This document shows positions 1 to 64,000 of a DNA stretch of 64,000 nucleotides, one piece after another. The DNA is from Halococcus agarilyticus (lineage in GTDB: Archaea > Halobacteriota > Halobacteria > Halobacteriales > Halococcaceae), in assembly GCF_000334895.1 (NCBI RefSeq), contig NZ_BAFM01000010.1, forward strand, positions 1-64,000, given 5' to 3'. Positions within the stretch are counted from its first letter, which is position 1; every line of letters starts with the position of its first letter. The notes beneath the pieces were generated by a model. The model had not been told where the DNA came from. It saw nothing but the letters and a program-made list of their open reading frames with translations, and did no database searches. A program made the position numbers and the translations under genes.

Positions 1-1795
1 GCCAACTGCAACGCCAACGCCGACGCCAACTGCAACGCCGACGCCGACGCCAACTGCAACGCCGACGCCGACGCCAACTGCAACGCCGACGCCAACGCCG
101 ACGCCGACGCCAACGCCGGAAAAGATCGACTTGGAGCTGAACAAGACGATCTCGAACCGGACTCCGGCCGGCGTGTGTGTGCCGAACACCGGGTTCGAGA
201 CGGGATCGGACGGTGAGCCGCTCGAAGCCGGACAGATCATCGACGACGAGTTCGCCGACGACGGCATCACCGTGAGCACGGAGAACGCGGGCGGCCGCGA
301 GGTGATGGTGTTCGATTCGAGCGACCCGACCGGCGGCGACTTCGATCTGGGCTCGCCCAACGAGGACTTCGGTGGGCCGGGAGTCGGCGACGGTGGCGAG
401 GCGGGCGAACCCGGCGAGAACAACATGTCGCTCGGCAACGTGTTCATCATCTCGGCCGACGGCGATCAGAGCGATCCGGACGACTTCGACGGTGGTGGGA
501 CGATCGTCTTCGAGTTCGACCAGCCCACGCGCGTCGACCAGCTCGAGTTCCTCGACATCGACGAGGGCGAGGCCGCGACCATCACGGCGTTCGACGCCGA
601 CGGGAACGTCGTCGCGTCGACCGAGTCGCCGGATCTCGGCGACAACAGCTACAACGTGGCCCAGCTCGACGCCGAGAACGTCCGCCGACTGGAGGTCACC
701 TTCCCCGGCAGCGGCTCGGTCTCGGGGATCACCTTCTGTGAGCAGATCCAGCAGGGCGACGAGGTGACGTTCGACGTCACCGTGAACAACGACGGCTCGA
801 CGACCGCCACCGGCGTCACCGTCGAGGACGTGCTGCCCGAGGGGCTGGAGTTCGTCTCCTCGAGCGCGAGTCAGGGTAGCTACGACGCCGATTCGGGCAT
901 CTGGACGGTCGGCGAGCTCGCCCCCGGTGAGAGCGCCACGCTCCAGCTCACCGCGGAGCTGACCACCGACGAGGCCGTCGAGAACGTCGCGCAGGTCGAA
1001 ACCGCCGATCAGGAGGACGTCGACTCGACGCCGGGCAACGACGACCCCGACGAGGACGACCAGGACAGCGTGACGGTCGAACCCGACGATGGGGAGGGTG
1101 AACCCACCGAAACCACGACCGAGACGACCACCGAAGCAACGGACACCACGACTGAGGAGACGACCACCGAAGCAACGGACACCACGACTGAGGAGACGAC
1201 CACCGAAGCAACGGACACCACGACTGAGGAGACGACCGATACCACCTCCCCGGAAACCACGACGGACGACACCACGACGACCGACACCGATACAACCGAC
1301 ACTACGACGACCGACACTACGACGACCGATACAACCGACACTACGACGACCGACACTACGACGACCGAGACACCGACGCCAGTCGAGGGACAGCCGGAGA
1401 TCAGCTTCGCTGCCTTCTGCACCGCGGGTGACGCCGACGCCGCCTCCGTCGACATCACCGACGCGTTCTACGACGACGAGGGCGAGCTGTACGCGTTCTC
1501 CTACGAGGGGTCCGGGATCGACACGGTCGTCGTCAAAGGTGGGCAGATCTTCGAGGACTTCGACGGTCGAGCGAGCGATACGGTGGTGTTCGGGAACGGC
1601 GAGGACGTGAGCGACGACCGATCGCCGTCGAACCCCTGTCCCGCGGGTCAGAACGAGATCAGGAAGTTCGAGCAGGATGAAGGGGACTTCCCGCCGTCCG
1701 GGTCGGCGGGCTCGGGGACGCCAGCACAGAGCGTGTTCGGCCTCGTCGGCGGGCTCGCCGCGGTGTCGCTCCTGATCAGACGGTCCGAGCGCTGA
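1..1795 (+). CDS. Cell-surface protein with DUF11 domain, Thr-rich stalk and C-terminal anchor (5' end outside window)
   Basis: The reading frame is open from base 2, so the N-terminus lies upstream. It begins with a Pro-Thr/Ala-Thr linker (bases 2-118) encoded by simple repeats. Next comes the first strand of a DUF11-type repeat (DLELNKTIS), a roughly 190-residue acidic domain bracketed by two cysteines, and the rest of the DUF11 fold (bases 755-1030). A Thr/Glu/Asp stalk follows, built from three 36-bp direct repeats plus shorter repeats (about 1110-1380), then a compact domain. The C-terminus is a hydrophobic helix ending in Arg residues. This layout fits an extracellular protein, with the stalk possibly O-glycosylated and the tail membrane-anchored. 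The tail lacks a PGF motif. A ligand or partner cannot be inferred. Confidence 0.8.
   Translation, partial: PTATPTPTPTATPTPTPTATPTPTPTATPTPTPTPTPTPEKIDLELNKTISNRTPAGVCVPNTGFETGSDGEPLEAGQIIDDEFADDGITVSTENAGGREVMVFDSSDPTGGDFDLGSPNEDFGGPGVGDGGEAGEPGENNMSLGNVFIISADGDQSDPDDFDGGGTIVFEFDQPTRVDQLEFLDIDEGEAATITAFDADGNVVASTESPDLGDNSYNVAQLDAENVRRLEVTFPGSGSVSGITFCEQIQQGDEVTFDVTVNNDGSTTATGVTVEDVLPEGLEFVSSSASQGSYDADSGIWTVGELAPGESATLQLTAELTTDEAVENVAQVETADQEDVDSTPGNDDPDEDDQDSVTVEPDDGEGEPTETTTETTTEATDTTTEETTTEATDTTTEETTTEATDTTTEETTDTTSPETTTDDTTTTDTDTTDTTTTDTTTTDTTDTTTTDTTTTETPTPVEGQPEISFAAFCTAGDADAASVDITDAFYDDEGELYAFSYEGSGIDTVVVKGGQIFEDFDGRASDTVVFGNGEDVSDDRSPSNPCPAGQNEIRKFEQDEGDFPPSGSAGSGTPAQSVFGLVGGLAAVSLLIRRSER
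1110..1380 (+). repeat. Tandem repeats encoding Thr-rich stalk
   Basis: Three near-perfect 36-bp units (about 1125-1232) encode a TTEATDTTTEET-like block. They are followed by shorter units rich in acg/act/acc Thr codons up to about 1375. The repeat keeps the reading frame, so copy number may vary between strains and change stalk length without breaking the protein. Confidence 0.85.
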
Positions 1796-1836
1796 TCTCG
1801 GCCGTCTTCGTTCGACACCGTTCGCAGCAGCCCCGT

Positions 1837-3117
1837 TCACCGAACGTCCGACAACCCTCGCGACAGCCACGTCGGCACCGACGCGTGTTCGGCGACACGC
1901 ACGGTGGCGAGCCCGACGAGCAGGAGGTTGCCCCACAGTCCGGGTTGGAGAAGACCGTACGCCGGCTGGAGTGCCTCGACGAACCCGAACTGCGCTCGGA
2001 ACGGGCCGACGAGAAGCTTGAGCCCCAGCGCGTGAACGTGCAACGAGAGGAGCGCGATCACGGGCACCACCGGCCGGCCATCGTCGCGCCGTAGCTCGAT
2101 GGCGAGCAGTGCGACGACCGCCGGAAGGAGCGCCGCGAACGTGTACGTGTATCGCTGCGGAGCCAGCAACGGAAGTGCGGTCACCCCCAGTGCGAACGTC
2201 TGGGTGTCGGCGTCGCCCGACGCGGCCGCGAGCGCGAGGCCACCGACCACGACCACGCCGAAGACGCGCACCGTCGTCCCGGCGTGTCGAACCGCGTAGA
2301 GGGGATGGTAGTAGGCGACGTTCGACAGTCCCGGCGGCCTCGGATCGCCCCCCGACGCGATCCCCCAGCGAAGGACGTCGAGGTAGCGGAGGTGGGTTTC
2401 GAGACCGAAGGCGAGCAGCGAAACGGCGACCAGCAGCCCCCCGGTCACGACCGCTCCCGTCAGTCGGTCGCGGTCGCCGAGGAGGTGCGCCCCGGCGGTC
2501 AGGTAGGTGAGTTTGACCGCGGCCGCGATCGTGGTCAGCGCACCGCTCGCCGCCCGGTCGAGCCGCCCGTTCGGCACCGCTCGCCCGGTCGATCGCGATT
2601 TCCCGCGTTCGAGCCCCACGAGCGCGAACGCGAGCACCCCGCCGAGGAAGATCGACACCTGGCCGTGCTTGAACGAGAACCAGAGCGGGTAGAACCCGAC
2701 CAGCGCCCACAGCAACACGCCGCACTCCCACCACGGGAGATCGAGGCCGTACGCCGCGACGACGAGCTGGAGGCCGATCCACAGCAACGCGAGCGAGAAC
2801 AGCTCCCACGCCCACTTGGGGTGGGGCAGTCCATCGAACAGGTCGAACAGGAGCAAGACGAGCGGCGGGTAGAGGAACCCGCCGAAGTGACCGCCGCTCT
2901 CGTTCGGCCGATATATCGGCTCGCCAGCCTGCCAGGCGTCGAGTGCACCGAAGTACACTCCGGCGTCGTAGAACTCGACCGGTTCGAGCACACCCGTCGC
3001 CCGCAGATACCAGTCCGCGAACGGCCACTGGAGGAGCACCACGAGCGTGACGAGCGAAACCGCCACGAAGACGGGTCGTCGCTCGCCGCGGGACAGCAGG
3101 TCGGCGAGGGCTGACAC
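1837..3117 (-). CDS. GT87/DUF2029-type membrane glycosyltransferase
   Basis: A 426-residue polytopic membrane protein starting at GTG 3117. It has about ten hydrophobic segments. An acidic motif after the first membrane helix (EFYDAGVYF, around residue 48) and the GFLYPP motif near residue 82 are typical of the GT87/DUF2029 mannosyltransferase-like family. Such enzymes use polyprenyl-phosphate sugars at the outer membrane face. It stands alone between a convergent surface-protein gene and pyrE, so donor and acceptor are unknown. A sugar transfer role in surface glycoconjugates is inferred from the family only. Confidence 0.75.
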   Translation of the reverse strand: MSALADLLSRGERRPVFVAVSLVTLVVLLQWPFADWYLRATGVLEPVEFYDAGVYFGALDAWQAGEPIYRPNESGGHFGGFLYPPLVLLLFDLFDGLPHPKWAWELFSLALLWIGLQLVVAAYGLDLPWWECGVLLWALVGFYPLWFSFKHGQVSIFLGGVLAFALVGLERGKSRSTGRAVPNGRLDRAASGALTTIAAAVKLTYLTAGAHLLGDRDRLTGAVVTGGLLVAVSLLAFGLETHLRYLDVLRWGIASGGDPRPPGLSNVAYYHPLYAVRHAGTTVRVFGVVVVGGLALAAASGDADTQTFALGVTALPLLAPQRYTYTFAALLPAVVALLAIELRRDDGRPVVPVIALLSLHVHALGLKLLVGPFRAQFGFVEALQPAYGLLQPGLWGNLLLVGLATVRVAEHASVPTWLSRGLSDVR

Positions 3118-3187
3118 GACTCGATCCCGTATCGTTACTCGGCTCGCACCACGTAAACGTGGGGGACGATCCGTACCGCGAGCGAGG

Positions 3188-3706
3188 TCAGTCGTCGAGC
3201 AACGCCGAGGCGGTCACGAGCGACGCGAGTTCGACGTCCGCCGCGGCCAGCGTCTCGCGTGCACCCTCCTCGCGGTCGACGACCACGAGCACGCGATCGA
3301 CGATCGCGCCGGCCTCGCGGAGCGCACGGACGGCCGACAGCGCGCTCTCGCCGGTGGTGGCGATGTCCTCGAGCACGACCACCCGTTCCCCGTCGGCCAG
3401 GTCGCCCTCGATCCGGTTCCCGGTGCCGTACTCCTTCTGTTCTTTCCGCACGATCACGTACGGCGTGCCGGTCTCGACGCTCGTCGCGGCGACCAGCGGG
3501 ACGGCCCCGAGTGCGACGCCCGCGAGTTTCGCCCCGTCGATCCGCCCGGCGAACGCCGCCGCGATCGTCGAGAGACAGCCCGGATCGGTCTCGAAGCGGT
3601 ACTTGTCGACGTAGTAGTCGCTCGTGCCGCCGTGGGAGAGTTCGAACTCGCCGAACTCGACGGCGTCAGCTCTCTGGAGCGCGTCGATGAGGTCCTGATT
3701 CGCCAT
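3188..3706 (-). CDS. pyrE: Orotate phosphoribosyltransferase
   Basis: A 172-residue protein that joins orotate to PRPP to give OMP in pyrimidine synthesis. The PRPP-binding signature [14 protein letters not shown] is clear near residues 105-118, and the N-terminal hood ([16 protein letters not shown]) fits archaeal PyrE. An in-frame ATG nine codons upstream exists. ATG 3706 is preferred because homologues start there, a GGAGG lies just upstream, and a TATA-like cttatg sits about 27 nt before it. Length is normal for archaeal PyrE. Confidence 0.93.
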
Positions 3707-3928
3707 TGTCCTCCGGTCGGACGGCCCCGACATAAGCGGCGCGGAGCGTCGAACCGTGATCCGTACCTCTGATCGCTGGCACGATTCCCTGATCTGTCAT
3801 CTCGCCATCCCTGAGCATCTCTCAGAGAGCCATCCTTGGGACATTTCACCCCTCTAACACCTGTGGACCGCAATGAGATCAGTTCGACAAACAGTTTATG
3901 TTGACCGTTGGATCTGTATAGCACATCG

Positions 3929-4360
3929 ATGGACTCGAAAATGACTCGACACCAGTTCCTCGCTGCTGGGGCGAGTGTTATCGCTACTGCGCTTTCTGGC
4001 TGTACGGGGATTATCGGTGGATCAGAGAACACGCCCCCAGAGCTCGATCAAGTAGCACTCAGAAATGCGGATCATGAAGATCGTGTTCTCTCTGTGTGAA
4101 TCAAGACGGACAGCAGTGTTGCCCATCGTACAACAGTAACGCTCGAAGCACCATCACGAAACGAAGAGGAGCAGGTCAGGAGCATTGATAATCAATTACT
4201 TAACAGTTCTGGCTGGGAAGACATGTCTAGTGAATGGACGATAGCGACTCGGACCGATACTGAGTCGCCGTGGTCAGAAAAGCTCGTTAGTAGCGACGTT
4301 AGTAGTGACTCGGACTGCTATTCGGTTCTAATCATAATTACGTTAGATGGAATATCGTAG
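3929..4360 (+). pseudogene. Lipoprotein gene interrupted by an in-frame TGA
   Basis: The start (ATG 3929; an in-frame upstream codon at 3908 is possible) encodes a short basic segment, a hydrophobic stretch and the lipobox LSGC, typical of haloarchaeal lipoproteins. The frame stops at TGA 4097-4099. The same frame then stays open for 87 more codons to TAG 4358-4360 and continues a plausible extracellular beta-rich domain. One changed codon, perhaps TGG to TGA, would restore a roughly 143-residue lipoprotein. GC content is lower than in neighbouring genes, suggesting an acquired gene. A sequencing error cannot be excluded. Confidence 0.65.
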
Positions 4361-4445
4361 CGCGAAGTTTGGGATGTTACAGTTCTTTAGTAACCACTAG
4401 TGACGTAGGGACGAGCCGTTAGACGGGATAAGTATGAGTGTGGAA

Positions 4446-4476
4446 CGTGCAAGATACGCGCCCTAGGTCTTGCACG
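4446..4476. terminator. Inverted repeat between converging units
   Basis: A perfect 9-bp inverted repeat, CGTGCAAGA (4446-4454) and TCTTGCACG (4468-4476), with a 13-nt loop. It lies between the end of the broken lipoprotein gene and the end of the minus-strand isomerase gene. It could form a 3' hairpin on either transcript, but no T-run follows it, so a terminator role is only suggested. Confidence 0.4.
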
Positions 4477-4537
4477 CCGATTTCAACGAGTCGGCAATCC
4501 GTGATGTGAGAACTCCGAAGACCTCCGCCAATCCTTA

Positions 4538-5317
4538 TCAGAGCAGCTCGTCGAGCCGGTCGACGCTGGTCTCGATGTAGCCCCTGTCGTCGGTGAACAC
4601 TTCGAGCGAGAGCGTGCCGGTCCACCCATCTCGAAGCGGTTCGAACACCTGCTCGAAGTCGATGGTGCCCGCGCCGAACGGCAGGTGTTCGTCCTTCGGC
4701 ATCCGGGTGTCGTTGAGGTGGAGGTGGCCCACCCGATCGCCGTGTTCGGCGAGAAAGTCGGCCATCGCCGCCGCGTCCATCCCGTTCATCCGCGCGTGGC
4801 CGGTGTCGAGGGTCATGCTCGCGTCGGTCTCGTCGAACAATCGGGGGAACGATGCGGCGGGAAAGAACTCGCTGGCGACGTTCTCGACGCAGAGTTCGAA
4901 CTCGCGTTCGCGGCCGAACGCGTCGAGATCGCGGATCGACGAGAGGAGGTGTTCACGGAGCGGATCGTGCTCCCATGCCGGCGGCCAGGCATCGGTGCTC
5001 GCGTGGATCACGCCCTTCTCCGCGCCGCACTCGCCCGCGGTCTCGATCGCCGCGAGGAGTTCGCGGAGCGAACCCTCGCGGACGTGCTCGAACGGCGAGG
5101 CGATGTCGAGACGGAAGGGGAGATGCACGACGAGATCGAGCCCTCGTTCGTCCGCGAGCGCGCGCACCCGATCGGCTTCGTCGGCGAGCGCGGTGCGCTC
5201 GTGCGCGCCGTCCATCATCAGCTCCACGTAGTCGAGCCCGAACGACTCCGCATGCTCGAACGCCTCCTCGTAGCCCATCCCGAGCTGGGTGACGAACCCA
5301 CGACGAATCGCGCTCAT
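4538..5317 (-). CDS. Sugar phosphate isomerase/epimerase (xylose isomerase-like TIM barrel)
   Basis: A 259-residue single-domain protein of the AP endonuclease 2/xylose isomerase-like TIM-barrel family. Metal-ligand motifs at strand ends are visible: ELMMDG near residue 32, CVENVASEF near 142, LDTGHARMNG near 170, and HLHLNDTR near 198. The C-terminal LSLEVF supplies the last acidic ligand. The fold and metal site are well supported. The substrate is not, because the family includes isomerases, epimerases and endonuclease IV relatives. It has no operon partners. Confidence 0.8.
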   Translation of the reverse strand: MSAIRRGFVTQLGMGYEEAFEHAESFGLDYVELMMDGAHERTALADEADRVRALADERGLDLVVHLPFRLDIASPFEHVREGSLRELLAAIETAGECGAEKGVIHASTDAWPPAWEHDPLREHLLSSIRDLDAFGREREFELCVENVASEFFPAASFPRLFDETDASMTLDTGHARMNGMDAAAMADFLAEHGDRVGHLHLNDTRMPKDEHLPFGAGTIDFEQVFEPLRDGWTGTLSLEVFTDDRGYIETSVDRLDELL

Positions 5318-5409
5318 ACAGCGCCTACGTGACGCGACTCCTTAACCGCTCCCGGGTGAGAGGCCGGCCGAGCCACGGCGACGAACCGGGATGGTGAGGA
5401 ACCGATCGG

Positions 5410-6684
5410 TCACCGCTCGGGATGGATCGGCGCGTCGAACCCACCCCGGACGAGGGGTCTGGCGATGTGGCGGCGCGCACACGGCGGCACCTCGTACCAG
5501 CCGGGTTTGAGGTCGCGTTCGATCGCGCGCTCGATCTTTCCGTCCCGACCGGTTCCGCAGTCTCGACACCGATACCCCTGATCGCGGCCCGCGCTCTCCA
5601 TCGACCGCCCGCAGTCCGGACAGGACGGCACTGCGGACTCGGTCCGCACGAGGTCGCGGACGGCGAACTTCTCGAGTTTGAGGGTCCCGTCGGAAACCTC
5701 ACCACAGACGGCGAGGCGATCCCCGACCCGGAGCGCGCGCACGCGCTCGCGGAACCGCTTCGTCGGCTCGAACGCGGCACACGCGAGCGACGCATCACCG
5801 TCTTCGAGGCTGAAGAAGACGTGGCCGCCCCGCCTGGTCTCGGGCTGCGTCGAAACGGTTCCCGCAACCCGGTAGGCCCGCCCGTCACGGAGCTCGCCCA
5901 CGCTTCCCTCGCGGAGATGGGCGTCGGTGCCCTGGTTCGTGACGAATATCCCTGTGCGCTCTACCGGTTCGCTCTCGATCCGATCGGCGACGCCACGGAC
6001 GACGTCGGGATCGTCGCCCCGGATCCCGTAGAGGATCGGTCCGGGAGCGCGGGGAACACACACCGAACTCCCCTCGTCGCGGTCGACGGTGTCCCACGCT
6101 GTCGGGTATCCCCAGTCGGCCGCCGCGAACACCGACTCGTGATCGACCTCGCGCGGCGTCCCTCTCCTGTGGGCCTCGCGATAGGCGATGTACTCGCAGG
6201 TCCACTCGTCGAACGCCGCCCATGCCCCGACCGCGGCGAGCGCGCCGATCAACCCCCTCGATTCCTTCCAGTCGGCGTGACGATACTCCCAGGCCCCGAT
6301 CAGTCGACGCGCCCCGTCGATCGTGAGGCGCTCGCGGACGGCTCGACGGGCGAAATCGATCACCGGCTCCGATATCGCCCCGTCGGGCGCGACCACGACA
6401 CCGGGATTCGTCCGCGGATCGTCGGTCACCGCCAGCGCCTCGACCGTCTCGCGAGCGACGCCGAGCGCACCCTCGACGTCGAGATCGGTATGGATCGCGA
6501 GCGCCGCGTTCCCCCGTGTCTTGTGCTCGATCGCGGGGTTCAGCCGAACGAGAACCTGGCGCTCGACGGCACCACCCTCCTCACGGACACGTGCCGCCAC
6601 CCGCGCGGCGAGATACGTCGTACACATCCCTCGCTCGCGCGAATCGGTGTCGTCGATGCCGATGACCGTCACACCCCTCTTCAC
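5410..6684 (-). CDS. tiaS: tRNA(Ile2) 2-agmatinylcytidine synthetase TiaS
   Basis: TiaS attaches agmatine to C34 of the CAU-anticodon tRNA-Ile so that it reads AUA; this is an archaea-specific essential modification. The N-terminus carries the diagnostic GIDDTDSRERGMCT motif. A central catalytic region, an OB-fold-like segment and a zinc ribbon (CPDC...CRDC, about residues 353-376) follow, giving 424 residues as expected. GTG 6684 is chosen because the longer frame would run through the divergent promoter; GTG 6672 is an alternative. The TATA-like box at 6722-6729 fits either start. Confidence 0.92.
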   Translation of the reverse strand: MKRGVTVIGIDDTDSRERGMCTTYLAARVAARVREEGGAVERQVLVRLNPAIEHKTRGNAALAIHTDLDVEGALGVARETVEALAVTDDPRTNPGVVVAPDGAISEPVIDFARRAVRERLTIDGARRLIGAWEYRHADWKESRGLIGALAAVGAWAAFDEWTCEYIAYREAHRRGTPREVDHESVFAAADWGYPTAWDTVDRDEGSSVCVPRAPGPILYGIRGDDPDVVRGVADRIESEPVERTGIFVTNQGTDAHLREGSVGELRDGRAYRVAGTVSTQPETRRGGHVFFSLEDGDASLACAAFEPTKRFRERVRALRVGDRLAVCGEVSDGTLKLEKFAVRDLVRTESAVPSCPDCGRSMESAGRDQGYRCRDCGTGRDGKIERAIERDLKPGWYEVPPCARRHIARPLVRGGFDAPIHPER

Positions 6685-6721
6685 GACTCCACGGAACAAC
6701 CGCGTTCCGGCTCGAATCTCG

Positions 6722-6729
6722 TATATAAA
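6722..6729 (-). promoter_or_regulatory. TATA-like box for tiaS
   Basis: Reading the minus strand gives tttatata, centred about 41 nt before GTG 6684. Initiation about 27 nt downstream would leave a short 5' leader. It shares the intergenic space with a plus-strand box at 6788-6795, forming a divergent promoter pair. Confidence 0.55.
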
Positions 6730-6787
6730 TCTACCGTCGGGTACGGCAGCAACCGCCGGAAGAGAGGGATATATCGACGGCACAACC

Positions 6788-6795
6788 ACTATATA
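6788..6795 (+). promoter_or_regulatory. TATA box for leaderless HTH regulator mRNA
   Basis: The sequence actatata is centred 27 nt before ATG 6819, which predicts a transcription start at or next to the start codon. No Shine-Dalgarno sequence lies upstream, which agrees with a leaderless mRNA. Confidence 0.65.
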
Positions 6796-6818
6796 CGAGG
6801 CGCTACTTACGTACACCC

Positions 6819-7775
6819 ATGTCACGGTCCGCACTGGTCGGCAACGTGACCGCGATGCTGGAGGACGCGGGGTTCCTCGTCAGCGACCGGTGTGCGGTCC
6901 GCCCGAAGAGCTTCGACGTCGCCGCGCGCCGCAGCGACGAGCTCCTCCTCGTGAAGATCCTCGGCAACATCGACGCGTTCGACGGCACCACCGGGGTCGA
7001 GATGCGCCGACTCGGGCGGTTCCTCGACGCGACGCCGCTGGTCATCGGGCTGCGGACCAGGGACGAGGAGCTGAAACCGGGCGTGATGTACCTCCGCCAC
7101 GGCGTGCCCGTGCTCAGCCCCGACACCGCGCTCGACCTGTTCGTGGAGGAGGTCCCGCCGATGATCTACGCCGCCCCCGGCGGCCTCTACGTGAACATCG
7201 ACGGCGAGGTGCTCGCCGACGAGCGCGAGGATCGCGACTGGAGCCTCGGCCGGCTCGCCGACGAACTCGGCGTCTCGCGACGGACGGTCTCGAAGTACGA
7301 GGACGGGATGAACGCCTCGGTCGAGGTCGCCGCACGGATGGAGGATCTCCTCGACGCGCCGCTCGCGAACCCGGTCGACGTGCTCGACGGCGCGGACGAG
7401 GTCGTCGACGACTCGGTCGACCGCTCCGACGCTCCCGAGGCCGACGACGAGGATCTCGTCGCGGTCCTCACTCGGGTCGGCTTCGACGTCCATCCGACGA
7501 CGCGCGCGCCGTTCAAGACCGTCAGCGAGGACGACGGCGGGGCCGAGAACGTGCTGACCGGGCACTCCGCGTTCACGAAGACCGCCGAGAAGCGCGCCCG
7601 GATCATGAGCTCGCTCGGCGCGGTGACCCGGACCCGATCGGTGTACGTCGTCGACGACGCCTCGCGCGACGCCGTCGACGACACCGCGCTGATCGAGCGC
7701 GAGGAGATCGCGGCGATCGACGACCCCGACGCGCTCCGTGATCTGATCCGCGAGCGCGCGAAATCCTCCGCCTGA
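6819..7775 (+). CDS. HTH-type transcriptional regulator, archaeal COG1395-like family
   Basis: A 318-residue protein with an N-terminal alpha/beta domain ([12 protein letters not shown], around residues 44-55) resembling a nuclease-like fold. A Cro/C1-type helix-turn-helix follows at about residues 140-178, including [19 protein letters not shown]. An acidic linker and a C-terminal alpha/beta domain complete it. This layout matches the conserved archaeal putative HTH regulator family. Its targets are unknown. The divergent position to tiaS may allow shared or autoregulatory control, but no operator was identified. Confidence 0.8.
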
Positions 7776-7844
7776 ACCTTTTTACTGCGGGGGGTGCGCT
7801 CGCTCGTTTCACTCGCTCGCCCACCCCCGCTTGCAAAAACGTCC

Positions 7845-7893
7845 TCAGAAGTCGAAGACTTCTGATGGGCTGCGTTAGAGCTCCGCTCTAACG
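7845..7893. repeat. Two adjacent stable hairpins downstream of the regulator
   Basis: TCAGAAGTC-GAA-GACTTCTGA (7845-7865) is a 9-bp stem with a GAA loop. CGTTAGAGC-TCC-GCTCTAACG (7873-7893) is a second 9-bp stem. They lie 70-120 nt after the regulator stop codon and belong to a set of three-base-loop hairpins seen in several gaps of this window. Confidence 0.6.
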
Positions 7894-7999
7894 AACGTTC
7901 ATGAAAAACACCCGCTCACTCGGCCTTCGGCCTCGTTCGCGGTAGAACTACTCCTCCTCCCCGCAACCGCACAGCACCGCCCGAGCCCTCACTCCCGTT

Positions 8000-8140
8000 G
8001 GTCGCTCGCCCTCGATCCTCCGAGGTCCCCCTCCGCAGCCGCACCGCCGAAGCCCTCACTCGCTTCGCTCGTTCGCCCTTCATCCGCCGAGGACCGCTAC
8101 CGCACCGCAGCCGCCACCGCACCGCCACCGCACCGCCACC
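8000..8140 (+). repeat. Two direct copies of a dispersed intergenic repeat upstream of hemL
   Basis: Copy 1 (about 8001-8049) and copy 2 (about 8069-8120) share TCGYTCGCCCTYVATCC, then CCGAGG, then runs of CCGCACCGC. An inverted copy follows hemL (about 9591-9648), and another lies at about 20570-20618. The 408-nt gap 7776-8183 holds no convincing gene. Confidence 0.55.
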
Positions 8141-8183
8141 GCCGCTCAGTAACGTCTTTCAGCCCGACAGCCCAATCCGGCGC

Positions 8184-9524
8184 ATGAACCGCTCGACCTC
8201 GCGCGATCTCTACGACCGCGCACTCGACGTGCTCCCCGGCGGCGTGAACTCCTCAGTGCGGGCGACCCAACCCTACCCAGCGTTCGTCGAGCGCGGCGAT
8301 GGGGCCCACGTCATCGACGCCGACGGCAACCGGTACATCGACTACGTGATGGGCTACGGGCCGCTCCTGCTCGGCCACGACCTCCCCGAGTCGGTCCGGG
8401 CGGCGATCCAATCGACGCTGAGCGAGGGGCCGATGTACGGCGCACCCACCGAGATCGAGGTCGAACTCGCGGAGTTCGTCGCCCGCCACGTCCCGAGCGT
8501 CGAGATGTGCCGGTTCGTCAACAGCGGGACCGAAGCCACCGTCTCCGCCGTTCGACTCGCTCGCGGCTACACCGGCCGCGAGAAGATCGTCGTGATGCAG
8601 GGCGGCTATCACGGTGCGCACGAGTCCACGCTGGTCGAGGGCGATGCCGAGAACCCACGGCCGTCCTCGCCCGGCGTTCCCGGATCGTTCGCCGAACACA
8701 CCATCCCAGTGCCGTTCAACGACACGGAAGCCATCGAGGCGGTCTTCGAGGCCCACGGCGACGAAATCGCGGGCGTGCTGACCGAACCCCTCCTCGGCAA
8801 CACCGCGGGCGTGCTGCCGGTCGAGGGCTATCACGAGCGCCTGCGCGAGCTGTGCGACGAGTCCGGCGCGCTCCTGATCTTCGACGAGGTGATGACGGGC
8901 TTTCGGGTCGGCGGGCTCCAGTGCGCCCAGGGAAAGCTGGGCGTGACACCCGACCTCACCACGTTCGCGAAGATCGTCGGCGGCGGGTTCCCGGCGGGCG
9001 CGATCGGCGGTCCCGCCGAGATCGTCGAGTCGTTCACGCCTTCGGGCGACGTGTTCCAGTCGGGCACGTTCTCGGGCCACCCGGTCGCGATGGCCGCCGG
9101 GCTCGAAACCCTGCGCTACGCCGCGGAAAACGACGTCTACGACCACGTGAACCGGCTCGGCGAGAAACTCCGGAAGGGACTGACCGAGATCGCCGAGGAC
9201 CGCGCGCCTGGCTACACCGTTCTCGGCACCGACAGCATGTTCAAGCTGGTGTTCACCCGCGGCGACGCCGCCACGCCCGCCGCGGCGTGCGAGGCCGGCT
9301 GTCGTCAGGATCCCGACTGCGACCGGTTCGGTCGCTGTCCCAAGACCGGCGGGGACGTCGAACGAAGCGAGACCGAGCGCTGGGATCGGCTGTTCCGGCC
9401 CGCGATGCTGGACGAAGGGATCTTCCTGACCGCGAACCAGCTGGAATCGCAGTTCGTGAGCGACGCCCACACCGACGAGGACGTCGAGGAGACCCTCGAA
9501 GCGTACAAAACCTACTTCGAGTGA
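8184..9524 (+). CDS. hemL: Glutamate-1-semialdehyde 2,1-aminomutase
   Basis: HemL is a PLP enzyme that converts glutamate-1-semialdehyde to 5-aminolevulinate, the first tetrapyrrole precursor on the C5 route. The PLP lysine is Lys263 in [10 protein letters not shown]. The family signatures [20 protein letters not shown] and FDEVMTGFR are present. ATG 8184 matches family starts ([13 protein letters not shown]); the frame upstream runs through intergenic repeats and is rejected. A Cys-rich insertion lies near residues 368-387 (four cysteines), absent from classical bacterial HemL. No other heme gene is adjacent. Confidence 0.95.
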
Positions 9525-9590
9525 GCGCCATACCCCAGCCGCCGGCGTGACTGACCGTTGGCGGTGGGGCTGTGGCCGGCGGCCGCGGGG

Positions 9591-9709
9591 CGGTGGTGCG
9601 GTGGCAGATGCGGTGCGGGCCTCGGCGGATCGAGGGCGAGCGACCGGAGTTCTCGTGAGTAGCGCGGGACCGAAGGTCCCGCGGACCGTTCGCGCGGCGA
9701 AGCCGCGCG
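9591..9709 (-). repeat. Inverted copy of the intergenic repeat plus two GAA-loop hairpins
   Basis: Bases 9591-9648 are the inverse of the repeats found before hemL. Next come GCGGGACC-GAA-GGTCCCGC (9664-9682) and CGCGCGGC-GAA-GCCGCGCG (9691-9709), both perfect 8-bp stems. The gap separates converging hemL and the SWIM gene, so the hairpins could act at the 3' ends of both transcripts. Confidence 0.6.
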
Positions 9710-9744
9710 AAGAAGCCGTCTCGTAGCACAGCAAAAAAGTGGGT

Positions 9745-10098
9745 TTAGAGGAATTCGCGGACCTCGGCGTACCACATGTCGTGGTGATCGAGCGCGTCGA
9801 CCCGGCGGGCGATGGCGACCGCGAGGACGTGCCAGCAGGCCTCGTCGGGATCGTCCGAATCGAGGTTGTACGCCGAGTCCTTGCAGGTGCAGCCCCCGTT
9901 CTCGACGACGTACTCCTCGGTGTGGCCCACCACGACGGTGAAATCGCGGTACTGCTTGACGCGACGCTCGGCGACCGCCTCGATCGCACGCACCCCGCGG
10001 TCGCCGTGGACGCGGATGATCTGTTGGGTCACGTCCGAGTCGAGTTCGCCCGCGTCGGCGAGCGCCGCCCGCCACCCCTCGGTCGCTGTCACGGCCAT
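9745..10098 (-). CDS. Small SWIM-type zinc-finger protein
   Basis: A 117-residue protein with a CTCKDSAYN...CWH pattern near residues 83-104, a CxCx(n)CxH zinc motif typical of SWIM fingers. The N-terminal half is helical and the middle forms strands (FTVVVGHTEEYVV). Start ATG 10098 is chosen over the longer frame because a TATA-like gttttgacc lies about 27 nt upstream. SWIM domains bind nucleic acids or proteins and are common in haloarchaea as stand-alone small proteins. The partner is unknown. Confidence 0.7.
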   Translation of the reverse strand: MAVTATEGWRAALADAGELDSDVTQQIIRVHGDRGVRAIEAVAERRVKQYRDFTVVVGHTEEYVVENGGCTCKDSAYNLDSDDPDEACWHVLAVAIARRVDALDHHDMWYAEVREFL

Positions 10099-10289
10099 CC
10101 GTTCGGACGGATCGGTCAAAACACGTTCGATGGCCTGGCGTCGGCGGTCGTTCCGATCGATGACAAGCGACGTGGTCGTGATCCCGACCGTTCGAAAGCG
10201 AAACCGGCACGACCGGGCGGGCGACCGTCGAGAGGCGAACGCGGTCGTTCGAGCAGTAGCTACAAGGAGACACGACCGAATCACGCTCC

Positions 10290-11513
10290 ATGGCCACCGG
10301 ATTCCCGTCGGAGATCGATCGCCGCCGCGTCGCCTGGTGGCTCGTCGCCGCCGGCGTGGTCGCCATTGTCGGACTGTTCTTCCTCTCCTTCGTGGGGACG
10401 TTCGTCTTCGGACTGTTCGTCTACTACGGGGCCCGGCCCGTCAATCGGCGGATCCAGTCCCGAGTCGATTCGCGGGTGATCGCGGCGACGGTCACGCTCC
10501 TGTTCATCGTCCTCCCGACGCTGGCGCTGCTCGGGTACACCGGCGTCGTCGCGTTTCGGGAGTTCACCACTTTCGCCGGACCCGGTGCGGTCGATACGGT
10601 GCTGAACCGCCTCCCGGGTAACCAGCAGTCGATCGCCGGGGCCCTCCGGAACCTGCCGCAGCTCGCGCGCCGGCTCGGCCAGGTCTCGGGCGTCCAGCAG
10701 GGGCTCACCACGGCGTTGGGGACGCTCGGGGCGATCTCGAACGGGCTGCTCCACCTCACGCTGGCGCTGACGTTCGCCTTCTTCCTCTACCGGGACGGCA
10801 ACCGACTGGAGTCGTGGTATCGGGCGGAGGTCGGGGGTCGCGACACCGCCGCGTACTCGTATCTCGCGGGCGTCGACGCGGATCTCGAGGTGGTCTACTT
10901 CGGGAACGTGCTCACCGTGCTCGCGGTCACGATCGGTTCGATCGTGGTCTACAACGGGTACAACGTGCTCGCGCCGACGGCCGTCACCCTCCCGCTCCCG
11001 ACGCTGCTGGCCGTTCTCACTGGCCTCGCGACGTTCGTCCCGCTGGTGGTCGGGAAAGTCGTGTACGTCCCCGCGGCGGCGTACCTCGCGTGGCGGGCGG
11101 TCGAGGCCGGTGCGGATCTCCTCGTCTACCCGATCGTCTTCCTGGTGGTTGCCTTCCTCCTCCTCGACATCATCCCGCAGTCGATCGTGCGCCCGTACAT
11201 CTCGGGCCAGACCATGCACGAGGGCGCGGTGCTGTTCGCCTACATCCTCGGCGCGGCGCTGTTCGGGTGGTACGGGCTCTTCCTCGGTCCGTTCCTGCTG
11301 GTGATCGTGGTCCAGTTCGCGAACGTCGTTCTCGGCGATCTGATCCGAGGACGGCCCTTCTCGCCAGCGCCGACCGAGACGACGTCGCTCGGAACCGACC
11401 CCACCGAGGCGAAGGTCGACGCCGTCGGCCAGGCGACGGCCGACGACGGAGATCAGTCCGCCGAAATCGACGACGAGGGAACGACCACGGACGAGACCAC
11501 CGACGACGGGTAG
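10290..11513 (+). CDS. AI-2E family (PerM-like) membrane protein
   Basis: A 407-residue polytopic protein with about eight membrane segments. The order is typical of the AI-2E exporter/PerM family: two N-terminal helices, a soluble region (residues about 95-150), then a cluster of helices. The family motif GLFLGPFLLVI lies near residue 331, followed by an acidic cytosolic tail of about 60 residues. Bacterial relatives have been linked to autoinducer-2 export or Na+/H+ antiport, so the substrate here cannot be assigned. It is divergent from the SWIM protein gene. Confidence 0.8.
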   Translation: MATGFPSEIDRRRVAWWLVAAGVVAIVGLFFLSFVGTFVFGLFVYYGARPVNRRIQSRVDSRVIAATVTLLFIVLPTLALLGYTGVVAFREFTTFAGPGAVDTVLNRLPGNQQSIAGALRNLPQLARRLGQVSGVQQGLTTALGTLGAISNGLLHLTLALTFAFFLYRDGNRLESWYRAEVGGRDTAAYSYLAGVDADLEVVYFGNVLTVLAVTIGSIVVYNGYNVLAPTAVTLPLPTLLAVLTGLATFVPLVVGKVVYVPAAAYLAWRAVEAGADLLVYPIVFLVVAFLLLDIIPQSIVRPYISGQTMHEGAVLFAYILGAALFGWYGLFLGPFLLVIVVQFANVVLGDLIRGRPFSPAPTETTSLGTDPTEAKVDAVGQATADDGDQSAEIDDEGTTTDETTDDG

Positions 11514-11618
11514 AACCGCACGCGTCCGTCGGAGCAACAGCGGGGCGTCGCTCCAGTCCCACACGCCCGTCGTCGAGGCAAGGACCGGCTTTTTGACGCT
11601 GTTGGGCGTGGTCGGCGT

Positions 11619-11852
11619 ATGGGAAGCCGCCGATCCGACTCCGACACGCAGTGGGAGTACGAAACCCTCAGGCCGCCGAGAGGCGAGACGAGAAAGGAGT
11701 CCGAGGACCCGAAGGACGAACTCAACGACCTCGCCGCCGAGGGGTGGCGACTCGTCGACACCATCGACTACACCGGCGGCGGAACCAAGTTCATCGTGTT
11801 CGAGCGCCCCGCCGGTTCGAGCGACGACTCCGAGGATGGTGGTTCGTCGTGA
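11619..11852 (+). CDS. DUF4177-like small protein, module A
   Basis: A 77-residue protein with the DUF4177 pattern: WEYETL near the N-terminus, LNDLAAEGWRLV in the middle and a final strand (TKFIVFERP). It ends in an acidic Ser/Asp tail. Its stop overlaps the GTG start of the next gene by four bases, indicating translational coupling. A close paralogue at 13448 is coupled in the same way to a paralogous membrane protein. Function is unknown. The constant pairing suggests it acts with or regulates the membrane partner. Confidence 0.75.
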   Translation: MGSRRSDSDTQWEYETLRPPRGETRKESEDPKDELNDLAAEGWRLVDTIDYTGGGTKFIVFERPAGSSDDSEDGGSS

Positions 11853-12892
11853 GTTCCGACATCGACGAATCGAACGTCGACACGGACATCGACGTCAGCA
11901 CGCCGAACACGATGCGCGAGCGTGCGGGTGAAAGCCGGCTCAAGCTTTGGTTGCTGCTGGGGGCGAACCGCCTCGTCGTCACCGGCGTCCTCGCGGTTGC
12001 GATGTTCGCCGTGTTCGTCGTGGGCGTCACGGTGCTCCCGCCGCCGCTGGTCCCACAGCTCGAATCCGGCGACACGATCGAGACGATGTTCTCGGCGATG
12101 CTCGGTGCGATCATCACCGGCGTCACCCTCGTCGTCACGATCGGTCAGCTCGTGCTCTCCCAGGAGAACGGCCCGCTCGGCGAGCAGCGCGAGCGGATGG
12201 AGAACTCGATGGACTTCCGGGACTACACCGAGGAGCTGATCGGCACGCCGAGCCCCGCGGACCCCTCGGCGTTCCTGCGTGGTCTCGTCGACCTCTCCCA
12301 GGAACGCGCCGAGGCGGTGCGCGACGGTCTCAGCGACATCGACAGCGACCAGCTCCAGTGGGAGACCGAAGAGTTCACCGAGAGCCTGATCGGCAACTCC
12401 GAAACCGTGCGCGACCAGCTCGACGGCGCGACGTTCGGCACGTTCGACGTGCTGTTCGCCGCCCTGAACTACAACTACGGCTGGAAGATCTACCAGGTCG
12501 AGCGCCTCCTCCACGACCACGAGGAGGACCTCGGCCAGCCCGAAAACGACCTCCTCAACGAGTTGAAGTCGGCGCTCTCGATGTTCGGGCCGGCGCGCGA
12601 ACACGTCAAGACCCTCTACTTCGAGTGGGCGCTGGTCACGCTCTCGCAGCTGATCCTCTACGCCGCGATCCCGGCGCTCGCCGTCGCGGGGATCATGCTC
12701 ACCGTCGCCGAACCCGGAACGCTCTCCGGAACCACGCTCGGGTTCGAGAACATCACTCTCCTGATCGGCGCTGCGTTCACCGTGACGCTGATCCCGTTCT
12801 TGCTGTTCACGTCGTATGTCCTGCGGATCGTGACCGTCGCGAAGCGCACGCTCGCGATCGAGCCGCTGATCCTCCGGGACTCACAGCGATAG
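11849..12892 (+). CDS. Four-helix membrane protein of duplicated module, copy A
   Basis: A 347-residue protein starting at GTG 11849 inside the stop of the DUF4177 gene (GTGA overlap). It has two N-terminal membrane helices (about residues 35-60 and 80-105). A long acidic helical cytosolic domain (about 110-255) contains MFGPAREHVKTLY. Two C-terminal helices follow, ending in TSYVLRIVTVAKRTL. The gene at 13638 is a paralogue with the same order of segments. The upstream extension of the frame only shadows the DUF4177 gene and is rejected. Not recognised beyond haloarchaeal conservation; a channel or sensor role is possible but unproven. Confidence 0.75.
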   Translation: MSSDIDESNVDTDIDVSTPNTMRERAGESRLKLWLLLGANRLVVTGVLAVAMFAVFVVGVTVLPPPLVPQLESGDTIETMFSAMLGAIITGVTLVVTIGQLVLSQENGPLGEQRERMENSMDFRDYTEELIGTPSPADPSAFLRGLVDLSQERAEAVRDGLSDIDSDQLQWETEEFTESLIGNSETVRDQLDGATFGTFDVLFAALNYNYGWKIYQVERLLHDHEEDLGQPENDLLNELKSALSMFGPAREHVKTLYFEWALVTLSQLILYAAIPALAVAGIMLTVAEPGTLSGTTLGFENITLLIGAAFTVTLIPFLLFTSYVLRIVTVAKRTLAIEPLILRDSQR

Positions 12893-12921
12893 CCCGCGCC
12901 TCCACGAGCCGGCTCTCGGCC

Positions 12922-13317
12922 TCACAGGACCCGGTTCCCGCCGGCGGTCACGTTCACCGTCTCGATCGTGGTCGAGTTGACGGTGTTGCTCGCGACGATC
13001 GTCGAATTCCGGTTCGCGGGGACGGTGAAGACGACCGTCGTCTGGCCGGGATCGACGCCGATCGTCCCGAACGATCGCCCGTTCGGCTCGATGACGGTGA
13101 GCTGGGTCACGTTGCCAGCAGCGCCGGTGGAGCGAAGCGTCGCGTTGACCCGGACGCCCGCTTCGATCCACGGCTCCGTCGCCGAGAGGCTCTCGAACAC
13201 GACCGAATCGTTCGTTTCGGCCGTGATCGTCGGATCGAGCGTGAGACAGCCGCCGGCCGCGAATCCGACGACGACGAGCGCCGCCGCGAGAACGCGCCGC
13301 CACGATGCTCTCGGCAT
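12922..13317 (-). CDS. Small haloarchaeal lipoprotein
   Basis: A 131-residue protein with a twin-Arg-like start (RASWRRVLAAA), a hydrophobic stretch and the lipobox AAGGC at about residues 20-24. The mature part is a beta-rich domain with several N-x-T/S sites, resembling CARDB-like immunoglobulin folds. It is inserted in opposite orientation between the two copies of the DUF4177/membrane protein module. It may be a chance resident or an outer-surface partner of that module. Confidence 0.7.
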   Translation of the reverse strand: MPRASWRRVLAAALVVVGFAAGGCLTLDPTITAETNDSVVFESLSATEPWIEAGVRVNATLRSTGAAGNVTQLTVIEPNGRSFGTIGVDPGQTTVVFTVPANRNSTIVASNTVNSTTIETVNVTAGGNRVL

Positions 13318-13447
13318 GGATGCCCGACACGGCGACGGAGAAAAACGGTTCTGCCTGCAACGTCGCGCCCGATCGAACGACTACGGACCCGCGGCTGCAG
13401 ACGGGCGCAAGGCCCTCACTTAACTGAGCGCCGCCGATCCGTACTGT

Positions 13448-13645
13448 ATGGTCGGCAATCGGCCGGTGAAGTGGGAGTACAAGACGCTCGAACCACCGAA
13501 GGGGTTGACCAAGCGCGAGACGATCGACCCGAGCGACCAGCTCAACGAACTCGGCGAGGAGGGCTGGGAGCTCACGGCGACGATCGACTACGACAAGGGC
13601 GGCACGAAGCTGCTGCTGCTCAAACGGCCGGTGTACGATGAGTGA
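13448..13645 (+). CDS. DUF4177-like small protein, module B
   Basis: A 65-residue paralogue of the protein at 11619, with the same WEYKTLEPP start, LNELGEEGWELT centre and TKLLLLKRP final strand. It lacks the acidic tail. Its last eight bases overlap ATG 13638 of the next gene, a second case of coupled translation in this duplicated module. Confidence 0.75.
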   Translation: MVGNRPVKWEYKTLEPPKGLTKRETIDPSDQLNELGEEGWELTATIDYDKGGTKLLLLKRPVYDE

Positions 13646-14639
13646 GAGGGATCTCTCCTCGGCCAACACCCTGCGCGAGCGAACCGACGTGAACAAGGTC
13701 CTCTTCTGGGTGCTTCTCGAAGCGAACCGATGGGCCGTTGTCGGGGGATTCGCGCTCGTCGTCTTCGTCGCGTTCATGCTGTTCGGCCTATTCAAGCCGC
13801 TCTTGCTGGCATCGATGATGGAATCGAGCGATATGGTCGAGACGGTGTTTTCGGCGCTGCTCGGTGCGATCATCACGAGCACGACGCTCGTGGTCTCGAT
13901 CAACCAGCTCGTGCTCTCCCAGGAAATCGGCTCGCTCGGCACCCAGCGCAGCCGGATGGACACGACGATGGATTTCTACCAGAACACCGACGACCTGCTC
14001 GAAACCACCACGCCCAGCGATCCGCCCGTTTTCCTCGAACGGCTCATCGAGACGTGTGAGGAGCGAGCAGGTGCGCTGCGCGAGGCCATCGCCGGGAACG
14101 AGAACGACGACCTCCGCGACCGCGTGAACGAGTACGTCGAGGACCTCGAAGAGAACGCGGACACGGCGCTCGACGAACTCGACGGCGCGGACTTCGGGAC
14201 GTTCGCCGTCGTCTCCCCGGCCCTCGATTTCAACTACGCCCAGAAGATCCACGACATCCGGCGTCTCGGCGAGGAGCACGAGGACGACCTCACCATCGAA
14301 GAGCGCACGGCGTTCCGGGAGATGCTGGAGGCGGTGACGATGTTCGGGCCGGTGCGCGAGTACGTGAAGGTGCTCTACATCCAGTGGGGGTTGGTGAAAC
14401 TCTCCCGGGCGATCCTCTACGCTGCGATCCCGGCACTCATCGTGGCCGGTGGCATGGTCGTCTTCGTCGATCCGAGCACGTTCACCGGCACCCTGCTGGG
14501 GCTCGAAACCATGCTCTGGGCCGTGAGCCTCGCCTTCACGATCTCGGTCACGCCCTTCCTCGTGTTCACGTCGTACGTGCTGCGGATCGCGACGCTCGCG
14601 AAACAGACGCTGACCGTGGGCCCGCTCGTCCTCACGTAG
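13638..14639 (+). CDS. Four-helix membrane protein of duplicated module, copy B
   Basis: A 333-residue paralogue of the 11849 product. Shared features include TLRERT near the N-terminus, [22 protein letters not shown] in helix 2, an acidic central region with [13 protein letters not shown], and the terminal [15 protein letters not shown]. Divergence is spread over the whole length, so the duplication is not recent. It is coupled to its DUF4177 partner by an 8-nt overlap. The function is unknown. Confidence 0.75.
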
Positions 14640-14715
14640 ACTGCTCGGGGCTCGGGAGCCATCGGCCGTCTCGGCGGAACGGGTCGCTTTTCGCGCTCGG
14701 CGACCCAGCCCCGCC

Positions 14716-15831
14716 ATGCAGGTTTCCGAGGGCGACCTCTCCGTTCGCGTTCCCGAACAGCCCGACGCGGGCGTCGGCGAGGGCGTCTTCTTCAACCCCG
14801 ACCAGGAGCTCAACCGGGATCTCACCGTCGCCGTGCTTCGAACGGTTCGCGACCGCGACGGCCGCGAGTCGTACCTCGATGCCCACGCCGCGACCGGGGT
14901 GCGGGGCGTGCGCGCGGCGAACGAGGGGTTCGACGCGACGCTGTGTGATCGCGATTCCGACGCGACCGAGCTCTGCCGGACGAACCTCGATCGGAACGGC
15001 CTCGACGGCACGGTCGAAACCAGGAACGCGAACGCGCTCCTGCACGAGCAGCATTTCGATATCGTGGATCTCGACCCGTTCGGCACGCCGATCCCCTTTG
15101 CCGACGCCGCCTTTCGGGGCGCGCGCCACTTCGTCTGCGTCACCGCGACCGACACCGCGCCGCTGTGTGGCGCACACAGAGAGAGCGGGATCCGGTCGTA
15201 CAGCGCCGTCCCGCAGAACACCGAGTACCACGCCGAGATGGGGCTTCGGGTCCTGCTGGGCGCGCTCGTCAGGACCGCTGCGCGGTACGACGTCGCCGCC
15301 ACCCCCGTGCTGAGTCACGCCACGAGCCACTACGTTCGGACGTATCTCTCGCTCTCGCGCCGGGCGAGCGACGCGAACGACGCGCTCGGCTCGGTGGGGT
15401 ACGTCCACCACTGCTTCTCGTGTCGCCACCGCGAGTCCCAGAGCGGACTGATCGCGCGCCCGCCGGACGAATGTCCGGCCTGTGGCGCGAACGTACGAAC
15501 CGCAGGTCCGCTCTGGCTCGCCAGGCCGCACGACGGCGTGTTCGTGGGTGACGTTCGCGACCGACTCACCGACGAGCTGGGCACCGCCGACCGCGCCCGC
15601 GACCTCCTCACGACGCTCGACGGGGAGCTCGATACGCCGACCCACTACGACCAGCACCGACTCTGTCGACAGTGGGGGCGCTCCGCGCGCGCGATGGACG
15701 AGTTCCTCGACCGGCTTCGCGGGGCGGGCTTTGCGGCCTCGCGGACCCACTACGGCGGAACGACGTTCAAGACCGACGCCACGGCCGCCGAGATCGAGAT
15801 TGCGACCGACCCGGGAAGCGGCTCTGCCTGA
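14716..15831 (+). CDS. trm1: tRNA (guanine26-N2)-dimethyltransferase Trm1
   Basis: Trm1 uses SAM to make m2,2G26 in tRNA. The 371-residue protein has the N-terminal [12 protein letters not shown] motif and the SAM-binding region [14 protein letters not shown] (residues about 56-69). The catalytic [11 protein letters not shown] lies near residue 118. A four-Cys zinc site follows in the C-terminal domain (CFSCRHRES...CPAC). Length and order match archaeal Trm1. It follows the duplicated membrane module with a 76-nt gap and is probably transcribed on its own. Confidence 0.95.
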
Positions 15832-15909
15832 TCCGACCCCGGCTTCGGCGAGCGGTTCGAACGCAGCCCGAAGGTGAACTACTTGACGGCGGGGGCTGAA
15901 CCGAGCGGC

Positions 15910-16746
15910 GTGCAGGTCGGCAAGCGCGTCCGTGGACGGGTCGAGAACCTCGGTCCGGTGGCACGGACGGTCGTCGCGGTGGCCCGCGAGGAACAGATCA
16001 CGCTGCTCGCGGCGAGCCTCGCGTACTACCTGTTCCTCGCGCTCGTCCCGCTCGTACTCTTCACCGTGATCGGGCTCTCGCTGTTCGGCAACGGCCTTCT
16101 CTCGCAGGCGAGTACGGCGGCGTCGGGGACGGTGCTCCCGCGCGGGACGTCGGCACCCCGGCAGCTCCTCACCCAGACCAGCGGCCGGATCCGGGCCGCG
16201 GCGCTCGGAGCCGTCATCCTCGGGTGGAGCGGCCTCCGGATGTTCGGTGCGCTCGACGGGGCGTTCGCGGCGGTCTACGACGAACGTGAGGCGGTCTCAC
16301 TCACCGGGAAACTGATCGACGCGATCCTCGTGCTCGTGTCGGTGACGGTCGCGGCCGCGGCGCTCGCGGGAGTCAGCCTCGCGGTTGCGGTCGTCGTGGG
16401 GGACAACTCCGTACTGCGGTTCGTGAGCCCGCTCCTCCTGTTCGCCACGCTGGTCGGGGCCTTCCTCCCGATGTTCTACGTTCTGCCCGAGGTCGACGGC
16501 GTCTCGGTCCGTGAGGTCCTCCCGGGAGCGCTGTTCGCCGCGCTCGCGTGGACGGTCTCGGGCGTGGTCGTCCGGCTGTACGCCACCGCGTCGAGCAGCG
16601 TCGCCCTCTATGGGGCCATCGGCGGCCTGTTGCTCGTGCTCACGTGGCTGTACGTCGGCGGGCTCGCGCTGCTCGTGGGGGCGGCGCTCAACGCGAGCCT
16701 GGCGGGGCGGGTCGATCCCGACGCCGGGTGGCTGCCGACCCGCTGA
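15910..16746 (+). CDS. YihY/BrkB family membrane protein, first copy
   Basis: About 278 residues with six membrane segments. The family signature LLAASLAYYLFLALVPL occurs near the start, and the C-terminal pattern SVALYGAIGGLLLVLTWLYVGGLALLVGAALNA is split over the last helices. GTG 15910 (VQVGKRV) is preferred by comparison with the next gene, whose leaderless GTG start is clear; GTG 15874 is an alternative. Once mis-assigned as RNase BN, the family has no settled function. It is paired with a paralogue just downstream. Confidence 0.75.
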   Translation: MQVGKRVRGRVENLGPVARTVVAVAREEQITLLAASLAYYLFLALVPLVLFTVIGLSLFGNGLLSQASTAASGTVLPRGTSAPRQLLTQTSGRIRAAALGAVILGWSGLRMFGALDGAFAAVYDEREAVSLTGKLIDAILVLVSVTVAAAALAGVSLAVAVVVGDNSVLRFVSPLLLFATLVGAFLPMFYVLPEVDGVSVREVLPGALFAALAWTVSGVVVRLYATASSSVALYGAIGGLLLVLTWLYVGGLALLVGAALNASLAGRVDPDAGWLPTR

Positions 16747-16789
16747 CTCGACCCGCCTGGACGCGCCGAACGACACGGGCTCCCGCCGA

Positions 16790-16798
16790 TTATATATA
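16790..16798 (+). promoter_or_regulatory. TATA box for second YihY gene
   Basis: The sequence ttatatata is centred 27 nt before GTG 16821, predicting a leaderless transcript and fixing the start of the second YihY gene. It shows that the second paralogue has its own promoter despite only 74 nt between the genes. Confidence 0.65.
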
Positions 16799-16820
16799 CG
16801 CCTCGGTCGAAGGCGCGGTC

Positions 16821-17681
16821 GTGAGTACAAGTACGCGCGCGACTTCCTTCGGCCGGGCGTTCGTCGGGGAGGTCCAGGAAAAGGAGATCACGTTCATCGC
16901 GGCGAGCATCGCGTACTACGCGTTCGTCTCGCTGATTCCCCTGCTGTTGCTCCTGCTCGTCACGCTCTCGGTCGTCGTCGATCCCTCGACGGCCCAGGAG
17001 GTCGTGAACAGCGCGACGAGTTCGCTACCGGCGAGCGCACAGGACCTCGTGAGCGGTGCGATCGACGGCCAGAGCGGGGCCGGGGGCGCGACGGCCGTCA
17101 GCTTCGTCGCGCTGCTCTGGAGCGCGCTCAAACTCTTCCGTGGACTGGACACCGCGTTCTCGCGGGTGTACGGCCGCGAATCCGGCAGCATCGTGACCCA
17201 GGTCAAAAACGGCGTCATCACGCTGGCCGCGATAGTCCTCGGCGCGATCGCCGCGGTTGGGATCGCCGCCGCGGCGTCGTTCTGGCCGGTCGAGGTCGAG
17301 TTCGCCGGCGTCTCCGCGGCGGCGATCGTCGGGACGCTTGCAACGTTGCTCGCGCTCACGATCGTCCTGCTGCCGCTCTATTACTTCCTTCCCGGACACG
17401 ACGTAGCGGTACGCGAGGCGATACCGGGGGCAGTGTTGGCTGCCGTCGGACTCACCGTGCTTCAGGTCGTCTTCCGGATCTACGCGGCGCGGGCCGGTGC
17501 GTTCGAGGCTTACGGGGTCCTCGGCGGGGTGTTGTTGCTGGTGACGGTGCTGTATTTCGCCGGGATGGTCCTCCTGCTCGGGGTGCTGTTGAACGCACTC
17601 CTCGCCGGTCGCGTCGCCGGCCGTGAGACACAGACCGAAGGTGGTCTCGCGGCGCGGTTGCGCTCGGGAGGTGGCTCATGA
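16821..17681 (+). CDS. YihY/BrkB family membrane protein, second copy
   Basis: A 286-residue polytopic protein with the family pattern FIAASIAYYAFVSLIPLLLL near residues 21-40 and the terminal GVLGGVLLLVTVLYFAGMVLLLGVLLNALLAGR in pieces. GTG 16821 is selected from the strong TATA box 27 nt upstream; the longer frame shadows the previous gene. Its stop overlaps the next start by four bases, so it is co-translated with the small membrane protein downstream. Function is unknown. Confidence 0.8.
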   Translation: MSTSTRATSFGRAFVGEVQEKEITFIAASIAYYAFVSLIPLLLLLLVTLSVVVDPSTAQEVVNSATSSLPASAQDLVSGAIDGQSGAGGATAVSFVALLWSALKLFRGLDTAFSRVYGRESGSIVTQVKNGVITLAAIVLGAIAAVGIAAAASFWPVEVEFAGVSAAAIVGTLATLLALTIVLLPLYYFLPGHDVAVREAIPGAVLAAVGLTVLQVVFRIYAARAGAFEAYGVLGGVLLLVTVLYFAGMVLLLGVLLNALLAGRVAGRETQTEGGLAARLRSGGGS

Positions 17682-18130
17682 GCCGCGAGGACACCGAGAC
17701 CGACGATGTCGGCGATCCGGTCCGGGAGGACGAGGGCCTCGGCGAGCGAATCGACGACGACCGCACCGAGACCGCGACTGTCGAGGACGTCGAGACGCTG
17801 CGGGCCGACGTGGTGGCGTTCGCCGACGAGGTCGAAGAGCGGATCGTCAAGCGCGACGCGCTCGAAAGCGATCTCAGACAGTACGTCCGCAAGCGCCAGC
17901 GCCGCGGCCACGCGCGCGGCTGGGGGCCGTATCTCGTCCTCCTCTACGGCACCGCGATGACGATCGGCGCGTTCGCCCTGCTGAACGGCGGCTGGGCGAT
18001 CCTCGCGATGCTCGTTGTCTGGCTCTCGACGCTCGGCCTCTACGTGTTGATGGTGCTCGTCGGCCTCGCCGGGGCCGCACTCGGCCTCCCGGGGCGGCTC
18101 CGTGATCTGGTCGGTCGCATCCGATCGTAG
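17678..18130 (+). CDS. Small membrane protein coupled to YihY
   Basis: A 150-residue protein with a charged N-terminal half, a helical region rich in Glu/Arg (residues about 35-80) that may form a coiled coil, then two membrane helices (about 85-105 and 108-135). ATG 17678 overlaps the YihY stop by four bases (ATGA), so the pair is translationally coupled. Similar small proteins sit beside YihY genes in haloarchaea as far as can be judged, suggesting a shared membrane complex. No named family is claimed. Confidence 0.7.
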   Translation: MSREDTETDDVGDPVREDEGLGERIDDDRTETATVEDVETLRADVVAFADEVEERIVKRDALESDLRQYVRKRQRRGHARGWGPYLVLLYGTAMTIGAFALLNGGWAILAMLVVWLSTLGLYVLMVLVGLAGAALGLPGRLRDLVGRIRS

Positions 18131-18195
18131 CGACGCCGCGAGCGTTCGCTGGCGATTCTCACGGCGATCGACGAAAATCGAGGACGAAGCCGCGT

Positions 18196-19566
<1,371 letters not shown>

Positions 19567-19660
19567 GCTTCGTGCCTACTCGGTGGGAGACCCCGGGCTA
19601 CAAAAACACTACCCTTCGTCGCAAATATTGAATGCGGGACAGGAACTGGATATTCGTAAA

Positions 19661-19667
19661 GTTTTAC
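19661..19667 (+). promoter_or_regulatory. TATA-like box for lrp
   Basis: The sequence gttttac is centred about 28 nt before ATG 19693. It forms an imperfect palindrome with preceding gtaaa, which could serve as an autoregulatory operator in the shared glnA-lrp spacer. Confidence 0.5.
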
Positions 19668-19692
19668 TCCCCGGAATCAGTACGGGAGTGTG

Positions 19693-20151
19693 ATGACGTA
19701 CGAAAACCTCGATACGGAACTCGTCAACGCGCTGCTGGGCGACGGTCGTGCCAGCCTCCGGAGCCTCGCCGACGACCTCGACGTCTCGGTGACGACGGTC
19801 TCGAATCACCTCGCGGATCTCGAAGACGAGGGCGTCATCCGGGGGTACTCGCCCACGGTGGACTACAACGCGCTCGGCTACGACGTCACCGCCGTGATCC
19901 AGCTCAAGGTCGACGGCAGCGCGCTGCCCGACATCACCGATCGGCTCCGCGAGCACGACCAGATGATCTCGGTGTACGAGGTCACCGGCGATCACGACAT
20001 CGTTGCGATCGGGAAGTTCGAGGACACCGACGACATGAACGACGCGATCAAGACGCTGCTCGCCGACGCCGACATCCGCGAATCGAACACCAACGTCGTG
20101 CTCAACACCGTGAGCGAGCACGAACAGTTCGAACTCGACATCGAGGATTAG
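19693..20151 (+). CDS. lrp: Lrp/AsnC family transcriptional regulator
   Basis: A 152-residue regulator. The N-terminal winged helix-turn-helix ([28 protein letters not shown], split over residues 10-40) is followed by the RAM/AsnC effector domain (about 65-150) with [13 protein letters not shown]. Such proteins form octamers that bind amino acids. ATG 19693 is chosen over GTG 19690 from TATA spacing. Divergence from glnA points to a role in nitrogen or amino-acid control. Confidence 0.92.
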
Positions 20152-20492
20152 ACCGCCGCGAGCGCGACCCCGAGGTTCAGTCCGGTGACACCGGCCCCGA
20201 GGGCGATCAGGCCCAGAAAGAAGCATCGCCAGCCCGGAACCGTCCTGATGAACCGTTCGCCGGCGAGCGCGAGGACGCCCGCGAGCACCGCCGCGGCGAG
20301 TTTGACGCCGAGTGCGAGCGTCGGCGTCGGGAGCAACGCTCGGACGAGCGGGTTCGATTCGAACTCCACGCCAACGAGCGCCGCGGCCACGAGCGTCGAG
20401 ACGCCATCGAACACCCCCCACGCGATCACCACGCCGACGACCAGCTCGGCGTAGTCGACCTCGCGTTCGGCCCACGGTGAACGGCTCTCCAC
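20148..20492 (-). CDS. DUF5658-like small membrane protein
   Basis: A 114-residue protein with three to four membrane helices. It has the pattern [10 protein letters not shown]...NPLVRALLP followed by [12 protein letters not shown], similar to DUF5658 proteins of archaea. Its stop overlaps the lrp stop by four bases in convergent orientation. The ATG at 20492 is the first start after the promoter region. The role is unknown. Confidence 0.65.
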
Positions 20493-20569
20493 ACGGAAAG
20501 CGAAGGGCTACACACGGAAGTGGTCGCCGACTAGATGCGTAAAAATTCGGTGTCGTTTGGGCGGTGCGA

Positions 20570-20774
20570 TGCGGCGCGGATGCGGTCGCGGAGCGGGCCT
20601 GGTGGATGAAGGGCGAGGCCCGCGAAGCGCTGCTCGCGAGTCGTTCCTCCCCGCTCGCTATTCGAGACGCTTCACTTCGTTCGCGCCTCGCAGCCGAGGG
20701 CTTCCGTGGTGCGGTTGCAGAGCGGTCGCGGTCTTTTTCCCCAAGTTTTTGCCGAGCGAGCGCGCGAAGCGCGC
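20570..20774 (-). repeat. Dispersed intergenic repeat copy and GC hairpin downstream of thsA
   Basis: About 20570-20618 is an inverse copy of the repeat seen around hemL (GGATGAAGGGCGAGGCCCGC). A hairpin with a GAA loop (GCGCGC-GAA-GCGCGC, 20760-20774) lies 20 nt beyond the thermosome stop; on the minus strand a T-run (cttttt) sits between stop and hairpin. The gap 20493-20794 holds no convincing gene. Confidence 0.5.
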
Positions 20775-20794
20775 GAGCGAGGGAAAAAGTGGGC

Positions 20795-22474
20795 TTACAT
20801 CATGCCGCCCATGCCACCCATCCCGCCCATGCCACCCATGCCGCCGGGTGCGCCACCGGGACCGCCGGGGCCGCCCGCCTCCTCGCCACCCTCGGTGGTG
20901 AGGTCGCCGGCCGAGATGATGTCGTCGATCTTGAGCACGAGGTTCGCGGCCTCAGTAGCGCTCGCCAGGGCCTGCTCCTTGGCGTGGGCCGGCTCGACGA
21001 CGCCGGCCTCGTAGGTGTCCTCGACGTCGCCGTCGTAGACGTTCAGACCCGCGTGCTCGTCACCGGACTCGTGGGCCGAGCGGAGGTCGACGAGGGTGTC
21101 GATCGGATCGAGGCCCGCGTTCTCCGAGAGGACGCGGGGGACGAGTTCGAGCGAGTCGGCGAACGCCTCGACCGCGAGCTGCTCGCGCCCGCTCACGGAG
21201 TCGGCGTACTCGCGGAGCCGGGAGGCGAGTTCGACCTCGATCGCGCCGCCGCCGGCGAGCACACGCCCGTCGGAGACGGTCTGAGCGACGACCTCCAGCG
21301 CGTCCGTGATGCCGCGTTCGAGCTCGTCGACCACGTGGTCGGTCGAGCCCCGGAGGAGGATCGTGACGCCGTGGGAGTCATCGCCCTCGACGTAGAACAG
21401 GCCCCCTTCCTCGTCGCGCGTCACCGAGCCGGTGCCGAGGTCGTCGGCACGCGCGCTGTTCAGGTCCGAGACGATGTTCGCCCCGAGGACTTCCTTCAGG
21501 AACTCGATGTCGGATTTCTTCGCCCGGCGCACGGCCAGGATGCCCTCCTTCGCGAGGTAGTGCTGGGCGAGGTCGTCGATGCCCTTCTGGCAGAACACGA
21601 CATCAGCGCCGGTTTCCTTGATCTGCTCGACCTTGGCCTTCAGCTGCTCGTCCTCCTGGTCGAGGAACTGCTGGAGCTGGTCGGGATCCGAGAGGCTGAC
21701 CTGCGAATCGACGTTCGCCTCCTCGACCTCGACGGCCTCGCTCAGCAGGAGCACCGAGGCGTCCTCGACCTCGGTCGGCATGTTGTCGTGAACCGGGTCC
21801 TTGCTGATGACTGCGCCGTCGAGGAGCGTCGAGTCGCTCGCGGACTGGCCGGTCTGGGTCTCGATGTTGACGTACTCGAGGTCCACGACGTTCTCGCCGG
21901 TCTCGGTCTCGACGGTCACGTTTTGAACCGCGTCGACGATGAGGTTCGCGAGCTGCTCCTTGTTCGACTCGGCTCCCTTGCCGGTCATCGAGGTCTCGGC
22001 GACCTTGCGGACCCGCTCGGTGTCGTCGGCGTCGATCTGCTCGGCGAGGTCGTCGATCTCCGCGCGGGCGTGGTCGCTCGCCATCTGGAGGCCCTTGATG
22101 ATCGCCGTCGGGTGGATGTCCTGTTCGAGGAGCCCCTCGGCGTTCTTGAGGAGTTCGCCCGCGACCGCGACCGCCGTCGTGGTGCCGTCGCCCGCCTCGT
22201 CCTCCTGGGTCTCGGCGACCTCGACGATCATCTCCGCCGTGGGGTTGTTGATGTCCATCTCGGTCAGGATGGTGACGCCGTCGTTCGTCACCGTGACGTC
22301 GCCCATCGAGGAGACGAGCATCTTGTCCATCCCCTTCGGCCCGAGTGTCGATCGAACCGAGTCCGATACTGCGCGTGCCGCGTTGATGTTGTGGGACTGA
22401 GCGTCCTCGTCCTGGACGCGCTGGGAGTCGTCGCCCATGATGATCATGGGTTGGCCCTGCATTCGCTGACTCAT
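20795..22474 (-). CDS. thsA: Thermosome (group II chaperonin) subunit
   Basis: A 559-residue ATP-dependent folding chaperonin subunit that assembles into double-ring complexes in the cytoplasm. Motifs include LGPKGMDKMLV (about 46-56), the nucleotide site GDGTTTAV (about 94-101), GGGAIEVELA near residue 400 and the Gly/Met-rich GGM tail. Subunit letter is uncertain because haloarchaea have two or three paralogues. The promoter carries a strong TATA box (22502-22510), as expected for a heat-inducible gene. It stands alone. Confidence 0.95.
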   Translation of the reverse strand: MSQRMQGQPMIIMGDDSQRVQDEDAQSHNINAARAVSDSVRSTLGPKGMDKMLVSSMGDVTVTNDGVTILTEMDINNPTAEMIVEVAETQEDEAGDGTTTAVAVAGELLKNAEGLLEQDIHPTAIIKGLQMASDHARAEIDDLAEQIDADDTERVRKVAETSMTGKGAESNKEQLANLIVDAVQNVTVETETGENVVDLEYVNIETQTGQSASDSTLLDGAVISKDPVHDNMPTEVEDASVLLLSEAVEVEEANVDSQVSLSDPDQLQQFLDQEDEQLKAKVEQIKETGADVVFCQKGIDDLAQHYLAKEGILAVRRAKKSDIEFLKEVLGANIVSDLNSARADDLGTGSVTRDEEGGLFYVEGDDSHGVTILLRGSTDHVVDELERGITDALEVVAQTVSDGRVLAGGGAIEVELASRLREYADSVSGREQLAVEAFADSLELVPRVLSENAGLDPIDTLVDLRSAHESGDEHAGLNVYDGDVEDTYEAGVVEPAHAKEQALASATEAANLVLKIDDIISAGDLTTEGGEEAGGPGGPGGAPGGMGGMGGMGGMGGMM

Positions 22475-22501
22475 GATTCACCGACCGATTGAATGTGCTT
22501 C

Positions 22502-22510
22502 TATAAAAAA
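22502..22510 (-). promoter_or_regulatory. TATA box of the thermosome gene
   Basis: On the minus strand the sequence gttttttata is centred about 32 nt before ATG 22474, giving a very short leader. The T-rich core resembles haloarchaeal heat-shock chaperonin promoters. Confidence 0.6.
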
Positions 22511-22651
22511 CTATCCATTGCTGCCGAAGCGATGTCGAGGATGCTCACGAACCGAGAGTACGCAAACCACCCGACGATGTGCTCACGAACGACGAATCAT
22601 GCAGGGTGTTATCGATGACTGTGATGCGAGCTACGACAGCGGCGACTGTAA

Positions 22652-22659
22652 TTTATATA
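22652..22659 (+). promoter_or_regulatory. TATA box of nucleoside phosphorylase gene
   Basis: The sequence tttatata is centred 27 nt before ATG 22683. It fixes that ATG as the start of a leaderless mRNA and rules out the long upstream extension of the frame. Confidence 0.65.
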
Positions 22660-22682
22660 CATCGACGGCCTTCCTCGGACGA

Positions 22683-23435
22683 ATGCCGTACCCGAACAGT
22701 CCGGACAAGCACGATTGGGAGGCGCTGATCACGCCGCGGGCGAGCCTCGAGTACTTCCACGACGAGCCGGATCCGGTACCGAAATCGCTCGTCCTGTGTT
22801 TCCACGACGGACTTCTCGACCACGTTGCCGAGAGCTACGCCGTCACCGAGTTCGAGACGTGGGATACGGGATACGCACTCGACACCACCGATGGGCGGGT
22901 CGGGATCGTTCGCGTGCCTGGCGTCGGCGCGCCGGTGACCGCCCTGGTGATGGAGAAGTTGATCACCCGCGGAACCGAGCGGTTCCTCGCGCTCGGACAC
23001 GTCGGCAGCCTCCAGCCGGACGTCGAACTCGGCGATCTTGTGATCGTGGACCGCGCGCTGCGCGACGAAGGGACCTCCCATCACTACCTCGATGCCGGGA
23101 CGTACGTCGACGCGACACCCGCGCTGTGTGACCAACTCGAAGCTGCACTCGATGCAGTCGACGAAACCCACCACACTGGCCCGACGTGGACCACGGACGC
23201 GATCTACCGGGAGACGATCCCAGAGATCGAGCGCTACCGTGAGGACGGGATCATCACGGTGGACATGGAGGCCGCGGCGGTGTTCGCGATCGCGGAGCGT
23301 CGCGGTGTCGATGCGGGCGCGCTGTTCACCATCAGCGATCACCTCGACCCGTCGGGCTGGGAGCCACGGTTCACGGAGACGGGCGAGCACCTCGAACGTG
23401 CGTTCGCGCGGGCCGTCGCGGCGCTCACAGGGTGA
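22683..23435 (+). CDS. Nucleoside phosphorylase (uridine phosphorylase-like)
   Basis: A 250-residue member of the PNP/UDP phosphorylase superfamily, which splits nucleosides with phosphate in salvage. The family signature appears as GHVGSLQPDVELGDLVI (about 102-118), and VDMEAAAVFAIAE (about 195-207) supplies the substrate-binding Met-Glu. A usual GTxG in the signature is GHVG here, so substrate choice is uncertain between uridine and purine nucleosides. Its leaderless promoter is clear. Confidence 0.85.
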   Translation: MPYPNSPDKHDWEALITPRASLEYFHDEPDPVPKSLVLCFHDGLLDHVAESYAVTEFETWDTGYALDTTDGRVGIVRVPGVGAPVTALVMEKLITRGTERFLALGHVGSLQPDVELGDLVIVDRALRDEGTSHHYLDAGTYVDATPALCDQLEAALDAVDETHHTGPTWTTDAIYRETIPEIERYREDGIITVDMEAAAVFAIAERRGVDAGALFTISDHLDPSGWEPRFTETGEHLERAFARAVAALTG

Positions 23436-23436
23436 C

Positions 23437-23835
23437 TCACTCGACTGGTTCCTTCCAGTGGACTGTGACTGTGCCGATCACGAAGTCGTCGCCCGTGCTA
23501 GCGTCGCGGACGAACCGAAGCGTGTTGGTGCCCTCCACGAGGTCCGCGCCGGTGATCGGGTCCATCCAGTACTGCCAGCCGTCGGCGGGCGGGATATCGA
23601 AGCCCGTGAGCGCGTCGCCATTGACGAGGATTTCGTGGTCGTATGCCGAGATGTCGAAGACCTGGAGTTCGAGGTACGGGTCGACGACCGGCTCGGTGGG
23701 GACGGTGAACTCGAACTCGCTCGAACGGTGGTTGCCGACGAACTCCGCCCACGACACGTCGAGTCCGTCGGCGCTATCGCCGAGGTATTCCTGGACGGTG
23801 AGGAGCGCGTAGTTCGCACGGGTGGGCTGATTCAT
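23437..23835 (-). CDS. Conserved haloarchaeal protein, beta-sandwich-like
   Basis: A 132-residue acidic soluble protein with no signal or membrane segment. Alternating strands (EFEFTVP, YLELQVFDI, HEILVNGDAL, FVIGTVTVHW) suggest an all-beta carbohydrate-binding-like or galactose-binding-like fold. ATG 23835 is preferred because the upstream part of the frame is low in acidic residues and lacks homology-like features. It converges with the phosphorylase gene, one base apart. I do not recognise a named family with certainty. Confidence 0.65.
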   Translation of the reverse strand: MNQPTRANYALLTVQEYLGDSADGLDVSWAEFVGNHRSSEFEFTVPTEPVVDPYLELQVFDISAYDHEILVNGDALTGFDIPPADGWQYWMDPITGADLVEGTNTLRFVRDASTGDDFVIGTVTVHWKEPVE

Positions 23836-23973
23836 CGTGTGCGTTCTCGCCTGCCGGGGACCTAAACCCGCCGCCTCCACTCGGGATGGGACGTCATCGA
23901 ATTCTGATCTATCACCGAAACGTCTCCCGTGCACGCCCGATATAGCTGTTGTTCGCCCAGCTACGGACCTCGC

Positions 23974-24417
23974 TCATCCGTCGAGTAGCGTTGCTGCATC
24001 GACTTCGGTGAGCACGCCGTTCCGGACGAACACCGCCAGCAGCTTCGGCGTCGTCACCAGACGAGTGTCGATCAGCGACGCGTGGACCAGGCCGAGTTGA
24101 TTGAACTCGTCGCACAGGAACATCGCCGCATCCGTGTCGTTCGCGAGCGTGACCGCAGCGTTCCCCCCGTCGTCGAGCGGGAAGTCCGCATCGAGGTCGC
24201 TTTGCCGGACGTCGAGCTCGTCGCGACGGTCGAGCACCGCTTCCGCGGCCTGGCTCTGTGCGTCCGCGTACGACGCGACGTCTTCGAGTTCGTTCACGAC
24301 TTCTCTCGGGACGAGAACCTCGTACTCGCGGTAGAGACAGTCGAGCGGCGACGGATCGTGCTCGGCGGCGGTCCCGAGGCTGACGAGGGCCGACGTATCG
24401 GCGACGACACACGCCAT
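23974..24417 (-). CDS. PIN-domain nuclease, likely toxin
   Basis: A 147-residue PIN-like protein with VADTSALVSLG at the N-terminus (first catalytic Asp), EVVNELED near residue 42, a later acidic region (DDGGNAAVTLA) and LCDEFNQL with the final Asp. PIN nucleases cut RNA and commonly act as toxins. Its ATG follows the stop codon of the upstream RHH protein directly (TAG-ATG), a typical toxin-antitoxin arrangement. Target RNA is unknown. Confidence 0.75.
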   Translation of the reverse strand: MACVVADTSALVSLGTAAEHDPSPLDCLYREYEVLVPREVVNELEDVASYADAQSQAAEAVLDRRDELDVRQSDLDADFPLDDGGNAAVTLANDTDAAMFLCDEFNQLGLVHASLIDTRLVTTPKLLAVFVRNGVLTEVDAATLLDG

Positions 24418-24726
24418 CTATAGGTCGGCCAACTCCTCGGTGAGCGAATCGTCGAGTTGGCGCTTTAGCACCCGGAAGTTCGCCGCCTCTTCGGGACCGA
24501 CGAGCGCCTTCAACTGCTCGAAGGTGATCTCGTCGTCGTAGTACGCGCCCGCAATTTCCTGGGTCAGCCGGTCGTCGTGGGCGGCGTCCCGAAGGTACTC
24601 CCGCAGCGCGTCGGTCAGCACGTCGGTGCGGTCGGTCCCGAGGACCGTCGCCAGCGCATCCGCGCGCTCGATGAGCTTCTCGGAGGCGCGGAACTGGACG
24701 CGGCGTTTGTCGCTGCTCATCTTCAT
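24418..24726 (-). CDS. Ribbon-helix-helix antitoxin-like protein
   Basis: A 102-residue protein whose N-terminus (RRVQFRASEKLIERADALATVLG) fits a ribbon-helix-helix DNA-binding domain, followed by an acidic C-terminal half that could wrap the toxin. It is co-transcribed with the PIN gene, with no spacer. Starts at ATG 24726 or ATG 24720 are both possible. Autorepression is typical of such pairs but no operator could be picked out. Confidence 0.7.
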   Translation of the reverse strand: MKMSSDKRRVQFRASEKLIERADALATVLGTDRTDVLTDALREYLRDAAHDDRLTQEIAGAYYDDEITFEQLKALVGPEEAANFRVLKRQLDDSLTEELADL

Positions 24727-24817
24727 CTATCTTCAGGTGTGAGCTCGCAAAACTCTTGTGTACAATGTGAGCCAAGAAGTCTCCTCTTTCCATCTTACCG
24801 ATGAGTAGAGGAACTAT

Positions 24818-25612
24818 TCACAGCGAATTTCGGATATGGAAAAGCACTTTTACGAGATAGATCGAGATTGATTGGTAGTTCTCTATTTCACCATCGGATA
24901 TGTCTGTTTCAATCGAATGTGCTTCTGCGTTCGATGGTTTTCTGATCGAATTTAGCTCTCTAATGAAGTTATCGTCAACCTCGCCAGAATAGTGTTCGAA
25001 ATCAGACTGTAACTCTTTGAAATTCTCTATGAGCTCATAAAAACTATGGAATTCTGATGAATCAGGGTCGTAGTATATCTCGATTCTATCCGTGCCATAT
25101 TTTCTCCGTAACACATCAATTAGGAGATTCTCAATCAGTTTTCTCGTCAATATGAGCGTAGCATCGTTTATACCAAGCTGATAGCAGGTGTTTATCCTCT
25201 CTATGAGACCTGGGTAGAACGTTCCTGCAACGTTGTCGATGTCGAGAAACGGTTCTGAGTGGGTTGGAACTTGTGGGTGAGCGATCGTATCTGAATCGTG
25301 TTTTAGTGCTTCTAGTGCTGGATATTCTCGAAGCTCTTCTGCATCGGTGCCACCAGTTGAAGAGTACACTCGGCGCATTATTCCAAGTGCGAGTTTTTGA
25401 TTTTCCTGATGAACCTCTCGAATAAAGATTCGGGTTGATCTGTGTCGCTCTTCGCTTTTTATCCTCCACCTACTCATCAATCGATTGCTTTTTGCGATTT
25501 CAAGGACACCGAACTCTGCTGCTATTGATTCCCATCTTCTGTAGTCGATTTGCTCGTTCACACAGAATCGAGCAAACTGTGCGAACAGAGCCTGCTGTTG
25601 GTCCGGTATCAT
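24818..25612 (-). CDS. HEPN-like (DUF4145-like) protein, AT-rich accessory gene
   Basis: A 264-residue protein in strikingly AT-rich DNA, unlike its neighbours. The C-terminal half has DATLILTRKLIENLLIDVLRRKYG and the motif NSIRKPSNAEAHS, which fit the helical DUF4145/HEPN-like domain with an R-x(n)-N-x3-H pattern. The N-terminal half is a mixed helical region. HEPN proteins often act in defence or toxin-antitoxin systems. Codon usage and location between a toxin-antitoxin pair and a tRNA gene suggest horizontal transfer. The exact role is not known. Confidence 0.7.
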   Translation of the reverse strand: MIPDQQQALFAQFARFCVNEQIDYRRWESIAAEFGVLEIAKSNRLMSRWRIKSEERHRSTRIFIREVHQENQKLALGIMRRVYSSTGGTDAEELREYPALEALKHDSDTIAHPQVPTHSEPFLDIDNVAGTFYPGLIERINTCYQLGINDATLILTRKLIENLLIDVLRRKYGTDRIEIYYDPDSSEFHSFYELIENFKELQSDFEHYSGEVDDNFIRELNSIRKPSNAEAHSIETDISDGEIENYQSISIYLVKVLFHIRNSL

Positions 25613-25810
25613 CGTTGGTTACAAGACCTCACTGGATAGTAATGAATTGTACTACATAGATACATACACAAGTGTAGCATCCGCGAGCGACCGTAGGGAG
25701 CGAGCGGGCCAAGGAACCCCCGGAGGGGGTGACGCAGGCTTTTGATCCACATTTTGCCAGCGAAGGAGCGAGCGGTAGCGAGCGACTGAGCGCAGCAAAA
25801 GGTGGTAGCA

Positions 25811-25883
25811 TGGGCCGGCGCGAATTCGAATCGCGGTTACGGCCACCCGAAGGCCGAAGGATACCAAGCTACCCCACCGGCCC
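25811..25883 (-). tRNA. tRNA-Pro (anticodon CGG)
   Basis: The minus strand folds into a cloverleaf. The acceptor stem GGGCCGG pairs with CCGGCCC. The anticodon stem CGGCC/GGCCG closes the loop TTCGGGT (anticodon CGG). The T stem CGCGA/TCGCG closes the loop TTCGAAT, and the discriminator is A. No intron is present and CCA is not encoded. The AT-rich accessory gene lies on its 3' side, the usual side for integration at tRNA genes. Confidence 0.92.
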
Positions 25884-25949
25884 GCGGCCGAAACCACGAG
25901 CAGGAGCGTGTTAACCCTTCCGTCTCAGCGTGGTCTCGACTCGTAGCAG

Positions 25950-26342
25950 CTACTCGATGGCGAAGTAGCGATCCCAGTGACGACGACAGCCAGGGTTGAA
26001 CGCGCCGTCACACTGCGGGCAGCGATGATCGCTGTCGAGATACGCCGCGATCGAGAATTGCGCGCCACAGCGCCCACAGACCACGGCCCGTTCGTCGAAG
26101 CGTGCCTGCGGCCACCGGCTCGTCTCGTGATCGGCGAGCGCCCCGTGGCACTCGATGCAGGGGTAGAACGTCTCACAGCACGGCAGCGCGATGGCCACGA
26201 CGTCGCGATCGGTCCGGTAGTGCCGACAGCGCGTTTCGGCGTCGACCCCGACGCCACGGATCGGCACGTCGAGTGCATGATCGTCGGTCGCGGTGCGATC
26301 GTCCGCGTCGGACCGGTCGTCTCCATCGATCTGGTCGACCAT
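25950..26342 (-). CDS. CHY zinc-finger protein
   Basis: A 130-residue protein whose first 30 residues are a variable Asp-rich segment. The rest holds a CHY-type zinc finger (CRHY at about 39-42, CC at 55-56, CIEC, CGRC, CPQC), ending in HWDRYF. Enough Cys/His pairs exist for three zinc ions. ATG 26342 overlaps the last base of the trmY stop, so both are probably co-transcribed. Family members are small metal-binding proteins without a settled function. Confidence 0.8.
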   Translation of the reverse strand: MVDQIDGDDRSDADDRTATDDHALDVPIRGVGVDAETRCRHYRTDRDVVAIALPCCETFYPCIECHGALADHETSRWPQARFDERAVVCGRCGAQFSIAAYLDSDHRCPQCDGAFNPGCRRHWDRYFAIE

Positions 26343-26938
26343 CAGTACCGGGTGTACCCCGCGGTGTCGAGCCAGTTGTGCGCGACCGTGATGGCGTGAT
26401 CCGCATGAAGCCGCTCGGGGCCGAGACGCACCCGAGCATCCGCAACCTCGGCCAGCAGCTCGGCCTCGTGGCCGGTGAAATCGCGGTGGTCCGACAGCAC
26501 GAACGCTGGATTCTCCGGTGGGTCGATCTCTCCGACGGGATCGCCGTCCTCGTGGAGCGCGACGATGGTGCTCTCCTCGGCGACCTCCTCCAAGATCGGC
26601 TCGAACCCGCGTCGCGAGAGGAAGACGCCCGGCGAACTCTCGACTTCCATGTGGCCGATGGCCTCCTCGCGCGAATCGAGCGCGTTCCGGACCAGCGCGG
26701 CCGTCGAGCGCTCGTCGGGGTTCAGCCGGCGGAGTTCGCTGCCCTCGAAGCGCACCGCGAACTCGTCGGCGAGCACGAGCCACACCCGAACGTCCTCGCG
26801 GAGATCGTGCGAGAGGAAGAACGCCGAGTTCACACACCGACAGCACACGTCGAGCCGCCCCGCACCACCGGCGAGGTCGTCGAGCGAGAACTCGGCGGTC
26901 GTGGGGGCCTCGTGACCCGAGACGACGAACTGGCGCAT
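26342..26938 (-). CDS. trmY: tRNA (pseudouridine54-N1)-methyltransferase TrmY
   Basis: A 198-residue SPOUT-class methyltransferase that converts pseudouridine 54 to m1-pseudouridine in archaeal tRNA T-loops. The N-terminus [14 protein letters not shown] and the knot region ([26 protein letters not shown]) match TrmY. ATG 26938 is preferred over an ATG three codons earlier because the family starts with MRQF. It is the first gene of a pair with the CHY protein. Pus10, which makes its substrate, is encoded 11 kb away. Confidence 0.92.
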
Positions 26939-26995
26939 ACGCTGCATCGCGGGCGGGAACGAATAGCCCCGTCGATCACCACGTCGGGCCTTCGT

Positions 26996-28300
26996 TCACC
27001 ACGTCAGTCCCTCGTAGGTGAGCCCCTCGCGCGGCTCGACGATCCGCCGGCCGTCGATCACTACTCGACTACTCATCTCGTCGAACGCGCCGTCGAGCGC
27101 CGCGAACTCGTCCCAGTCGGTGACCACGAGCGCACCGTCAGCTCCCCGAAGCGCGTCGGCCGCCGAGCCGGTGTACTCGATATCGGGGTATTTCTCGGCC
27201 ATCGCGCTGGCGGCGACCGGATCGTAGGCCGCCACGTCCGCACCGCGTTCGAGCAGCCCGGCGATGATCGGCGTCGCGCGCGACCCGCGGATGTCGTCGG
27301 TGCCGGGCTTGAACGCCAGCCCGAGCACTGCGATCCGCTTGCCTGCGGGATCGACGTGGCGTTCGAGCAGTTCGAGCATCCGCTCGGGCTGGCGATCGTT
27401 GACGTCGACGATCGCGTCGAGCAGCGTCGGCTCGTAGCCCACCGAGCGCGCGGCGGCCCGGAGCGCGTCGGTGTCCTTCGGGAAGCACGACCCACCCCAG
27501 CCAACGCCCGATCGGAGGAACCGTTCGCCGATCCGGTCGTCGAGCCCGATCGCGTCGGCGACCTCGTAGGAGTCGACGCCGAACTCCTTGCAGACGTTGC
27601 CGAGCTCGTTGATGAGGCTGATCTTCCCCGCGAGGAAGACGTTGTTCGCGTACTTCACCATCGCGGCCTCGCGCCGGCCGGTCTCGACGATCGGCACCTC
27701 ACTCTCGTTTGCAGCGACCAGCGGCTCGTACACACCGTGGAGTCGTTCGAGTGCTCGACTGTCCTTGTCTTCAGTGCCGAACACGAGCTTGTCGGGTTCG
27801 AGGAAGTCCGTAACTGCCGATCCCTGGCTCTGGAACTCGGGGTTGACCGCGACGCCGAACGCCTCGCCCGCGCGCTCCCCCGAGGCGTCTTCGAGGACCG
27901 GGACGAGGCGTTCCTCGACCATCCCCGGGATCACGGTGCTCTTGACCACGACGAGGTGGTAGCCCTCGGTCGCCGCGAGTTCCTCGCCGATGTCGCGCAT
28001 GCCCGCCTCGACCACGGAGAGGTCGATGCTGCCGTCCTCGCGGGTGGGTGTCTGAAGCGCGACGAACGTGACGTCGGTCTCGCGGAGGGCGGCGTGGTCG
28101 GTCGTCGCGCGGAGCCGGTCGCCCGAGTGCGTCGCAACGCGCTCGTCGAGCCCCGGCTCGTGGATCGGCGTCTCGCCGGCGTTCAGGGCATCGACGATCC
28201 TCTCGTCGATGTCGATCGCGACCACACGGTGTCCGAGGTCGGCGAGACAGGCCGCGACGCTCGTGCCGACGTAGCCGCTGCCAACGACGCTGATCTCCAT
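26996..28300 (-). CDS. UDP-glucose 6-dehydrogenase family protein
   Basis: A 434-residue NAD-dependent dehydrogenase that oxidises UDP-glucose (or a related UDP-sugar) to the uronate. It has the N-terminal Rossmann motif [17 protein letters not shown], the central [17 protein letters not shown] and the catalytic cysteine in GGSCFPKD (about residue 253). A C-terminal UDP-binding domain contains [16 protein letters not shown]. It is divergent from a nucleotidylyltransferase and opens a sugar-nucleotide gene block. The closest known haloarchaeal role is AglM in glycan synthesis; substrate is inferred. Confidence 0.92.
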
Positions 28301-28426
28301 GCTGGCCCGTTCACCACCTCCGTCCTTGAGCGTTCGGATGGCGACGGCTCGCGCGCGGTGGCCGGTCGAAACGCGGCGACAGGACCGATGAACAGGCTTT
28401 TGCGATCCGGCGCAGGACGAGGGGAC

Positions 28427-29209
28427 ATGAAAGCCGTCGTGATCGCCGCTGGCGAGGGGACTCGCCTCCGGCCGCTCACCGAGGACAAGCCGAAGGGAAT
28501 GGTCGAGATCGACGGGAAACCCATTCTCACGCACTGCTTCGAGTATCTCACCGATCTCGGTGCGGACGAGCTCATCGTCGTCGTCGGCTACAAGAAGGAG
28601 GTCATCGTCAGCCACTACGACGACGAGTTCGAGGGCGTGCCGATCACCTACACCCACCAGCGCGAGCCGAAGGGGATCGCCCACGCCCTGCTCACCGCCG
28701 AGGAGCACATCGACGACGACTTCATGCTGATGCTCGGCGACAACATCTTCGCGGCGAACCTCGCGGACGTCGTGGACCGCCAGCGCGAGGACCGCGCCGA
28801 CGCCGCCTTCCTCGTCGAGGAGGTCCCGATGGAGGAAGCCGACCGGTACGGCGTCTGTGACACCAACGACTACGGCGAGGTCACCGACATCGTGGAAAAG
28901 CCCGACGATCCGCCGACGAACCTCGTGCTCACGGGCTTTTACACGTTCACGCCCGCCATCTTCCACGCCTGCCATCTCGTCCAGCCCTCCGGTCGCGGCG
29001 AGTACGAGGTCTCCGACGCGATCGACCTCCTGCTCCGCTCGGGCCGCACGATCGACGCCGTCAAAATGGACGGCTGGCGGATCGACGTCGGCTACCCCGA
29101 GGACAGGGACGAAGCCGAACGACGGCTCCAGGAACAGCGTGGCGAGGCCAGTGCGGAGACGGACGCCGAGTCCGGAACCGAGACGGCGGACGCAAGTTCG
29201 AACGAGTAA
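28427..29209 (+). CDS. Sugar-1-phosphate nucleotidylyltransferase (RmlA/AglF-like)
   Basis: A 260-residue enzyme of the nucleotidyltransferase family. It shows [22 protein letters not shown] at the N-terminus (in two blocks), the metal site LGDNIF (about 99-104), and VEKPDDP. The last 25 residues are a low-complexity acidic tail. It would activate a sugar phosphate with UTP or dTTP. It is placed head-to-head with UDP-glucose dehydrogenase, suggesting it supplies UDP-glucose, but sugar and base are not settled. The start is the first ATG after the shared spacer. Confidence 0.85.
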
Positions 29210-29222
29210 CGAGCCAGCAGGA

Positions 29223-30224
29223 CTACGCGGTACGGAGCCGTTCGCGGATCGTCTCCTCGACGGTGTGCTCGGCCGACCAGCCGAGGTCGCGCTTCGTTCT
29301 GCTGGTGTCGACCGGGAACGAGTCGACGAGCGTCTCGCCCGACCGGGGGTTTTCGATGATCTCGATGTCGGCATCGATGTCGCGCTCCTCGGCCGCCACG
29401 TCGGCGACCAGCTCGGCGATCTCCTGGACGCTCGGGTCCTCGTCGCTCGCGAGCTCGTACTTCTCGACGCCGGTGTCGCCGCGATCGAGCGCTTCGACCA
29501 GCGCCTCGGCGCTCTCGACGTAGGCGCGTGCGACGTCCTCGACGTGGACGTAGTTGCGCGACTGGGTGCCCGGCTCGTACACCGTGAGCGTCCCGCCCGA
29601 GAGCGCACGATCGAGGAAGAAGTTCGTGACCGTGCCCTTCGAGATCCGCTCGCCGTCGATCGTGTGATCGCCGTAGAGGTTGGCGATCATGAACTGGTGG
29701 GCCGGGAACGCTCCCTCCGAGAAGGTCTCGATCGCGCGCTCGTTCAGCAGCTTGGTCCGGCCGTACCAGTTGAGCGGGTCCCGTGGGTGGTCGACCGTGA
29801 TCGGGAACTCCCGTGGGTCGCCGATGACGCCCATGCTGAACGGGAAGATCAATCCAGCCTCGTGCTTCCGGCAGAACCACGCCACGTTCTCGGTCCCGTG
29901 GACGTTGACCTCGTAGGCGAGGTCCGGGTGATCCGCACAGTCGTCGACGCCGCTGAGTGCGGCGAGATGCATCACGATGTCCGCCCCGGCGAGCGCGTCT
30001 TCGAGCCGCCCGCGGTCGCGGATGTCGACGTGTTCAACCGCGACGTCGCCGACCCCGCGAACGTCGCCGAGATAGAAGTTGTCGAACGCCCTGATCGTCC
30101 ATCCCGGGTGGGCCGCCTGGAGCTGTTTGACGACGCAGCTCCCGATGTACCCCGCCGCGCCGGTGATCGCGACGGTCGTCGTCTCGGCGCTCTCGCCGTC
30201 GGCCTCGGTGTCGGTCGCGCTCAT
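29223..30224 (-). CDS. NAD-dependent epimerase/dehydratase, SDR family
   Basis: A 333-residue extended SDR protein with [14 protein letters not shown] after a 17-residue acidic lead and [11 protein letters not shown]. The catalytic YxxxK is in [11 protein letters not shown], and the [16 protein letters not shown]-like region binds the sugar nucleotide. It is last of a three-gene SDR operon (32319 to 29223), overlapping the previous gene by four bases. It is probably a UDP-sugar epimerase or dehydratase; the exact product is unknown. Confidence 0.85.
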
Positions 30225-31144
30225 CCCCTGAACCTCCGTGCGAGCTCGCGGACGCCCTCGCGGAGCGTGTACTCGGGTTCGAAGCCGGTCTCACGGAGTC
30301 GGTCGAAGTTCACGTGATAGGAGGGGCCGGGGTGTTCGTCCTCTAAGTATGTCACGTCCACCGTCTCGATCTCCTCGCTGATGAGTGTAGCGACGTCCCG
30401 GATCCGATAGTTCTCGTCGTTCGCCCCCACGTTGTAGACGGGTTTCGGCCACGCGTCCGGCCGGAGCACGGCATCGCGGTAGGCCCGCGCGGCGTCGTCG
30501 ACGTGGACGAACGGCCGCCAGTTCGAGCCGTCGCCGTACACGGTGAGTGGCCGGCCGGTGAGCGCCCGGAAGACGAACTGGTTGACGACGAGGTTGAACC
30601 GGATGCCCGGCGCGTCGCCGTACACCGTGCTCAGCCGGATCGCGGTCCCGTCCATGTCGTATTCGGCCACGTACTCACGGAGCAGTTTCTCGGACTCGTA
30701 CTTGGTCTCGGCGTAGGGGTTGATCGGGTCGGGCTCGATCCCCTCGTCGATGTCGGTGCTCGTCGCCCGGCCGTAGATGTTACACGAGGAGGCCACGACG
30801 ACGCGATCGACGCCGATCTTCCCGGCCGCGGTGAGCACGTTCCGCGTGCCCTCCAGATTGGTCGCGTAGGTCTCCTCGCGCCGGTCGTGGGTGCTGTCCG
30901 CGCCGGTGATCGCCGCGAGGTGGACGATCCCGTCGACGTCCCGCACCGCGCTCTCGACGTCGCCGTACTCCCGGACGTCGCCCCCCCGGAAGTCGACGTC
31001 CCCGACGCAGCCCAGCAGGTTCCGCGGCGAGCCCGTCGAGAGATCGTCGAGCACGACGACCCGATCCACCCGGTCGTCCTCGCACAAGAGGGGCACCAGC
31101 GCGCTCCCGATGTACCCACACCCGCCGGTGACGAGGAGGTCCAT
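30221..31144 (-). CDS. NAD-dependent epimerase/dehydratase, SDR family (second)
   Basis: A 307-residue extended SDR with GGCGYIGSALVPLL at the N-terminus, HLAAITGADS, the serine site VASSCNIYG and the catalytic YAETK. The C-terminal part resembles UDP-glucose 4-epimerase-like proteins. Its start overlaps the upstream stop by one base and its stop overlaps the next start by four, so the three SDR genes form one tight operon. The substrate is inferred only to be a nucleotide sugar. Confidence 0.85.
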   Translation of the reverse strand: MDLLVTGGCGYIGSALVPLLCEDDRVDRVVVLDDLSTGSPRNLLGCVGDVDFRGGDVREYGDVESAVRDVDGIVHLAAITGADSTHDRREETYATNLEGTRNVLTAAGKIGVDRVVVASSCNIYGRATSTDIDEGIEPDPINPYAETKYESEKLLREYVAEYDMDGTAIRLSTVYGDAPGIRFNLVVNQFVFRALTGRPLTVYGDGSNWRPFVHVDDAARAYRDAVLRPDAWPKPVYNVGANDENYRIRDVATLISEEIETVDVTYLEDEHPGPSYHVNFDRLRETGFEPEYTLREGVRELARRFRG

Positions 31145-32319
31145 CAGTCCTCCCGGTCTTCGAGCACGTCCGGCAGGAAGCGGTCCTCGTGGGCCGTGAT
31201 GACGTCTGCCTGCTCGGTCATGGCTTCGAGCACCTCGTCCATCCCGGTCTCGAAGTCGACCGACCCGCCGCCGATCAGGTCGTCGTACTTCTCGCGCTCG
31301 ATCTCCATCTCGTGGGTCTCGTCCTCCTCGCGCGGGTTCTCGACGTGCTCGACCGCGACGTCGAGATCGTATTCGGCCCCGACGTCGGCGATGGTTTCGG
31401 CGATCTCGACGATGCTGATCGCGCGCGTCGTCTGGTTGTACACGGTGTGGGCCGCGGGTCGGTCGTCGGGATCACACAGCGCCAGCCGCGCGAGCCCCTC
31501 GACTGCATCTTCGAGGCTCACGAACGGCTTTCGCTGCTCGCCTTTCCCATAGACCGTCAGCGGGTAGCCCGCGACCGCCTGGGCCGCGAAGCGGTGAGCG
31601 ACGACCCCGAAGTAGTAATCGAAGTCCAAACGAGTGCCCAGCCGGTCGTCCGCCCGGGTCTCGTCGGTGCCCGCCCCGTAGACGATCGCGGTTCGGACGT
31701 CGCTGATCGGGAGGTCGAACTGGGTGTTCGCGAGCCGGAGGTTCGCCGCGTCGTGGGCCTTGGTGAGGTGATACCACGAGCCCGCCATCGCGGGGAAGGG
31801 AACCTCGTCGCGCTCGCCGTCGTTCTCCATCGTCGCCCCACCTTCCGGGATGGGGAACTCGGGCGCGCCGTACACGCCCGTGGTGGTGGTCTCGACGAAG
31901 TGGGTGTCGGAGAGCCCCGCCTCGTGGAGTCCCCACACGAGGTTCCGGGTCGCCTGCATGTTGTTGTGCTGGGTCTCGTTCGCGTGCTCGCCGTTGATCT
32001 GGGAGTACGGCGCGGAGGGCTGGGCCGCGGTGTGGATCACCGCCGCGGGCTCGTGGACCGCGAGCAGCCGATCGACGAACGGCCGATCCGTGAGGTCGCC
32101 CTCGACGAACGAGAGGTTCGAGAGGCCCTGCTCCTCGGCGGCCGCGAGGCGCTCCTCGATCGACGCGACCGGCGTGGCGCTTCTCGCCCCGACCGACGCG
32201 ACCCACTCGCGCCTGGCGAGGTTGTCCACGCCGAGCACGCGCTGGTCGGTCCGCTTCGCGATCCTGAGGGCGGTCGGCCACCCGACGTAGCCGTCGGCCC
32301 CGGTGACGATGATCGACAT
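31144..32319 (-). CDS. UDP-sulfoquinovose synthase-like SDR protein
   Basis: A 391-residue protein that aligns by eye with SQD1/SqdB and archaeal Agl3. Shared blocks include GADGYVGWPTALRIAKR, VDNLARREW, ATPVASIEERL, a TAAQPSAPYSQI segment, TQHNNMQATRNL, TTTGVYGAP, the catalytic YHLTKAHD and PLTVYGKGEQRKPF. SQD1 adds sulfite to UDP-glucose to form UDP-sulfoquinovose, a donor of sulfonated sugar. ATG 32319 is chosen from the family start MSIIVTGADGY. It heads the SDR operon, preceded by a palindrome. Activity as sulfoquinovose synthase is inferred. Confidence 0.8.
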   Translation of the reverse strand: MSIIVTGADGYVGWPTALRIAKRTDQRVLGVDNLARREWVASVGARSATPVASIEERLAAAEEQGLSNLSFVEGDLTDRPFVDRLLAVHEPAAVIHTAAQPSAPYSQINGEHANETQHNNMQATRNLVWGLHEAGLSDTHFVETTTTGVYGAPEFPIPEGGATMENDGERDEVPFPAMAGSWYHLTKAHDAANLRLANTQFDLPISDVRTAIVYGAGTDETRADDRLGTRLDFDYYFGVVAHRFAAQAVAGYPLTVYGKGEQRKPFVSLEDAVEGLARLALCDPDDRPAAHTVYNQTTRAISIVEIAETIADVGAEYDLDVAVEHVENPREEDETHEMEIEREKYDDLIGGGSVDFETGMDEVLEAMTEQADVITAHEDRFLPDVLEDRED

Positions 32320-32320
32320 A

Positions 32321-32341
32321 GTTACTCGATCAGCGAGTAAC
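32321..32341. promoter_or_regulatory. Perfect palindrome next to the SDR operon start
   Basis: GTTACTCG-atcag-CGAGTAAC begins two bases upstream of ATG 32319 on the minus-strand transcript and overlaps the expected transcription start; a TATA-like gttttga lies about 34 nt upstream. It could be a repressor operator or a 5' hairpin. Confidence 0.5.
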
Positions 32342-32435
32342 TCGCCCACGATCAAAACACTTTCCCTCCATCCGCGTCGCTACTGGCGGCCGAACCGTTC
32401 GGAGGAAAACGGATCGAAACCGATCCATGGGCCGT

Positions 32436-34226
32436 CTACTCGACGGTGACGCTCTTCGCGAGATTGCGGGGTTTGTCGATCGACCGGCCGAGCTGGGCTG
32501 CGGTGTGGTAGGCGAACAGCTGGAGCTGGACGTTGGCGAGCACCGCGGCGGTCCGGGGGTGGGTCTCGGGGATCGGGAGGACGTGATCGGCGTAGCGCTC
32601 GATGTCGGACTGACCGTCGGTGACGGCGATCACGGAGGCGTTCCGGGCCTCGACCTCCTTCACGTTGCCGACCGTCTTTCGGGCGAGTTCGCCGTCGCCG
32701 GTGGCGATCGCGATCACAGGGGTGTTCTCCGTGACCAGCGCGAGCGGACCGTGTTTGAGCTCGCCCGCCGCGAACCCCTCGGCGTGGCGGTAGGTGATCT
32801 CCTTCAGCTTGAGCGCGCCTTCGAGCGCCACCGGGTAGTTGAGCCCCCGGCCGATGAAGAAGTACCCCTCCGCGTCGAGGTACTCCGTCGCGACGGCGGC
32901 CGCGGTCGAGTCGTCAATCACGGCTTGCACCTCGCTTGGGAGGTCCCGGAGCGCGCCCAAAGCGTCTCGATCGCCGCCGTTCGCGGTGGCGAGCGCGAAC
33001 AGGTTGAGCGCCGCGAGCTGGCTCGCGAACGTCTTCGAGGCCGCGACGCCGATCTCCGGGCCCGCCCGGATGTAGATGACGTGATCGCACTCCCGGGAGA
33101 CCGTCGAGCCGACCACGTTGGTGAGTGCGAGCGTGCGTGCGCCCCGACCCTTTGCCTCCCGGAGCGCGCTCAGGGTGTCCGCGGTCTCGCCGCTTTGCGT
33201 GACGCCGACCACGAGCGCGTCGCCCGCCGGCGGCGGCGAGGTGACGTACTCGCTCGCGAGGAACGCCTGGGCGGGGATGCCGGCGTCCTGGAACAGCCGC
33301 GCGCCGTAGAGCGCGGCGTGATACGAGGTGCCACACGCCACGAACTGGACCGCGGTCGGTCGAGGCGGCTCGTCGAGCTCGTCGAGTTCGACGGTGCCGC
33401 CGAGCTCGTCGACCCGGCCCCGGAGACACTGTCGGAGCGCCCGGGGCTGCTCGTGGATCTCCTTCAGCATGTAGTGGTCGTAGCCGCTCTTTCCCGTCTC
33501 TTCTGCGTCCCACTCGACGGTGTGAACTGACTTGTCGACCGGTTCGCCCGCGAGCGTCGTCACGGTCCAGCCGTCGTCGTCGATCCGGGCGATCTCGCCG
33601 TCGTCGAGGTAGATCACGCGGTCGGTGAACTCCCGGAAGGCAGGCACGTCGCTCGCGAGGTAGGTCGCGCCGTCGTCGACGCCGAGCACGAGCGGCGAAT
33701 CCGCTCGGGCACAGTAGACCGCGTCGCCGCCGGCGAACACCGCGGCGATCGCGTAGCTCCCCTCGATCCGCTCCATCGCCGCGCGGAACGCGTCTTCGGG
33801 GCTGGCCCCGTCGGCGAGCGCCGACTCGATCAGGTGGGGGACGACCTCGGTATCGGTGTCGCTTTCGAACTCGTGGCCCGCCGCGATCAGCTCGTCCTTG
33901 ATCGTCTGGAAGTTCTCGATGATCCCGTTGTGGATCACTGCCACTTGTCCCTCGCAGTCGGCGTGGGGGTGGGAGTTGCGGTCGCTCGGCGGGCCGTGCG
34001 TGCTCCAGCGGGTGTGACCGATTCCGACCGGGCCACCGAGATCGATCCCCTCGAGCGCCGCTTCGAGGTTCTCGAGTTCGCCCTCGCGTTTCTCGATGTC
34101 CACAGTCCCGTTGGCGAGCGCGACACCCGCCGAGTCGTACCCCCGATATTCGAGCTTCGAGAGGCCGTGCATCAGGACATCGAGCGTCTCGTCGGGTCGA
34201 CCGACACAGCCGACGATCCCACACAT
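32436..34226 (-). CDS. glmS: Glutamine-fructose-6-phosphate aminotransferase (isomerizing)
   Basis: A 596-residue enzyme that makes glucosamine-6-phosphate, the first step to UDP-GlcNAc. The N-terminal glutaminase begins with the nucleophile Cys2 (MCGIVGCVGRP) and contains GIGHTRWSTHG. Two SIS sugar-binding domains follow (ACGTSYHAALYG; GRGLNYPVALEGALKLKEI), and the end reads NLAKSVTVE as in the family. ATG 34226 overlaps the upstream glmU-like stop by one base. The pair forms an amino-sugar operon. Confidence 0.95.
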   Translation of the reverse strand: MCGIVGCVGRPDETLDVLMHGLSKLEYRGYDSAGVALANGTVDIEKREGELENLEAALEGIDLGGPVGIGHTRWSTHGPPSDRNSHPHADCEGQVAVIHNGIIENFQTIKDELIAAGHEFESDTDTEVVPHLIESALADGASPEDAFRAAMERIEGSYAIAAVFAGGDAVYCARADSPLVLGVDDGATYLASDVPAFREFTDRVIYLDDGEIARIDDDGWTVTTLAGEPVDKSVHTVEWDAEETGKSGYDHYMLKEIHEQPRALRQCLRGRVDELGGTVELDELDEPPRPTAVQFVACGTSYHAALYGARLFQDAGIPAQAFLASEYVTSPPPAGDALVVGVTQSGETADTLSALREAKGRGARTLALTNVVGSTVSRECDHVIYIRAGPEIGVAASKTFASQLAALNLFALATANGGDRDALGALRDLPSEVQAVIDDSTAAAVATEYLDAEGYFFIGRGLNYPVALEGALKLKEITYRHAEGFAAGELKHGPLALVTENTPVIAIATGDGELARKTVGNVKEVEARNASVIAVTDGQSDIERYADHVLPIPETHPRTAAVLANVQLQLFAYHTAAQLGRSIDKPRNLAKSVTVE

Positions 34227-35425
34227 CAGCCGAGCACCTCCGCGTCGGCCTCGATCCGACCGCTCGCACGGACCCCGGTGTAGAGCCGTGCGCCCGGCCC
34301 GACGAGCGTGCCCGGCGCGAGCGTGACCGCCCCGCCCGCGTGGACCCGATCGGCGACCACCGCCCCGAGCGCCTGCTCCTCGTACACCTGGGTGTCGATC
34401 CGCACGTCGGCCGGCCCGCCGGGGACCGTGTTCGCCGCACCCAGGGTGACGTCCTGGCCCGCCACGCAGTCGAGGACCGTGCTCCCGGGACCGATCCGGG
34501 TGTCGGTGTCGAGCACGCTCCGCTCGACGGTGGCGTTCGCCTCGACGGTGACGTTCCGGCCGAGCGCGACGTCCGGGCCGACCACCGCACCGGGGCCCAC
34601 CTCGCAGTCCGGTCCCACCACCACGGGAGCCTGGAGCGTCGCGTCCTCGTGAACGAGTGCGCTGTCGTCGACCCAGACGCCCTGTTCGCGCGCGGGCTCG
34701 TCGACACGGCCGCGTGCGAGGATCTCCCGGGTAACAGTCAAGAGGTCCCACGGGTAGGTGGCGTGTGGCGAGAGGCCGTCGATCCGAACCCCGCGGACGG
34801 CCTCGCCGTCGTCGATCAGCCGCGCGAGCGTGTCGGGCACCCGGAGCTCGCCGTCCCGACGCTCGGTCGCCTCGATCGACTCGAAGATCTCGGTCCGGAA
34901 GGCGTAGACGCCCGCGTTGATCAGGCGGTAGTCGTCGGTGTCGGGCTTCTCCACGATCTCCTCGATCCGGCCCTCGTGGAGCGCGACCGCACCGTAGTGG
35001 CGGGCGTCGCGGTGTTCGAGCACGCCGAGCGTCGCTGCGGCGTCGGGGTGGGCCTCGAACTCCCCGATCACGTCCGCGACGAGGCCGGATTCGATCACCC
35101 GATCGCCGTTCACCACGAGGAACGGCTCGTCGACCGCGGACCGGGCTTCGAGCAGCGCGTGGCCGCTGCCGAGCTGTTTCTCCTGGACGACGTACTGGAG
35201 GGGCCGATCCCGGTAGGTCGGGCCGAAGTACTCCTGTACGCGGTCGCGCTTGTAGCCGATCACGACCGCGATCCGCTCGATCCCGGCGTCGATCAGCGCG
35301 TCGAAGACGTACTCCAGCATCGGCCTGTTCGCTGCGGGGAGCATCGGCTTCGGGCGGTTGTGTGTCAGAGGTCGCAGCCGGTTCCCCTCCCCGGCAGCGA
35401 GGACGACGGCTGTACGGAGGCTCAT
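34226..35425 (-). CDS. GlmU-like bifunctional nucleotidylyltransferase/acetyltransferase
   Basis: A 399-residue protein with an N-terminal nucleotidyltransferase (LAAGEGNRLRPLTHNRPKPM; VVNGDRVIESG; VEKPDTDDYRLINAGVY) and a C-terminal left-handed beta-helix of hexapeptide repeats (about 255-395). This domain order matches archaeal bifunctional GlcN-1-P acetyltransferase/GlcNAc-1-P uridyltransferase, which would use the product of GlmS after mutase action. Related enzymes use glucose-1-phosphate, so substrate is inferred from the glmS operon. The start at ATG 35425 gives MSLRTAVVLAAG. Confidence 0.88.
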   Translation of the reverse strand: MSLRTAVVLAAGEGNRLRPLTHNRPKPMLPAANRPMLEYVFDALIDAGIERIAVVIGYKRDRVQEYFGPTYRDRPLQYVVQEKQLGSGHALLEARSAVDEPFLVVNGDRVIESGLVADVIGEFEAHPDAAATLGVLEHRDARHYGAVALHEGRIEEIVEKPDTDDYRLINAGVYAFRTEIFESIEATERRDGELRVPDTLARLIDDGEAVRGVRIDGLSPHATYPWDLLTVTREILARGRVDEPAREQGVWVDDSALVHEDATLQAPVVVGPDCEVGPGAVVGPDVALGRNVTVEANATVERSVLDTDTRIGPGSTVLDCVAGQDVTLGAANTVPGGPADVRIDTQVYEEQALGAVVADRVHAGGAVTLAPGTLVGPGARLYTGVRASGRIEADAEVLG

Positions 35426-35502
35426 TGGTCGAACATCTACGGCGAATGATTTCAACCTAGCGGTAGCGCAGAGCCTCCTTTCACAAGGAGCGAACGGAGT
35501 GA

Positions 35503-35727
35503 TGTGAGCAAGCCCACACGGACAACCGTGACGCGAGTCCGTTCGAGTGCCTGAACTGCGGCTACATGCTCGATGCCGACTACAACGCGGCAAAGAACAT
35601 CGCGATGAAGTACGCGAAGAAACTCCGCCGGTCGCACACGTCGTCCGACGGAGGGGTATCCGTAGACATACCCTTGAACAGTGGATCGCTGACGGTCGAA
35701 GGCTCGACCACGGTTGTGGTCGGCTAA
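35503..35727 (+). pseudogene. TnpB C-terminal remnant (IS200/IS605 type)
   Basis: A reading frame without a start encodes only the C-terminal end of a TnpB protein: DNRDASPFECLNCGYMLDAD with the second CxxC of the zinc ribbon, then YNAAKNIAMKYAKKLRR, then a typical hydrophobic tail up to TAA 35725-35727. More than 300 residues, including most RuvC motifs, are missing. It lies between glmU-like and flippase genes and marks an old insertion in the glycan block. Confidence 0.85.
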
Positions 35728-35760
35728 GACGACCCAAGATCACGCTGAAAAGCCCCCAAC

Positions 35761-35784
35761 CTCAAGCGCGAGGGCGTGCTTGAG
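35761..35784 (+). mobile_element. Right-end hairpin of the TnpB element remnant
   Basis: CTCAAGC-gcgagggcgt-GCTTGAG lies 33 nt after the TnpB stop. Subterminal hairpins of this kind mark the right ends of IS200/IS605 elements, where the element-derived guide RNA also ends. No left end was found, so this is a solo remnant. Confidence 0.6.
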
Positions 35785-35887
35785 CGAGAGCGGGGTTGTC
35801 TATCGTTCTGCATGCTATCTTCGCCCCCGATAGACGTCGATGGAACTTCTCGCCACGATTCAATGATGGGACGACTCGACGGCGACG

Positions 35888-35895
35888 CTTTTACG
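35888..35895 (+). promoter_or_regulatory. TATA-like box of flippase gene
   Basis: The sequence cttttacg is centred about 30 nt before GTG 35922, which supports that codon as the start of a leaderless or nearly leaderless mRNA. Confidence 0.5.
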
Positions 35896-35921
35896 TGCCG
35901 CCCGGGAACTCCCGGCGATAC

Positions 35922-37433
35922 GTGTCGCTCCAGAGCGTCGTGAAGCGTCTCCGGCGCGCGCTTCGACCGGGCGGGAGCCTCGCGGAGCGTGCGGTCACCG
36001 GTGGGGTCTGGGTCGCGCTCACCAACGTCGCCGACCGCGCGCTCCAGCTCGGGATGGTCCTCCTCGTCGCGCGACTGATCGGCCCCGACGCCTACGGTGT
36101 GATGGCGTTCGCGCTGATCGTGATGAGCGCGCTGACGAAGCTTTCCAGACTCGGGATCGACGCCGCGCTGATCCAGCGCGAGGAATCGGACGTCGACGCC
36201 TATCTCGACACGGCGTGGGTGATGCAGAACGCCCGGAGCCTCCTCGTTGCCGGGATCCTGTTCACCATCGCGCCGGTGGCGGCAGGGTTTTTCGACGAGC
36301 CACAGCTCACGAACGTTCTCCGCGTGCTCGCGCTCTCGCCGGTGCTCTCGGGACTTCAGAACCCCGCACTGCTGTATCTCAAGAAGGATCTCCGGTTCGA
36401 CAAGCAGTTCGTCTACACCCTCTCGGGCACCGTCTTCTACGTGACGGTGGCGGTCGGCTACGCGCTCGCCACGCGGTCGGTGTGGGCGCTCGTCTTCGGG
36501 CTGGTCGCGAGCGACGCCGCACGACTGATCGTCTCGTACCTGCTCGTCGACTACCGGCCGTGGCCCCGGTTCGATCTCGATCACGCGCGCGAACTGTTCG
36601 GGTACGGACGGTGGATCTTCGCCTCGGGGATCGTCCTCTTTCTCATCATGGAGGGCGACGACGCCTTCGTCGGGTGGTATCTCGGCGGGGCCGTCCTCGC
36701 GTTCTACCAGCTCGCCTACCGGGTCTCGAACGCACCCGCGACCGAGGTCACCCAGACCATTTCGAGCGTGGTCTTCCCGACCTACGCGAAACTCCAGAGC
36801 GAGGACCGACGCCTCCGTGACGGTTTCTTCAAAACCGTCCAGCTCACCACGTTCGTCTCCTTCCCCGTCGCGGTCGGCATCGCCGCGATCGCGCCCACGT
36901 TCGTCGACGCCTTCCTCACCGAGGAATGGGGGCCGATGGTCCCGATGATCCAGCTGCTCGCGGCGTGGGGACTCCTCCGCTCGCTCGGCGCGACCACCGG
37001 CCCGCTGTTTCAGGCCGTAGGTCGGCCCGACTTCGCCACCAAGATCCAGTTCGGGAAGCTCCTCGTCATCGCGGCGTTCATCTACCCTGCAACGGCGGAG
37101 TACGGCGCGGTCGGGACCGCACTCGTGATCGTCGGCAACTCGCTGCTGTTCTCCGAACCGGTGTCGTCGTACCTCGCGGTCCGGGTGGTCGAGGGCAGCT
37201 ACGTCGAACTCCTCTGGTTGCTCGCGTACCCCGCGCTCGCGAGCGCCGTCATGGGCGGCGCGGTCCTCGCCCTGCGAGAGTCTCTCGTGGTTGGGTCGGC
37301 CGTACTCGAACTCGTCGTTCTGGTCGTTGCGGGCGTCGCGGTGTACACCGCCCTCGTGCTCGGTCTCGAACGCTACTCGGGCTACGACAGCGTCAGCCTC
37401 TGTCGTCGGATGGTCGAAACCGTCGTCTCCTGA
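35922..37433 (+). CDS. Lipid-linked glycan flippase (Wzx/polysaccharide transporter family)
   Basis: A roughly 503-residue protein with 12-14 membrane helices of the MATE/MOP superfamily. It has the typical start GGVWVALTNVADRALQLGMVLLVARLIGPDAYGV (read over residues 20-55), RLGIDAALIQRE, and a central LFGYGRWIFASGIV that begins the second half. Such proteins move lipid-linked sugars across the membrane for surface glycan synthesis. GTG 35922 is chosen from the TATA box; GTG 35940 is possible. It completes the sugar-nucleotide block to its left. Confidence 0.85.
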   Translation: MSLQSVVKRLRRALRPGGSLAERAVTGGVWVALTNVADRALQLGMVLLVARLIGPDAYGVMAFALIVMSALTKLSRLGIDAALIQREESDVDAYLDTAWVMQNARSLLVAGILFTIAPVAAGFFDEPQLTNVLRVLALSPVLSGLQNPALLYLKKDLRFDKQFVYTLSGTVFYVTVAVGYALATRSVWALVFGLVASDAARLIVSYLLVDYRPWPRFDLDHARELFGYGRWIFASGIVLFLIMEGDDAFVGWYLGGAVLAFYQLAYRVSNAPATEVTQTISSVVFPTYAKLQSEDRRLRDGFFKTVQLTTFVSFPVAVGIAAIAPTFVDAFLTEEWGPMVPMIQLLAAWGLLRSLGATTGPLFQAVGRPDFATKIQFGKLLVIAAFIYPATAEYGAVGTALVIVGNSLLFSEPVSSYLAVRVVEGSYVELLWLLAYPALASAVMGGAVLALRESLVVGSAVLELVVLVVAGVAVYTALVLGLERYSGYDSVSLCRRMVETVVS

Positions 37434-37517
37434 TCCCGTCGCCCTGACCGATCGGCCGTCGTCGAGCCACCGATAGCGAACCACAACACGTGTGTGTTGC
37501 CCGCTCCTCGAAGCGTC

Positions 37518-38921
37518 ATGTCCATCCTCGACGACGCCCGGGCCGTCATCGCCAACGGTCCCGTCTGCGATGCCTGTCTCGGTCGTGTCTTCGCCGATCG
37601 GAGTTTCGGTCTCACGAACGACGAGCGCGGCCACGCCCTCCGGGTCGCGAGCGCACTCGACGCCGACGACCCCTTCGATCCCTCCGAGGGACCGGATACG
37701 TGCTGGGTCTGTGAGGGCGAGTGCGGCCGGTACGACGCGTGGGCCGAGCGCGCGGTCGACGCCCTCGACGGGATCGAGTTCGCGACCTACCAGGTTGGAA
37801 CACGCGTTCCGCCACTGATCGAGGAGAACGATCGGCTGCTCCGCGAGGACAGCGGCTTGCCCCCCGACGCGGGCGAGTCGTTCAAATCCGCCCTCAATCG
37901 CGAGGTCGGCAAGCGGGTGGGCGAACACACGGGCACCGAGGTCGATTTCGAGCGCCCGGACGTGCTCGCGCTCGTCAATCTCGAACGCGGCGATGTGGAC
38001 GCACAGATCAATCCCGCGTTCGTCTACGGTCGGTATCGCAAGCTCGACCGCGACATCCCCCAGACCGAGTGGCCGTGTCGAGAGTGCGGTGGTGGCGGCA
38101 CCCAGCTCGCCGCCGACGGTGGGACCGAGCCCTGCGATCACTGCGGCGGCAGCGGCTATCTCTACGACGAGAGCGTCGAGGAGCTGACCGCACCCGTCGT
38201 CGCGGACGCGATGGAGGGTGTGGATGCGGTGTTCCACGGTGCCGGCCGCGAGGACGTCGACGCGCGCATGCTCGGTACCGGTCGCCCGTTCGCGATCGAG
38301 GTCAAGGAGCCACACCACCGCGAGATCGACGCAGCGGATCTCGAAGCCGCGATCAACGACTTCGCCGACGGCACGGTCGAAGTCGAGGGACTCCGGCGCG
38401 CGACCCACCGGATGGTCGAGCGCGTGAAGGAACTCGACGCGCACAAGACCTACTCGATGGCCGTGGAGTTCGCGGAGCCGGTCACGGCGTCGGCACTTGC
38501 TGACGCGCTCGTCGCTCTCGACGGCGCGACGATCGCCCAGAACACTCCCGAGCGCGTCGACCACCGTCGGGCGAGTCGCACCCGCGAGCGCACGGTGTAC
38601 GAGATCGACGGTGAGCTCGACCCCGACCGCGACGGCGACACCGACGACGGGGACGGCGCGCGTCACGCGACGGTCGAACTCCGTGGCGAGGGCGGGCTCT
38701 ACGTCAAGGAACTCGTGAGCGGCGACGGCGATCGGACCGAGCCGAGCCTCGCGGGGCTGCTCGGGATCGACGCCACCGTCACGGCGCTCGACGTCCTCGC
38801 GGTCGAGGGCGAGGACGAACCGTTCGCGACGGCCGAGTACGTGATCGGCGCGGACGGAGACGAACCCGACGCGGACGAGCACACGGACGACGGCGAAAGC
38901 GAGTCTCGGCGGAACGGTTAA
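37518..38921 (+). CDS. pus10: tRNA pseudouridine(54/55) synthase Pus10
   Basis: A 467-residue archaeal Pus10 that forms pseudouridine at tRNA positions 54 and 55. The N-terminal THUMP-like zinc region has CDACLGRVF and CWVCEGECG. The catalytic domain has GTGRPFAIEVKEPH and later GGLYVKELVSGDGDRTEPSLAGLLG (split). A Cys-rich stretch resembling a DnaJ-type finger (CRECGGGG...CDHCGGSG) lies at about residues 194-217. ATG 37518 is preferred to an earlier start at 37494. Its product is the TrmY substrate. Confidence 0.93.
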   Translation: MSILDDARAVIANGPVCDACLGRVFADRSFGLTNDERGHALRVASALDADDPFDPSEGPDTCWVCEGECGRYDAWAERAVDALDGIEFATYQVGTRVPPLIEENDRLLREDSGLPPDAGESFKSALNREVGKRVGEHTGTEVDFERPDVLALVNLERGDVDAQINPAFVYGRYRKLDRDIPQTEWPCRECGGGGTQLAADGGTEPCDHCGGSGYLYDESVEELTAPVVADAMEGVDAVFHGAGREDVDARMLGTGRPFAIEVKEPHHREIDAADLEAAINDFADGTVEVEGLRRATHRMVERVKELDAHKTYSMAVEFAEPVTASALADALVALDGATIAQNTPERVDHRRASRTRERTVYEIDGELDPDRDGDTDDGDGARHATVELRGEGGLYVKELVSGDGDRTEPSLAGLLGIDATVTALDVLAVEGEDEPFATAEYVIGADGDEPDADEHTDDGESESRRNG

Positions 38922-38958
38922 GAGCGCTCGTACCGTGGCGCGTGTGGGGTGTCAACCC

Positions 38959-39099
38959 ATGTGTCATCACAGGAGCACGGACTCCGTGCGGCTGTACGAG
39001 GACACCGAAGAACGCGAGGACGAGACGACACCGGAGTGGGCCGACGAACCCGACGAGGAGACGGAGGACGAACCGCTCGCGCCTGGCGTGGCCGACTGA
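38959..39099 (+). CDS. Very small acidic protein (46 residues)
   Basis: ATG 38959 opens a 47-codon frame encoding MCHHRSTDSVRLYEDTEE and then a highly acidic tail ending LAPGVAD. The MCHH start recalls other short haloarchaeal proteins and could bind metal through Cys-His-His. Strong acidic bias in this frame and its placement in a gap of 289 nt between pus10 and the VOC gene support a real gene. Function is unknown. Confidence 0.6.
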   Translation: MCHHRSTDSVRLYEDTEEREDETTPEWADEPDEETEDEPLAPGVAD

Positions 39100-39180
39100 G
39101 CCCGCCGAACCGACGCTCCGCATTTTTCGGCCACCGAGCGCCCGATCGGTCCTGCCGGTTCGACGGAACGAAGGGCCGAG

Positions 39181-39187
39181 ATTTATG
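39181..39187 (+). promoter_or_regulatory. TATA-like box of VOC gene
   Basis: The sequence atttatg is centred 27 nt before ATG 39211, predicting a leaderless mRNA. Confidence 0.55.
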
Positions 39188-39210
39188 ACCCTTCCTCGTC
39201 TCGATCGGCC

Positions 39211-39573
39211 ATGATTCAGTGGCGACGGATCGACCACGTCCAGGTCACGATCCCTCCCGGGGAAGTCGACGCGGCGCGCGAGTTCTACGGCGAGGTTCTC
39301 GGGCTGACCCCGATCGAGCAACCCGATTCGTTCGGCGACACCGACACCACGTGGTATCGCGCGGGTGACGTCGAGATCCACCTCGGCGTCGAGGATTCCG
39401 ACGAACAGTCCAGGCGACATCCCGCCTTCGAGATCGCGGACGTCGCCGCTGCGCGTGACCGGCTCGAAGCTCACGGTATCGAGACGGTCGACGAACCGCC
39501 GATTCCGGGTCGCGAGCGCTTCTCGTTTCGTGACCCGTTCGACAATCGGATCGAACTCCTCCAGCGAGCCTGA
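39211..39573 (+). CDS. VOC family (glyoxalase-like) protein
   Basis: A 120-residue vicinal-oxygen-chelate protein. Strand motifs HVQVTIPPG, REFYGEVLGLTPI, VEIHLGVE and FRDPFDNRIELLQ place the metal ligands His, His/Glu and the terminal Glu of the betaalphabetabetabeta fold. Members include glyoxalases, dioxygenases and resistance proteins, so the substrate is open. It is 40 nt upstream of rnhB and may be co-transcribed. Confidence 0.8.
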   Translation: MIQWRRIDHVQVTIPPGEVDAAREFYGEVLGLTPIEQPDSFGDTDTTWYRAGDVEIHLGVEDSDEQSRRHPAFEIADVAAARDRLEAHGIETVDEPPIPGRERFSFRDPFDNRIELLQRA

Positions 39574-39613
39574 CGGACGAAAGACGCTTCTCGCCGCCGC
39601 TCGGGACGGGTGC

Positions 39614-40297
39614 ATGGAGCGTTCGTTCGGCGTCGACGAGGCCGGCCGCGGCCCCGTCCTCGGCTCGCTGTTCGTGGCGTGCGTCCGCGCCGACCCCGCC
39701 GCCCTCCCCGCGGGCATCGACGACTCGAAGCGACTCTCGCCAGGCCGCCGCGAGGCGCTCGCTGCCGACCTCCGCGACGACGACCGGATCGCGGTCGCGG
39801 TCCGGGAGGTCACGCCGACCGAAATCGACGCACCCGACACCGACCTGAACGCGCTCACGATCGAGGCAGGTGCGGCCGCGATCGATAGCGTGGCGAGCGT
39901 CGGGGCCGACGCCGAAGCGACAGCCGACAGGACGGCAGCCGATGCAGCCGGCGTGGTCGACGCCTGTGACACCGATGCGGAGCGGTTCGGGCGGCGCGTC
40001 CGTGAGGCCACGACCGCGGACGTCGAGATCACCGCCGAACACGGCGCAGATGAGAAATACGACCTCGTCGGTGCGGCGAGCGTCGTCGCCAAGGTCGCTC
40101 GTGACGCTCACATCGGGGCCCTCGCGGACGAACACGGCCCCGTCGGGAGCGGCTACCCGAGCGATCCCACCACCCGCGAGTTTCTCGCGAAGTACGTCCG
40201 CGAGCAGGGCGATCTTCCATCCTTCGCGCGTCGGTCGTGGAAGACGAGCCGCGAGGCGCTCGCGGCCGCCGAACAGTCGGCGCTCGCGGAGTTCTGA
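39614..40297 (+). CDS. rnhB: Ribonuclease HII
   Basis: A 227-residue enzyme that removes RNA from RNA-DNA hybrids and single ribonucleotides from DNA. The catalytic acids are visible in GVDEAGRGPVLGS (Asp8, Glu9), in EKYDLVGAASVVAKVARD, and DSKRLS is present. The C-terminal SGYPSDPTT region is typical. An Ala/Asp-rich insertion near residues 90-130 makes it slightly longer than many archaeal RNase HII. ATG 39614 begins the family MERSFGVDEAG. Confidence 0.94.
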   Translation: MERSFGVDEAGRGPVLGSLFVACVRADPAALPAGIDDSKRLSPGRREALAADLRDDDRIAVAVREVTPTEIDAPDTDLNALTIEAGAAAIDSVASVGADAEATADRTAADAAGVVDACDTDAERFGRRVREATTADVEITAEHGADEKYDLVGAASVVAKVARDAHIGALADEHGPVGSGYPSDPTTREFLAKYVREQGDLPSFARRSWKTSREALAAAEQSALAEF

Positions 40298-40383
40298 GCG
40301 ATCATGAATCGTTAGTGAGCACGAGAACACAAACCGCGATTCCCGGCACAACTGATCGTCCGCACAGCACCGCAACTGTCCAC

Positions 40384-40483
40384 ACGCCTCCCCAACCAAC
40401 TCCCTCGTTCGCTCGCTACGCTCGCCTCACTCGGTCATCCCTCGCGCGAGTCGTGCGTCTTCGACGCACTCCCGCGCGCCGAC
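40384..40483 (+). repeat. Intergenic repeat before the DUF2298 gene
   Basis: This stretch starts with cctccccaac and ends with a 43-bp block (40441-40483) containing CTCGCGCGAGTCG and ACTCCCGCGCGCCGAC. A related copy (43254-43446, longer) follows the DUF2298 gene in the same orientation. The gap 40298-40591 holds no convincing gene. Confidence 0.5.
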
Positions 40484-40591
40484 CGCGGTGACTGCCACGC
40501 TACACGCGCTCCTCTCCACTGGCCGTCCGGCGTCCGATAGCGACGCTGCGAACGGAATCCCTTTGCCGTCCCGCACCGGTTGGTCGGTCGA

Positions 40592-43084
40592 ATGGAGTAC
40601 GGTCTCGTCGCGCTGTGGTTCGTGGCCTACGCCCTCCTCGCCGTCGTGGGAGCGCCGATCGCCTCTCTCCTCTTCGAGCGCTTTCCCGACCGCGGCGCGA
40701 CGTTCGCGCTCCCGATCTCGCTCGCGGTCCTCACGCTCGTCGCCTACTGGGTCGGTCACGCCAGGTTCGGCTGGGTCGCGGTCGGCGTCGCGGTCGCGGT
40801 CCTCCTCGTCGCGTCCGGTCTCGCTCTCCGCGCCGGCGGGTCGATCCACCTTCGTGGCCTCGCCGCTGCGATGGCGGTGTTCGGTGTCGCGTTCGCGTTC
40901 CTGCTCGCGATCCGGGCGGTCGATCCGGCGGTGCATCCCGGCGGCGGCGAGAAGTTCCTCGATTTCGGCCTGATCCAGACGGTGCTGCGCGCCGATCGCC
41001 TCCCGCCGGAGGACTTCTGGTTCGCGGGCGAGCGCCTCCGGTACTACTACGGCGGGTTCGTGATGACCGCGCTGCTCTCGATGCTCACGGACACGCCCGC
41101 ACGCTACGCGTACAACCTCGCCCTCGCCGGGTTCTTCGCGTCGCTCGTGACCGCCGCCTACGGCCTCGCGGGCGCGATCGCCGCCTCTCACGGTCGCTCG
41201 CACCGCCTCGCGGGTGCGCTCGCGGCCCTCTTCGTCGGGATCGGCGGCAACCTCGCGACGCCCGGAAGGATGCTCCTCGGGGTTCTCCCCGACGATCTCG
41301 CCGCCCAGTACGGCCGCGTTTTCTTCGCTGGCGTCCGCGGCGTTCCCTACGAGGAGGCGCTCGCGAACCTCACCACTCCGAAGGAGTTCTCGTACTGGTA
41401 CGGCCGGTACGTGATCGACGGGACGCTCAACGTCTTCCCACTCTGGTCCTTTCTCAACGGCGACCTGAGCGCGTTCATGATCGCGATGACGTTTCTCCTC
41501 GGCTGTGTCGCGCTCTCCTTCGCGTACTACCGAACCCCTGAGACCGCTCTCACCCGCCGGCGCGCGCTCGTCTTCGTCGCGTTCCCGCCCGCGGTGGGTC
41601 TGTGCGCACTGATCAGCACGTGGAGCGTGCCGAGCGCGGTCGGCGTGCTCTGGCTCTCGCTCGCCCTCGGTGACGCCCGCCCGGCGACGCTACTGCCCAG
41701 CGTGCTCGCCCGGCATCTCCCCACCTCGCCGGACGCTACGGCCGGTCCCGCCCGCCTTGCTCGGTTCCGACACGAACTCTCACGGACGGTCGTCGCGGCC
41801 GTGCTCGCGTGCGCCGGCGGCCTCGCGGGCGCGGCGCTCGCCTCGCCGTTCCTCCTCTTTCACCGGCCGGCAGTCCGCGGGGTCAAGTTCCTCCCGCCAC
41901 GCAGCGGTCTCGGCGAGCTGTTCTTGGTCCACGGGGCCTTCCTCACGCTCTTCGCTCTCTACCTCGTCGCTCGCCGACCACGGTGGCTGCGAGCCCGACT
42001 CGCGCGCGCGCCGCCGAGAGCGCTCGCGATCACGGGCATCGCGAGCGTCGCGGTGTTCGCCGTACTCGGCCTGGTCGTGGATCTCGCGGCGGTCGCGCTC
42101 GCCGGCCCGTTCGTCGTCGCCGGCTGGGTGCTGTGTCGCACACGCGCCGATTCCTCGCGGGGGCCGGCGGATGCGACGGCGACCGAGCGGACGCGATCTC
42201 CCCATCGCTCCTCGTCCGGATCGGAGTCGCGGATTCTCGGTGGGGGCGGCCTCGTGGGCTACGAGACGGTGCTGATCGTCGCGGGTGCGGGCCTCGTGCT
42301 CGCGGTGGAGTTCGCGTACGTGAGCGCGGGCTCGATCACCCGCAACGTGCGCTGGAAGACCGTGTTCAAGGTGTACCTCCAGGTCTGGGTGCTCTGGGGC
42401 ACCGCCGGCGGCGTCGCGCTCGCGTGGCTGCTCGCGGCAGCCAAGGACACGCTCGTCGGCGCGCTCGCCGATCGATCCGCGCCGCAACCACGCACCGCGC
42501 TCGCCGCTGGCCTCTCTATCCTCGCGATCGCGGCGCTCGTGGTCCCGGCCACCGGCACGTTCGCCGGGCTCGCGCTCGCGACGCACTTCGACGACCCGCC
42601 CGCGGAGTCCGCCGGCCTCGATCCCTCGCTCGACGCGACCCGGTTCGTCGACGTCTCCCGGCCGGCCCAGGCCGAATCGATCGCGTGGCTCGACAATCGC
42701 TCGGGCCAGCCGAACATCGTGACCGAGCCGGGCACCCGGATGTACACGTGGACGAGCGCGCCCGCGACCCTCACCGGCGTGCCGACCGTGATCGGGTGGC
42801 GACACGAGCGCGGCTACCGCGGCGCGGCGGCGTTCGAGGAGCGCGTCGCGGCCGTGAACACGATCTACACCGAACCGTGGTCCGAAGGCGCTCCCGTGAT
42901 CGACGAGCACGACGTCCGGTACATCTACGTCGGCCCACCCGAGCGCGAGCGTTACGGCGACGTCCAGAACTACGCACGCCAGGCGAACGTCTCGGTCGCG
43001 TTCGAGAACAGCGCGGTGACGATCTACGCGGTCGATCCCGCTTTCGTCTGCGAACCTGAGGACACGAACTGCGATACCGGGTGA
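40592..43084 (+). CDS. DUF2298 (Chlor_Arch_YYY) large membrane protein
   Basis: An 830-residue protein with about 16-18 membrane helices. It carries the signature around DRLPPEDFWFAGERLRYYYGG (about residues 135-155, read in parts), which gives the YYY name of DUF2298. A C-terminal soluble part (about 690-825) follows, ending in two Cys residues (CEPEDTNC). The family is related in layout to GT-C glycosyltransferases such as dolichyl-phosphate-mannose mannosyltransferases, so a surface glycan role is plausible but unproven. It lies alone, flanked by related intergenic repeats. Confidence 0.8.
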   Translation: MEYGLVALWFVAYALLAVVGAPIASLLFERFPDRGATFALPISLAVLTLVAYWVGHARFGWVAVGVAVAVLLVASGLALRAGGSIHLRGLAAAMAVFGVAFAFLLAIRAVDPAVHPGGGEKFLDFGLIQTVLRADRLPPEDFWFAGERLRYYYGGFVMTALLSMLTDTPARYAYNLALAGFFASLVTAAYGLAGAIAASHGRSHRLAGALAALFVGIGGNLATPGRMLLGVLPDDLAAQYGRVFFAGVRGVPYEEALANLTTPKEFSYWYGRYVIDGTLNVFPLWSFLNGDLSAFMIAMTFLLGCVALSFAYYRTPETALTRRRALVFVAFPPAVGLCALISTWSVPSAVGVLWLSLALGDARPATLLPSVLARHLPTSPDATAGPARLARFRHELSRTVVAAVLACAGGLAGAALASPFLLFHRPAVRGVKFLPPRSGLGELFLVHGAFLTLFALYLVARRPRWLRARLARAPPRALAITGIASVAVFAVLGLVVDLAAVALAGPFVVAGWVLCRTRADSSRGPADATATERTRSPHRSSSGSESRILGGGGLVGYETVLIVAGAGLVLAVEFAYVSAGSITRNVRWKTVFKVYLQVWVLWGTAGGVALAWLLAAAKDTLVGALADRSAPQPRTALAAGLSILAIAALVVPATGTFAGLALATHFDDPPAESAGLDPSLDATRFVDVSRPAQAESIAWLDNRSGQPNIVTEPGTRMYTWTSAPATLTGVPTVIGWRHERGYRGAAAFEERVAAVNTIYTEPWSEGAPVIDEHDVRYIYVGPPERERYGDVQNYARQANVSVAFENSAVTIYAVDPAFVCEPEDTNCDTG

Positions 43085-43253
43085 ATCGCGACGGCGGTAT
43101 CGAGTTGCGAAACTGCTTGCCGAGCAACCGCTGCGGATGGGACTGAAAGGGGCTGCCGGGGGCTTTCCGAAGCGGTTGCGATCGTCAGTGCTGTCGTCGT
43201 CGAGACCGCACTACTGCCGACACAAACGAGAACCGCAGGCCACGACCTCCCCA

Positions 43254-43446
43254 ACCGATTCCTTCGCTCGCCACGCTCGCTCAGTCATCCACCGTCAGAG
43301 CTTCGCTCTGACGAGCCTGCGCTCGCTCCGCTCACGGCTCACTACGTTCGCCGTTCGCATCGAGGCGCTCCCGTTAGTCGCGCCTCGCACCGCTCGCGCA
43401 GACCTCGCGCGAGTCGCACGCCTCCGGCGTACTCCCGTGCGCCGAC
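43254..43446 (+). repeat. Intergenic repeat and TTC-loop hairpin after the DUF2298 gene
   Basis: The stretch starts with cctccccaac (43255) and ends with a 43-bp block (43404-43446) related to 40441-40483. Between them is CGTCAGAGC-TTC-GCTCTGACG (43293-43313), a 9-bp stem with a three-base loop. It may serve 3' ends of the converging DUF2298 and secD transcripts. The gap 43085-43496 holds no gene. Confidence 0.5.
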
Positions 43447-43496
43447 AGCAACAGCCAGACTCCCGCGATCGACCCCGCGCGCCGAAACGTTTCACT

Positions 43497-45140
43497 TCAG
43501 CCGTCGGTCACGAGGTTCCGGAGCACGTTGCCGTACGCCGGCCGCGTGATGAGGACCCCGATGAGCACGCCGACGATGGTGACGAGCGCGAACCCCTGGA
43601 GGTCACCGAGCGAGAGCACCGCGAGTGGGCTCATCGCGACGATGGTGGTGGCGGCGGCCGCACCGATGACCCACAGCGCCCGGCGGAACCGGCTCTTGAA
43701 CACGCGGCCGGTCTTGACGTCGCTCTGGAGGATCTCGTCAGCGATGATCACGAGATCGTCCACCCCGGTGCCGATGACCGCGATGAACCCCGCGATGTGC
43801 GAGAGATCGAGCGCGAGCCCGATCGCGGACGCGAACCCGAGGAGGATGAACACCTCCGAGAGCGCGGTCACCACCATCGGCGCGGCCACCCGCGGATCGC
43901 GATACCGGATGAACACCGTGACCGCGACCGCGAGCACCGCGACCAGGCCCGTGACGAGCGAGAAGACTTTGAACCGCTCGGCGAGGCTCGGCAAGATGAA
44001 CTGACTCGTCCCGGCGTCGAGGTTCAGCCGGGCGGGCAGCGCACCCGCCTGGAGGTCGACCCGGAGGTCCTGAGCCTCCGAGACGTTCGGCGCGGAGGTC
44101 TGGTACTCCGGCCGGTTCTCGAAGTCGCCGCTGGCGAACGACCGAGCGAGGTTGGGCACGACCTCGGCGGAATAGACCACCCGTCCGTCGACCACGGTGA
44201 GCAGGCAGTGACCTGTTCGGCTCTGCTGGAACTGACACGTGCTGTTTGCTGGGTCAGCGAAGCCGTACTGGCGCATGTCGGCCGCGAATGGCCCGGCGGC
44301 CTCGTCGGTCAGCGTCACCGGCACCACCGGCTGGCCGGCCTCGCCGCGCGTGACGGGGCTGATGGTCCCGAACCCCTCCTGGCTCTGGAGCACCGTGACG
44401 CTACAATACCCGTCCGGCACCGTCTCGTTCGACGTGGCGTTGTCCCAGCTATCAGGATTGCAGTACTCCGGCGTCCTGTTGCCCTCGACCGGGAAGTACG
44501 CCACCGTCGCCACCCGGCCCTGGTCGGCGACGAGATCCCGCACCTCCGAACGATTTTGATTCGGGACCTCGATCTGAATGTACTGCTCGCCCGCCGACTG
44601 CACTGTCTGGACTGTCCCGCCGGCGAGTCCCGCCTCGTTGACCTTGTTTTCGAGCGTGTTCACCGCCGTCTCGTAGGTCGTCTCGGTCACGCCCTCGCTG
44701 ATGTCGCCGGCCGAGACGTCGAGCCCGGCCGACTGGAGCGCCCGCGCGAACTCCGCCTGGGAGACGTTGCCGGTGCCGTTCGCGGACTCCGGGCCCGTGA
44801 CCCGCTCGGGGAAGACCTCGACGGTGGCGGAGCCGTTGCCGGTCCGGACCTGGACGTCGGCCGCCGAAACGTTGAGCGCGGTCGCGACCGCCTGGCTGGT
44901 GTTGGCCTGCTCGCCTGGCGCGACATCGACGCCCTCGGCGGTTAGCCCGACGAGCGGCGCGCGAATCTGTGTCCCGCCCGAGAGATCGAGCCCGAACTGG
45001 AGGTTGGTCGGGCCGTCGGCGGTCGGGGCCGTAGCGGTCGCGTTCGCCGCGCCGCCGCCGAGCGGGGGCGCGAACAGCGCGACCCCACCGGCGACCACGA
45101 ACACGACGAGCAGGACGAGCCGCCAGTTCTCTCTGATCAT
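43497..45140 (-). CDS. secD: Protein translocase subunit SecD
   Basis: A 547-residue membrane protein of the RND superfamily that supports Sec-dependent protein export using the ion gradient. One N-terminal helix is followed by a large extracellular P1 domain with FGLDLSGGTQIR near the start, and five C-terminal helices (about 385-540) with GVDDLVIIADE. ATG 45140 overlaps the secF stop by four bases. The order secF-secD is typical of archaea and opposite to bacteria. Confidence 0.95.
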   Translation of the reverse strand: MIRENWRLVLLVVFVVAGGVALFAPPLGGGAANATATAPTADGPTNLQFGLDLSGGTQIRAPLVGLTAEGVDVAPGEQANTSQAVATALNVSAADVQVRTGNGSATVEVFPERVTGPESANGTGNVSQAEFARALQSAGLDVSAGDISEGVTETTYETAVNTLENKVNEAGLAGGTVQTVQSAGEQYIQIEVPNQNRSEVRDLVADQGRVATVAYFPVEGNRTPEYCNPDSWDNATSNETVPDGYCSVTVLQSQEGFGTISPVTRGEAGQPVVPVTLTDEAAGPFAADMRQYGFADPANSTCQFQQSRTGHCLLTVVDGRVVYSAEVVPNLARSFASGDFENRPEYQTSAPNVSEAQDLRVDLQAGALPARLNLDAGTSQFILPSLAERFKVFSLVTGLVAVLAVAVTVFIRYRDPRVAAPMVVTALSEVFILLGFASAIGLALDLSHIAGFIAVIGTGVDDLVIIADEILQSDVKTGRVFKSRFRRALWVIGAAAATTIVAMSPLAVLSLGDLQGFALVTIVGVLIGVLITRPAYGNVLRNLVTDG

Positions 45141-45994
45141 CGGGCGATCCCCTCGTACTTGTACCACCGCAGCAGACTCACGTTCATCAGGTAGGTGTTC
45201 ATCAGGTCGGCCGTGAGCCCGAACACGAGGACGATCCCGATGTCGGGCAGGAGCGGAATCCCCAGATACGTCGCCACGATCGCCATCACCGCCATCGCCG
45301 AGATCGACGTCAGCGTCATCGTCACTCCGGTGCGCATCGCGCGATACGTGCTCTCGTAGAAATCACCCCGTCGCCGGAGGATGTGATTGTTGAGAAGGAT
45401 GTCGGAGTCGACGCTGTACCCGATCAGCATGAGGAGTGCGGCCACCGTCCCGAGTGAGAGCTTGATCCCGACGAGGTTCATCAGCGCGAGCGGGATCACG
45501 ATGTCCGAAAACGCCGACAGCACCACCGCGACCGAGGGCACGAACGTCCGGAACATCCCGAACACGAGGAGCGCCATCCCGACGAACGCCACGCCGAGAC
45601 CGATCAGTCCGAGCCGCTGGGTCTCGGCGCTGAAGCTCGCCGACGTCCCCTGCACCGATTCGACCGTGTAGCCCGCCTGCTCGGCACTCTGTCGGATCGC
45701 GTCGGTGTCGGTCGACTGGAAGGTGACGACGTAGCTCTCCTCGCCGCGGACCTGACGCGTCGATTCGTCCTCGATGGCGAAGGCGTCCTCGATGGCGACG
45801 TCGGAGCCGGCGGTCGAGATCTGGATCTCGGTGCCGCCGGTGAAGGCGATGCCCGGCGTCACCGGTGCGCCGGTCACGACGTACCACCCGACGAGCACCA
45901 CCAACGCGAGCGCGAGCACCGCCAGCGGGATCGCCGCGAGCTGACGGTTCGAATAGTCGGGATACTCCACGTCCGGCACGTCGAACGCAACCAT
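45137..45994 (-). CDS. secF: Protein translocase subunit SecF
   Basis: A 285-residue partner of SecD with six membrane helices. It has GIAFTGGTEIQI after the first helix, and the conserved SVDSDILLNNHILRRR in helices 4-5 (about 200-215). A TATA-like gcttatt about 27 nt before ATG 45994 suggests a leaderless secFD mRNA. The four-base overlap with secD indicates coupled translation. Confidence 0.95.
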   Translation of the reverse strand: MVAFDVPDVEYPDYSNRQLAAIPLAVLALALVVLVGWYVVTGAPVTPGIAFTGGTEIQISTAGSDVAIEDAFAIEDESTRQVRGEESYVVTFQSTDTDAIRQSAEQAGYTVESVQGTSASFSAETQRLGLIGLGVAFVGMALLVFGMFRTFVPSVAVVLSAFSDIVIPLALMNLVGIKLSLGTVAALLMLIGYSVDSDILLNNHILRRRGDFYESTYRAMRTGVTMTLTSISAMAVMAIVATYLGIPLLPDIGIVLVFGLTADLMNTYLMNVSLLRWYKYEGIAR

Positions 45995-46078
45995 GTCCTG
46001 CGGTGCGGAACGCCTCCGAATAAGCCTTGGTATATCGCCACCGACCGCCCCGCTGTGGCACGTCCAGTCGAGTCACGA

Positions 46079-46276
46079 CTACCGCCGCCGTCCCACGAGC
46101 GCGACGACGGCGAGGGCCACGACGACCCTACCAACGATCCCGAATCCGGGACCGTTCGACGATGTCGTCTCGGCCCGTGTTTCGGTCAGACAGGACGACG
46201 CTTGGGTGTAGAAATTGATCGTCTGGCCTCCGGTGGCCTCGAACGCGAAGAAATCCACGACGCTCCCTCGGTTCAC
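46079..46276 (-). pseudogene. Possible C-terminal remnant of a PGF-CTERM surface protein
   Basis: A 65-codon frame (GTG 46276) ends with NGPGFGIVGRVVVALAVVALVGRRR in parts: a PGF motif, a hydrophobic helix and terminal arginines, as recognised by archaeosortase A. Only about 40 residues precede the tail. The frame stays open upstream to the previous gene's stop and contains Cys and Asp/Gly-rich residues like the end of a larger surface domain. It is probably a decayed end of a surface protein, though a tiny intact protein cannot be excluded. Confidence 0.45.
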
Positions 46277-46343
46277 GTGATCGACTCCGGGTTCCGATCC
46301 CCCTCGAATACGATTTCTGTCGTCGTGACACTCCTCGATCCCG

Positions 46344-46862
46344 CTAGGGCATGTAGCGAACGCTCACCACGCCGTCCTCGGTGTCGGCGCGGACTTCGAC
46401 GCGCTCGACGCCGAGGTCGGCCGCACGCACCAGGGTCGCCTCGTCGTCGAGTACGTCCGCGATCGCGTCCTCGACCTCCTTCGGTGGTACGGTGAGCACG
46501 TGGATTTCACCGATGCCGGCCCGTTCCCGCCGGGTGAGATCACCCTCGTTTTGGCCGGCCGCGATCTCGCGTTCCTGTGTCGTGGGTGGCTCCGAACTCC
46601 GCTCCGTGGTCAGCGATCGACGGTCCCGGATCTCGCGGAGTTCCCACGCCACGTCGAGTGGCGGTTCGGGCGCGATGGTCGCCTCGATCGCGTCGTCTGG
46701 CGACAGTGCGCCCCCTCCTTCCGATCCGTCGCCGGCGAGGTCCGAGTCCGCGTCGAGTGTGGGGTTCGTGGCGAGCGTGTGGACCTGACCGTCCGCGGTG
46801 TCTTTCAGCACCGCGGAATCGTCGTCGGCGTGCGTGACGAGAAAGGTTCCCTGCTTTGCCAT
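46344..46862 (-). CDS. DUF5812 family protein
   Basis: A 172-residue acidic haloarchaeal protein. It begins GTFLVTHADDDSAVLKDTADGQVHTL, shown here in parts as an OB/KOW-like beta region. A variable Asp/Gly insert follows at about 40-60, then EATIAPEPPLDVAWELREI, PPTTQERE and the C-terminal HVLTVPP...VEVRADTEDGVVSVRYMP. These features match DUF5812. ATG 46862 is preferred over an earlier start because the extra residues are not acidic. Function is unknown. Confidence 0.85.
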   Translation of the reverse strand: MAKQGTFLVTHADDDSAVLKDTADGQVHTLATNPTLDADSDLAGDGSEGGGALSPDDAIEATIAPEPPLDVAWELREIRDRRSLTTERSSEPPTTQEREIAAGQNEGDLTRRERAGIGEIHVLTVPPKEVEDAIADVLDDEATLVRAADLGVERVEVRADTEDGVVSVRYMP

Positions 46863-46930
46863 ACCGTCGTCTCGGCCGCCGACGGATTGAGGCTTTCCGG
46901 TCGCGTCGCGGGTTCGCGCGGCGGCCGTCG

Positions 46931-47578
46931 TCACTTCGTCAGCCGGTGGGCGAGGGCGATCAGCCCCGCGGCGAGCACCGGCGGAACGAGGCCGGCGAGC
47001 TGTGGGAGCCCGTAGAAGAACTCGACGATCGGGACGAGGATGTCGATGGTCGTCCGGACGATCGGAAGCTGGACACTCCCGATCGTGTTCCCGCCGAGCA
47101 CGATCGCGACCGGCTGTGGCGGGGTCTGCTGTGCGGGCGGTACCGAGATCAGGAGTCCGAGATACAGCGAACCGAGAAAGGCGAAGCCGGCGAGCCCGAG
47201 CGCCCCGTCGTAGCGTTTCGTCGACCCCTCGCGGCGGTGTCGCCGCGCGACGAGGAGGAGGGGCGCGAGTATCGGCCCGACGACGAACAGCCCGACCACC
47301 ACGTAGAACGCTCGCGAGAGCGTCAGCGACCCCCCGCCAGTACCGGTCGCGGTCGCGCCGAACACCACGACGAGCGCGAGCGTCATCAGCACCGTCACGG
47401 CGACGGCCGCGAGCGTGCCGATCACGACGTACCCTCTGAAGAGCCGGGAGCGACTCGCGCGGAACGCGTACGGGATCGCGGTCAGGAGCCCCGAGTACGT
47501 CGTTTCCTCCGACCCTCCGGCCTCGCCGATCCCACCACTTCCGTCGGCGTCCTCCACCGTCCCGGAGCGGTCGGCCAT
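46931..47578 (-). CDS. Polytopic membrane protein, unknown
   Basis: A 215-residue protein with a soluble acidic lead (about 40 residues), then about five membrane helices and a short amphipathic region near GGNTIGSVQLPIVRTT. The arrangement resembles Yip1-like or DUF-type haloarchaeal membrane proteins. ATG 47578 (MADRSG) is chosen over an ATG two codons upstream. It is divergent from pgi. No function is assigned. Confidence 0.6.
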   Translation of the reverse strand: MADRSGTVEDADGSGGIGEAGGSEETTYSGLLTAIPYAFRASRSRLFRGYVVIGTLAAVAVTVLMTLALVVVFGATATGTGGGSLTLSRAFYVVVGLFVVGPILAPLLLVARRHRREGSTKRYDGALGLAGFAFLGSLYLGLLISVPPAQQTPPQPVAIVLGGNTIGSVQLPIVRTTIDILVPIVEFFYGLPQLAGLVPPVLAAGLIALAHRLTK

Positions 47579-47624
47579 ACCCAAACTGGGACGGCCGGGC
47601 GATTAAGCGCCGCGGTCGACAACG

Positions 47625-47632
47625 ACTTTACC
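47625..47632 (+). promoter_or_regulatory. TATA-like box of pgi
   Basis: The sequence actttacc is centred about 26 nt before ATG 47654, consistent with a leaderless transcript. Confidence 0.5.
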
Positions 47633-47653
47633 CCGGCGCGAACCACTCTTCGC

Positions 47654-48940
47654 ATGCAAATCGACATCGGCAACGCGCTCGCCGCCGAGGCCAGGCCGGG
47701 GATCTCACGCGACGCACTCGACCGGCTCGACGACCGCGTCGCGACCTGCCACGACCGGATCGCGAGCGGCCGCGAGGCGGGCGAATTCGGCTACGCCGCG
47801 CTGAACCTTCCCGAAACCACCGATCCCGACGCGATCACCGAGGCAGTTTCGCCCCTCCAGGGGGCCGAACACGTCCTCGTGGTCGGCATCGGCGGCAGCG
47901 CGCTCGGTGCGGCCACGATCGCCGGCGCGCTCGGCGACTCCAGGGTTCACACCCTCGACAACGTCGACCCCGCCCACGTCTCGCGCGTCCTCGAATCGCT
48001 CCCGCTCGAAGATACCGTCGTGAACGTGGTTTCGTGCTCGGGGACCACCGCCGAGACGCTCGCGAACTTCCTCGTGGTCCGCGAGGCGTACGAGGAGTCG
48101 GGCGTCGACTGGACCGATCGGACGGTGGTGACGACCGGCGAATCGGGCCCGCTCCGGGAGTTGGCCGACGCTCACGACCTGCCCGCACTCCGCGTTCCCG
48201 ACGGCGTGCCGGGTCGCTTCTCCGCGCTCTCGACTGTGGGTCTCGTCCCGGCGGCGATCCGCGGTCACGACATCGAGGCCGTGATCGACGGTGGCCGGCG
48301 CGCAGCCGATCTCTCGGGGTCGCTGTTCGAGACACCTGCCTACGCCTACGGTGCGATCGCGTACGCGCTCGACATGCGGGGTGCGGCGGTCAACGCGATG
48401 ATGCCGTACGCCGAGTCCTTGGAGCCGTTCGCGGAGTGGTTCGCCCAGCTCTGGGCCGAGAGTTTGGGGAAGGACGGCCTCGGCCAGCTTCCCACCCGGG
48501 CGCTCGGCGCGACCGACCAGCACTCCCAGCTCCAGCGCTATCGTGCGGGCCCCGCGAACACGCTCGTGACGCTGGTCCGCCCGCGAGAACGACCCGACCG
48601 CGAGATACCGGCGACCGACCGCGAAGAACTCGCCTACCTCGGTGGCACGGACCTCGGCGACCTGCTCGACGCGGAGTTCGACGCCACCGAGGCGAGCCTC
48701 GCGGCCGCCGACCGGCCCTCGGTGCGGATCGAACTCGACCGGCTCGACGAGCGGGGGATCGGCGAGTTGCTCTACACGATGGAGACCGCGTGCGTGCTCG
48801 CGGGCGAACTGTACGGGATCGAGACGTTCACCCAGCCCGCGGTCGAGTGGGGCAAGCGCGCGGCACGCGGGCTGCTCGGCGGCGGCGAGTTCGCGGAGGC
48901 CGACGCGGTGGCCGAGAAGACCGAACTCGTGATCGAGTGA
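47654..48940 (+). CDS. pgi: Glucose-6-phosphate isomerase
   Basis: A 428-residue enzyme that interconverts glucose-6-phosphate and fructose-6-phosphate. It has GIGGSALGAATIAG (about 76-89), the phosphate-binding SCSGTTAETLAN (about 122-133), the catalytic His in GATDQHSQLQRY, and the terminal Lys in EKTELVIE. It supplies fructose-6-phosphate for GlmS encoded 13 kb away. ATG 47654 is fixed by the TATA box. Confidence 0.95.
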   Translation: MQIDIGNALAAEARPGISRDALDRLDDRVATCHDRIASGREAGEFGYAALNLPETTDPDAITEAVSPLQGAEHVLVVGIGGSALGAATIAGALGDSRVHTLDNVDPAHVSRVLESLPLEDTVVNVVSCSGTTAETLANFLVVREAYEESGVDWTDRTVVTTGESGPLRELADAHDLPALRVPDGVPGRFSALSTVGLVPAAIRGHDIEAVIDGGRRAADLSGSLFETPAYAYGAIAYALDMRGAAVNAMMPYAESLEPFAEWFAQLWAESLGKDGLGQLPTRALGATDQHSQLQRYRAGPANTLVTLVRPRERPDREIPATDREELAYLGGTDLGDLLDAEFDATEASLAAADRPSVRIELDRLDERGIGELLYTMETACVLAGELYGIETFTQPAVEWGKRAARGLLGGGEFAEADAVAEKTELVIE

Positions 48941-49003
48941 TCGACCGCTGACCCATCGGGACCGGAGGACGTATTCGGCCGGCGTCCCAACTCCACCCAA
49001 CGC

Positions 49004-49768
49004 ATGGCGTCGGATCACCGCGAATCTGCGGGCGTCGACGGACAAAGCGCGCTCCTCGATCTCCTGTCGGCGATCGCAGTCATCGCGCTCGCCGTTCTCC
49101 TCGGCAGCGTCGCCGCGTCGCTTGCGGCCACCGTGCTCGTCGAGATGGGGATCGCCGGGTTCGATACTACGCTCAACTACGTCGCCCGCTCGATCGCCCA
49201 GTTCGTCGGGTTCGGGATCGCGGTCGCTGCCTACCTCTCGCTCGCCGACGCGTGGTCGGTGTTGCGCGCTCGATCGCTCGATCTCCGGAGCGCCGCCTGG
49301 ATCGCCGGCGGCGTCGTCACCCTTCTGGTCGTTTCGACCGGTGTCAGAGCCATCCTCTCGCAGTTCGGGATCGTACCCGCCACGAACCAGGTCATCGCGA
49401 TGGGCCGCGAGAACCCGGCCCTCTTCCTCTACATGATCCCGGTCACGCTGCTGTTCGTCGCGCCCTTCGAGGAACTCGTCTTCCGGGGAGCCGCCCAGGG
49501 GTTGCTCCGGCGGGCATTTGGGCCGGCGCTCGCGATCGCGATCGCGAGCGCGCTGTTCGGGGCGGTCCATCTGATCGCGCTCATCGGTGGCGGCACCGGC
49601 CAGCTGGCGTACGTCGTCGTCGCGGCGCTGCTCGGCGTGATCCTCGGTGGGATCTACGAACGCACGAAAAACCTCGTCGTGCCGATCGTCGTCCACGGGC
49701 TCTACAACACTACCCTGTTCGCGATTCAGTGGGTTGATGCGACCGGGAGCGCGACTGCGCTGCTGTAG
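49004..49768 (+). CDS. CPBP family intramembrane metalloprotease
   Basis: A 254-residue membrane protein with about seven helices and the Abi/CAAX-protease motif EExxxR (Glu156-Glu157, FEELVFRG), a second motif with FGAVHLIA and the final NLVVPIVVHGLYNT. The family processes prenylated proteins or protects against bacteriocins; in some RiPP systems it matures or degrades peptides. It lies 6-7 kb from the RiPP-like operon, so a link is only speculative. Confidence 0.85.
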   Translation: MASDHRESAGVDGQSALLDLLSAIAVIALAVLLGSVAASLAATVLVEMGIAGFDTTLNYVARSIAQFVGFGIAVAAYLSLADAWSVLRARSLDLRSAAWIAGGVVTLLVVSTGVRAILSQFGIVPATNQVIAMGRENPALFLYMIPVTLLFVAPFEELVFRGAAQGLLRRAFGPALAIAIASALFGAVHLIALIGGGTGQLAYVVVAALLGVILGGIYERTKNLVVPIVVHGLYNTTLFAIQWVDATGSATALL

Positions 49769-49790
49769 CCCGGATACCGGTTCGTCGTGG

Positions 49791-50249
49791 CTACGAGGGG
49801 TTCTTCCGTGCGAGATCGCTGCCGCAGATCGGGCAGCGCTCCTTGTTCTCGTCGAACTCGCGGCCACAGCCCGCACACTGGAAGTCCCAGTCGCGCTCCT
49901 CGGTGATCCCCTCGCGCGCGATGAGTTCGATTCGCACGTCGAGGCGCTCGGCGACGTTCTGCATCGCGTAGTCGTCGGTGACGAGTCGGGCGTCGAGCTC
50001 GAACGCCGCCGCGAGGAGCCGGACGTCGGTGGTCGAGAGCTCCGCCGCGTCGCCGCTCTCGCGGGCGGTGCGTTCGACCCGTTCGACCACCGCCTCCTCG
50101 GGGACGTGGATGTACATTCCGCCGCCTTCGAGCGCGTCGAAGCGGTAGGCGCTCTCGCCGTCGAGCTCGGCCTCGACCGCGGGGATCGTCGCGATGTCTC
50201 CGTCGGCGTCGTACTCGTGGATGAACGCCGAGGCGTCTAAGAGTTCCAT
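49791..50249 (-). CDS. nob1: rRNA maturation endonuclease Nob1
   Basis: A 152-residue protein with an N-terminal PIN domain (LLDASAFIHEYD with the first Asp, TDVRLLAAAFELDARLVTDDYA with later acids) and a C-terminal zinc ribbon (CAGCGREF...CPICG). Nob1 makes the final cut at the 3' end of 16S rRNA. ATG 50249 overlaps the PRC-barrel stop (TGATG); a GTG one codon earlier is possible. Confidence 0.92.
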   Translation of the reverse strand: MELLDASAFIHEYDADGDIATIPAVEAELDGESAYRFDALEGGGMYIHVPEEAVVERVERTARESGDAAELSTTDVRLLAAAFELDARLVTDDYAMQNVAERLDVRIELIAREGITEERDWDFQCAGCGREFDENKERCPICGSDLARKNPS

Positions 50250-50491
50250 CACCGACCGACGACGATGTGGTCTTTGACCGCCTGGACGCTGCCGATCGGG
50301 ACCGTGTATCGCCCCTCGTCGTCGCGGTCGAGATCGATCTGTGCGTCGGTGTCGTTTCTGGGGGTGATCACGAGATCGTGCAGCCGCCCGGTCTCGGTGT
50401 CGACCGTCATCGTCGAGAGCGTGCCGAGCTCGGTTCCGTCCGAGCCCATCACGGCCTTGTCGAGCAGGTTCCGCGCGAGTACGTCCGGCAT
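50249..50491 (-). CDS. PRC-barrel domain protein
   Basis: An 80-residue small protein composed of one PRC-barrel (LDKAVMGSDGTELGTLSTMTVD...RYTVPIGSVQAVKDHIVV). PRC-barrel proteins act in RNA metabolism and, in archaea, as division-associated proteins (CdpB family). The operon with nob1 favours an RNA-processing or ribosome role, yet a CdpB-like role cannot be excluded. ATG 50491 lies 27 nt after the TATA-like ctataaac box at 50515-50522, so the mRNA is probably leaderless. Confidence 0.85.
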   Translation of the reverse strand: MPDVLARNLLDKAVMGSDGTELGTLSTMTVDTETGRLHDLVITPRNDTDAQIDLDRDDEGRYTVPIGSVQAVKDHIVVGR

Positions 50492-50641
50492 ACCCGGCCT
50501 ACCGGGGGCCGTCACTATAAACACCACGGAGGCTCCGGGTGGCGACGGTGCGGTCGCTGCGGTCTCACGACCCGCGTGACGACGAACTTAACTGCGGCCG
50601 TCGGCTGTATCACACAACGAGTTTCTCTCGGGTGAGATTGG

Positions 50642-52459
<1,818 letters not shown>

Positions 52460-52482
52460 CTCGGGTTGCACACGCAGTAATA

Positions 52483-52493
52483 ATATTTAATTA
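52483..52493 (+). promoter_or_regulatory. AT-rich promoter box of small membrane protein gene
   Basis: The sequence atatttaatta lies about 34 nt before ATG 52522 and just after infB, so the small gene has its own promoter with a short leader. Confidence 0.5.
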
Positions 52494-52521
52494 GCCGGCG
52501 CGAGTCAGCACCGAGTGAACG

Positions 52522-52773
52522 ATGACTCGCTCCAGCCAGCACGGCGACACGGATGGGTCGGTCGTCGAATTCGTCCACGAGCGCCGACCGACGGTCGCGC
52601 CAGCGGATCTCGTGCTCCTCGTCCTCCCCGCGCTGCTCGTCGCGGGCTGGGCCGCTGGCGTCGTGTCGAGCGCGTCGCTGTCGGCGGCGCTCGCGGTCGC
52701 GATGGTACCCGCACTCGCCACGCTCGGCTACGCGCTGTTCTACGATCCGCCAAGTGGAGCGTACGCGAACTGA
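52522..52773 (+). CDS. Small two-helix membrane protein
   Basis: An 83-residue protein with a soluble acidic lead, a first helix (LVLLVLPALLVAGWAAGVV) and a second helix (AVAMVPALATLGYALFY), ending DPPSGAYAN. It has its own AT-rich promoter. It is conserved-looking but not recognised as a named family. The gap that follows (52774-52866) holds nothing clear. Confidence 0.65.
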   Translation: MTRSSQHGDTDGSVVEFVHERRPTVAPADLVLLVLPALLVAGWAAGVVSSASLSAALAVAMVPALATLGYALFYDPPSGAYAN

Positions 52774-52866
52774 GCTTTCGTTGCTGTCGGTCGGCAGTAG
52801 TGGAGGCGGTTCATACTCATCCTGTGCCACAGCGCCCTCGATTGCCGAATCGTACCCGCTGTCTTC

Positions 52867-54081
52867 TCACGATAGTCCGGGAATCGTTGATAACACTCGA
52901 TAGAGAGCGAAACTCACCGCGCCTGCACCGAGCATCGACCCGACCCAACTCACGACCGTATAGCCGGTTTTTCGTGGCGAAAAGTCGCCACTCCCGGGCC
53001 GTGCAGCGAGTCCGGCCCCGATGATGCTCGAAATCATGACCTTGTTGAACGAGATGGGGATACCGAACACGATGGCGAGTTGTGCCATCAGAAACGCCGG
53101 AACGAGCGCCGCGATCGAGCGGCGCGGGCCGAGCGTGGCGTACTCAGTGGAGACGGCCTGAACCAACCGTGGTGCGCCCGTCCACGCGCCGACGAGAATC
53201 CCGGCACCGCCAAGCAACAGCAGGTACACCGTCGGGAACCCGAGGTTTCCGGAGAACACCGTTTCGAGCGGGCCGGTAGCGAGACCGACCTGCGTCCCGC
53301 CGCTCGTGAACGTCACGAGGAGGCCGAGGACAATCAGAAATCGTTGCATTCCGGATTCGAGCGATCGCCGGAGCGACCGTCGGACCAGCACGAACGCGAC
53401 CACTCCAAACAAGAGGCTCACGCCACCCATCGTGAGGGTGTACGATCCAAGCGAGACCGGCGTGGTGAGTCCCGCGGTGGCCGCGAGATACCGCGCCAGC
53501 GTCCCCTGCTCGCCGGCACCGCCCGTCGGAATCACCGAGAGTCGGATGTTCGCTATGGCAAAGCCGACGAAGCCGGCGACGAAGGGGATGCTGGCCGACT
53601 CGGGCACGCGCTCGTATCTCAGGACGGTAGCGATGACGAATCCGAGCACCCCCTCCACGACGACGATAGCGGCCCAGAACCCGAGGATTTTCGCGTATTC
53701 GGCGGTAGCGAGACTGCCGCCGAGAGCGAGACCGACGCCCACCACGGAACCAGTGACCGTGAACGCCGATGGGATCGGGTAGCCCCTGAACACGCCAAGC
53801 GAGATGAACGTCGCCGCAGTGAGCAGGGCAGCGGCGGCGAGCGGCGTGATCCGTGTCCCGTGAATGAGGTTTCGCCCGACCGTCTCCGAGATGCTCCCGC
53901 CTTGCACCACCGCCCCGAGACTGGCGAACAGACCCACGAGCAGCGCCGCCCGCATGACTGGCAGCGAATCGGCCCCAACAGCGGGTGCGAGCGGTGGCGA
54001 GTTGCTGTTCGCCCCGATGGTCCACGACATGAACAGCGCCGCAACGAGCGCAATCCCGACGAGCAGCAGTTGGTTGGCCAT
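52867..54081 (-). CDS. Inorganic phosphate transporter, PiT family
   Basis: A 404-residue polytopic permease of the PiT family (cation-coupled phosphate uptake). The inverted repeats of the family occur as GANSNSPPLAPAVGA with GRNLIHGTRI near the start and as AIVFGIPISFNKVMISSIIGAGLA with GWVGSML-like region near the end. The usual GANDVAN is GANSNSP here, so ion or substrate choice may differ. It stands alone, with no PhoU gene nearby. Confidence 0.85.
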   Translation of the reverse strand: MANQLLLVGIALVAALFMSWTIGANSNSPPLAPAVGADSLPVMRAALLVGLFASLGAVVQGGSISETVGRNLIHGTRITPLAAAALLTAATFISLGVFRGYPIPSAFTVTGSVVGVGLALGGSLATAEYAKILGFWAAIVVVEGVLGFVIATVLRYERVPESASIPFVAGFVGFAIANIRLSVIPTGGAGEQGTLARYLAATAGLTTPVSLGSYTLTMGGVSLLFGVVAFVLVRRSLRRSLESGMQRFLIVLGLLVTFTSGGTQVGLATGPLETVFSGNLGFPTVYLLLLGGAGILVGAWTGAPRLVQAVSTEYATLGPRRSIAALVPAFLMAQLAIVFGIPISFNKVMISSIIGAGLAARPGSGDFSPRKTGYTVVSWVGSMLGAGAVSFALYRVLSTIPGLS

Positions 54082-54340
54082 CCCGCGTCCGATTAGGGAC
54101 GACCGCGATCGTGTTCGGATTTTGCGGAGATTCAGTGGCTTCGACCGGAGCGCTGACTGTCATCTATTCGGCGGTTTGTGTCGAGACGGTTCAATCCTCA
54201 TATTTGCTCGCGAGGATTGCTACCGATGCCGTTCTTTGTGAAGTGTATCGACGGAATCGCGGATGGTACGTGGAGATCATCGTCGCCGAACCCGAGACAC
54301 GACCCGAACTCTTCTTCTCGGCTCGCTTCTTTCACCCCCA

Positions 54341-54670
54341 ATGGATTTCGAGATCAGCAGCGACGACTTCGATGAGATCGAGGAGCGATTGATGGAAGTA
54401 CAGCGGCGCATTGCGGAGTTTCGAGCGGGAACGAAGGTCAGTCTCGCCGAGTTCTTCGCACCGACGCTCATGCGGGAACATACCCAGTTCGAATCGTTCG
54501 CGCAATTCCGCGATGACTGCCCTCGAAACCCGAACACAGGCGAGGAACTAGCAGCAATTCCCGACGAGGTGCTCGACCCGTTCGCAACGGAGACGACGGA
54601 GTTCGAGTCGTGGCAGGCGATGCAGAACCGGGCCGCACAGGAAGAGATCATCAGTCAACTCACCTTCTGA
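54341..54670 (+). CDS. Small acidic haloarchaeal protein, unknown
   Basis: A 109-residue soluble protein with a helical N-terminal half (DDFDEIEERLMEVQRRIAEF) then an acidic region with LAEFFAPTLMREHTQFESF. ATG 54341 is preferred because the upstream frame lacks acidic bias. The gene lies just left of the accessory peptide cluster but on the opposite strand to its operon. No family was recognised. Confidence 0.6.
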   Translation: MDFEISSDDFDEIEERLMEVQRRIAEFRAGTKVSLAEFFAPTLMREHTQFESFAQFRDDCPRNPNTGEELAAIPDEVLDPFATETTEFESWQAMQNRAAQEEIISQLTF

Positions 54671-54978
54671 TCCGTCTCCAGTTCATCCTGCTCGATAGCA
54701 GAATTACTCTGGTACATCCGGTGCGATGTCGCTGAAAACGCTGATACGGACCGTGAATCATCCGGTAGGGCTCGTCGATCCGTGGGCCGTGGCCTCGCAG
54801 TCAGCGGCGGCCCCGCTGATCGGTCCGCTCTCGGGAAAGATAGAGCGGCGCTATCCTCAGTGTGAGCGGCCCCACTGTGCAGAGATTGCGGCCGAACGTT
54901 CTCGAAAGAAGGCCACACGAGCGTGGTGTCGACCCAAATTACTTCCTTGGTTCCTGTAGATGAGACCAGGTATGCGTT
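54671..54978. other. Gap with no convincing gene
   Basis: This stretch of about 308 bases precedes the SdpI-family gene. A 78-codon frame (54726-54959) lacks acidic bias and domain features. The right edge becomes AT-rich and holds the promoter of the SdpI-family gene. I see no other feature. Confidence 0.5.
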
Positions 54979-54980
54979 TA

Positions 54981-54990
54981 ATTTATATAA
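54981..54990 (+). promoter_or_regulatory. TATA box of the SdpI-family gene
   Basis: The sequence atttatataa is centred 27 nt before GTG 55013, in a clear AT-rich patch. It predicts a strong leaderless promoter for the candidate immunity gene. Confidence 0.65.
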
Positions 54991-55012
54991 CTAGAGTATT
55001 GGATTGTGTCAT

Positions 55013-55723
55013 GTGACCGAATCAAAGACGACAAATCCGAATGGAGATACACGAAACCGTCGACAGGCCGGTTTGGACGCCGGTACCCTCCACAAATCGG
55101 GTATCGTGTTCGTATTCACAGTCCTCTTGGCTCTGTTCGCCGTCGTTCGTCTCCCCGCTTCGGTCGTGGTTCTCTGGGACGCAAGCGGGAATTCGGTAGT
55201 CACGCTGTCTACACCGACGGCTGTCGCTTCGGTGCTGGTTGTTCAGGTGATCCTCCTTGGCGTATTCGCCATCGCGCCGCGGGTCAACAGAATCGAGAAA
55301 ACGGTAGCGTCGGTTCGCGATGCGTATCAGTGGACTGCCTTCGCACTGGTGAGTCTCGTGTTGCTCGTCTTCGCGACGATCGTCGCGTGGAATAGCGGTC
55401 TGCAGTTCGGCGGTGGACAGCCTCTCTCGACGCGGATCGGGGCGCTGGTTGTCGCTATCCTGCTGTACAGTGGTTCGAAAGCGTTGCCGGTCCTCGAACA
55501 GAACCGGTTGGTCGGAATCCGCTCGCCGTGGACGATGAGCGACGAGACGGTCTGGAACCGGACCCACGATCACGCAGTTCCGTTCTTCAAAATCATTGCC
55601 GTCATCGCGGCCCTCGCCGCCGCCGCTCCGTCGGTGATAGTCGCTCTCGTACTCATCGTCGTCCCGTTCCTCTCGGTGCTCGGGTATCTGTACTACTACT
55701 CGTATCGTCTCTACGATGGGTGA
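55013..55723 (+). CDS. SdpI-family membrane protein, candidate immunity protein
   Basis: A 236-residue protein starting at GTG 55013, fixed by its promoter. About six membrane helices are present. The signature NRLVGIRSPWTMSDETVWNRTHD (about residues 165-187, read in parts) is diagnostic of the SdpI family, whose Bacillus founder protects against the SDP peptide toxin. It converges with the RiPP-like operon and shares its accessory surroundings. An immunity role is inferred from family and location; other family members have no known toxin. Confidence 0.8.
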   Translation: MTESKTTNPNGDTRNRRQAGLDAGTLHKSGIVFVFTVLLALFAVVRLPASVVVLWDASGNSVVTLSTPTAVASVLVVQVILLGVFAIAPRVNRIEKTVASVRDAYQWTAFALVSLVLLVFATIVAWNSGLQFGGGQPLSTRIGALVVAILLYSGSKALPVLEQNRLVGIRSPWTMSDETVWNRTHDHAVPFFKIIAVIAALAAAAPSVIVALVLIVVPFLSVLGYLYYYSYRLYDG

Positions 55724-56084
55724 GACGCGGTTCCCGGACGCCGCTCACGCATCGGTGCCGGACACCGTGTCCGTGAGGCGGCCAGCCGTGATTCGAGACC
55801 GTCTCTTGTTTCGTGGACATCCGGGACGATCCGACCAGCCGTCGAAAGCGGTCGGTGTCGTCGTCGCTGGGCCAGCGTGGTCGGAGCACCTACTGATCGT
55901 CGGATCGGCGTACCCTCCATGCGAGCAAGCCGTCCCCCGACTCACGGCGACGCTGGCAAGTGACCGCGTACGGAACCAGTCCGGCCCCGTCGGTACCCGG
56001 CGTCTCTCCAGCCGAACATGGCGAAAACCGGACGTCACAGGGGCCGATACGACGACCGGCACTGCCGACCACGCGGTGACGTGC
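55724..56084. other. Gap between converging SdpI gene and ABC permease gene
   Basis: This space of about 360 bases contains only frames without clear coding character. One plus-strand frame starts within the SdpI stop (55716) but runs antisense into the permease gene, so it is doubtful. No strong hairpin or repeat was seen. Confidence 0.45.
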
Positions 56085-56891
56085 TCACGTCGCCGGGAGG
56101 ATGTCCTCGGTATCAAACCGGGTCGTTACCCAGTAGCCACAGATCGCGATCAGACACAGAATCGAGACGATCGAGGCCAGTGAGAACAGGAGCAGATTCA
56201 GATTGGGGAACAGATTAACGAGAATAGTCAACGCTAGACCGGGGATGATTCCGACGGCGCTAAACAGATCTTGAACGCCATCGGACAGGTCGCCACCAAT
56301 TCCCATCGACCCGAGGATGACGACGAGATTCGCCCAGATAGCAGTCGGGAGCGGGAGGAGAAACGCGGGAAGAAGTGTCGCGTTCAGCTGGGAACCGAGC
56401 TGTGCGCCCATCGAGAGGAGCACAGCGATCGGAATCCCGAGTGCGACCAGGGCGAACGAGAACACCTGTAGCAAGGTGACGAGGGTCGTCGACACCAGCA
56501 GCGAGTTGAACACCTGTCGCTCGTGGTACGGGGAACTGAGCAAGAGCTCGAACTGGCCACTGGAGATCAGATTTCCCGCCATGCGCTGCCCGGTGTTCAC
56601 TCCCAGCACACTCGAGAACGTCGCGAGGAGGTACGGTCCCTGGATCAGAAACAGCGCCAGCGCGAAGGCGTACTCGCTGTTTTGCGTTTCGAAGTAGAGT
56701 CCCACGAGTCGCTGGACGCTCCGTCTCGTCGTCGGCGTCACCGATCCCGGAGAACCGATACTCACCACGGTGATCCCCCCAAACACCACGGCCAAAAACA
56801 GCGGCATGGCGAACAGTTTGAGCCGCCGGGAGTGCAGTTGCTGCCACACCAGCGCCTCCGAGAGGTCGATCGTTTCGGTTTCGTTACTCAT
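56085..56891 (-). CDS. ABC transporter permease (operon gene 7)
   Basis: A 268-residue membrane protein with six hydrophobic segments and a cytosolic N-terminus, similar in layout to ABC-2-type permeases that export lipids, drugs or peptides (residues 95-130 contain the LFLIQGPYLLATFSSVLG helix). Its start overlaps the ABC ATPase stop by eight bases. It is the last gene of the minus-strand operon that begins with the precursor peptide. Peptide export or self-protection is the inferred role. Confidence 0.8.
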   Translation of the reverse strand: MSNETETIDLSEALVWQQLHSRRLKLFAMPLFLAVVFGGITVVSIGSPGSVTPTTRRSVQRLVGLYFETQNSEYAFALALFLIQGPYLLATFSSVLGVNTGQRMAGNLISSGQFELLLSSPYHERQVFNSLLVSTTLVTLLQVFSFALVALGIPIAVLLSMGAQLGSQLNATLLPAFLLPLPTAIWANLVVILGSMGIGGDLSDGVQDLFSAVGIIPGLALTILVNLFPNLNLLLFSLASIVSILCLIAICGYWVTTRFDTEDILPAT

Positions 56892-57792
56892 AGTTCGCCT
56901 CGATGTTCTTGTACAGTGATTTGACGGAGTTCTCCATCATCTTCACCTCTCGAACGTTGATGCCGTCTCGTGCGAGCCTCGTGACGAGATCGCTCATCTC
57001 GGTCTCCGGTCGCTTGGTCACGACCACGTACGAATCTTCGACCGCCGGTTCGTAGCCCTCGCTCTCGAGGGCCTGGCGAGCTGCATCGGTATCGACAGCC
57101 TCGAAACCGATGGTCGGTCGTTCGAAGGCGCGGTCACGGACCTCCTCGATGCTTCCGTCGAACACCAGTTGGCCGTCCCGCATTATGAGCAGACGTTCCG
57201 CCAGGTCGTCTGCCTCGTTCAGGTCGTGGGTCGAATAGATGACCGTCTGTGTCTTGCCCAGCTGATCGAGATAGGAACGGATATCCTGTGCGATCATCGG
57301 ATCGAGTCCGGTCGTCGCCTCGTCGAGAAACAACACTGACGGGTCCGGAAGGAGCGCCTGTCCTATCGATGCACGCTGGGACTGCCCACGGCTCAACTCG
57401 CCAGCGTTACGATCCAAAAGTTCGCGGAAATCGAATCGGTCCGCCAGCTGCTCGATCCGGTCGGAGACAGTTTCCGTCGGGAGGTTCTGTACCTTCCCCC
57501 AGAACCTGAGATTCTGCCGCACCGTCAACCCGGTGTTGAGAACCGGACGATGTGGGAGGTAACTCACGTCCCGTTTCACGCTCGCTTCTTCGTACGGGCT
57601 CCGCCCGTCGACCAAAACCGTGCCCTCGTCGGGCTCCAGAATCCCGCACCCACAGCGAAACAGCGTGGTCTTCCCGCAGCCGTTCGGGCCGAGGAGGACA
57701 TTGAAGCCCCGATCCAACTCGAGAGTCACGTCGTCGAGGACGCGCAACGACTTGTATCCTGCCGTCACCGAAGAGTAAGCGATACCGGTCAT
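56884..57792 (-). CDS. ABC transporter ATP-binding protein (operon gene 6)
   Basis: A 302-residue ATPase with Walker A GPNGCGKTT (residues 35-43), signature LSRGQ (133-137), Walker B VLFLDEATTGLD (153-164) and a switch His in YSTHDLNEAD. A roughly 80-residue C-terminal extension resembles those of ABC-2 exporters. Its ATG overlaps the stop of the 42-residue ORF by four bases. No peptidase C39 domain is present, so leader removal must be done elsewhere. Confidence 0.93.
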   Translation of the reverse strand: MTGIAYSSVTAGYKSLRVLDDVTLELDRGFNVLLGPNGCGKTTLFRCGCGILEPDEGTVLVDGRSPYEEASVKRDVSYLPHRPVLNTGLTVRQNLRFWGKVQNLPTETVSDRIEQLADRFDFRELLDRNAGELSRGQSQRASIGQALLPDPSVLFLDEATTGLDPMIAQDIRSYLDQLGKTQTVIYSTHDLNEADDLAERLLIMRDGQLVFDGSIEEVRDRAFERPTIGFEAVDTDAARQALESEGYEPAVEDSYVVVTKRPETEMSDLVTRLARDGINVREVKMMENSVKSLYKNIEANYE

Positions 57793-57917
57793 CCGTATTT
57801 ACTCCAGTCACGACGATCGTTCGCCGGAGCGATCGGATATCCGAACGTAGGCGGTGTTCCATCGACGCCTCCGGCTGGTCCGTTTCGTCTTCCGTGGGTC
57901 CGTGTTGTTGTACTCAT
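57789..57917 (-). CDS. 42-residue ORF in the operon (gene 5)
   Basis: ATG 57917 lies three bases after the stop of the DUF3887-like gene, and its TGA overlaps the ABC ATPase start (ATGA). The product, about MSTTTRTHGRRNGPAGG...DRRDWSKYG, is basic and Gly/Pro-rich, unlike usual acidic haloarchaeal proteins. Tight coupling on both sides argues for a real gene. It might be a second peptide substrate, an RNA- or lipid-binding helper, or a translational linker. The evidence is positional only. Confidence 0.55.
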   Translation of the reverse strand: MSTTTRTHGRRNGPAGGVDGTPPTFGYPIAPANDRRDWSKYG

Positions 57918-57920
57918 TGT

Positions 57921-58652
57921 TTATCCGTCTCGAATTCGAAGCGTACCGATCGCACCGTCATCGGTGACGGTAACGAAGAATTCCTTCGAACCGCTGGCGT
58001 CCGCGAGAGCCAGTTGAATCACGTCCCGCTTTTTACACATGGCTTCGATACCTTCGAACGAGTCGATATGTGTGGTCCATCCCGACTCGATGTCGGCCAC
58101 CGTTACCTGCTCTTTGAGTTCCGCAGTGAGCATCTCGTACACCGTCTGGAACTCCCCCTGGTCGAGCAAGTCGACGACGTCCGTGACGATGTCGTGTTCT
58201 CGCTCCGTGAGTTCCTGCTTTCGGTTGCGGAGTCTGCCGGTGATAGACGACACTTTGGATTTGCCCAGTAGCCCTACGTCACCGAGGGAGTCCAGCAAGC
58301 CCACGTCCTTGTCTTTAAAAATATACAGCCCCTTCGGATCCGCGTTGTCTGTGTAGAATATCTGAATTTTGAACGGCTCGTCGCCGAAATTTCCGTACGC
58401 CTCGACGGCCCGCTCTGACGAGTCCATATCGGTTTCGTCCGATAAGTCCGGGTCGACGACGATTTCGTCCACGCCTGCGAAGTGGCCGTGTACGTCTTCG
58501 GTCTTTTGCCATGCCGATGTAATCTGAGTCGCCGCCGCCTGGCCGAAACTTGTGATACTGTCGCGCGTTCCGGTGTCCAGAGACCCGATAATGTCCCTGG
58601 ATTTCTTCTCCAGCAGTTCACCTGGTAACTCGTTCTCATTGTTTTCTGTCAT
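57921..58652 (-). CDS. DUF3887-like protein (operon gene 4)
   Basis: A 243-residue soluble acidic protein. The C-terminal 110 residues (VVDLLDQGEFQTVYEMLTAEL, VTVADIESGW, then FFVTVTDDGAIGTLRI) match the DUF3887 pattern of a cystatin/NTF2-like fold. The N-terminal half has a distinct alpha/beta region with FKIQIFYTDNADPKGLYIF. Its start lies 17 bases inside the upstream membrane gene, so the two are coupled. It may bind the precursor or product; this is inferred. Confidence 0.7.
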   Translation of the reverse strand: MTENNENELPGELLEKKSRDIIGSLDTGTRDSITSFGQAAATQITSAWQKTEDVHGHFAGVDEIVVDPDLSDETDMDSSERAVEAYGNFGDEPFKIQIFYTDNADPKGLYIFKDKDVGLLDSLGDVGLLGKSKVSSITGRLRNRKQELTEREHDIVTDVVDLLDQGEFQTVYEMLTAELKEQVTVADIESGWTTHIDSFEGIEAMCKKRDVIQLALADASGSKEFFVTVTDDGAIGTLRIRDG

Positions 58653-59346
58653 TAATATACCTCTTATTAAATACAGATTTAAATTTTATTGTTATAAATA
58701 TGGCCAAGAGCAAGACGAGCGGCCCACAGACGATTTTCGCCGCCCGTTTCGTAGATACATCCCAGGCGGCCGACCCCATCTTGATCCAGTTTACACCCGT
58801 CCAGACCACCGCTATGGGATAGAGGATATTCGTGAATCGCACGACGGTAAAGGACTGGATTATCGAGGAGCGCGCCTGAACGAGTTCTACGGACTCAGGG
58901 GCCGAGATCTGCGTGATAGCGAACAGCGTCGCGGCCGTCCCGAGGAGTGAACTGAGGACGTACGGTATCATCCCGACACCCGTCAACCAGACGGTCGCTC
59001 TCAAATCGACATCGATGAAGCTCAACGTCGCGATCACGTAGAACGCGACAGCCGTCCCGATCCAGACTGCAAGCGGTAACAGGACGGCAGTCACAGCCGA
59101 GATGAGATAGATATTCGTCGTCGAGCCGGGAAGGACGGGCGCTACCCACCTGACACTCGCTATCGCACTGACGAGGTTCGATACAGCAGCCAGTAGGACG
59201 ATCGCCGCTGGCGTCCGAAGTTGATCCAGTTCCTGCCGGTCGACGATCTCTCGCAGATCGAACAGAAGATCGAGAACCAGGGGGACTGGGTTTTTATACT
59301 GTTTATTTGTCATTGTTGCGGTGTTCTTGCGGTTGTGGCCGAACAT
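58636..59346 (-). CDS. Yip1-like membrane protein (operon gene 3)
   Basis: A 236-residue protein with five membrane helices and the Yip1-like pattern WIGTAVAFYVIATLSF followed by VGMIPYVLSSLLGT. ATG 59346 gives a 22-nt gap after the radical SAM gene; ATG 59313 (MTNKQYKNP) is an alternative. The base composition is lower in GC than core genes. In the peptide operon it may help membrane insertion, export or immunity, but nothing in the sequence decides this. Confidence 0.75.
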   Translation of the reverse strand: MFGHNRKNTATMTNKQYKNPVPLVLDLLFDLREIVDRQELDQLRTPAAIVLLAAVSNLVSAIASVRWVAPVLPGSTTNIYLISAVTAVLLPLAVWIGTAVAFYVIATLSFIDVDLRATVWLTGVGMIPYVLSSLLGTAATLFAITQISAPESVELVQARSSIIQSFTVVRFTNILYPIAVVWTGVNWIKMGSAAWDVSTKRAAKIVCGPLVLLLAIFITIKFKSVFNKRYINDRKQ

Positions 59347-59368
59347 TGGGTGGTAGTCGACTCCGTGG

Positions 59369-60448
59369 TCAGGTTCTGACTTTGTCGTCGGTCCCAGTCA
59401 CATCGATGTCATCGAGCTTTCGCATGATTTCGTCTTTGTTCTCGGCGAGCCGGGCGACGTTCTTTTCGGTACGATCGCTGAGGAACACGTCGCTTTTGAT
59501 GAGTTCCGTCCGATTTTCGCGGACGTATTCGAGAAACTCGTCTCGGTAGTCACCCAGCAGATCGTGACAGGCGTGGCAGATGCCGGTGTACTCGACTGCC
59601 GGGTCGACGCCCATGCGATCGAGGAGCCGTTTCGGTCCGACCTCGTGTATGAGCCAGTAGACGAGATTGTCCTGCGAGTTCTGGATGATATTGACCAGCG
59701 AGTCCTCTTTCAGGTTCCCCATCGTGAGGTCGGGGCGATAGAACTGGGCGTGACCACAGCAGACTTTGACCGACCCGTCCGGGTGAATCGAAAAGGTGCT
59801 AACGACGTCGCGACACCCGACGTCGACGTCTTTGACTGCGGAGTACCTGCTGGGGTCCAGCTGGATGCCCGAACCCATCGGCGCGGCCGCGTCTTGGAGG
59901 GTGTGTAGCTTTCCGATTTCACCGACCGGGCGACCGACCCGTTCTTCGATGGCTGCTTCCATCCGCTCTAGGTCGTACTCGGGCTCCTCGCTACCGATGA
60001 TACAGGCCAGCGCAACAGCGCTGAGTTCATCGTACTCCAGGGACGCCTCGATCATGTTCACGATGTTCTCGAAGTCCATGTACTCCGTGTGGAAATCGTC
60101 GTAGCTGGTGTTGATCTCGTCGAGGCCTGCGTCAACGAGGTCCTGGAGCATATCGTGGGTGTTATCCATATCGTGCGCCCACCAGGCGTTCGTGACGATT
60201 CGGGTGTTGAGACCCGCTTCGGAACATCGTTCGATTCCTTCGAGGAGCTTGTCCTTGTGAAGCGTACATTCACCGCCGGTGAAACACACCAGCTGGAGCG
60301 TGTCGAGGGTCTCAAGTTCGTCGAACACGTCCCCCCGCAAGTCGTCCGGCATTTCGAATTTCGTTTCCGGACTGCTCCCCACGCTACAGTGATCACAGGC
60401 GAAGTTACACTGATAGTCGAGAAACACCGAAACTGACGTTGGAATCAT
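59369..60448 (-). CDS. Radical SAM/SPASM peptide-modifying enzyme (operon gene 2)
   Basis: A 359-residue radical SAM protein with the cluster motif CNFACDHC (Cys14, Cys18, Cys21) and the SAM-binding FTGGECTLH. A C-terminal SPASM-like region has Cys ligands in VGCRDVVSTF, VKVCCGHAQF and ICHACHDLLG. Such enzymes form thioether or carbon-carbon links on peptides. No N-terminal RiPP recognition domain is seen, since the cluster motif comes at residue 14. It follows the precursor gene by 65 nt in the same operon. Confidence 0.9.
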   Translation of the reverse strand: MIPTSVSVFLDYQCNFACDHCSVGSSPETKFEMPDDLRGDVFDELETLDTLQLVCFTGGECTLHKDKLLEGIERCSEAGLNTRIVTNAWWAHDMDNTHDMLQDLVDAGLDEINTSYDDFHTEYMDFENIVNMIEASLEYDELSAVALACIIGSEEPEYDLERMEAAIEERVGRPVGEIGKLHTLQDAAAPMGSGIQLDPSRYSAVKDVDVGCRDVVSTFSIHPDGSVKVCCGHAQFYRPDLTMGNLKEDSLVNIIQNSQDNLVYWLIHEVGPKRLLDRMGVDPAVEYTGICHACHDLLGDYRDEFLEYVRENRTELIKSDVFLSDRTEKNVARLAENKDEIMRKLDDIDVTGTDDKVRT

Positions 60449-60513
60449 TACTGTTTTGATGTTGATTGGTATCGTTTGAATTGGATTCAGTTAGTGTGAA
60501 CACCGAGTACCGC

Positions 60514-61047
60514 CTAGTAGTGCCCGGTCGTCACAGTCGTGTTCACAGCGGCTCCCACCGTCGCGGCGACGCCTGCGGCGGCGGCGGCGACCACGACCAC
60601 GACAGCTGCGACACACGCTGCGACTGCGGAACATGCGATGTGGCCATCGACAACCGGCGTCTCGGCGTTGCTGGCTTCCGCCATCGAATCGATCTGGGAG
60701 TCGATCTCGATGAGCGCCTCGACATCGTCCTTGGACAACGTGTACTCGTTTGCCTCTTCGGCGAGCTCCTCAATGGAGACGCTGTCGATATCCTCGACGC
60801 CCTGCATGTTGAGAGCTTCCTCGAACTCCTTCGTGCAGAGGTCGGTATAGGAGTCGAGAACCTCGTCCGAGATGGTCTCCTCAGTCACGAGCTCGGAGAT
60901 CTCCTCTTCGTCGAAGAGTCCACTAAAGTAAACGGAGGAACTCACGATTTCGGCCTTGAACGGGTCTATATCGGTCTTGAATTCCCCGTTGTGTGCGATG
61001 CTCTGCGAGTGATCTACATTTTCGGACCCAGTTACTGCCGTGGGCAT
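60514..61047 (-). CDS. Putative RiPP precursor peptide (operon gene 1)
   Basis: A 177-residue protein with a very acidic N-terminal part (1-130; many Asp/Glu, one Cys at 71) and a sharply different C-terminus. It runs HIACSAVAACVAAVV, then a long run of Val/Ala/Gly, and ends NTTVTTGHY. Cys139 and Cys145 sit at the start of the hydrophobic part. The layout fits a leader plus a membrane-active core of about 40-45 residues. It directly precedes a radical SAM/SPASM gene and ABC genes. The leader is long for a RiPP, so the exact cut site is unknown. Confidence 0.7.
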   Translation of the reverse strand: MPTAVTGSENVDHSQSIAHNGEFKTDIDPFKAEIVSSSVYFSGLFDEEEISELVTEETISDEVLDSYTDLCTKEFEEALNMQGVEDIDSVSIEELAEEANEYTLSKDDVEALIEIDSQIDSMAEASNAETPVVDGHIACSAVAACVAAVVVVVAAAAAGVAATVGAAVNTTVTTGHY

Positions 61048-61066
61048 ATCCAGTTGAATGAAGAGG

Positions 61067-61080
61067 AATAATTAAATAGT
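61067..61080 (-). promoter_or_regulatory. TATA box of the peptide operon
   Basis: Minus-strand actatttaattatt is centred 27 nt before ATG 61047, predicting a leaderless mRNA. The gap 61048-61141 is AT-rich and contains no gene, so this is the main promoter of the seven-gene operon. Confidence 0.65.
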
Positions 61081-61141
61081 TTTCGACCATATCGATAAAT
61101 CGTAACATCGGTCTTACTGGCGAATCATATGATGGTCAACG

Positions 61142-61653
61142 ATGAACAAGCAGTCAGCACAAGTCTTCCTGCCACCGCGTGAGCGATGCTTTGAGTGTCT
61201 CCGTCTCGCCCGGTTCGGCGAGACGGTGACATGTGTCCACTGCGAGAAAGACGCTGTCGTCAAGCGAGGGACGACCAGCAAAGATGCCCAGCAATACTGG
61301 TGTAAGGCGTGCGAGACCTACTTCAACGACCTCACTCACACGCTCTTCGGCCAGCATCGGTTCGCCCTAGAAGAGATGTTCTACATCGTCAAGGAAATGC
61401 GATCTAAGCCGACCACTCAAATCGCTCGGGACCTCGGTCGAGATTACGAGGCTGTCCTCAACTTCGTTCACACAGTCCAGGACGTGGGCGGTGATATCGA
61501 TGAAATCGCCATAGCTTCCTTCGTCAGTGACTGGTGAAGTTCCGAGGTATCTCAAAACGTCACCTCCAGAAATACCCTGGCTTCCTCGAACTGAAGCTCA
61601 ACTCACCGAACGACAGCTTCGAGAATTTGCTGTGGTACGATGTATTGGGATGA
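61142..61653 (+). pseudogene. IS1595-type transposase, internally deleted
   Basis: The N-terminal frame (61142-61537) gives a zinc-ribbon region (CFECLRL, CVHCEKDAVVKRG, YWCKACETYF) and a helix-turn-helix (TTQIARDLGRDYEAV), typical of IS1595-family transposases. It ends at TGA in a different frame from the C-terminal end (61537-61653, GISKRHLQKYPGFLELKLNS...YDVLG). The DDE catalytic middle, about 130-150 codons, is missing. The element is dead and lies immediately upstream of the peptide operon. Confidence 0.8.
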
Positions 61654-61868
61654 GCAATAGTTCGGTGAAACCATTCTAATAATTCGATTCGGCGGCCACG
61701 CCGACCCGGTGGAGGACAGATAGGCAACGCGACGGCCGTCTGCTGATTCACGATGTCCGAGCCCACCACCGATGCACAGAAGGGGAATCGAGAGGATGGA
61801 CCGTTTGCTGACCACTCAAGCCGATCAGGTGCCTCGCTGACGGCCTACGGCGTTCCCGTGGGGGTGCC

Positions 61869-61967
61869 ATAGGGATTAGCAGTGGTGTTCGGGGGTTCGT
61901 TCCAGAAATCGAGCTACCCGAGGGGCCACTCTCGATGGGATCTATGGGAATAACTGCTAATCCCTAT
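61869..61967. mobile_element. 99-bp MITE-like inverted-repeat element
   Basis: Perfect 15-bp inverted ends, ATAGGGATTAGCAGT (61869-61883) and ACTGCTAATCCCTAT (61953-61967), enclose 69 bases without coding features. The right end supplies the stop codon of the gene at 61957-62562. The structure suits a miniature transposon or a long 3' hairpin. The larger gap 61654-61868 holds no clear gene. Confidence 0.55.
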
Positions 61968-62562
61968 AGCCGTGCGTCCCCGTGGTCGGTGTGGTCCCGC
62001 TGAGGGCATCTCGTCCCGTCTGTAGTGTGTGGTCGCAACTCTCCCGTATAGCTTTCCTCTCCGATGCAGGGTAGTCTTCGACAACATCTCTCACGTCGTC
62101 TAGCGTCGTTTTCACATCGCCCTGGATCGCTTCTACCGTGGTTCGAGTATCGTCGGTGAGTTCGAGGTTTGTCAGAAAGCACTCGTAGGTACTGTGTTCC
62201 AGTAACCCTCGCGCGACAACCCCGGCACCGATGCGTTCCGCAGTTTCGTTCCGCGTGCGGAGGTGGTCGTAGACCGCTCCCCCGGAAGAAGGATGGTATT
62301 CGCCCGACAGACAGGACCCGAACCGCTCCAGATGCTGCTGTTTTCTGTCCGCGAGAACAGCGAACAACTCCCGTGCTCGATCGTCGGGTTCGCTGAATGT
62401 CCACTGAGAGTACAGCGACTTCGCACCGTAGAGACCGTTACACGCCAATTCGATGGCTCCTCGCTCGTCGGATGGGGATTCGAGAAGTGCTAATAGCCAC
62501 TGCTCCGAGTGATACAGGTCGAACGCCATCTCGTTAGCGGTCCGAATTTCGGTCAAATCCAC
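61957..62562 (-). CDS. All-helical protein, unknown
   Basis: A 201-residue protein starting at GTG 62562, 25-27 nt after an AT-rich TATA region (62582-62592). It is mostly helical with many Glu/Arg/Leu residues, no signal and no membrane helix. The first half (MAFDLYHSEQWLLALLES, GAIELACNGLYGAKSLYSQW, ELFAVLADRKQQHLERF) suggests a ferritin-like or four-helix bundle. Its stop codon lies in the inverted-repeat end at 61957, so the last residues may have been altered by that element. Not recognised. Confidence 0.65.
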   Translation of the reverse strand: MDLTEIRTANEMAFDLYHSEQWLLALLESPSDERGAIELACNGLYGAKSLYSQWTFSEPDDRARELFAVLADRKQQHLERFGSCLSGEYHPSSGGAVYDHLRTRNETAERIGAGVVARGLLEHSTYECFLTNLELTDDTRTTVEAIQGDVKTTLDDVRDVVEDYPASERKAIRESCDHTLQTGRDALSGTTPTTGTHGYRD

Positions 62563-62581
62563 AAGTAGATAGTATTAACAT

Positions 62582-62592
62582 CATATAATATT
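62582..62592 (-). promoter_or_regulatory. AT-rich promoter of the helical protein gene
   Basis: On the minus strand aatattatatga is centred about 25 nt before GTG 62562, predicting a leaderless mRNA. Confidence 0.5.
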
Positions 62593-62665
62593 ATTTTGGC
62601 GATTTCTATGCTGGATCGAGCGGACACGGCACCACGTCGAAAGTCGCTCGCTCGCATCACTCTCG

Positions 62666-62980
62666 TTACGCGTCACAGCTGTAGAGCCAGTCGACGAGCT
62701 CCATTATCACCGCTTCAAACACAGATGTCGTATCCCCCGTCGCTGGGATAGTGTTCAGATACGCAGGGCTGTAACTCGCCTTGTGAACCCAGTTATGGAT
62801 CGTCGACCGCGCACGAGTAACGCCGAATATTTCGAGAATCGATACGGTATTCGAAAGCGAAAGACCGGCGAGATGCAACTGAATTCCCAGCTTCAGCAAC
62901 AGCCGTGGCGTTGCTTCTCGCTCCACAAACTCTACGTCGATTTCGCCCAAACAACCGCCGAGGCCGGTGGAATTTGGCAT
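62666..62980 (-). pseudogene. IS6-type transposase N-terminal fragment
   Basis: The first about 68 residues match the start of haloarchaeal IS6-family transposases: CLGEIDVEFVEREATPRLLL, then QLHLAGLSLSNTVSILEIFGV and ARSTIHNWVHKA (HTH region). After that, the sequence changes to unrelated residues and stops at 104. The catalytic domain is absent. This marks a broken insertion on the right side of the accessory region. Confidence 0.8.
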
Positions 62981-63039
62981 GAAGCACTGAAATCACTCCG
63001 CGCCCCACGTTTCAGCCGTATCTGAACACTATCGATTAA

Positions 63040-63440
63040 AACCCGTAAGCGAGAACTGTGGTCACGGAGTGAACCTGCCTCGGGGTCAAGCCCCGAGACT
63101 TCCCGCTTCGGCGTCGGAACTTGCACCCTCCGAAGAAGGCACAGTGGTTCCAGACTCCACGGGCGTTCTTCCACGTTGACGAGACGCTTCGCGTCTCGTT
63201 CGCACACCAGAACGCTTCGCGTTCTGGGGACGCTGGAAAGATTCGGAGCGTCCCGCCCCTATCTTTCGGGATGGGCGTTCCGGAACGCGCCACGCCGAAC
63301 GCCGGGGGTTTGTTCAGCCTCCCGTACTTACGTTCTGGCGGGCCATGTGGCCTATCACGTCCGAACAGAGGTTCGGACGAATCATAAAGCTTACGCGATT
63401 CACCCTCGCGGTCAAGCCGCGAGGCATTCTCGCTGTCTTT
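63040..63440. ncRNA. Hairpin-rich non-coding element
   Basis: Two related hairpins bracket the stretch: CTCGGGG-TCAAG-CCCCGAG (63079-63097) and CCTCGCGG-TCAAG-CCGCGAGG (63404-63424), sharing a TCAAG loop. Between them are CGAGACGC-TTC-GCGTCTCG (63180-63198), CCAGAACGC-TTC-GCGTTCTGG (63207-63227) and GTCCGAAC-AGAG-GTTCGGAC (63359-63378). No frame has a coding character. It may be the non-coding end of an IS200/IS605-type element or a structured RNA. The assignment is uncertain. Confidence 0.4.
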
Positions 63441-63535
63441 TCTGTAGAGGTCGCCACAAGAAAAACGCAAATGTTGAAAATCACTCTCCTCGGTGATCGA
63501 TAAGAGGCACTATTGACCGTAATCTCCGATTGCGA

Positions 63536-63925
63536 TTACTGGGCAACCGGCGCGATCGCGTCCTCGACGGCCTGTTTGACTTGGAGCGCGGCGGTCGCGG
63601 CGAGCTGGTGGGCGACTTCGTCGCGATCTTCGTCGGGGATGCCGTCGACGAGCTCCTCGGCGTCGGGCGTGAAGCCCGCGCTCACGGCCGGGCCGACGGG
63701 CGGCTGGACCGCGATCGTTCCTTCGGGACCGTCGGAGCCGGCGACGATCTGTGCGCCGACGACGTACTCGTCGGGGAGGAACTCGCGGGTCCGGGCCGCA
63801 ACCGTATCGAGTCCGGCGCGGAGCTCGCGACGCTCGTCGGCCGAGAGATCGGGGACGTCGGCGTCCGCGCGCTGGCCCGCGCCGATCGCGTCCGGCCGGC
63901 CCGCGTAGGGCGTGTTTCCGTTCAT
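63536..63925 (-). CDS. DUF5811 family protein
   Basis: A 129-residue acidic haloarchaeal protein with the start MNGNTPYAGRPDA and EFLPDEYVVGAQIV. It then has TIAVQPPVGPAVSAGFTP and the C-terminal helix ATAALQVKQAVEDA. These features match DUF5811. The function is unknown. Its normal high-GC, acidic coding marks the return to core chromosome to the right of the mobile-element remnants. Confidence 0.85.
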   Translation of the reverse strand: MNGNTPYAGRPDAIGAGQRADADVPDLSADERRELRAGLDTVAARTREFLPDEYVVGAQIVAGSDGPEGTIAVQPPVGPAVSAGFTPDAEELVDGIPDEDRDEVAHQLAATAALQVKQAVEDAIAPVAQ

Positions 63926-63970
63926 GAGAAGGACAGGAACGGTACGAGCGCCCCAGTCAAAAACCTCCCG

Positions 63971-64000
63971 CTACAGGATCGGCTCGCTCTCGCCGTAGAC
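63971..64000 (-). CDS. 3' end of a gene continuing beyond the window
   Basis: Reading the minus strand from the window edge gives VYGESEPIL and a TAG stop (63971-63973), 45 nt before the DUF5811 start. The short acidic tail is compatible with a coding end, but nine residues are not enough to name the protein. Confidence 0.4.
   Translation of the reverse strand, partial: VYGESEPIL

What the first reader, a model, noticed from the sequence alone, without database searches (positions are those of the whole stretch)
56085..61047. Seven-gene operon resembling a haloarchaeal RiPP (halocin-like) system
Seen in sequence: one minus-strand unit holds a precursor-like gene, a radical SAM/SPASM gene, a Yip1-like membrane gene, a DUF3887-like gene, a 42-codon ORF, an ABC ATPase and an ABC permease. 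Most genes overlap or nearly touch, and one TATA box lies ahead of the first. Known: Bacillus skf operons combine a precursor, a radical SAM enzyme, a membrane protein and an ABC ATPase/permease pair to make and export a killing peptide. Inferred: this is an archaeal counterpart with different accessory parts. I know of no described archaeal system with this set.
Basis: partly seen in the sequence, partly recalled or inferred. Interest (0 to 1): 0.92.

Follow-up and report, generated by a model that had tools for sequence, protein, structure and literature searches.

The report
Haloarchaeal epipeptide-like peptide-toxin gene cluster
A salt-loving archaeon carries a small, rare gene cluster that probably makes a membrane-active peptide whose amino acids are flipped from L- to D-form by a radical enzyme, plus its own protection genes; the enzyme type is known from Bacillus, but I found no description of such a cluster in archaea.

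Summary
The operon is real. Six of the seven genes are supported; the 42-codon ORF probably is not a gene (GC3 0.44 against 0.66-0.77, not conserved), and a convergent SdpI-family gene (55004-55723, +) belongs to the unit. The radical SAM enzyme is not SkfB-like. Its only solved relative is the Bacillus peptide epimerase YydG/EpeE, and it keeps all seven cluster cysteines and the catalytic Cys223 equivalent (C231) in 8 of 8 haloarchaeal homologues. The precursor (about 130-aa acidic leader, about 42-aa Val/Ala-rich core, usually CX5C) and the enzyme are strictly paired: the same 5 of 391 haloarchaeal genomes, plus 3 further loci. ABC ATPase, permease, Yip1-like and DUF3887-like genes recur with the pair in three loci, in shuffled order. 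The ABC pair plus SdpI also occurs alone in another family (82-88% DNA identity), and five producer loci lack the ABC pair, so ABC plus SdpI looks like self-protection rather than a dedicated exporter. Best reading: an epipeptide-like RiPP system making a D-amino-acid, membrane-active peptide. Epimerisation, processing and killing are inferred, not shown. A resemblance of the core to SdpC toxin was mostly compositional. New variant of a known kind, apparently undescribed in archaea in the library searched.

The parts
61068..61076 (-). TATA-like promoter element (TTTAATTA), 29 nt upstream of the first ATG
   Evidence: Sequence; similar AT-rich boxes lie ahead of precursor genes in the other loci.
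60514..61047 (-). Gene A: 177-aa precursor; acidic ~135-aa leader with conserved N-terminal AVxxxxxxDHxxS motif, hydrophobic Val/Ala-rich C-terminal core HIACSAVAACVAAVVVVVAAAAAGVAATVGAAVNTTVTTGHY with CX5C
   Evidence: Seven homologues, each next to the radical SAM gene; profile search finds it in the same 5/391 genomes as the enzyme. Leader/core boundary is predicted, not measured.
59369..60448 (-). Gene B: YydG/EpeE-like radical SAM/SPASM enzyme, predicted peptide epimerase; C14/C18/C21 (SAM cluster), C212/C230/C291/C294 (auxiliary cluster), C231 (H-atom donor position)
   Evidence: TIGR04078 8e-35; only PDB relatives 8ai1-8ai6, YydG, E 1e-29 with profile; cysteines invariant in 8/8.
58636..59346 (-). 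Gene C: Yip1-like membrane protein with ~4 predicted membrane segments (alternative start 59313); role unknown, perhaps immunity or processing
   Evidence: PF04893; homologues in L037 and L038; hydropathy.
57921..58652 (-). Gene D: soluble protein of two tandem DUF3887/NTF2-like domains; perhaps binds the hydrophobic peptide
   Evidence: PF13026; L037/L038 orthologues; AlphaFold model, mean pLDDT 70.5, two alpha-beta repeats; match to DUF3887 structure 4hyz. DUF3887 fused to a hydrolase sits next to the enzyme in L032 and L034.
57789..57917 (-). ORF E, 42 codons: probably not a gene
   Evidence: GC3 0.44, no homologue in L037/L038; the corresponding stretch of L065 is a decayed hydrolase gene.
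56884..57792 (-). Gene F: ABC transporter ATPase
   Evidence: PF00005 7e-28; 59% identity in L037/L038, 92% in L065.
56085..56891 (-). Gene G: six-TM ABC permease
   Evidence: No Pfam family above cut-off; 46%/42% to L037/L038, 89% to L065; 6 of 391 genomes.
55004..55723 (+). Gene H: SdpI-family membrane protein, convergent with the operon; probable immunity protein
   Evidence: PF13630 2e-14, above cut-off; 76% identical and colinear next to F-G in L065; SdpI family present in only 35/116 haloarchaeal genomes, usually one copy.

Best explanation
An epipeptide-like RiPP cluster. Shown by sequence: a dedicated long precursor (A) strictly paired with a YydG/EpeE-type radical SAM/SPASM enzyme (B), and a separable ABC transporter (F, G) + SdpI (H) module. 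Inferred: B uses SAM to abstract C-alpha hydrogens from residues in the Val/Ala-rich C-terminal core and returns a hydrogen from C231 on the other face, giving D-residues. The leader is then removed by a protease not identified in the operon, a disulfide may form across CX5C, and the released ~40-aa hydrophobic peptide inserts into the membranes of competing cells. SdpI and the ABC pair (and perhaps the Yip1-like protein C and the DUF3887 protein D) protect the producer or handle the peptide. Likelihood by step: B modifies A, 0.9; the modification is epimerisation, 0.65; the product is an antagonistic membrane-active peptide, 0.65; F-G-H are immunity rather than dedicated export, 0.6.
For: A and B occur in exactly the same 5 of 391 Halobacteria genomes and are adjacent in all 8 loci. 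B's only PDB relative is YydG/EpeE (E 1e-29 with profile; best NCBIfam TIGR04078 8e-35). All seven cluster cysteines and the Cys223 equivalent are invariant in 8/8 and in more distant bacterial relatives (one bacterial sequence shows a gap at the three SAM-cluster columns), while outgroup SPASM enzymes lack the second Cys; Cys223 is the proposed H-donor (PMC8326336). F+G+C+D recur with A+B in L037 and L038 in a different order. F+G+H occur without A/B in L065 at 82-88% DNA identity, and F-G with a convergent DUF3784 gene in L066. SdpI or DUF1648 genes also neighbour bacterial relatives of B in Thermus, Klebsiella and Collinsella. In the Klebsiella and Thermus clusters the core is Asn-alternating and the neighbouring methyltransferase resembles 7rc2-7rc6 (those entries are, from memory, the aeronamide Asn N-methyltransferase AerE), which fits an epimerase role for the wider family. 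Patchy distribution, low GC, a plasmid location in Halocatena and transposase remnants fit a mobile antagonism module.
Against: B scores 121 bits against an equivalog cut-off of 300, so it is not YydG itself. The precursor is unlike EpeX (177 versus about 50 aa). No EpeP-type protease. G shows no sequence similarity to the Macrococcoides epe permease. No mass, activity or transcript data. SdpI is next to the cluster only in the window and L065, not in L037/L038. In Bacillus the analogous ABC pair contributes little to resistance against added peptide (PMC7026026).
Confidence: 0.6

Rival explanations
1. Sactipeptide/skf-like system: B forms Cys-to-C-alpha thioethers in the core, the ABC pair exports the killing peptide.
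For: Precursor + rSAM/SPASM + membrane protein + ABC pair; CX5C in six cores and CX4C in a seventh.
Against: B's family is YydG, not SkfB; the L031 core has no Cys at all; the ABC pair is absent from five of eight producer loci.
Confidence: 0.12
2. SDP-like toxin: A is a divergent SdpC-type toxin with SdpI immunity, and B adds a minor modification.
For: Weak TIGR04032 matches for five precursors (11.1-15.5 bits); SdpI next door.
Against: Cut-off is 99 bits; 3 of 6 core-shuffled controls also match (10-13 bits), so the match is largely composition. No SdpA or SdpB-like gene in the operon.
Confidence: 0.1
3. Non-antagonistic role: the modified peptide is a signal, cofactor or membrane-stress component.
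For: No activity shown; DUF3887/hydrolase partners could belong to a peptide-processing pathway; rSAM/SPASM enzymes also make cofactors (general knowledge).
Against: Rare patchy distribution, orphan ABC+SdpI modules and recurrent small membrane proteins (SdpI, DUF3784) point to toxin/immunity.
Confidence: 0.15

Closest known systems
Epipeptide locus epeXEPAB (yydFGHIJ) of Bacillus and other Firmicutes
   Same: Order precursor - YydG-type rSAM/SPASM - further membrane gene(s) - ABC ATPase - ABC permease; all seven cluster Cys and Cys223 conserved; ABC pair postulated as immunity (PMC7026026).
   Different: Precursor 177 aa with a long acidic leader and Val/Ala-rich CX5C core instead of ~50 aa; no EpeP protease; extra Yip1-like, DUF3887-like and SdpI genes; permease unrelated by sequence; host is an archaeon; enzyme below the TIGR04078 cut-off.
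YydG-like rSAM clusters with long precursors on bacterial plasmids (Thermus, Klebsiella, Collinsella, Streptomyces, Lactococcus, Enterococcus)
   Same: 23-29% identical enzyme with the same CCG motif, long precursor (about 170-300 aa) just upstream, SdpI/DUF1648 neighbours in three.
   Different: Precursors not recognisably similar; cores often Asn-alternating with a methyltransferase; no shared ABC pair.
skf operon (sporulation killing factor) of Bacillus subtilis
   Same: General logic: precursor, rSAM/SPASM enzyme, membrane protein, ABC ATPase/permease (recalled, as in the finding).
   Different: Enzyme family differs; a Cys-thioether cannot be the shared chemistry because the L031 core has no Cys.
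SDP toxin/immunity system (SdpC, SdpI)
   Same: SdpI-family gene next to the operon; hydrophobic core with two close Cys.
   Different: SdpC model not passed and largely reproduced by shuffled cores; no SdpA/SdpB.
Proteusins (polytheonamide, aeronamide)
   Same: Very long leader, Val/Ala-rich hydrophobic core, radical SAM epimerisation as inferred.
   Different: [quoted passage not shown] no NHLP leader match for the haloarchaeal precursors.

Membership tests
YydG/EpeE peptide epimerase | CX3CX2C radical SAM motif | tested here: met
   C14, C18, C21 invariant in 8/8.
YydG/EpeE peptide epimerase | Auxiliary cluster cysteines and catalytic Cys223 | tested here: met
   C212, C230, C291, C294 and C231 align with the EpeE residues and are invariant in 8/8.
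YydG/EpeE peptide epimerase | TIGR04078 equivalog cut-off (300 bits) | tested here: not met
   120.7 bits, E 8e-35; L031 102.6. A true member (Macrococcoides) scores 434.6.
YydG/EpeE peptide epimerase | Makes D-residues in the precursor | not testable with these tools
   Needs mass spectrometry / chiral analysis.
epeXEPAB epipeptide locus | Short EpeX/YydF-type precursor | tested here: not met
   177 aa, no YydF-family match.
epeXEPAB epipeptide locus | Membrane protease EpeP/YydH | tested here: not met
   No peptidase family in the operon; C is Yip1-like.
epeXEPAB epipeptide locus | ABC ATPase + permease pair in the operon, permease related to EpeB | tested here: inconclusive
   Pair present but permease not similar to the Macrococcoides one; the profile holds only three sequences.
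skf system | SkfB-type thioether-forming enzyme, Cys-containing core | tested here: not met
   Best families/structures are YydG; L031 core has no Cys.
SdpC toxin (TIGR04032) | Score over 99.2 bits | tested here: not met
   15.5 bits; 3 of 6 shuffled cores score 10-13.
SdpI family (gene H) | PF13630 over gathering score | tested here: met
   53.8 bits against 28.2.
SdpI immunity function (gene H) | Protects against the cluster's peptide | not testable with these tools
   Only synteny with F-G.
DUF3887 (gene D) | PF13026 over gathering score / DUF3887 fold | tested here: inconclusive
   26.1 against 31.8 bits; fold match to 4hyz with probability 1.00, TM 0.60 by target length, but E 0.08.
Yip1 domain (gene C) | PF04893 over gathering score | tested here: inconclusive
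   26.3 against 28.6 in the window; orthologues 46.2 and 34.8.

The most novel reading that the evidence does not exclude
Haloarchaea make ribosomal D-amino-acid peptides: a mobile two-gene core (long Val/Ala-rich precursor + YydG-type epimerase), part of a family that also lives on bacterial plasmids, builds a multiply epimerised, membrane-spanning killing peptide. SdpI/DUF3784 proteins and a swappable ABC pair serve as immunity that spreads on its own.
Probability: 0.4. Interest if true: 0.85.

Novelty: new variant of a known kind. Interest (0 to 1): 0.7.

Why it matters
The archaeal RiPPs described from experiment in the papers read here are lanthipeptides; radical SAM RiPP clusters in archaea are listed there only as predictions (PMC12144867), and I found no archaeal epipeptide in the searched library. 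If right, this gives a concrete, testable archaeal system for ribosomal D-amino-acid peptides. It would extend the YydG enzyme family to haloarchaea and to long precursors, and suggest functions for SdpI, DUF3784, DUF3887 and Yip1-like genes in archaea. The separate immunity-only locus makes the toxin/immunity hypothesis directly testable between strains.

Tried and rejected
SdpC-type toxin: weak TIGR04032 match, rejected after core-shuffled controls gave similar scores. Alternating D/L (beta-helix-like) periodicity of the cores: no signal in the window core (p 0.77), weak in L033 and L032 (p about 0.01, among several tests), strong only in the Thermus precursor. AlphaFold of the precursor: useless (pLDDT 42). 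Single-sequence scan of genome contigs: no relatives; the alignment scan worked. Viral contigs: only 27% identity over about 115 residues. YydG-like enzyme elsewhere in the phylum at E<=1e-25: only the window genome in a 295-genome draw. Permease versus the Macrococcoides epe permease: no similarity. Distant homologues of F-G in L067-L069 (30-43%) have no other part of the system nearby and were set aside as unrelated ABC pairs.
Full report
OBSERVATION. Family searches confirm a radical SAM/SPASM protein, an ABC ATPase, a Yip1-like membrane protein and a DUF3887-like protein; the permease has no Pfam family above cut-off. Two corrections follow. The 42-codon ORF has GC3 0.44, against 0.66-0.77 for its neighbours, has no counterpart in the two loci with the same operon, and in L065 its place is taken by the tail of a decayed alpha/beta-hydrolase gene. 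It is probably not a gene. Just past the permease, convergent, lies an SdpI-family gene (55004-55723, +; PF13630 2e-14) that belongs to the unit, as shown below. The segment 54-63 kb has GC 0.54-0.61 against 0.655 for the window, and a truncated IS1595-type transposase lies just upstream (61142-61537).

THE ENZYME. The best NCBIfam model is TIGR04078, YydG-family peptide epimerase (8e-35, 121 bits, below its cut-off of 300). Against all PDB sequences the only relatives at the thresholds used are the YydG/EpeE entries 8ai1-8ai6 (9e-20 with the protein, 1e-29 with an eight-sequence profile). In that alignment chain residue 26 is Met1 of EpeE, so chain 247/248 are Cys222/Cys223. They align with C230/C231 of the window enzyme. 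Cys223 is the proposed H-atom donor of EpeE; [quoted passage not shown] C14, C18, C21, C212, C230, C231, C291 and C294 are invariant in all eight haloarchaeal sequences. The CC pair is also present in eight bacterial relatives, whereas haloarchaeal SPASM outgroups have one Cys there.

THE PRECURSOR AND ITS PAIRING. In a draw of 391 Halobacteria genomes, strong homologues of B occur in five (window, L031-L034), and a scan of GTDB species genomes adds Halorussus halobius (two loci, L036 and L037) and MAG QS_1_68_17 (L038). Each has a homologue of A next to B. A profile of A finds strong matches in exactly the same five of 391 genomes and nowhere else. The N-terminus (A-V-x6-D-H-x2-S) is conserved across all eight; the leader is about 125-135 aa and acidic, the C-terminal core is hydrophobic and Val/Ala-rich. 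Six cores have CX5C, L036 has CX4C and L031 has no Cys, which rules out a Cys-thioether as the shared modification.

ACCESSORY GENES. L037 and L038 hold A, B, F, G, D and a Yip1-like C, but in another order: A-B-F-G-D, with C upstream in L037 and downstream on the other strand in L038. The same six genes recurring in shuffled order is good evidence of a functional set. The other five loci lack F, G, C and D as such. L032 and L034 instead carry DUF3887 fused to an alpha/beta hydrolase next to B, and L032, L033 and L034 have a small DUF3784 membrane protein nearby. D itself is predicted as two tandem DUF3887/NTF2-like domains and resembles the DUF3887 structure 4hyz.

IMMUNITY MODULE. The permease profile hits 6 of 391 genomes. 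In L065, from another family, window 55012-57896 (H, G, F) is colinear at 82-88% DNA identity with a decayed hydrolase upstream and no A or B. L066 has F-G plus a convergent DUF3784 gene. SdpI-family genes occur in only 35 of 116 haloarchaeal genomes, usually once, so the repeated adjacency is unlikely to be chance. ABC + SdpI (or DUF3784) thus behaves as a transferable module that can exist without the toxin genes and is not needed by most producers. This fits immunity better than dedicated export, although export is not excluded. In Bacillus the ABC pair YydIJ was postulated as autoimmunity but proved a minor determinant (PMC7026026).

WIDER FAMILY. On bacterial plasmids B has relatives at 20-29% identity over most of its length. 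Beside the true epe locus of Macrococcoides there are clusters with long precursors. In Thermus, Klebsiella and Collinsella an SdpI or DUF1648 gene is a neighbour, the precursor core is Asn-alternating (Thermus p 0.0005), and a methyltransferase follows. For Klebsiella and Thermus its best PDB match is 7rc2-7rc6, which from memory are structures of AerE, the aeronamide Asn N-methyltransferase; AerE and its homologue PoyE act on, or prefer, one stereo-form of Asn (PMC11285071, where the prefix letters are lost in the text). This supports, indirectly, an epimerase role for the wider enzyme family.

MECHANISM. Most likely: B epimerises residues in the Val/Ala-rich core of A; the leader is removed; a disulfide may form; the peptide acts on membranes; SdpI and the ABC pair protect the producer. 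Shown: pairing, enzyme family, catalytic residues, shuffled conserved gene set, separable ABC+SdpI module. Inferred: epimerisation, processing, export, killing, immunity. Not identified: the leader protease and the exporter.

COMPARISON AND NOVELTY. It works like an epipeptide system but is not a member of the epeXEPAB family: the precursor type and protease were tested and not met, and the enzyme is below the equivalog cut-off. The skf and SdpC assignments were tested and not met; for SdpC, 3 of 6 core-shuffled controls also matched. Literature searches found predicted archaeal rSAM RiPPs (sactipeptides, ranthipeptides; PMC12144867) but no archaeal epipeptide or SdpI-linked rSAM cluster. The library is open-access only, so absence is not proof.

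Noticed in passing
L044:2599-6074, L045:4865-8084, L048:3415-7176 (Thermus, Klebsiella, Collinsella plasmids): Clusters with a long precursor bearing an Asn-alternating core, a YydG-like rSAM enzyme, a methyltransferase (Klebsiella and Thermus: best PDB hit 7rc2-7rc6) and an SdpI/DUF1648 gene; looks like a polytheonamide-type pathway built on a YydG-type epimerase.
   Followed up: partly
L065:7099-10401: Immunity-like remnant: SdpI, permease, ATPase closely similar to the window (82-88% DNA) with a decayed alpha/beta-hydrolase gene and no precursor or rSAM gene.
   Followed up: yes
L032:10090-10272 (-) and L034:11473-11664 (+): Small (60-63 aa) proteins with a twin-Arg-like N-terminus and a Cys-containing C-terminus ending in ...VADMQIPA / ...VAQMAISA beside the DUF3784 and hydrolase genes of two loci; function unknown.
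   Followed up: no
window 61142-61537 (+): Truncated IS1595-type transposase (zinc-ribbon part, weak match) directly upstream of the operon promoter.
   Followed up: partly
window 61957-62562 (-) and L031:11824-12423 (+): Homologous ~200-aa proteins without a Pfam family (41% identity over 113 residues) lie near the cluster in two haloarchaea of different families.
   Followed up: no
L031:12551-17697 and L037:13415-18985: Two differently composed clusters sit beside the same conserved chromosomal neighbourhood in two genomes, suggesting turnover of cluster content at one site.
   Followed up: partly
window 58640-58700: AT-rich, TATA-like stretch at the end of gene C before gene D, a possible internal promoter.
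   Followed up: no

What the first reader, a model, noticed from the sequence alone, without database searches (positions are those of the whole stretch)
60514..61047. Precursor with long acidic leader and two-Cys hydrophobic core
The product switches abruptly near residue 130 from an Asp/Glu-rich helix-forming part to a small hydrophobic segment starting HIACSAVAAC with Cys139 and Cys145 five residues apart. Radical SAM/SPASM enzymes often join Cys sulfur to alpha carbons (sactipeptides), so a thioether-bridged membrane peptide is plausible. The leader is unusually long and is not a typical double-glycine type, which would make this a new precursor class.
Basis: partly seen in the sequence, partly recalled or inferred. 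Interest (0 to 1): 0.82.

Follow-up and report, generated by a model that had tools for sequence, protein, structure and literature searches.

The report
Archaeal membrane-peptide precursor with radical epimerase
A salt-loving archaeon carries a gene for a long acidic precursor ending in a small greasy two-cysteine peptide, next to a radical enzyme whose closest solved relative flips amino acids to their mirror form rather than making thioether bridges, so it probably makes a membrane-active peptide of a kind so far studied in bacteria.

Summary
The 177-aa minus-strand ORF has an acidic leader (27% D+E) and a hydrophobic C-terminal segment (2% D+E) with C139-x5-C145. It sits directly upstream of a radical SAM gene. 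A homologous precursor lies beside the enzyme at 8 of 8 haloarchaeal loci found, so a modified-peptide precursor is well supported.

The sactipeptide reading is not. The enzyme's only PDB sequence match, and its nine best fold matches, are EpeE/YydG, the peptide epimerase of Bacillus epipeptides. Its 8 invariant cysteines supply two [4Fe-4S] clusters plus one spare, C231, aligned with EpeE's catalytic C223. One homologue has no core cysteine, yet its enzyme is 56% identical.

Best reading: the enzyme epimerises residues of a ~40-residue membrane-active peptide. The Cys pair (C-x5-C in 6 of 8) more likely forms an SDP-like disulfide. Three loci share an ABC transporter, a Yip1 protein and a DUF3887 protein; three others have a DUF3784 protein nearby.

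Homology to SDP is weak (SdpC model 15.5 bits, cut-off 99.2), and the window's SdpI-like gene is absent from two sister clusters. Modification, toxicity and immunity are inferred. The literature searches made found no paper on this archaeal family.

The parts
60514..61047 (-). Precursor gene, 177 aa: long acidic leader plus hydrophobic two-Cys core
   Evidence: ORF; homologues beside the enzyme at 8 of 8 loci; composition
61000..61038 (-). Conserved N-terminal leader motif, residues 4-16 (A4, V5, D12, H13, S16 invariant in 8 of 8); candidate recognition site
   Evidence: role inferred
60517..60633 (-). Proposed core, residues 139-177, with Cys139 (60631-60633) and Cys145 (60613-60615); true cleavage site unknown
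   Evidence: boundaries inferred
59369..60448 (-). EpeE/YydG-like radical SAM enzyme, 359 aa; C14/C18/C21 cluster, C212/C230/C291/C294 auxiliary ligands (inferred), C231 proposed H donor
58636..59346 (-). Yip1-domain membrane protein (8e-6, just below Pfam's gathering score); relatives in L060 and L061
57921..58652 (-). DUF3887-like protein (1.4e-5, below Pfam's gathering score); relatives in L060 and L061
   Evidence: absent from 40 other genomes
56884..57792 (-). ABC transporter ATPase; 59% identical relatives in L060 and L061
56085..56891 (-). Probable ABC permease partner (hydrophobic, no Pfam permease match); 47% and 42% identical relatives in L060 and L061
   Evidence: name inferred from position and relatives
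55004..55723 (+). SdpI-domain protein (PF13630, 2.1e-14); possible immunity gene, membership in the cluster doubtful
   Evidence: no relative in L060 or L061; homologues in 14 of 41 genomes

Best explanation
This is a haloarchaeal peptide-toxin cluster. The 177-aa precursor carries a long acidic leader with a conserved N-terminal motif that the enzyme or exporter probably recognises. The neighbouring radical SAM enzyme, an EpeE/YydG relative, abstracts alpha hydrogens in the hydrophobic C-terminal core, and C231 returns a hydrogen from the other face, giving D-residues. The core (about residues 139-177) is then cut off and exported, and Cys139 and Cys145 close a disulfide as in the Bacillus toxin SDP. 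The product inserts into membranes of competing archaea. The ABC transporter with its Yip1 partner (in other loci a DUF3784 protein) exports it or protects the producer. Shown: the precursor family, its linkage to the enzyme, the enzyme's relationship, the conserved catalytic Cys, and cluster conservation. Inferred: epimerisation, which residues, cleavage, disulfide, toxicity, immunity.
For: Precursor and enzyme adjacent at 8 of 8 loci. Only PDB sequence hits at E<=0.001 are YydG/EpeE; Foldseek ranks 1-9 are EpeE chains; best NCBIfam model YydG, 8.3e-35. Eight invariant cysteines match two clusters plus C231, which aligns with EpeE Cys223, described as the likely H donor in PMC8326336 (passages). 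C-x5-C in 6 of 8 cores. SDP is a 42-residue peptide with one disulfide, and its efflux pump includes the Yip1 protein YknW (PMC4887032 passages). ABC ATPase, permease, Yip1 and DUF3887 genes recur in L060 and L061; DUF3784 lies near the precursor in L037, L038 and L039.
Against: The enzyme is far below the YydG cut-off (120.7 bits against 300) and EpeE Asp210 is replaced by invariant T218. SDP homology is weak: 15.5 bits against a cut-off of 99.2, cores typed alone do not match the SdpC model, 16 other haloarchaeal genomes give similarly weak matches, and alignment P values to a recalled SDP sequence are 0.0005-0.11 for the six C-x5-C cores, 0.58 and 0.32 for the other two. The SdpI-like gene is not in L060 or L061. 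L036 and L059 lack all accessory genes tested. No leader peptidase was recognised in the window cluster.
Confidence: 0.55

Rival explanations
1. Sactipeptide: the enzyme joins the sulfur of Cys139 and/or Cys145 to alpha carbons in the core.
For: Two cysteines in a hydrophobic core beside a radical SAM enzyme with a SPASM match; Cys kept in 7 of 8 cores. PMC8326336 notes that sactisynthases and epimerases both abstract the alpha hydrogen (passage).
Against: Nearest relatives by sequence and fold are epimerases. Eight invariant cysteines leave no set for a second auxiliary cluster, which recalled sactisynthases have, and do supply the epimerase H donor. L036 has no core Cys with a 56% identical enzyme.
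Confidence: 0.1
2. Polytheonamide-like channel: the epimerase flips many alternating residues so that the Val/Ala/Thr core forms a beta-helical membrane channel; the Cys pair is secondary.
For: Cores rich in Val, Ala, Thr, Asn; lag-2 pattern of Val/Ile in G122 and G100 cores (P 0.03 each). Bacterial relatives have Asn-rich alternating cores with methyltransferase genes. Likeness to polytheonamide is recalled, not tested.
Against: No period-2 pattern in the window core (P 0.66) nor in most others, and the lag-2 values are uncorrected for 14 cores and two residue sets. EpeE itself makes only two epimerisations (PMC7026026).
Confidence: 0.2
3. Not a released peptide: an uncleaved protein with a C-terminal membrane anchor, modified or not by the enzyme, with a regulatory or structural role.
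For: No leader peptidase was recognised in the window cluster, and the hydrophobic tail could span a membrane once.
Against: Leader-core architecture, pairing with an epimerase-like enzyme at 8 of 8 loci, ABC genes at 3 of 8, patchy distribution on a low-GC stretch and on a plasmid fit a bacteriocin-like system better.
Confidence: 0.1

Closest known systems
Epipeptide system YydFGHIJ / EpeXEPAB of Bacillus subtilis
   Same: Small precursor gene followed by a radical SAM epimerase; nearest solved relative of the enzyme; an ABC ATPase-permease pair follows in 3 of 8 loci (PMC7026026 passages).
   Different: Precursor unrelated in sequence and much longer (177 aa against 51 aa for the Macrococcoides YydF); core about 40 residues with two Cys instead of a 17-mer; no YydH-like protease recognised; enzyme below the YydG cut-off.
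SDP toxin (SdpC) of Bacillus subtilis
   Same: Hydrophobic core of about 40 residues; C-x5-C as in recalled SDP; Yip1 protein plus ABC transporter nearby as in the SDP pump YknWXYZ; SdpI-domain gene in the window.
   Different: Far below the SdpC cut-off; no SdpA or SdpB named among the nine ORFs scanned; radical SAM enzyme present; leader has no hydrophobic N-terminal stretch.
Uncharacterised EpeE-like loci on bacterial plasmids (Streptomyces, Lactococcus, Thermus, Collinsella, Klebsiella, Enterococcus)
   Same: Precursor-like gene directly before an enzyme related to the window's (20-29% identity over the bacterial hits); annotated SdpI family gene beside two of them.
   Different: Hydrophobic or Asn-rich stretch is internal with a C-terminal part after it; no Cys pair; methyltransferase gene in several. 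Haloarchaeal enzymes group apart.

Membership tests
Epipeptide (YydF/EpeX with EpeE epimerase) | Enzyme passes the YydG equivalog cut-off (TIGR04078) | tested here: not met
   120.7 bits against 300; Macrococcoides YydG scores 434.6
Epipeptide (YydF/EpeX with EpeE epimerase) | H-donor Cys223 and cysteines for two [4Fe-4S] clusters | tested here: met
   C231 and seven other invariant Cys in 8 of 8
Epipeptide (YydF/EpeX with EpeE epimerase) | Asp210 of EpeE | tested here: not met
   aligns with invariant T218; its necessity was not checked in a paper
Epipeptide (YydF/EpeX with EpeE epimerase) | YydF-type short precursor | tested here: not met
   177 aa, no YydF model match in NCBIfam
Epipeptide (YydF/EpeX with EpeE epimerase) | L-to-D epimerisation of core residues | not testable with these tools
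   needs mass spectrometry and chiral analysis
SdpC / SDP toxin | Passes the SdpC model cut-off (TIGR04032) | tested here: not met
   15.5 bits against 99.2; best of ten core shuffles 11.1 bits
SdpC / SDP toxin | Two Cys five residues apart at the start of a hydrophobic core of about 40 residues | tested here: met
   window and 5 other precursors, 6 of 8; SDP sequence recalled
SdpC / SDP toxin | SdpI immunity gene in the cluster | tested here: inconclusive
   PF13630 gene at 55004-55723, none in L060 or L061
SdpC / SDP toxin | SdpA and SdpB maturation proteins | tested here: inconclusive
   none named among nine window ORFs scanned; not searched for genome-wide
Sactipeptide | Core Cys as thioether donor in every member | tested here: not met
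   L036 core has none, 1 of 8
Sactipeptide | SPASM maturase with two auxiliary clusters (recalled) | tested here: not met
   only 8 invariant Cys; nearest relative EpeE has two clusters in all
Sactipeptide | Cys-to-alpha-carbon thioether | not testable with these tools
   needs mass spectrometry
Proteusin (polytheonamide type) | Nitrile-hydratase-like leader and PoyD-type epimerase | tested here: not met
   no such Pfam match for the precursor; [quoted passage not shown]

The most novel reading that the evidence does not exclude
A family of archaeal D-amino-acid-containing membrane peptides in which an EpeE-class radical epimerase flips many alternating residues of a disulfide-stapled Val/Ala core so that it forms a beta-helical channel. 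This would combine an SDP-like core, epipeptide enzymology and polytheonamide-like architecture in one system, with bacterial plasmid cousins carrying Asn-rich alternating cores and SdpI-type genes.
Probability: 0.18. Interest if true: 0.88.

Novelty: new variant of a known kind. Interest (0 to 1): 0.66.

Why it matters
If right, radical-SAM peptide epimerisation extends to haloarchaea with a new precursor type: a long leader and a two-Cys membrane core. It joins themes known separately from Bacillus toxins (epimerase, SDP-like core, Yip1/ABC self-protection) in one probably mobile archaeal cluster. It would give testable candidates for archaeal antimicrobial peptides, few of which are chemically defined, and points to uncharacterised EpeE-like loci on bacterial plasmids.

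Tried and rejected
Sactipeptide reading: rejected as the lead explanation because of the enzyme's affinities and the Cys-free homologue. Simple membership in the SdpC or YydF families: rejected on curated cut-offs. SdpI as a proven partner: not upheld, since it is missing from L060 and L061 and SdpI homologues occur in 14 of 41 genomes searched. DUF3784 as a divergent SdpI: not supported, hhalign probability 1.1%. AlphaFold of the precursor: mean pLDDT 41.6, not used. A genome-contig scan with the single precursor found nothing. No relative of the enzyme in viral contigs, and of 294 genomes of the phylum only the window's own passed E<=1e-30. Of the 64 class genomes with any precursor match at E<=0.1, the 59 weaker than 1e-5 were set aside as chance without individual study, apart from L008 (I saw no radical SAM gene among its ORFs). 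The 201-aa neighbour 61957-62562 has a 41% identical relative near L036's cluster but occurs in 14 of 41 genomes, so it was not included. A promoter/terminator scan of 60400-61200 found nothing (bacterial consensus only). The alternation test was not significant for the window core. Four of the 13 non-Halocatena plasmid hits (H9, H10, H13, H14) were not examined.

Full report
OBSERVATION. The ORF 60514-61047 on the minus strand encodes 177 aa. Its leader is acidic (27% D+E) and its last 45 residues nearly free of acidic residues (2% D+E); the most hydrophobic 15-residue stretch starts at residue 141. Cys139 and Cys145 are separated by five residues; Cys71 lies in the leader. It is the only copy found in its genome.

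FAMILY. In 391 genomes of the class, five have the adjacent radical SAM enzyme at E<=1e-20, and the same five have the precursor at E<=1e-5 (64 genomes pass the looser 0.1 limit, mostly with short matches that I set aside). A scan of genome contigs with the enzyme alignment added three loci: two in Halorussus halobius (L059, L060) and one in a Halobacteriales MAG (L061). At all 8 loci a homologous precursor lies next to the enzyme, upstream in seven and downstream in L059. The other seven enzymes are 48-56% identical to the window's, the other seven precursors 23-30%. The first 20 residues of the precursor are best conserved, with A4, V5, D12, H13 and S16 invariant.

CORE. Six of 8 cores have C-x5-C, L059 has C-x4-C, and L036 has no Cys. 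L036's enzyme keeps all eight invariant cysteines, and its precursor ends ...VAVHVEVTIY; I saw no lost continuation in the DNA after its stop (by eye). The residue before the first Cys is Ala or Met in the C-x5-C cores, which might suit cleavage just before Cys; that is inference.

ENZYME. Pfam gives Radical_SAM and SPASM; the best NCBIfam model is the YydG epimerase (8.3e-35, but 120.7 bits against a cut-off of 300). The only PDB sequences matched at E<=0.001 are YydG/EpeE. A predicted model (mean pLDDT 67, pTM 0.67) finds EpeE chains at Foldseek ranks 1-9, then BtrN and viperins. Eight cysteines are invariant: C14, C18, C21, C212, C230, C231, C291, C294. Three plus four fit two [4Fe-4S] clusters, the number stated for EpeE in PMC8326336 (passages read). 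That leaves C231, which aligns with the Cys223 proposed there as H donor; which Cys bind the second cluster is my inference. EpeE's Asp210 (a D210A mutant is among the structures) aligns with T218, invariant in the 8, so the active site is not identical. In a 17-row tree the haloarchaeal enzymes form one group (support 88/97, not among the starred branches), apart from the bacterial relatives, with YydG on a long branch.

CLUSTER. Downstream on the same strand lie a Yip1-like protein, a DUF3887-like protein, an ABC ATPase and a probable permease. All four recur near the enzyme in L060 and L061, partly in other arrangements (ATPase 59% identical in both; the L061 Yip1 relative is weak, 7e-8 by phmmer). 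In L037, L038 and L039 these four are not found; instead each has a DUF3784 protein of about 100 aa, and L037 and L039 have a DUF3887-hydrolase fusion. DUF3784 occurs somewhere in 86 of 391 class genomes, so three of these three loci having one within about 2.7 kb of the precursor is unlikely to be chance, although I computed no formal probability. L036 and L059 have none of the accessory genes I tested within the flanks held. An SdpI-domain gene lies at 55004-55723 on the other strand but is not found in L060 or L061.

HOW IT MAY WORK. The pairing with an EpeE-like enzyme argues for epimerisation of core residues. Epipeptide YydF is a 17-residue peptide with two epimerisations that permeabilises membranes, and its ABC pair is a postulated immunity factor with at most a minor effect (PMC7026026, passages). 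SDP is a 42-residue toxin with one disulfide, and the SDP efflux pump includes a Yip1 protein, YknW (PMC4887032, passages). The window's cluster looks like a mixture of the two: SDP-like core and Yip1/ABC genes, epipeptide-like enzyme. SDP homology itself is weak. SdpC is the commonest NCBIfam match among the 8 precursors (5 of 8 at E<=10); the window precursor scores 15.5 bits against 11.1 for the one of ten core shuffles that matched at all. Alignments to the recalled SDP sequence reach P 0.0005-0.11 for the six C-x5-C cores and nothing for the other two. Six cores typed alone do not match the SdpC model. Sixteen other haloarchaeal genomes gave SdpC-model matches at E<=0.01. I therefore claim that it may work like SDP, not that it is an SdpC.

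BACTERIAL RELATIVES. Searching plasmids with the enzyme found 14 records, one of them the Halocatena salina plasmid that is L038's own. I looked at nine of the 13 others. Seven have a small or mid-sized precursor-like gene directly before the enzyme (Streptomyces, Lactococcus, Thermus, Collinsella, Klebsiella, Enterococcus, and the true YydF-YydG pair in Macrococcoides); for Rhizobium (unannotated) and Eleftheria the preceding gene is unclear. Thermus and Klebsiella have an annotated SdpI family gene beside it, Collinsella a DUF1648 one. Three precursors have Asn-rich alternating stretches (Thermus, Collinsella, Klebsiella) with a methyltransferase gene nearby. This is why I keep a beta-helical channel as a serious rival, although the window's own core shows no period-2 pattern (P 0.66).

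LITERATURE. Searches for SdpC with haloarchaea (0 papers), sporulation delaying protein with radical SAM and epimerase (1), SdpI with radical SAM and RiPP (1), archaeal radical SAM RiPPs (34, listing of 20 seen) and epipeptide or YydG with archaea (7, listing) showed no paper on this family. The archaeal RiPP survey PMC12144867 (passages) names ranthipeptides and sactipeptides among archaeal rSAM classes; the word epipeptide does not occur in its text. Only openly licensed papers are held, so absence there is weak evidence.

CONTEXT. The stretch from about 54 to 63 kb has 54-62% G+C against 64-68% at 50-54 kb. It holds an IS1/IS1595-like transposase fragment at 61142-61537, and none of nine same-genus genomes in the 41-genome set has the DUF3887 gene. 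The cluster looks acquired.

VERDICT. A real precursor of a radical-SAM-modified peptide; the chemistry is more likely epimerisation plus a disulfide than a thioether; a new, archaeal, long-leader variant of the epipeptide idea.

Noticed in passing
L069:4204-4938, L067:4240-4965, L065:2599-3504: Bacterial plasmid precursors with Asn-rich alternating stretches (NANANAN type) before an EpeE-like enzyme, with SdpI or DUF1648 genes and a methyltransferase nearby; they look like a further uncharacterised peptide family.
   Followed up: partly
L059:10001-11668: Halorussus halobius has a bare enzyme-precursor pair, precursor downstream, between genes that look by eye like a methionine synthase and a nucleoside diphosphate kinase; the same species has a full cluster in L060.
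   Followed up: partly
L037:8141-9418, L039:10560-11717: DUF3887 domain fused to an alpha/beta hydrolase directly after the enzyme; candidate leader-processing or detoxifying enzyme.
   Followed up: no
window 54000-63400: Low-GC stretch (54-62%) with an IS1/IS1595-like transposase fragment at 61142-61537, suggesting horizontal gain.
   Followed up: partly
window 61957-62562 (-): 201-aa protein of unknown family, 41% identical over 113 aa to one near L036's cluster, but found in 14 of 41 genomes searched.
   Followed up: partly
L064:5466-10476: Lactococcus lactis plasmid p001F: precursor-like gene, EpeE-like enzyme, C1-family peptidase and ABC transporter in a row.
   Followed up: no
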